From positions 1 through 20,331 of the forward strand of contig DAOWJU010000147.1 in the NCBI GenBank assembly GCA_030640215.1: DNA of 20,331 bases, given 5' to 3'. Of this stretch, positions 1 to 20,331 are shown in pieces. The position numbers and the translations under genes were made by a program. Position 1 is the stretch's first letter; each line of letters opens with the position of its first letter. The notes below the pieces were generated by a model. That model was not told the DNA's origin and searched no databases. It worked only from the letters and a program-made list of their open reading frames with translations. The DNA comes from Desulfuromonadales bacterium. GTDB lineage: Bacteria > Desulfobacterota > Desulfuromonadia > Desulfuromonadales > BM103.

Positions 1-1434
1 ACAACTAAGGTTCAGGAGCAGGTCGTTAACGCCGGCCTCGCAATTGTTGCCGAGTACGATAAGGAGCTTCCGCAGGGTGATTCCGTGATGCGCCACGTTT
101 ATGCGAATGTTGGTTCGTCAACAGCGGATCGAGGTCCGGCCGGTAACTTCTCCAGCTCGGGCGGGAATCTTGCCAGTATCTCCATGTTTTTGACCCCGAG
201 TGAGAACCGCACGGTGACGGCAACCGAGATTGCCAATCGTTGGCGCGAGAGCTTGGGAGAGATCGTGGGAGTGGAAACCTTAACCTTTACTTCGAATCTG
301 ATTCATCTCGGCGCCAATATTGATATTCAACTGGCTCACGAGGATTTTACAGTTCTGGATGAGGCGGCCGAACGTCTTAAAGGCATCATTGCAACATATC
401 CGGGTACGGGTGACATTACCGACAATTACACCCTTGGCAAACGGGAAGTTAAGGTCCGACTGAAGCCTGAAGCACGCACTCTGGGAATTACTGAAGAGAA
501 CCTGGGTCGACAGTTGCGCGGCGCTTTTTACGGCTCTGAAGCATTGAGATTGCAGCGAGGTCGTAATGAAGTCAAAGTTCTGGTCCGCTATCCTGAAGAG
601 AGCCGTCAACGCTTCTGGGATCTTGAAAACATGCGCATCAGGGTGCCGGGCGGCGGTGAGATTCCACTGGATCGAGCTGCGACTCTGGTTGAGAGCCGTG
701 GCTTCAGTAAGATCAATCGGAGCGACCGCAAGCGGGTAATCAATGTGACTGCGACCGTGGACAGCCATGCGGCCAATGCGGAAGAGGTTGTCTCCGAAAT
801 CAAGTTGACTGCTTTACCGAAACTGATGGCTGATTATCCTGGCTTAAGTTATGACATGGAAGGTGAGGACAAAAATCGACGGGAATCGATGGAGAGTATG
901 TTTAACGGCTTCAAGTTGGTATTGATCGTTATTTTTGCCCTGCTGGCGATTCCTTTCCGCAGCTATTCCCAGCCGCTGTTGATCATGGTAGCAATCCCCT
1001 TTGGAATCGTTGGTGCAATCCTCGGGCATTTTATCATGGGGTACGACTTGAGCATCCTGAGCATGTTCGGAATTGTTGCCTTGACCGGTGTGGTCGTCAA
1101 CGATTCCTTACTGCTGATAGACTACACCAATCGGATGCGAAGGAAGGGTAAGTCGCTGCTGGACGCAGTTATAGAGGCCGGCCAAAGACGCTTTCGACCT
1201 ATTCTGTTAACATCTTTGACAACATTTTTTGGTCTTATGCCGATGATTCTGGAAACCAGTGTGCAGGCCCAGTTTCTCATACCCATGGCAATCAGTCTGG
1301 CTTTTGGAATCCTCTTTGCGACCGGGATTACCCTGTTGCTGGTTCCCTCTCTCTACCTGATTCTGGAAGATGCTCGAGAGTTTGTCGGTCTGCAAGAGAG
1401 ACATGCCGACCATCGAGTTAAAATAAGCGATTAA
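1..1434 (+). CDS. RND efflux transporter, inner-membrane pump, C-terminal half (5' end outside window)
   Basis: The frame is open from the first base, so the gene starts upstream. The visible 477 residues match the second half of an AcrB/HAE1-type proton-driven pump, which is usually about 1000-1050 residues. The first ~300 residues are periplasmic porter and docking sequence. They are followed by about five hydrophobic helices, starting near FKLVLIVIFALLAIPF (roughly residues 304-319) and ending with LLLVPSLYLIL. The segment GVVVNDSLLLIDYTNRMR and the following FRPILLTSLTT stretch are highly typical of the family. The protein would export drugs, solvents or lipophilic compounds with a periplasmic adaptor and an outer-membrane channel, whose genes are presumably upstream. 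The substrate cannot be read from the sequence. ttcA follows 11 bases later and is probably cotranscribed. The family call is firm; the subclass is not. Confidence 0.93.
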   Translation, partial: TTKVQEQVVNAGLAIVAEYDKELPQGDSVMRHVYANVGSSTADRGPAGNFSSSGGNLASISMFLTPSENRTVTATEIANRWRESLGEIVGVETLTFTSNLIHLGANIDIQLAHEDFTVLDEAAERLKGIIATYPGTGDITDNYTLGKREVKVRLKPEARTLGITEENLGRQLRGAFYGSEALRLQRGRNEVKVLVRYPEESRQRFWDLENMRIRVPGGGEIPLDRAATLVESRGFSKINRSDRKRVINVTATVDSHAANAEEVVSEIKLTALPKLMADYPGLSYDMEGEDKNRRESMESMFNGFKLVLIVIFALLAIPFRSYSQPLLIMVAIPFGIVGAILGHFIMGYDLSILSMFGIVALTGVVVNDSLLLIDYTNRMRRKGKSLLDAVIEAGQRRFRPILLTSLTTFFGLMPMILETSVQAQFLIPMAISLAFGILFATGITLLLVPSLYLILEDAREFVGLQERHADHRVKISD

Positions 1435-1439
1435 GGTGG
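1433..1439 (+). promoter_or_regulatory. Ribosome binding site of ttcA overlapping the RND stop codon
   Basis: AAGGTGG shares its first two bases with the TAA stop of the pump gene and lies six bases before the TTG at 1446. It is the reason for choosing this non-ATG start, and it suggests translation of ttcA is coupled to termination of the pump. Confidence 0.6.
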
Positions 1440-1445
1440 TCAACA

Positions 1446-2219
1446 TTGTTACTCAAGAATAACCAATTTCGAAGAATCAAAAAACTGACCGGAAAGGCTG
1501 TTGGCGACTTCGGCCTGATCGAGAATGGTGACCGAATTGCAGTCGCTGTTTCCGGTGGTAAGGATTCTTATGCCCTGCTGCACATTCTCGAGCAACTGCG
1601 TCGCCGCGCTCCGATTCAGTATGAACTGATTGCAGTGAATGTGGATGCCGGGTTCCCTGGCTATCGTAAAGATGTTCTGCATGGCTATCTGAAAGAGTGT
1701 GGTTTTCAGGTGCATATGGAAGCAACCAACTGCTCACAGATTATTGAGGAGCATCGGCACCCTGGTTCCTCCTATTGTGCTTTTTGTGCCCGCTTACGTC
1801 GGGGTGTCCTCTATGCTGTGGCGGACCGGCTTGGTTGCAACAAGGTCGCGCTTGGTCATCATCTTGATGATTTCATTGAGACGTTACTTCTCAACCAGTT
1901 CTATTCCGGCAAGTTGGCAGCTATGAGTCCTAAGATGTTGGCGGATAATAAACGACATACAGTAATTCGGCCGCTAGTTTATGTAGAAGAATCCGATATA
2001 GTCAAACTCTCTGACCAAAATGATTTTCCGATTATCGATTGTGGTTGTCCTGTGATGGGAGAGGAAGATCAGAACCGCCAGAGGATGAAACGACTGCTCA
2101 CTGAATTACATAAAGAAAATCACCACGTTAAACGCAGTATGATTCGTGCTCTAAGCAATGTACAACCGCGGTATCTGCTGGACCGCACAGTGGTCAGGCA
2201 GCTGGAAACAGTTTTGTAG
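1446..2219 (+). CDS. ttcA: tRNA 2-thiocytidine biosynthesis protein TtcA
   Basis: This 257-residue cytosolic protein has the PP-loop ATP-pyrophosphatase motif SGGKDS at residues 36-41. A CAFC pair (C111, C114) is followed by RLRRGVLY, then GHHLDDFIETL, and near the C-terminus by DCGCP (C199, C201). TtcA adenylates C32 of certain tRNAs and inserts sulfur through an oxygen-sensitive [4Fe-4S] cluster held by three cysteines. C111, C114 and one of C199/C201 fit that role. The length is in the normal TtcA range, slightly short of the E. coli protein. The start is a TTG preceded by a good ribosome binding site that overlaps the upstream stop codon. There is no functional link to the upstream pump; they simply appear to share a transcript. 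Confidence 0.92.
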   Translation: MLLKNNQFRRIKKLTGKAVGDFGLIENGDRIAVAVSGGKDSYALLHILEQLRRRAPIQYELIAVNVDAGFPGYRKDVLHGYLKECGFQVHMEATNCSQIIEEHRHPGSSYCAFCARLRRGVLYAVADRLGCNKVALGHHLDDFIETLLLNQFYSGKLAAMSPKMLADNKRHTVIRPLVYVEESDIVKLSDQNDFPIIDCGCPVMGEEDQNRQRMKRLLTELHKENHHVKRSMIRALSNVQPRYLLDRTVVRQLETVL

Positions 2220-2239
2220 GATGCGGTGTGGAGGAGTAC

Positions 2240-2281
2240 ATGCGGATGCGGAAATTTTTTAAGTTCAACTGTGGTTTCTAG
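2240..2281 (+). CDS. Possible 13-residue leader peptide (speculative)
   Basis: A strong ribosome binding site (GGAGGAG at 2230-2236) lies directly before an ATG that opens a 13-codon frame, MRMRKFFKFNCGF, ending in TAG. It sits between ttcA and the PilZ gene. Four of the 13 residues are phenylalanine, which recalls attenuation leader peptides. However, no amino-acid biosynthesis gene follows and no terminator/antiterminator pair is evident, so it may equally be chance. Confidence 0.2.
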   Translation: MRMRKFFKFNCGF

Positions 2282-2311
2282 GATAAAAGTTGTGCTGTTT
2301 GCTGTAGAATG

Positions 2312-2340
2312 CTCTTGAAGTTATGCATTACGTTTAAGAG
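2312..2340 (+). promoter_or_regulatory. Hairpin in the 5' leader of the PilZ gene, touching its ribosome binding site
   Basis: CTCTTGAA (2312-2319) can pair with TTTAAGAG (2333-2340) as an 8-bp stem with one G-U pair and a 13-base loop. The right arm runs into the AGGGAG at 2339-2344 that serves the ATG at 2356, so folding could limit ribosome access. This rests on sequence symmetry only. Confidence 0.3.
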
Positions 2341-2355
2341 GGAGTAGGTAACACG

Positions 2356-3057
2356 ATGTTGCTTGGGGGCGAAAAACCAAATATCAAACAGGTTGCCGTT
2401 GTGACGCGCAATCCGCAATTCAATAAACTTTTGAGCCGTATTCTTGCAGACTGGAGGTTCTTTGCCGTTGAGGACCTGTCTGCGGCGAAAGTTATCTTTG
2501 CTGAGCGTGGGGTTAAACTGCCTGAGCACGAAGGACAGGTGGTTTGGCTGACCCCCATGCCGCTTTCGGAAGGGGAATTTCTGGAGCTTCCCATCTCCTT
2601 AACCCGTCTTTACCATTTGCTTGAGTCTCACTTGTTCCCGACGCCTCGCCGCCATATCCGGGTTATTCTGGAAACCGTTGTTGATCTGAAAATCGAAAAT
2701 GATTGGTTTGACGGTTGCCTGGTCTCTCTCTCTGGTCGTGGCGGGCGCATTACCTGCGCGCATGAAATACCGCGCGGCAAGGTGTTGGAGGTTGCAGTCA
2801 AACTGGCAGGTAAGGTTTTCAGAACTCCGGCAGAGGTTTTGTATTGTATTCCTGCTGGAGATTCTCCGAAACGGTTACAACCTCAAATTGGAGTGCTTTT
2901 CAAGTTCTCCAATGACCATGAGCTCGACATGCTTCGGCGTTTTATAGAAAAGACCTGCATAGAAAGTGCTTGTGTTACGGAGAGTATTCCACTTAACGAT
3001 CCTTGCGTCAGTTGGCTCGATGTGCCGGTTGACCCTTGGAACGTGAAGGGCTCCTGA
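2356..3057 (+). CDS. PilZ-domain protein with an N-terminal receiver-like region
   Basis: The C-terminal part, about residues 97-200, is a PilZ domain, the usual bacterial receptor for cyclic di-GMP. The arginine motif RRHIR gives RxxxR with R98 and R102. The second motif, normally (D/N)xSxxG, reads SLSGRG at 124-129, so the first position is Ser while S126 and G129 are kept. Residues 10-95 (KQVAVVTRNPQFNKLLSRIL onward) resemble the alternating beta/alpha pattern of a receiver domain but show no acidic pocket or phosphoacceptor Asp, so this may be a pseudo-receiver. The protein is 233 residues, with no signal peptide or membrane segment. It ends close to the convergent response regulator, but no shared function can be shown. 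The PilZ call is fairly firm; ligand binding is inferred. Confidence 0.78.
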   Translation: MLLGGEKPNIKQVAVVTRNPQFNKLLSRILADWRFFAVEDLSAAKVIFAERGVKLPEHEGQVVWLTPMPLSEGEFLELPISLTRLYHLLESHLFPTPRRHIRVILETVVDLKIENDWFDGCLVSLSGRGGRITCAHEIPRGKVLEVAVKLAGKVFRTPAEVLYCIPAGDSPKRLQPQIGVLFKFSNDHELDMLRRFIEKTCIESACVTESIPLNDPCVSWLDVPVDPWNVKGS

Positions 3058-3081
3058 CAGTCCTGAAATTCTGGCGGGCGC

Positions 3082-3119
3082 CTAGCAGCCAGTTTATTGA
3101 TTGTCCGACAGGCTGCTAG
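3082..3119. repeat. Inverted repeat between convergent genes, possible bidirectional terminator
   Basis: CTAGCAGCC (3082-3090) and GGCTGCTAG (3111-3119) form a perfect 9-bp inverted repeat around a 20-base loop. It lies between the PilZ stop and the response-regulator stop, and the right arm contains that TAG stop. Neither side has a clear run of T, so an intrinsic terminator is possible but not certain. Confidence 0.4.
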
Positions 3120-5020
3120 CTGAACATTTTGCCGAAGAGTCCCTTCTTCTTTTTTTCTGCTTTTTCCTTACGCATACTCATCAGTCGTATTTCACGGAGA
3201 GCTTCGGTGCAATTCGGGTTGCACAGGATTGCTCGTTCGAAACGACGCTGCGCTTCTTTCTCATTGCCCTCATCTTTAGAGAGGTAGCCCAGATATAAGT
3301 GGGCCAGACTCAACTTGGGGCTTAACTCTGTCGCCCTGATCAGCTTCTTGCGGGTATTGATGACCACCTCTGTTGAACTGGAATTGGCTTTGTAGGCTGA
3401 CCATGCCTGATACATGAGATATTCCGCTTCGTTGGGACTCAATTCCAGTGCTTCAGCAAAGGTTTTTTGTGCTTCATTGTATTTTTTGACCCGGAAGAGC
3501 ACCATGCCCTTCTGAAAGGCTGTCTCCGCCTTGAGGATTGTTTCAAGATTGGTGGTCGATCTGGCCGCGCCTCCCTTACGATCCCCTATATAACGTGCTT
3601 TGGATGTTTCATCACTCAGTGTTTCGTGAGCATCACTGATGCGCTGGAAGAGAGCATTCACCTTATCTCTCAGGTCAAGCAGAACGTCTTGTTCGAAAAA
3701 GCGGTCCGGGTGATATTTCTTAACCAGGCTGTAGTAAGACTTGCGTACCTGATCACGGGGATCAGACTCACTCACGCCGAGCAGAGTGAAATAGTCCTGC
3801 TCCATCATCCAGGCATAGTCCTTCAAAAAAGTTTCCCGTCGAGTCCGAAGATCCTCTGCTTCATCACAACAGGACTCGTCAGGTGCGGTCGCAGGTTCGG
3901 TCCGTGCGACCAGTATTCCCGTACTTAGCAGTGTGGCCAGCAGGGGTTCTGCCTCCTTGCGTGACAACAGATGTCGTTTAAGAACATCTTGCAAGGTCGT
4001 ATTGCCCTGACAGCTTGCCAGGATACGTTCCTCGCTGGCAGAGAGCTGGATCTCCTGAAAACGGTAGAGAGGGTTCTCGGCCTGCTGCAGGTAGCTGTCA
4101 AGATGTGGTTCGAGGATCTTCAGGACCTGTTCGCGGCTGGCATAGTCGCGTAATCCCTGTAGAATCAGGTTGGCTGGCGACAGGTCGATGCTGGTGATGC
4201 CCTGCTTGAACTCGCGTGCCTGCATGAACCGGTAACAACCCTCTGGCCAGGCAAATGTGCCGAGGAGCTTTTCGAGTACCTGGTTGCGCAGGACGTCGTT
4301 CAACTGGTGTGGAGTGAGCAGGCCCATCTCAATCAGGGCCATGCCGTGACGCTGACCTTTCTCTTTGGCGACTTGCAGAGATTCTTTCAGCTCCTCGTCG
4401 CTGAGATGCCCGGTACGTACGAGTATCTGGCCTAGAAATTCTCGCACCAGATTTGAACGTGCGAAGATAGGATAGCCGTTACGGATGTAGACGACTTTCT
4501 TGACGTCGTTGTGCTCCAGATGCAACAGCCCGGTTGCACGCAGGCTGTAAAGATTGTGCAGGATACGCGGCAGACCGGTCTCAGAGAGTTTTCCTTCGAT
4601 AGTGAGGCGCTCTGTATCTGATGCCACCGTGGGGGCACCGATCAAGGCATCGATCTTCTCGTGCAGGGTTTTCAGAGGGAAAGGCTTGAGCAGATAGTCT
4701 GTCGCACCGTATTGTTCGCGAGCATCACGAATGTGGTCAGTTTGTTTGTAAAAGGCGGTCATCATGATGACCGGAAGTTCTTTGGTCTTCGGCAGCGATC
4801 TCAGCTTACGGCAGAGTTGCAGTCCGTTGGTTCCAGGCAGGAGGATGTCCAGCAGGGCCAGATCAAAATCGTGGTTGTCCAGCTCCAGCAGCGCTGCTTC
4901 CGCATCTTCAAAACTGTGGACTTCGTAGCCGTGCAGACGCAGGGACTCGGCGAGAAAACGACGGATATTCGGGTCGTCATCGACCATCAGAATGTGTTTG
5001 CTGCCCCCCTCAGGACTCAT
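3116..5020 (-). CDS. Response regulator fused to PATAN (DUF4388), J-domain and TPR modules
   Basis: The 634 residues contain four modules. (1) A receiver domain at about 8-127 has the acidic pocket D14-D16, phosphoacceptor D58, T88 and K112, so it should be phosphorylatable. (2) A PATAN/DUF4388-like region at about 139-300 contains the pattern TGLLHLEH...VVYIRNGYPIFA. (3) A DnaJ J-domain at about 409-478 has an intact HPD motif (437-439), so it should stimulate an Hsp70 ATPase. (4) Tetratricopeptide-like repeats lie at about 497-610 and are followed by a lysine-rich tail ending GLFGKMFS. There is no DNA-binding domain, so output is probably through protein contacts. The ATG is one base after the glnE stop, with GGAGA nine bases upstream, which implies translational coupling. 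Such fusions are known in Desulfuromonadales and Myxococcales; the target process is unknown. Confidence 0.85.
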   Translation of the reverse strand: MSPEGGSKHILMVDDDPNIRRFLAESLRLHGYEVHSFEDAEAALLELDNHDFDLALLDILLPGTNGLQLCRKLRSLPKTKELPVIMMTAFYKQTDHIRDAREQYGATDYLLKPFPLKTLHEKIDALIGAPTVASDTERLTIEGKLSETGLPRILHNLYSLRATGLLHLEHNDVKKVVYIRNGYPIFARSNLVREFLGQILVRTGHLSDEELKESLQVAKEKGQRHGMALIEMGLLTPHQLNDVLRNQVLEKLLGTFAWPEGCYRFMQAREFKQGITSIDLSPANLILQGLRDYASREQVLKILEPHLDSYLQQAENPLYRFQEIQLSASEERILASCQGNTTLQDVLKRHLLSRKEAEPLLATLLSTGILVARTEPATAPDESCCDEAEDLRTRRETFLKDYAWMMEQDYFTLLGVSESDPRDQVRKSYYSLVKKYHPDRFFEQDVLLDLRDKVNALFQRISDAHETLSDETSKARYIGDRKGGAARSTTNLETILKAETAFQKGMVLFRVKKYNEAQKTFAEALELSPNEAEYLMYQAWSAYKANSSSTEVVINTRKKLIRATELSPKLSLAHLYLGYLSKDEGNEKEAQRRFERAILCNPNCTEALREIRLMSMRKEKAEKKKKGLFGKMFS

Positions 5021-5021
5021 C

Positions 5022-8000
5022 TCAAACGTTCTCCGTGCACTTCAGAATGCGGCTAAAAGTCTCTCTAATGGTCTGGGTTGTACTGGCGTACTCTTCCAGA
5101 AACAACTTTTCTGGATGTCCTGACGTGTCCGGGTAGCCAAGGTGTCGGGCCAGCTTGGCGAGAGCCTTGGGTTCGGCAGTTAATTCATTAACGGACTGGT
5201 CATGAACCAGGCGCAACTTGTTTTCCAGACGTCGCAGGAACTTGTAGCCAGTGGTAAGATTCTCATAGTCCAATCTTGAAATCAAGTTTTCACTCTGCAG
5301 GATTGAGAGAGCCTCTACCAGATTGCGGCAGCGTAGCACGGGCTTTTCTTTACCGTGCAGCAGTTGCAGATATTGGGCGATGAATTCAACATCGACCATG
5401 CCGCCGCGGCCGGTTTTAATATTGCGTTGCTGCTCGTTTTCCTTGCCGAGTTCCTTTTCCATGCGCTGTCGTAGCCGACAGATCTCTTCGGCAAGATTCT
5501 CCGGCAAGGGGCGCTCGTAGACGATCTCAGCGGTCAGGGCCTCATAGCTTGTGGCCAGTTTTTTCGAACCAGCGGCCACTCTGGCTTTAATCAGTGCCTG
5601 ACGCTCCCATGGTGCAGCAGAGCCTTCGTGGTATTCACGATAAGCTGGTAGTGAAGAGACCAGTTGGCCCTGGTTACCGGATGGCCGCAAACGAGTGTCG
5701 ATCTCATAAACGTGACCTTCCTGAGTGATCATGGTCAGAACGGAAATGATTCTCTGGGCCAGGCGGATAAAATACTGTTTGTTGGTCTGGGGCCTGAATC
5801 GCTCCGGATCGGTCCCCTCAACCGGCCTGGTATCCCCCTCACCTTCATAAATAAAGATGATGTCGAGATCGGAATGATAATTTAATTCCATGCCGCCAAG
5901 TTTGCCCATGCCGACAATCGCGAATCCCGCTTCATGTGATGCGCCGCTGTCGTCCAGGCAATAGGGCAAGCCGTATCGTTCCAGGAGTTCTTCACGTGCC
6001 ATGAGCAAGGCCTGTTGCAGGCAGACATCGGCGACTAACGAGAGCTGACGGGTGGTTTGACCCTGAGGTGTGTGGCCATGAATATCGTTGAGGGCGATAC
6101 GCAGGAACTCTTCATTGCGGAAACGCCGCAGAGTGTTCAACTTTTCTTCGTAATGAGCTGCGTTGTCAAGATGTCCTGACAACTCTGCAGTAAGGCCTTC
6201 CGGTTCCTTGACGCTCTGGGCATAGCCCCTCGAGACCAGAGAATCAAGAACTTCAGGGTGCTGGATAAAGTTGCGCGAAAGAAACTGGCTGGTGGCAAAC
6301 AGGGCGACCAGAACTTTGATGATCTCCGGGTTTTCGGCAAGCAGGGCATAGTAGGTGCCACGTGCCCGTCGACAGGCCTGCAGGAATTTTTCCATATTCG
6401 CCAGAGCCATCGGCGGGTCAGGACTGCGTAATACCTCCTGAAAGAGCAGTGGTGCGATCCGGTCAAGTTGCCGTCGTGCCCGCTCGGTCAGATAGCCTTT
6501 GGTGCCACCTTGGCGCAGAACCGTCAAGCTCTCGTAGGCATTTTCCGGCTGGCGAAAACCTTTCTCCTCAAGGATGTCCATGCAGAGATCCGGGTCAGCG
6601 TTGGCATCGAAAAGCATGGCAACCTCGGGACTGACCTGGGACGGCAATTCTTCTTCGCTGGTATAAAAGAGATCACGGAAGATGGCTGTGACATGCTCTC
6701 TATGCTGCCGTAAAACAGCCATGAACTCTTCGGAGTGAGTAAATCCACAGCGCCTGGCCAGAGCCGTCAACTCTTCTGGTCGGGTCGGCAAGTTGTGCGT
6801 CTGCTGCTCGTTGACGACCTGAATGCGATGCTCTGCGGTGCGCAGGAAGCGATAGGCCGCACTCAGATTATCCCTCTCTTCGACGGTGATGAGTTCCTCA
6901 GCACAGAGCAGTTGCAGAGCGTTTAAAGAGTTGCGTTCACGCAGATGCGGGTTCTTGCCGGCGTTGATCAGTTGCAGAGCCTGAATAAAAAATTCGATTT
7001 CCCGAATACCGCCATACCCCAGCTTGAGGTTCAGATCACCCTCTTTTTCGCGCGTCAGGCTGCGGTCAATCTTTTGTTTCATGATCTTGATGTCATCGAT
7101 CATGGCGTAATCAAGATGACGGCGGTAGATGAACGGTTCCAGTCGCTGCAACAGCTGCTCGCCGAGCGCTTTTGATCCGGCGACCGGACGGGCTTTGAGC
7201 ATTGCTGAACGTTCCCAGCTCTGCCCCCAGCTTTCGTAATAAATCTCTCCGGCAGCAAGGGAGTTGGCCATTTCACCGCTGTTTCCTTCGGGGCGCAAGC
7301 GCAGGTCAACGCGGAAGACGAAGCCGTCTTCGGTCGCCTGGCCAATCGCCTTGCTGATCAGCTCAGACAATTTGACGAAGTACTGGTGGAGTGAAATCCG
7401 GTTACGTTGACCGCGAACAGGGTCGGTAACCCCCGTTGTCTGACCACGATCAGAGCTGTAGAAATAGATCAGGTCGACATCGGAAGAAAAATTCAGTTCG
7501 CAGCCACCGAACTTACCCATGCCGAGAATCGTGAATTCGGCTTGCTCCGTTGGCGTGCCATCGTCGGCTTCAAGCATGGGGATACCATACTCAGCTTGCA
7601 GTTGGATGCTGCAGACTTCAAACGCTCTTTGCAAGGTCGCTGCGGCTAAGGACGAGAGCTCGTCGGTCACTTCTTCGAGCTCTGCCAGGCCGCACAGATC
7701 TCGCCCGCCGATACGCAACATCTCCTGGGCCTTGAAGATACGCAGGCCCTTCTTCAGTAGCGCAGTGTCGGCATCGTCAGAGATCATCTGGCGCAGTTCC
7801 GTGCACATCTGTTCTTCGGTTTTTGTCTCTCTGATCTGGCCCTTTTGAAAGAGACCGGCAAAAATACTTGCCCGCCGGCAGAGAATGCCAGAAAGGAAGG
7901 CGGAGGCCCCGAGGATCGTCAATAATTGTCTGGTGGAAGTTTGATCGATGAGAACAATTGGCAGGTCGGTTTTGTCGACTGTCCCGCACAGGCGTTCGAG

Positions 8001-8216
8001 GTTGTTGAGTGTCTGGTCAGGATCAGCAGTTGTCAGCGCCTGTTTGGCAAGATCAGCGACAAGCTCGGGATCTGACAAAAATTCCTGTAGTAGAACCAGA
8101 TTGGTCGCGGTTTTTGCCGGCTCGGCAAAACCTGCTTCGGCAGCTGTGGCAGCAAGATCTGTTTCATTGCCAGCGGTAATCTGTTCACGCCATATTGGGA
8201 ACTCTGCAAAAGTCAT
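5022..8216 (-). CDS. glnE: Bifunctional glutamine synthetase adenylyltransferase/adenylyl-removing enzyme
   Basis: GlnE sets nitrogen assimilation by adding AMP to, or removing it from, a tyrosine of glutamine synthetase under PII control. The protein has the expected duplicated architecture. Residue numbers here count from the TTG at 8219; subtract one for the ATG. The first nucleotidyltransferase domain has GMGKFGG (233-239), the metal-binding DVD (247-249) and RVDLRLRP. The second has GMGKLGG (770-776), SDLD (783-786) and DTRLRP. Each is followed by a helical GlnD/PII-uridylyltransferase-like region containing GGIREIEF or GGMVDVEF. About 1064 residues is slightly longer than E. coli GlnE. 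ATG at 8216 is preferred over the adjacent in-frame TTG at 8219; neither has a strong ribosome binding site. It lies 11 bases after mtnA and one base before the response regulator. Glutamine synthetase itself is not in the window. Confidence 0.95.
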   Translation of the reverse strand: MTFAEFPIWREQITAGNETDLAATAAEAGFAEPAKTATNLVLLQEFLSDPELVADLAKQALTTADPDQTLNNLERLCGTVDKTDLPIVLIDQTSTRQLLTILGASAFLSGILCRRASIFAGLFQKGQIRETKTEEQMCTELRQMISDDADTALLKKGLRIFKAQEMLRIGGRDLCGLAELEEVTDELSSLAAATLQRAFEVCSIQLQAEYGIPMLEADDGTPTEQAEFTILGMGKFGGCELNFSSDVDLIYFYSSDRGQTTGVTDPVRGQRNRISLHQYFVKLSELISKAIGQATEDGFVFRVDLRLRPEGNSGEMANSLAAGEIYYESWGQSWERSAMLKARPVAGSKALGEQLLQRLEPFIYRRHLDYAMIDDIKIMKQKIDRSLTREKEGDLNLKLGYGGIREIEFFIQALQLINAGKNPHLRERNSLNALQLLCAEELITVEERDNLSAAYRFLRTAEHRIQVVNEQQTHNLPTRPEELTALARRCGFTHSEEFMAVLRQHREHVTAIFRDLFYTSEEELPSQVSPEVAMLFDANADPDLCMDILEEKGFRQPENAYESLTVLRQGGTKGYLTERARRQLDRIAPLLFQEVLRSPDPPMALANMEKFLQACRRARGTYYALLAENPEIIKVLVALFATSQFLSRNFIQHPEVLDSLVSRGYAQSVKEPEGLTAELSGHLDNAAHYEEKLNTLRRFRNEEFLRIALNDIHGHTPQGQTTRQLSLVADVCLQQALLMAREELLERYGLPYCLDDSGASHEAGFAIVGMGKLGGMELNYHSDLDIIFIYEGEGDTRPVEGTDPERFRPQTNKQYFIRLAQRIISVLTMITQEGHVYEIDTRLRPSGNQGQLVSSLPAYREYHEGSAAPWERQALIKARVAAGSKKLATSYEALTAEIVYERPLPENLAEEICRLRQRMEKELGKENEQQRNIKTGRGGMVDVEFIAQYLQLLHGKEKPVLRCRNLVEALSILQSENLISRLDYENLTTGYKFLRRLENKLRLVHDQSVNELTAEPKALAKLARHLGYPDTSGHPEKLFLEEYASTTQTIRETFSRILKCTENV

Positions 8217-8227
8217 CAAGTAGATTA

Positions 8228-9301
8228 TTAACCCTGCCTGACAAAAGCTGCCAGCTGTTCTGTGTAGTTGTCTTGGGCGACACCATGTTCCGTGATAATG
8301 GCACTGACCAGTCGGGCCGGGGTGACGTCAAAGGCTGGATTGAATACGGCAATGTTTTCAGGTGCCAGTTGCTGCTCACCGATGTGGGTGACTTCACGAA
8401 TGTCGCGTTCTTCAATCGGGATTTGTGAGCCGTCAGAGATCTGCAAATCAATGGTTGAAATTGGCGCTGCAACGTAGAAGGGAATATTGTGCTCTTTGGC
8501 GAGGACCGCGACGGTATAGGTGCCGATCTTGTTGGCGACATCGCCGTTGGCAGCGATGCGGTCGGCACCGACAATCACGGCATCGACTGCGCCTTTGGAC
8601 ATAAGATAGCCAGCCATGTTGTCGCAGATCAGCACCGTCTGGATGTTGTCGCGCTGTAACTCCCATGCCGTCAGTCGCGAACCTTGCAGGAAGGGCCGGG
8701 TTTCATCGGCAAAAACCGCAACCTCTTTACCTGCAGCGACGGCCGCACGAATTACACCGAGAGCCGTGCCGTAGCCGCCAGTGGCCAGAGCGCCGGCATT
8801 GCAGTGGGTCAGGATACGCACCTGATCCGGTAGCAGGGCCGCACCGTTTCGCCCCATCTTCATATTGATACGGATATCGTCTTCGTTGATGGCCATGGCC
8901 TCGTATTCGAGACCTATTTTCAGGTTGTTGACCGGCTGATCAGAGTTGGCGTGCACGGGGCTTTTCATGCGATCCAGGGCCCAGCAGAGATTGATCGCTG
9001 TTGGCCGGGTTGCAGCGAGCACCTCGCAAACCTTGTCGAATTCACGGATAAAATCAGCGTAAGTGTCAGCCTCGATGGCAAGGGCACCGAAGTAGGCTCC
9101 ATAGGCGGCAGTAACACCAATTGCTGGTGCACCACGAACCACCATGCTGCGGATCGCCTCGGCGACCTCCTGGTAATCGGTGTACTCCAGCCAGATTTCC
9201 TCGGTGGGAAGACGGCGTTGGTCAATCAGGCGCAGGACGCCTTCTTTGTATTTGATCGGGCGGATACCGCCAGCATCGGGGAAAGCACCACAATTGCTCA
9301 T
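8228..9301 (-). CDS. mtnA: S-methyl-5-thioribose-1-phosphate isomerase
   Basis: MtnA converts methylthioribose-1-phosphate to the ribulose form in methionine salvage; related enzymes also act on 5-deoxyribose-1-phosphate. The 357 residues carry the family marks: RGAPAIG (56-62), the catalytic cysteine in THCNAGALATGGYGTALG (C167), and the catalytic aspartate in GADRIAANGD (D247), followed by NKIGTYTVAVLA. The fold is shared with eIF-2B alpha subunits, but the Cys/Asp pair and the length favour MtnA. The ATG is four bases after the gatB stop, with an AGGAAA ribosome binding site inside the end of gatB, so translation is coupled. No other salvage gene (mtnK, mtnP, mtnB-D) is visible, so the pathway it serves cannot be decided here. 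Confidence 0.92.
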   Translation of the reverse strand: MSNCGAFPDAGGIRPIKYKEGVLRLIDQRRLPTEEIWLEYTDYQEVAEAIRSMVVRGAPAIGVTAAYGAYFGALAIEADTYADFIREFDKVCEVLAATRPTAINLCWALDRMKSPVHANSDQPVNNLKIGLEYEAMAINEDDIRINMKMGRNGAALLPDQVRILTHCNAGALATGGYGTALGVIRAAVAAGKEVAVFADETRPFLQGSRLTAWELQRDNIQTVLICDNMAGYLMSKGAVDAVIVGADRIAANGDVANKIGTYTVAVLAKEHNIPFYVAAPISTIDLQISDGSQIPIEERDIREVTHIGEQQLAPENIAVFNPAFDVTPARLVSAIITEHGVAQDNYTEQLAAFVRQG

Positions 9302-9305
9302 TTTA

Positions 9306-10757
9306 TCAGTTTCCTGTCAGTTTCTGCTTCAGTAGTTGATTGACCATGCCGGGGTTAGCTTTACCCTGGCTGGCTTGCATGACCTTGCCGACGAAAAAGC
9401 CAATCAGCTTCTCTTTGCCACCCAGGTATTCAGCTACCTGGCCCGGATTGGCTGCGATCACTTCATCCACTAAGCTTTCGATAGCCCCCGTATCGGTGAC
9501 TTGTTTGAGGCCTTCCTTGTCAATAATCTGGTCGGCGGTCTGGCCATTTTGCCACATCTTTTCAAAGACTTTTTTGGCAATTTTTCCGGAAATTGTGTTG
9601 TCTGCTATACGGGCCAACAGGCCGGTGAGAAGTTCCGGGGAGACCGGTGCGTTGGCAATCGTTGTGTCGGTCTCCTTGAGCTTGCGCAGCACGTCACCCA
9701 TGATCCAGTTGGCACAGCTTTTGGCATCCTTGGCGAGGGCAACAGAGGCATCAAAATAATCGGCCAGTTCGCGATCCGCAGCGAGAACTTCGGCATCGTA
9801 GGCGGTCAGCCCCAGCTCTTCGACAAAACGGCTACGCTTCGCTTCGGGCAGCTCGGGGAGGGTGGCACGCACCTCTTCGATCCATTCCTGGCTGATCACC
9901 AGAGGCACCAGGTCGGGGTCGGGAACATAGCGGTAGTCGTGAGCGTCTTCCTTGCCGCGCATGGAGCGGGTCATGCCGGTGTTGCTGTCGAATAAGCGGG
10001 TCTCCTGAACCACCTTGCCGCCACTCTCAATCAGATCAATCTGGCGTTCCACCTCAAACTCAATCGCTTGTTTGATGAAGCGAAACGAGTTGAGGTTCTT
10101 CAACTCGGCGCGAGTACCGAGCTCTTCCTGCCCATAGGGTCGGACAGAAATGTTGGCGTCACAACGGAAGCTGCCTTCTTCGAGGTTGCCATCGCAGACA
10201 CCGAGATAGACGACGATCTGATGCAGTTTTTTCAGGTAGGAAATTGCCTCGTCAGCTGAACGCATATCCGGTTCCGAGACGATTTCCAACAATGGTGTGC
10301 AGGCCCGGTTGAGATCGACCAGCGAGTTGCTGGAAGTCTCCGGAGTGTCGCCGTGAACCAGTTTGCCAGCATCTTCTTCCATATGCGCACGGGTGATGCC
10401 GATACGCTTGCGTTCGCCATTTTCCAGATCAATATCCAGCCAGCCATGTTCGCAGACCGGCAATTCGAATTGGGAGATCTGGTAACCTTTTGGCAGATCC
10501 GGGTAGAAATAATTCTTGCGCGCAAAAATTGAGCGTGGCGCAATCTGACAGTTGGTTGCCAGCCCGGTGCGGATGGCAAGCTCCACGGCCTTCTGATTAA
10601 GAACCGGCAGCGCGCCAGGCAGCGCCAGACAGACCGGGCAGGTCTGCGAGTTAGGTGTTTGACCGAACTCTGTGGAACAGCCGCAGAAGATTTTGGTGTT
10701 GGTAGTCAGCTGGGCATGGACTTCCAGACCGATGACAGTTTCGTAACGTTGAGTCAT
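9306..10757 (-). CDS. gatB: Aspartyl/glutamyl-tRNA amidotransferase subunit B
   Basis: GatB binds the mischarged Glu-tRNA(Gln) or Asp-tRNA(Asn) and phosphorylates the acyl group before ammonia from GatA converts it to the amide. The 483-residue protein starts with the family signature [14 protein letters not shown] four-cysteine zinc site follows (C25, C27, C40, C43, in CGC and CPVC), then [18 protein letters not shown]. The C-terminal YqeY-like tail domain, about residues 330-480, ends in [13 protein letters not shown] and recognises the tRNA elbow. Length is normal. AAGG, overlapping the gatA stop, is seven bases before the ATG. It is part of the gatC-gatA-gatB order, which implies one or both of Asn-tRNA and Gln-tRNA are made by transamidation in this organism. 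Confidence 0.97.
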
Positions 10758-10766
10758 GATTAAACC

Positions 10767-12224
10767 TTAAAATTTCGGTGTTCGTTTATGCCATTCTGTC
10801 GCCTGCTCGAAAGCATGGGCGGTGCGCAGCATGGTTGCTTCATCGAAAGGTTTGCCGATCAGCTGCAAGCCGATTGGCAGCCCTTTTGCCGAGAAGCCGC
10901 AGGGCAGGCTCATGGCACAGGTGCCAGCGAGGTTGACCGGGATGGTGTAAATATCCGACAGGTACATCTGTAAAGGGTCGTCGGTTTTCTCGCCCAAAGC
11001 AAAAGCCGGGGTTGGGGCCACCGGTGTCAGCAGGGTGTCGACTTTCTCAAAGACGTCGAGAAAATCCTGGCGAATCAGAGTTCTGACCTTCTGTGCCTTG
11101 ATATAATAGGCATCGTAGTAACCTGAAGAGAGCGCGTAAGTGCCGAGCATGATGCGACGCTTGACTTCCGTCCCGAAGCCGGCTGCCCGGCTTTGCATAT
11201 ACATGTCGATCAGCTTTTCGGCGTTTTCATCACGCAGGCCGTAGCGTACGCCGTCGTAGCGGGCCAGATTGCTGGAAGCCTCGGCGGTGGCGATCAGGTA
11301 GTAGCAGGCTACGGCATAAGCGGTATGTGGCAGGGAGACTTCGATAATCTCGGCACCGAGGGCTTTGTAGGTCGCGGCTGCATCTGTGATGGCTTTGCGT
11401 ACATCGTCATCCAGCCCTTCGATGAAATATTCCTTCGGCAGACCGATTTTCATACCCCTCAGATCGCCGGTCAGGTTGGCCTGATAGTCGGGCACGGGAG
11501 TATCTACAGAGGTGGAATCTGCCGAGTCGTAACCGGCGATCGCCTGCAACAGCAGTGCGCTGTCCCGCACATCACGGGTGACCGGGCCGACCTGGTCCAG
11601 AGAGGAGGCATAAGCGACCACCCCATAGCGGGAGACGCGGCCATAGGTTGGTTTCAAACCGACCACGCTGCAGTGTGCCGCTGGTTGACGGACCGAGCCG
11701 CCGGTGTCGGTACCCAGTGCCGCTGCCGCTTGATGAGCAGCGATACTGGCTGCGCTGCCGCCTGAAGAGCCACCTGGAACATGCTCAAGATTCCATGGAT
11801 TACGAACGGCACCGAAGGCGCTGTTTTCGTTGGAGCTGCCCATGGCAAACTCGTCCATATTCAGCTTGCCGACGATCACAGCTTTTTGCGCCTTGATGCG
11901 GGCAATGGCTGTGGCGTCATAGGGTGATACGTAGTTTTCCAGGATACGCGAAGCACAGGTGGTGCGCAGACCGGCGGTGTTGAAGATATCTTTTACTGCG
12001 ATTGGCAGCCCAGTCAGAGGCGCAACCTCTCCGGCAGCGAGCGCCTGGTCGGCGGCCTGTGCCTCGACAATTGCGGTTTCGTTGCAGACGGTGATAAAGG
12101 AATTGAGGTCAGGATTGGTGGCCGCAATCCGTTCCAGATATGCATTGGTTACCTCAACCGCCGAGAGCTCCCGGTTATCCAGTCTGGCGCGTAATTCTGC
12201 CAAGGTCAGGTCGTGAATCGTCAT
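10767..12224 (-). CDS. gatA: Aspartyl/glutamyl-tRNA amidotransferase subunit A
   Basis: GatA is the glutaminase subunit of the GatCAB amidotransferase and passes ammonia to GatB through an internal channel. The 485 residues carry the amidase signature with its Ser-cisSer-Lys triad: K78 in PIAVKDIF, S153 in [11 protein letters not shown] and S177 in [12 protein letters not shown], in register with the known triad of Staphylococcus aureus GatA. The C-terminal segment [19 protein letters not shown] is also typical. Length is normal. It begins 24 bases after gatC, where only a weak GGAC precedes the ATG, and is followed nine bases later by gatB. Nothing is truncated or unusual. Confidence 0.97.
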
Positions 12225-12248
12225 AATGTTTTGTCCGTGAATAGTTGT

Positions 12249-12536
12249 TTATTCGATGACTCGGCGAACCCGGAAAGCATTCTCTGATGCGTCGGGGGCG
12301 TTGCTTAAGGCCTGTTCCGGAGTGAAGCTTGGCTTGACTTCGTCAGCGCGAAAGGCATTTTCCATAGGTACGGCATGAGCCGTCGGTACGATGCCATCGG
12401 TATCGAGAGTTTTTAATTGCTCCACGTAGTCGAGGATTGCATCCATCTCGCCAGTAAGAGAATCGAGTTCCTCGTCACTCAAAGCCAGCCGCGCAAGGCG
12501 ACCGACATGTTCGACTTCTGCCCGAGTAATTTTCAT
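12249..12536 (-). CDS. gatC: Aspartyl/glutamyl-tRNA amidotransferase subunit C
   Basis: GatC is the small belt-like subunit that holds GatA and GatB together. The 95-residue protein begins MKITRAEVEHVGRLARLALS and contains the expected VEQLKTLDTDGIVPTAH region and the end motif ENAFRVRRVIE. An in-frame start 42 bases upstream would give 109 residues. The ATG at 12536 was preferred because it matches the family N-terminus and follows GGAGG (12549-12553), although 12 bases away. It is the first gene of the gatC-gatA-gatB-mtnA-glnE-regulator run. The upstream intergenic space ends at the tatA terminator, so a promoter must lie between about 12555 and 12640, but none is convincing by eye. Confidence 0.93.
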   Translation of the reverse strand: MKITRAEVEHVGRLARLALSDEELDSLTGEMDAILDYVEQLKTLDTDGIVPTAHAVPMENAFRADEVKPSFTPEQALSNAPDASENAFRVRRVIE

Positions 12537-12639
12537 TTTCTTAGTCAACCTCCAGAATTTTATCTTGTCCAAAATCAATTAAGAAAATTAGCACGGGCTC
12601 CCATGGCAAGGCAAGTAAGAGAAGCCTCCTGGTGCTAAC

Positions 12640-12666
12640 AAAAAAGCGCCTCCATTACGGAGACGC
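12640..12666 (-). terminator. Intrinsic terminator of tatA
   Basis: On the - strand, GCGTCTCC pairs with GGAGGCGC (one G-U) around a five-base loop and is followed at once by six T. It lies about 30 bases after the tatA stop and separates tatA from the gatCAB run. Confidence 0.88.
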
Positions 12667-12697
12667 CCTATTCTCATCTATTATGTTCAGCTCAGGA

Positions 12698-12892
12698 TTA
12701 TTTGTCCTGGTCGTTACCATCAATTTTGTCAGGATCCTTTTCCGCCTCTTCGTTGCCTTCTTTGACGCCGTCCTTGAAGTTACGCAACCCTTTGCCCAAG
12801 GCACCACCCACCGACGGCAGTTTACCCGCACCAAAAACAATCATGACAAGCACCAGGATGATAATCAGTTCTGTAGTACCCAGTCCGAACAT
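12698..12892 (-). CDS. tatA: Sec-independent protein translocase subunit TatA/TatE
   Basis: This 64-residue protein has the full TatA plan. A short N-terminus is followed by one membrane helix at about 6-20 (TELIIILVLVMIVF), the hinge FGAGKLP, an amphipathic helix through VGGALGKGLRNFKDGVKEG, and a highly charged acidic tail. TatA oligomers form the pore for folded proteins with twin-arginine signals. The ribosome binding site AAGGAG is eight bases before the ATG. It has its own predicted promoter (12928-12955) and a strong terminator, so it appears to be a single-gene unit. No tatB or tatC is adjacent. TatA and TatE cannot be told apart from sequence alone. Confidence 0.95.
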   Translation of the reverse strand: MFGLGTTELIIILVLVMIVFGAGKLPSVGGALGKGLRNFKDGVKEGNEEAEKDPDKIDGNDQDK

Positions 12893-12927
12893 GGAAACGA
12901 CTCCTTGAGTAGGTTGTGTGAGCCATC

Positions 12928-12955
12928 ATCATAGTCTTATTTGAGGAAAAATCAA
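12928..12955 (-). promoter_or_regulatory. Predicted sigma-70 promoter of tatA
   Basis: On the - strand, TTGATT (-35) and TATGAT (-10, five of six consensus bases) are 16 bases apart. They lie in the 87-base gap between purB and tatA and would start a short leader ahead of the tatA ribosome binding site. There is no visible terminator after purB, so read-through is also possible. Confidence 0.45.
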
Positions 12956-12979
12956 TAGATTTGCAATTTCTGCAAGCTC

Positions 12980-14553
<1,574 letters not shown>

Positions 14554-14582
14554 TTAAACCCTTTTTTGGGGTAATAGAACTG

Positions 14583-14618
14583 AAAAAAAGAGGGGGCCAG
14601 CAAATGCCGGCCCCCCCT
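14583..14618 (-). terminator. Intrinsic terminator of the octahaem cytochrome gene
   Basis: On the - strand, a GC-rich stem of at least ten pairs (GGGGGCCGGC with GCTGGCCCCC, one G-U) encloses the loop ATTT. It is followed by C and a run of seven T. It lies about 25 bases past the stop codon. Confidence 0.93.
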
Positions 14619-14643
14619 ATAAAACTCAAATAAGTTTCAAAAA

Positions 14644-16035
14644 TTATTTTGAGCGAGAATACTTCGGGTTGTCCATCGGGTCACCCTTGTAGCCGAGAGC
14701 TTTCCAGTTCATGCGGCCATTGTCGTCGTGACAATCTAGACAGCTGAGAGCTTCCTCTTTGGGGGAGACCATATGGTTGATGCGCCAGTACATTTCTGTA
14801 GGAGCAAAACCATATTCACCGCTATAGGGGGTGCCGCTGGCTTCCATGCCTAGACGCGCTGCCTTGTCCCAGTCGAAATCACGCCAGTAGCCGCCATCGC
14901 CGAAGACCTTGGCAGTGATGAGGTATTTGTTCTTCGTATCGTAAATCTGCTTGCCTGAATGCAGTTTGAACGGGAAGATTTTGGCAGTTTTGTCCTTGAT
15001 GTCACCCTTGGGATAAGTCAGGTAGGTGATTTTGTCCGGATCAATCTTGTCGCCAAGCTCGTAGGCACTGGCTGAGCCGTTGTACCAGAGGTACTCAGGA
15101 ACGACGTTCTTGCCCCACTTGAAGTGACCTTTTTTCTTCGAATAAGCATGCTTGCCGTATTCGTCTTTTTCTTCTTTGTGACCTTCCTCGCCAGCCGTTG
15201 ACCAGTCCCAGGACAGCTTGGTGGGGACATCCTTGGCAAACACAGGGATATGACAGGTCTGACAGGCGACATCAGCAATATGCTTGTTCAGGCGGGCCTG
15301 AGTATGAGGCTCTTCAGTATGGCAGTTTTCACAGTTGAAGTGCGAAGTGCCGCCGGGAGAAACACCGAGAGAGTTGCCCGGGATACTGTGTTCTTTGGTC
15401 TCGTGGCACTCCTGACAGGTGAAATCGTTGCCGTCGGTGTCCATGTGCACATCGATCTCTTTGGTCGGGTACTCAATTGAAGAATCGAGATCGCCGTGTT
15501 TGACTGCATCACCGCCGCCGCCGTAGAAGTGGCAGGTGCCGCAGTTGTAACGACTCGGCTTGCCAACATTCTGAGCGACATAAACCAGATCAACACGCTT
15601 GGAGGGATTGCCAGCGCCGGTAGGCTCCTTGGTGTAGGTACCGGTGGTGTCGTGACAGACCAGGCAGTCTATGTTGCCAGCGTTGCTGAAGTCGAAGCTG
15701 TCATCAGTCCAGCCGTAACCGGCGTGACAGCTGGTGCAACGTGGCTCATTGCCAGCAATCGAGGTGCAAAAGTTGTTGATGGCGTTTTTCTTGCCACGCA
15801 CGACTTTACGACCATCTACTTCCTGCTCCAGACCCCAGGTCCAGTGTGTGGTTTTCATAAAGTCAGTCGCGTGCTTCTCATGGCATTTCAGACACTGGGC
15901 GGTCACTTCCGGTCCACTGTCCATCGGCCCCTGTACGTAGTAGCTGTGATCATTCTCCGCGGCCAGGGATGAGGCCGCTGTGAGAGTGAGAAGCAGGACA
16001 CTGAACAGAGCGCCCGAGATAAAAAGTCGCTTCAT
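14644..16035 (-). CDS. Octahaem c-type cytochrome, OTR/tetrathionate reductase family
   Basis: The 463-residue precursor has a signal peptide (MKRLFISGALFSVLLLTL..., cleavage near residues 24-26). It has eight CXXCH haem sites, at 48, 100, 124, 165, 207, 235, 258 and 432. The haem spacing, the segments THWTWG, INNFC(T)SIAGNEPRCTSCH and DCLVCHDTTGTY, and the long gap before the last haem match the octahaem tetrathionate reductase (OTR) family. The Shewanella member reduces tetrathionate, nitrite and hydroxylamine in vitro and has a lysine as active-site haem ligand. That lysine cannot be assigned by eye here, though a basic stretch (R77-K84) precedes haem 2. No CXXCK site is present. ATG at 16035 follows AAGGAG by eight bases; an upstream in-frame start would spoil the signal peptide. 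It has its own promoter and terminators on both sides. The physiological substrate is unknown. Confidence 0.92.
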   Translation of the reverse strand: MKRLFISGALFSVLLLTLTAASSLAAENDHSYYVQGPMDSGPEVTAQCLKCHEKHATDFMKTTHWTWGLEQEVDGRKVVRGKKNAINNFCTSIAGNEPRCTSCHAGYGWTDDSFDFSNAGNIDCLVCHDTTGTYTKEPTGAGNPSKRVDLVYVAQNVGKPSRYNCGTCHFYGGGGDAVKHGDLDSSIEYPTKEIDVHMDTDGNDFTCQECHETKEHSIPGNSLGVSPGGTSHFNCENCHTEEPHTQARLNKHIADVACQTCHIPVFAKDVPTKLSWDWSTAGEEGHKEEKDEYGKHAYSKKKGHFKWGKNVVPEYLWYNGSASAYELGDKIDPDKITYLTYPKGDIKDKTAKIFPFKLHSGKQIYDTKNKYLITAKVFGDGGYWRDFDWDKAARLGMEASGTPYSGEYGFAPTEMYWRINHMVSPKEEALSCLDCHDDNGRMNWKALGYKGDPMDNPKYSRSK

Positions 16036-16086
16036 GGTTGTTTCTCCTTGGGTGTAGTTATTGGTTGGTTTGTGCAAAACTTTTTT

Positions 16087-16114
16087 ATGTTACCAAAGAA
16101 CTGGCTGTTGGCAA
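16087..16114 (-). promoter_or_regulatory. Predicted sigma-70 promoter of the octahaem cytochrome gene
   Basis: On the - strand, TTGCCA (-35, five of six) and TAACAT (-10, four of six) are 16 bases apart, between the porin terminator and the cytochrome ATG. The predicted leader is about 45 bases. Confidence 0.45.
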
Positions 16115-16123
16115 CTTAACATA

Positions 16124-16137
16124 ATATATTGATATAT
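16124..16137. repeat. AT-rich inverted repeat upstream of the octahaem cytochrome promoter
   Basis: ATATAT, TG, ATATAT form a perfect inverted repeat about ten bases upstream of the predicted -35 box. It could be a regulator site or an UP-like AT-rich element; simple AT composition could also produce it. Confidence 0.25.
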
Positions 16138-16151
16138 AGATTGAGCGGGCC

Positions 16152-16183
16152 AAATAAAAGGGGGAGAGGCGAACCTCTCCCCC
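16152..16183 (-). terminator. Intrinsic terminator of the porin gene
   Basis: On the - strand, GGGGGAGAGG and CCTCTCCCCC form a perfect 10-bp stem around a TTCG tetraloop, followed by TTTTATTT. It lies about 13 bases after the porin stop and separates it from the octahaem cytochrome gene. Confidence 0.95.
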
Positions 16184-16195
16184 GGTAAAGCTGAT

Positions 16196-17827
16196 CTAGA
16201 ACGTCATTGTCAATGAAGCGTTGTAATCGATAACTTTGTCGACAGCGGGCAGCATTGAGAAAGCTTTGCCGTCCTGTACATCATCGACTTTCTGCGGCTT
16301 ACCAACTGGAGATCCGCTACCGGTGTACTCATAGTCGTAGTAGAGTGCGCCGAATTTAAGGAACATGCGCGGGTTGATGTCTACGACATAGTAGACTTCA
16401 CCGACATGGCCGCGGGTGGCAAGTTTGCTACCAGCAACATCGTCTTGAGCCTGAGTGAAGGGCATCCAGTACTTGGAGCCGTAGTTGTATTCGACACCGA
16501 ACTTACCAAAAGGCGCTGGAGTCTGAAGGCCGACGTACACGGAGTAGCCGTCCTGAGCCTTGTCTTCTTGAGAGTTGCCGCTTGGTGCCATGCCAACCAG
16601 ATAATCAGGGATACCGTCGTCATTCTCATCTAAAAAGACAGGGTCCATTTCCGCGTCAGAAAGCAGGCCGCCGAACATGCCAGCTTTTCCGTTAGGATCC
16701 GTCCGGGTCCAACCGAAAGAACCGAACATGGTTAAGCCGTTATCTTGTTCACGGACATAACCGATACCGGCCAGGTTCAGATCGCCGATGTTGGTGGTAC
16801 CGTAGTAACGAGACTCAAGATTGAAGCCTGGCATCATCGCTGAACTCATGCTTGGCGGAAGAAAATTGCTAGGAATAGCCAGCGTGCCTTTAAAACCGTC
16901 GCTGATGTCTTGAGCGCGGAAAGCGGTCAACTGAACAAGGTTGTTGCCGTCGTTGAGAGCATCAATATTGAAGCCGCCAAGATGGGTATCCTCTGCAGAA
17001 ATTTCACCCCAAAGCTCGCCGTTGCCGTATTCGGACTCGAAGCCCTGACCGTAGCAGAAGCGGATGGTCTGGCCTTCCCAGCCGGTGATCTCGCCGAGTT
17101 TGTAGCCAGCGGTGATACCATCAAAGTTGAAATTAACCAGATGGCCGGATGGGGTGCCACCGCGCAGTTCGTTCTCGCGGAAGTTGGCTGGAGGGCCGTA
17201 GGTTGAAGGACGACGACCGATGGAGAGGTAGAAGTTGCTGTCGTTGATGTTGGACCAGTCAAAGAATGCGCGTTCTACATGTAAGGTGTCATCAGTGGTG
17301 TTACCGCTGTTGGTACCGTCCATGGTGAAGCTGTCCCATGAGTCAAAGACTTTTGTTCCGGTGGAATCTCCCCAGTTCTTGTACATGAGTAGACGGCCGT
17401 TGAACTTGACGTTGTCCCAGATTTTGGCCTTCATGTTGAGGCGCAGGCGGGTTGTGTAGAGAACGTCGTTGTTGAGATCAGATTTTTTACGTTTGAAGGT
17501 CCCGTCTGGATTCATGTTGAATCCAGCTGGGTCCGGGCCATTGGGAGTCAGGGCGATTGGAGTCGTGATGGGAGGCTCCACAACCGTAACATCTTTATAG
17601 TGCAGGCTGTCAGCCTTGACACGCAGGTCACCGGTGAACTCAATGCGATCGAGTGTGGCGTGTCGCTCTGTAAAATCGACGCGATCATTCAGCTCTTCCA
17701 GTTCTTCGCTCAGCTCCTCAATCTGTTTTTGCAGCTCCGAGATCATGGCATCTTCCTGGCCCACCGCAAACGCGGTTGCCGGCAAAGCCAGCAGGGCAGC
17801 CATGATCAGGTAAAGAAATTTCTGCAT
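16196..17827 (-). CDS. Outer-membrane beta-barrel porin, DUF3373-like
   Basis: The 543-residue precursor has a signal peptide (MQKFLYLIMAALLALPATAFA, cleavage near 21). A short coiled coil follows at about 25-52 (ISELQKQIEELSEELEELNDRV), then a long region rich in alternating polar and aromatic beta-strands that ends in YNASLTMTF. The terminal Phe is the usual outer-membrane barrel signal. The N-terminal pattern, coiled coil then RIEFTGDLRVKADSL, recalls DUF3373 porins of Geobacter-like bacteria, which often neighbour cytochromes. An insertion at 400-408, DENDDGIPD, fits a calcium-binding loop. AGGAGG lies six bases before the ATG. It follows the second small cytochrome gene by 30 bases, so the three genes are probably one transcript that ends at the terminator just downstream. 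Its role may be substrate entry or holding a cytochrome conduit; neither is proven. Confidence 0.83.
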   Translation of the reverse strand: MQKFLYLIMAALLALPATAFAVGQEDAMISELQKQIEELSEELEELNDRVDFTERHATLDRIEFTGDLRVKADSLHYKDVTVVEPPITTPIALTPNGPDPAGFNMNPDGTFKRKKSDLNNDVLYTTRLRLNMKAKIWDNVKFNGRLLMYKNWGDSTGTKVFDSWDSFTMDGTNSGNTTDDTLHVERAFFDWSNINDSNFYLSIGRRPSTYGPPANFRENELRGGTPSGHLVNFNFDGITAGYKLGEITGWEGQTIRFCYGQGFESEYGNGELWGEISAEDTHLGGFNIDALNDGNNLVQLTAFRAQDISDGFKGTLAIPSNFLPPSMSSAMMPGFNLESRYYGTTNIGDLNLAGIGYVREQDNGLTMFGSFGWTRTDPNGKAGMFGGLLSDAEMDPVFLDENDDGIPDYLVGMAPSGNSQEDKAQDGYSVYVGLQTPAPFGKFGVEYNYGSKYWMPFTQAQDDVAGSKLATRGHVGEVYYVVDINPRMFLKFGALYYDYEYTGSGSPVGKPQKVDDVQDGKAFSMLPAVDKVIDYNASLTMTF

Positions 17828-17857
17828 CTTGTTCCTCCTAAGAAAAAGGTGAAAAAA

Positions 17858-18208
17858 TTATTGTCCGCAGGTCGCCGGTTGGGGCGAATCTGCAGCATGA
17901 TCATACATAAATTGCATGATATCAATCAGTTCGTTCGGGTTGATCTTGTCCCAGGTGCCGGGTGCTTTTTTGTTGTGCTTGTCTTTGCTATAGAAGCGTT
18001 CCCATTGTCGCTGGGTTTTTGATAGAGGCGTCATAGTGCCTCCTTCAGCTCCGGTCACATGGCAATATTTGCATTTTTCTTTGGCCAGTATTTTGCCCTT
18101 TTTGGCGTCGCCGCCCTCAATTGCCGCCTGAGCGATACCTATCGCAAAGAGGCTGACAATTAGCAAGGCCAGGCCAGAGAATTTGAGGGAGTTCAAACAG
18201 CTTTTCAT
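17858..18208 (-). CDS. Small periplasmic monohaem cytochrome c (second paralogue)
   Basis: This 116-residue precursor has a signal peptide (about 1-28, ending IGIAQA) and one haem site, CKYCH at 46-50. The segment MTPLSKTQRQWERF follows, and the C-terminus carries DHAADSPQPATCG with a cysteine at 114. It is clearly a paralogue of the cytochrome encoded 57 bases upstream. The methionine after the haem (M59) is not at the same alignment position as in the paralogue (M56 there aligns with L62 here), so the sixth haem ligand is uncertain. The ATG at 18208 was chosen over one two codons earlier because GGAGG is seven bases from it but only one base from the earlier ATG. Probable role: electron carrier for the porin or octahaem cytochrome system. 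Confidence 0.88.
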   Translation of the reverse strand: MKSCLNSLKFSGLALLIVSLFAIGIAQAAIEGGDAKKGKILAKEKCKYCHVTGAEGGTMTPLSKTQRQWERFYSKDKHNKKAPGTWDKINPNELIDIMQFMYDHAADSPQPATCGQ

Positions 18209-18265
18209 GGTCATACCTCCAATGAGATAATTTGGACCCGCGTTCGATCTCCCTCATTCACTAAA

Positions 18266-18586
18266 TTAACCGCAAGTCTGAGGTTGGGGAGAATCTGCAG
18301 CGTGATCAAACAGGAACTGCTGAATGTCCTTCAAGTCTTGTTCCGAAAATTTCTCCCAAGAGGCTGTATCGTGCTTTTTCTTTTTGAAAAAGCGATCCCA
18401 CTGGGATTGGGTCTTAGTCATCGGAGTGACTTCGCCACCCTCGCCACCACTGGAGTGACAGGTTTTACAGCTCTTTTTGTAGAGATGCTTACCCTTGCGC
18501 GGGTTGCCTCCTTCGGCAGCAAAAGCTGATGTGGCAATGAATGTTGCCAGGGTAAGGAAGAGTACTGGTTTGAGTAACTTTTTCAT
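18266..18586 (-). CDS. Small periplasmic monohaem cytochrome c (first paralogue)
   Basis: The first gene of the cytochrome-porin transcript encodes 106 residues. It has a signal peptide ending SAFA near residue 23, a haem site CKTCH at 40-44, then VTPMTKTQSQWDRFFKKKKH and the C-terminal DHAADSPQPQTCG shared with its neighbour. M56 is the only methionine after the start codon, so it is the best candidate for the distal ligand unless H95 in the conserved DHAADSP serves instead. GGAGG lies ten bases before the ATG. The protein is lysine-rich and should bind acidic partners. A predicted promoter and a palindrome lie about 80-130 bases upstream. The mature domain of about 80 residues is in the range of small class I cytochromes; the physiological partner is unknown. 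Confidence 0.88.
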   Translation of the reverse strand: MKKLLKPVLFLTLATFIATSAFAAEGGNPRKGKHLYKKSCKTCHSSGGEGGEVTPMTKTQSQWDRFFKKKKHDTASWEKFSEQDLKDIQQFLFDHAADSPQPQTCG

Positions 18587-18663
18587 GATTAAAATGCCTC
18601 CGTTTTCCTTGGTTGTTACCGCCTGTCGTTTCTCTCGACTGCGGTGAAGTCATGATTGAGATG

Positions 18664-18683
18664 AGCCAAACATGATATTGGCT
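18664..18683. promoter_or_regulatory. Palindrome at the predicted start site of the cytochrome-porin transcript
   Basis: AGCCAA and TTGGCT form a perfect inverted repeat with an 8-base spacer, 20 bp overall, just downstream of the predicted -10 box and covering the expected start site near 18679. The 10-mer GCCAAACATG (18665-18674) recurs in the same orientation at 18723-18732, upstream of the -35 box. The arrangement fits a repressor operator with an upstream half-site. No regulator gene is adjacent. Confidence 0.4.
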
Positions 18684-18685
18684 TC

Positions 18686-18715
18686 AATATATCCCGATTA
18701 CACAATCTATGCCAA
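18686..18715 (-). promoter_or_regulatory. Predicted sigma-70 promoter of the cytochrome-porin genes
   Basis: On the - strand, TTGGCA (-35, five of six) and TATATT (-10, five of six) are 18 bases apart. The transcript would start near 18679 and carry a leader of about 90 bases before the first cytochrome ATG. Confidence 0.5.
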
Positions 18716-18763
18716 TCTTTCCGCCAAACATGCAAGTTGTTGAATTATGTGAAAAAATACCCG

Positions 18764-18797
18764 ATTAAGGGTGTGCGGGTCTTTAGTGGCCCTTAAT
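18764..18797. repeat. Inverted repeat upstream of the cytochrome promoter
   Basis: ATTAAGGG (18764-18771) and CCCTTAAT (18790-18797) form a perfect 8-bp inverted repeat around 18 bases, roughly 50 bases upstream of the -35 box. No T-run follows, so an activator site or extruding hairpin is more likely than a terminator. A second, weaker pair, GCGTGTG (18823-18829) and CACACGC (18847-18853), lies further upstream. Apart from these, 18800-18955 shows no gene. Confidence 0.3.
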
Positions 18798-18959
18798 GTG
18801 GCGTGTCAAATGACCGATTGTTGCGTGTGATATGGCCAAGTAACGGCACACGCTGACAATCTCCACAGACTAACACAGTTATTAGGTAGCGCTCATGGAG
18901 CTTAGTTTATTGTAGAAGAAGTGGGATGAAGAGCAAAAAACATTGAAGCGGCAGAAGTA

Positions 18960-18991
18960 AAGGGCGACAGATGTTAGATTCTGCCGCCCTT
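18960..18991 (-). terminator. Probable terminator of the GAPDH gene
   Basis: On the - strand, AAGGGCGGCAGA and TCTGTCGCCCTT form a 12-bp stem (one G-U) with an 8-base loop, 23 bases after the GAPDH stop. The following T-run is poor (TACTTCT), so termination may be incomplete. Confidence 0.65.
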
Positions 18992-19014
18992 ATATATTAT
19001 GTGTGGATAAAAGC

Positions 19015-20331
19015 TTAGAAAGGCAAAACTGGCAATTCCAGCCCCGCCATCTTTTGCACGAGCCTCACGACCTGGCTGCTGTAGCCAAACTCATTGTCGT
19101 ACCAGACATAAAGAACGATCCGGTCCTCTGCAACAATCGTTGAGATTGAGTCAACGATTCCGGCATAGATGGAGCCGACAAAGTCACTTGAGACCGCTTC
19201 CGGTGAATTGGTGTAGTCGATCTGGTTTTGCAGCGGTGAATCGAGAGAGACGTCACGCAAGTAACTGTTGAGTTTCTCGCGGCTGACTTTCTTATCCAGA
19301 GTCAAATTGAGAATTGCCAGCGAGACGTTCGGTGTCGGTACTCTAATTGCGTTACCGGTCAGCCTGCCAGTTAATTCTGGTAATGCTTTGGCGATAGCAC
19401 TCGCTGCTCCGGTTTCGGTGATGACCATATTGATCGGAGCACTGCGGCCGCGCCGGTGTTTGTCGTGATAGTTGTCAATCAGGTTCTGGTCGTTGGTGTA
19501 GGAGTGGCAGGTCTCGACGTGGCCGCTGATGACCCCGTAGCGGTCATTAACCGCTTTCAGTACAGGAACGATGGCGTTGGTGGTGCAACTGGCCGCCGAG
19601 AAGATATTTTCATCATCTGTCAGTAGTTCGTTGTTGACGCCGAAGACCACATTGGGAATATCACCCTTGGCCGGGGCCGTCAGGACGACCTTACTGATCC
19701 CCTTGGCTTGCAGGTGGCGATCCAGGCCTTTACGATCTCGCCACTTGCCGGTGTTGTCGATCAGGATTGCATCCTGGATGCCGTATCGGGTGTAATCTAT
19801 CTGCTCCGGAGCATCAGCATAGATAAGACGGATCATATTGCCATTGGCAATGATCGCATTCTCTTCTTTATCAATAGTGATAGCACCGTTGAAGTGGCCA
19901 TGGACCGAATCGCGGCGTAGTAGACTGGCACGCTTCATCAAGTCATCTTCATCGCCTTTACGAACCACTGCCGCTCGCAAGCGCAATTTGTCTCCACCAC
20001 CGGCCTTGTCCACCAGAATCCTTGCCAGCAACCGGCCGATGCGGCCAAAACCGTAAAGTACGACATCGCGGGGCTCGCTGAGCAGCGAAGTCTGCCCGGT
20101 GTTGGCTTTTGCCAGCTCCTGACGAACGAAAGCGGCAACGTCATGGCCGCAGCCTTGGGCTTGATAGCGAACGGTCAGTTTGCCGATATCTATCCGGGTT
20201 GGCGCCAGATCGAGACTTTCCATTGCTTGCAAAAGTGGAAAAGTATCGCGCACAGAAAGCTCATTTTCGAGGATCTGTCTGGCAAAGCGGTGGGCTTTGA
20301 GAATGTCCACCATGGAGCCGTGCACCAGGCT
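19015..20331 (-). CDS. Glyceraldehyde-3-phosphate dehydrogenase, long type (5' end outside window)
   Basis: The frame is open to the last base of the window (SLVHGSMVDILKAHRFAR...), so the true N-terminus lies beyond it. From memory, long-type enzymes of about 480 residues have some 40 more residues there. The visible 438 residues hold a helical N-terminal extension absent from ordinary GAPDH (about 335 residues). The nucleotide-binding start is VVLYGFGRIGRLLAR, the catalytic cysteine lies in SAASCTTNAIVP and a histidine in CHSYTNDQNLID. Further marks are RRGRSAPINMVITETGAA, NAIRVPTPNVSLAILNL and the C-terminal WYDNEFGYSSQVVRL. It oxidises glyceraldehyde 3-phosphate to 1,3-bisphosphoglycerate, or the reverse, in the cytosol. 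Cofactor choice and direction of use cannot be read here. Confidence 0.92.
   Translation of the reverse strand, partial: SLVHGSMVDILKAHRFARQILENELSVRDTFPLLQAMESLDLAPTRIDIGKLTVRYQAQGCGHDVAAFVRQELAKANTGQTSLLSEPRDVVLYGFGRIGRLLARILVDKAGGGDKLRLRAAVVRKGDEDDLMKRASLLRRDSVHGHFNGAITIDKEENAIIANGNMIRLIYADAPEQIDYTRYGIQDAILIDNTGKWRDRKGLDRHLQAKGISKVVLTAPAKGDIPNVVFGVNNELLTDDENIFSAASCTTNAIVPVLKAVNDRYGVISGHVETCHSYTNDQNLIDNYHDKHRRGRSAPINMVITETGAASAIAKALPELTGRLTGNAIRVPTPNVSLAILNLTLDKKVSREKLNSYLRDVSLDSPLQNQIDYTNSPEAVSSDFVGSIYAGIVDSISTIVAEDRIVLYVWYDNEFGYSSQVVRLVQKMAGLELPVLPF

Follow-up and report, generated by a model that had tools for sequence, protein, structure and literature searches.

A conserved porin-octahaem cytochrome pair in Desulfuromonadales and its possible part in the entry and reduction of sulfur compounds

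Introduction

To our knowledge, the role of OTR-family octahaem cytochromes c in living cells is unsettled, and the crossing of the outer membrane by sulfur compounds in sulfur-reducing bacteria is poorly understood. A stretch of 20,331 nucleotides from Desulfuromonadales bacterium (hereafter the window) carries an OTR gene behind those for a DUF3373 porin and two small cytochromes, and thereby raises the question of what substrate such a set would serve. A previous interpretation made from the letters alone (the sequence-only reading) had described these genes. Here we compare the locus with its relatives and weigh the possible functions.

Composition of the locus

Cytochrome A, cytochrome B, porin and OTR are present in this order on the minus strand, as the sequence-only reading had claimed, and purB and GAPDH genes are among the neighbours. 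The features are as follows.

18715-18686, minus strand: sigma-70-like promoter match 5′ of cytochrome A (consensus scan, 10/12 positions)
18586-18266, minus strand: cytochrome A, monohaem c, exported-type (ORF, 106 aa, CKTCH)
18274-18272, minus strand: codon of Cys105 in the C-terminal TCG tail of cytochrome A (ORF)
18214-17858, minus strand: cytochrome B, paralogue of A in tandem copy (ORF, 118 aa, CKYCH, TCGQ tail)
17827-16196, minus strand: DUF3373 porin (ORF, 543 aa; N-terminal helix, predicted barrel)
17056-17054, minus strand: codon of the invariant porin Cys258 (alignment)
16183-16160, minus strand: intrinsic-terminator-like hairpin between porin and OTR (10 pairs, 8 GC, T-rich tail)
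16035-14644, minus strand: OTR-family octahaem cytochrome c (463 aa from ATG, eight CxxCH)
15768-15766, minus strand: codon of OTR Cys90, equivalent to Cys64 of 1SP3 (alignment)
15501-15499, minus strand: codon of OTR Lys179 (alignment)
14618-14589, minus strand: intrinsic-terminator-like hairpin 3′ of OTR (13 pairs, 10 GC, T-rich tail)

The gene identities proposed earlier were upheld by Pfam, NCBIfam and PDB matches. OTR scored 628.2 bits with NCBIfam TIGR04315 (cut-off 375) and 677.9 bits with PDB 1SP3, the Shewanella OTR, over residues 28-458, and the porin scored 452.5 bits with Pfam DUF3373 (PF11853; gathering cut-off 26.1). Cytochrome A matched Pfam Cytochrome_CBB3 at 37.9 bits and cytochrome B at 21.7 bits, below the cut-off of 27. 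The N-termini of all four products are signal-like, in line with the claim that all are exported.

A single four-gene operon, as had been given, was rejected because a hairpin splits porin from OTR, and one transcript for all four genes is therefore not assured. Terminator-like hairpins occupy 15 of the 33 gaps between porin and OTR and 8 of the 19 between porin and Psr, indicating that transcript arrangement is mixed across relatives. The promoter scan returned 8 matches versus 4.2 in shuffles, and the site upstream of cytochrome A is a consensus match only.

Conservation of the gene set

The repeated OTR-porin linkage, for which a gene-neighbourhood check had been suggested, was found: OTR lies directly downstream of the porin on the same strand in 34 of the 82 DUF3373-bearing genomes of the order, with a domain-edge gap of 85-263 bp between porin and OTR and a spread over seven families (f1, f7, f8, f9, f14, f19 and f20). 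Porin and OTR form a conserved pair, with the small cytochrome upstream. This count excludes OTR rows below 100 bits and the short extra DUF3373 fragments of G086, and one of the 34 links (G090) has an OTR truncated by the contig end; one listing of relatives took in rows of at least 140 bits and regions other than that of G053. In the distant families f25, f79, f83 and f110 the porin, the small cytochrome and OTR likewise occur together, with other spacing or order, and 51 of 84 OTRs above the cut-off are not adjacent to a porin. Plasmids gave no porin match and five OTR places; two of these were examined, from Paracoccus and Photobacterium (the latter without annotation), and the annotation of the Paracoccus place holds no porin.

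The two paralogous cytochromes noted in the sequence-only reading are a real tandem pair in the window, and both copies occur in 6 of 16 regions of its family (f1), but the pair is not a general feature, since other porin regions with the small cytochrome carry a single copy. A single small cytochrome is part of the set that is conserved. Among small-cytochrome relatives of at least 140 bits, 64 of 83 lie directly upstream of a porin and 19 elsewhere, for which reason the small cytochrome was rejected as a strict porin partner. Nine of these non-porin places were examined; G131 and G133 are at contig ends, and six (G107, G055, G008, G075, G061 and G108) have no sought partner adjacent. The small cytochrome of G072 directly precedes Psr with no porin between.

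Of 121 porin regions, 29 showed none of the sought partners, so the DUF3373 family at large has no fixed link with sulfur. Twenty-one of these 29 regions come from distant phylum families; the neighbours, scanned in 11 of the 21, include ClpB, PgeF, gyrase A and MnmG, together with a single DsrC-like gene and a single gene with an AIRS domain (SelD-like). Given such partnerless regions, DUF3373 as a sulfur-only family was rejected.

Exchange of OTR for a Psr-like enzyme

Of the 25 genes in a Psr-like clade, 21 lie in the slot behind the porin where other genomes hold OTR, and a Psr orthologue was found in none of the 34 OTR-adjacent genomes. The small cytochromes are retained where the Psr-like enzyme replaces OTR; in view of this and of the G072 arrangement, the suggestion of the sequence-only reading that they feed or drain the octahaem protein stays a conjecture. 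In one Psr-like member that was scanned, the best NCBIfam match was PhsA at 554.9 bits, below the cut-off of 694, and the best PDB match was 2VPW at 418 bits, the next being 199; this entry is titled thiosulfate reductase in the PDB, and we take it to be the Thermus polysulfide reductase PsrA. FeS and NrfD genes follow the scanned gene. The neighbour scan of the 121 porin regions missed Psr in G025 and G105, and the count of 21 genomes includes a later search. No Psr-like gene was found in the window's own genome at E 1e-100 in an assembly that is 83% complete.

OTR or Psr is present in 65 of 70 porin genomes outside f6 versus 13 of 52 porin-less genomes, a comparison for which the Fisher test ignores kinship. 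On a tree of 68 of the 77 porins, with 9 of the 12 f6 rows left out, 8 partner switches are needed; a second tree of 38 rows, chosen so that each porin's partner is known to be OTR or Psr and with 15 near-duplicates or long branches removed by hand, needs 9 switches, at least 5 of which are forced by starred branches. In 3 of 7 regions of f22, the porin is followed by a single protein that combines one haem motif with domains of the rhodanese type, and by a Psr-like gene. Repeated exchange of OTR and a Psr/Phs-like enzyme behind the porin, the most informative of these results, is natural evidence for a common task, and as judged from gene content it points to OTR working on a sulfur compound in vivo, with the caveat that a Psr-like sequence leaves the substrate unfixed.

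Conserved residues

The column of OTR Lys179, equivalent to K153 of 1SP3, which we take to be the distal ligand of the active-site haem, is a Lys in all 149 rows, a set in which many genes appear twice. The Cys64 column (Cys90 in the window) is conserved as well, and an in-frame TGA, followed by a hairpin, stands at this column in all 21 TGA-bearing relatives tested. Such a codon at the active-site Cys suits thiol or selenol chemistry and is an independent clue to the chemistry of OTR.

The porin Cys258 column holds Cys in 117 of 117 rows, the f6 porins have this Cys too, and the residue shares a strand face with the invariant Arg256. The AF2 model of the porin is a barrel that resembles ordinary solute porins in the VIA comparison; no MtrB-type barrel was listed there, which excludes nothing. 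In the small cytochromes, the tail Cys is present in 67 of 67 rows and in 51 of 51 of a narrower set, His72 is invariant in these 51 (and conserved in 56 of the 67 rows of the wider set), and a Lys occurs in 66 of 67 rows. A Cys as distal haem ligand is the mark of a His/Cys-ligated haem c of the SoxAX, TsdA or DsrJ type, and the tail Cys is one candidate for such a ligand beside the conserved His and Lys.

A candidate sulfur-compound module

On this evidence the locus is more likely than not a module for entry and reduction of a sulfur compound, and not an electron conduit. The DUF3373 barrel would be a pore that admits a reducible sulfur compound, perhaps of the tetrathionate, polysulfide or thiosulfate type, through the outer membrane, and the small cytochrome with its tail cysteine would work in the periplasm beside it. 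OTR, with its predicted Lys-ligated haem and conserved thiol Cys90, would act as the terminal reductase in an exchangeable slot, taken by a Psr/Phs-like molybdoenzyme in sister lineages. A quinol dehydrogenase encoded at another locus may supply OTR with electrons, perhaps by way of the small cytochrome. The channel, the small cytochrome and particular cysteines of the set offer themselves as targets for mutation. In lucinid symbionts, a soxY gene adjoins otr according to an excerpt of PMC11237559, which we counted in favour of the sulfur module.

In Desulfuromonas acetoxidans, two multihaem cytochromes known by haem number and mass (6 and 8 haems, 50 and 65 kDa) are described as without polysulfide reductase activity, and cytochrome c-551.5 is proposed as polysulfide reductase (PMC7762298, excerpt). 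Both points were counted against the sulfur module, as were the in vitro activity of OTR with nitrite and hydroxylamine, the partnerless DUF3373 regions, the OTRs that are not adjacent to a porin, and the hairpin between porin and OTR.

A more elaborate form, a trans-outer-membrane sulfur relay from porin thiol to small-cytochrome tail thiol to OTR or Psr, appears rather unlikely. The Cys258 thiol would capture sulfane sulfur or a sulfur oxyanion, and the C-terminal thiol of the cytochrome, as a haem-bound swinging tail similar to that of SoxY or rhodanese, would take the sulfur over. The active-site Cys or selenocysteine of OTR, or the Mo of Psr, would then reduce it, and the haem-plus-rhodanese protein of f22 could fill the middle place in the 3 of 7 regions that have it.

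Other explanations

The sequence-only reading had also offered the porin as a route for electrons across the outer membrane, which corresponds to a conduit where the porin holds the small cytochrome and OTR exchanges electrons with an acceptor or donor on the outside. Co-encoding of porin and cytochromes agrees with this, as do the porin-cytochrome gene clusters of Geobacter and D. acetoxidans excerpted from PMC4245776. However, only monohaem proteins and a soluble-type OTR adjoin the porin and its predicted barrel is like that of solute porins, so that we regard a conduit as very improbable.

It is also quite unlikely that OTR is a periplasmic nitrogen-oxide reductase served by a general pore. 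Its reduction of nitrite and hydroxylamine in vitro (PMC4484225, in part) favours such a role, whereas the repeated Psr-like exchange and the TGA at the active-site Cys would better fit sulfur-sulfur substrates. We give an equally small chance to a selenium, tellurium or arsenic oxyanion module, in which the porin admits selenite-type oxyanions for the reductases to act on. This possibility draws on ExtI, taken as DUF3373 from the f6 loci, without which selenite and tellurite are not fully reduced (PMC5877670). The f6 ExtI-like porins, however, form a distant branch, scoring 200-226 bits by phmmer with the window's porin, as compared with at least 542 bits for most other full-length porins (low-scoring exceptions: G088, 191; G044, 216; the second G089 copy, 357). 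We know of neither OTR nor the Psr/Phs enzymes as selenite reductases, and counted this against the oxyanion module.

Comparison with known systems

The sulfur module preferred here has several partial counterparts. The Shewanella oneidensis OTR (SO4144, PDB 1SP3) belongs to the same family, with eight haems and the Lys and Cys64 columns in common. The monohaem cytochrome SO4142 of strain MR-1 is two genes from OTR by number (PMC5955497, excerpt), and no mention of SO4143 with Shewanella was found in the literature searched. The Psr/Phs enzymes occupy the same slot behind the porin in 21 genomes, but are molybdoenzymes with FeS and NrfD genes and of a family unrelated to OTR. Pcc and MtrCAB likewise encode an outer-membrane barrel with cytochromes; in Pcc the periplasmic cytochrome has 8 haems and the outer-membrane one 12 (PMC4245776, excerpt), whereas the window has monohaem proteins and one OTR in place of multihaem cytochromes for both membrane sides.

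The Geobacter ext cluster, of which ExtI is the porin (PMC5877670), resembles the window in placing a porin beside a multihaem cytochrome. It differs in that the window has no ExtH, ExtJ or ExtKL neighbours, its porin is from a distant branch, and the partner is OTR. A DUF3373 protein stands beside ExtKL in 11 of 12 regions of f6, and this linkage, together with the selenite and tellurite role of ExtI, was counted in favour of the sulfur module.

Genes of the locus

The four genes of the module, read as ORFs, are:

18586 to 14644, minus strand: two monohaem cytochromes, porin, octahaem cytochrome

This description, already proposed in the sequence-only reading, was borne out by matches of the porin to PF11853 (DUF3373; Pfam profile, 452.5 bits) and of the octahaem protein to TIGR04315 (NCBIfam profile, 628.2 bits) and to Shewanella OTR (PDB 1SP3, 677.9 bits), to which it is related along its length. 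Hydrophobic signal-like N-terminal segments in all four proteins and a C-terminal Phe in the porin were read from the sequence. The flanking genes, purB and a long GAPDH gene, are unrelated to the module, and neither a tRNA nor an Rfam family at gathering score was found in the window.

A consensus scan showed a hairpin of 10 pairs, with a T-rich tail, in the porin-OTR gap and one of 13 pairs behind OTR; these were the strongest two of the 8 terminator-like sites in the window, compared with 5.5 expected from shuffles. Among relatives, such a hairpin occurred in 15 of 33 porin-OTR gaps and 8 of 19 gaps between the porin and Psr, the Psr/Phs-like molybdoenzyme described below. From these scans, the core unit seems to consist of the cytochromes and porin, and the reductase to be partly separate from it.

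Elsewhere in the window, at 3116-5020 (minus strand), a single protein combines a response-regulator receiver, DUF4388, DnaJ and TPR repeats.

Conservation of the porin-OTR linkage

The assembly of the window is 2.7 Mb and 83% complete. Among 136 genomes of its order (G-numbers), DUF3373 was matched in 82 and TIGR04315 in 76, and OTR lay directly downstream of the porin on the same strand in 34 of the 82 DUF3373 genomes, with 85-263 bp between domain edges. Among the over-cut-off OTRs of the order, 33 of 84 were porin-linked and 51 were not. Porin, small cytochrome and OTR were again found together in the distant families f25, f79, f83 and f110 of a 395-genome phylum sample. In f22, f23, f24, f50, f68, f117 and f124, what follows the porin is a second octahaem protein, whose TIGR04315 score is below cut-off. 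The module is real and conserved, and made up of known parts. DUF3373 regions with none of the partners sought numbered 29 of 121, and 21 of these 29 belonged to distant phylum families; the neighbours, scanned in 11 of the 21, were mostly housekeeping surroundings.

A literature search, with most subscription journals outside its scope, found neither the porin-OTR pair nor a partner swap described in the text available, and the DUF3373 mentions in that text were not about this module. In S. oneidensis, SO4142 (monohaem) and SO4144 (otr) are reported as both raised in one data set (PMC5955497).

The second octahaem family follows soon after DUF3373 at 4164-5624 of region L212 (TIGR04315 153.7 bits, below cut-off) and in L209, L213, L214, L219, L220, L221, L223, L224, L228 and L252; its aligned rows keep the OTR Lys and Cys columns in a 149-row OTR alignment. 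In L146 (G023:C13:5208-8103), two OTR genes stand in tandem, and another contig of the same genome carries three weaker OTR relatives.

Exchange of the reductase behind the porin

Behind many OTR-less porins lie, in this order, a molybdoenzyme of 733 aa, an FeS protein of 184 aa and an NrfD protein of 382 aa (families scanned in G062 only). The nearest NCBIfam family of the large subunit is PhsA, with a score below cut-off, and its best PDB match is 2VPW (418 bits; next 199 bits), whose entry name reads thiosulfate reductase and which we take to be the Thermus polysulfide reductase. By genome search, this clade (at least 1160 bits) comprised 25 genes in 25 of the 136 genomes, 21 of them directly downstream of the porin and four outside that slot (in G072, in G082, in G095 with no porin found, and in G106), and none was present in the 34 OTR-adjacent genomes.

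OTR or Psr was present in 65 of 70 porin genomes outside family f6 versus 13 of 52 porin-less genomes (Fisher 2e-15, a test that ignores relatedness of the genomes). The five exceptions were a fragmentary porin match (G003), a porin with stops (G086), a divergent porin (G088), an OTR cut by the contig end (G090) and a contig ending 88 bp past the porin (G104). Eight partner changes were counted on a 68-row porin tree and nine on a 38-row tree (bootstrap range 8-9), of which at least five are forced by starred branches; one change, for example, separates G091 (OTR) from G093/G094 (Psr) in a group with 100/100 support.

The best explanation for two unrelated reductases replacing one another behind one porin is that they share a class of substrate. 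Dethiobacter alkaliphilus offers a precedent, in that molybdopterin sulfur reductases are reportedly absent there and OTR/SirA-like octahaems present instead (PMC10376724). Against this, two D. acetoxidans multihaem cytochromes of unknown sequence reportedly showed no polysulfide reductase activity (PMC7762298). The best reading of the locus, and a probable one, is in our view a system that admits a sulfur compound and reduces it; this reading covers the DUF3373 branch with a tail-Cys cytochrome, not the whole DUF3373 family.

Other genes also occur near these slots. In L269 (G072; 4052 and 5497-8136), a small cytochrome directly precedes Psr with the porin absent; just upstream, the other strand shows a 228-bit match of a rhodanese-type protein. 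The gene behind the porin in G074 (L116 8891-10654) encodes a sodium/hydrogen exchanger with CBS domains, and that in G075 is similar to it in size, the only feature compared. In f22, a protein with a single N-terminal CxxCH and rhodanese-type domains lies between the DUF3373 porin and the Psr-like gene:

L218 8140-9537 (scanned; NCBIfam matches below cut-offs)
L210 7912-9315
L211 7981-9426

Conserved cysteines

One porin Cys was invariant in 77/77 order members and in 117/117 with the phylum sample added. In the porin model (mean pLDDT 71.4, pTM 0.72; 18 long strands counted), it sits on predicted strand 254-261; invariant Arg256 is two residues away and hence shares its face, which would be that of the lumen.

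The C-terminus of the small cytochromes reads TCG or similar; this tail Cys was present in all 67 order rows and, as KCK, TCE or TCD, in five distant small cytochromes. Few residues besides it are candidates for the distal haem ligand: apart from the haem motif, the 67-row alignment has no further invariant Met, His or Cys. Competing candidates are a Lys in 66 of 67 rows and a His72 invariant in the 51 closest relatives. The tail Cys may be a haem ligand, a tether to the porin or a sulfur carrier. A thiol relay, in which sulfur would pass from the porin Cys through the tail Cys to the OTR or Psr active site, is a bolder reading that we regard as rather improbable.

Of 149 OTR rows, among which many genes occur twice, 142 have Cys, 6 have TGA and one has a gap at the column aligned with 1SP3 Cys64. 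A single TGA occurred in 30 of 78 over-cut-off OTR rows of the phylum sample and 7 of 84 of the order; 21 of these 37 were checked, and the TGA fell exactly at this column in all 21:

L153, L160, L201, L205, L206, L253-L268: OTR relatives with in-frame TGA at the active-site Cys64 column

Behind that TGA is a SECIS-like hairpin, often CUGGUGC-AGGU-GCACCAG. TIGR04315 is in a review table of selenoproteins, in the available part without motif or Sec position (PMC13188914).

Three consecutive ORFs upstream of the porin in L073 (G071), of 260, 279 and 260 aa, each contain 12 CxxCH motifs. In small cytochrome relatives of f25, f110 and f79 (L249 6671-7009, L250 5109-5633 and L240 3301-3765), CxxCH is replaced by YxxCH, a possible case of single-cysteine haem attachment in bacteria.
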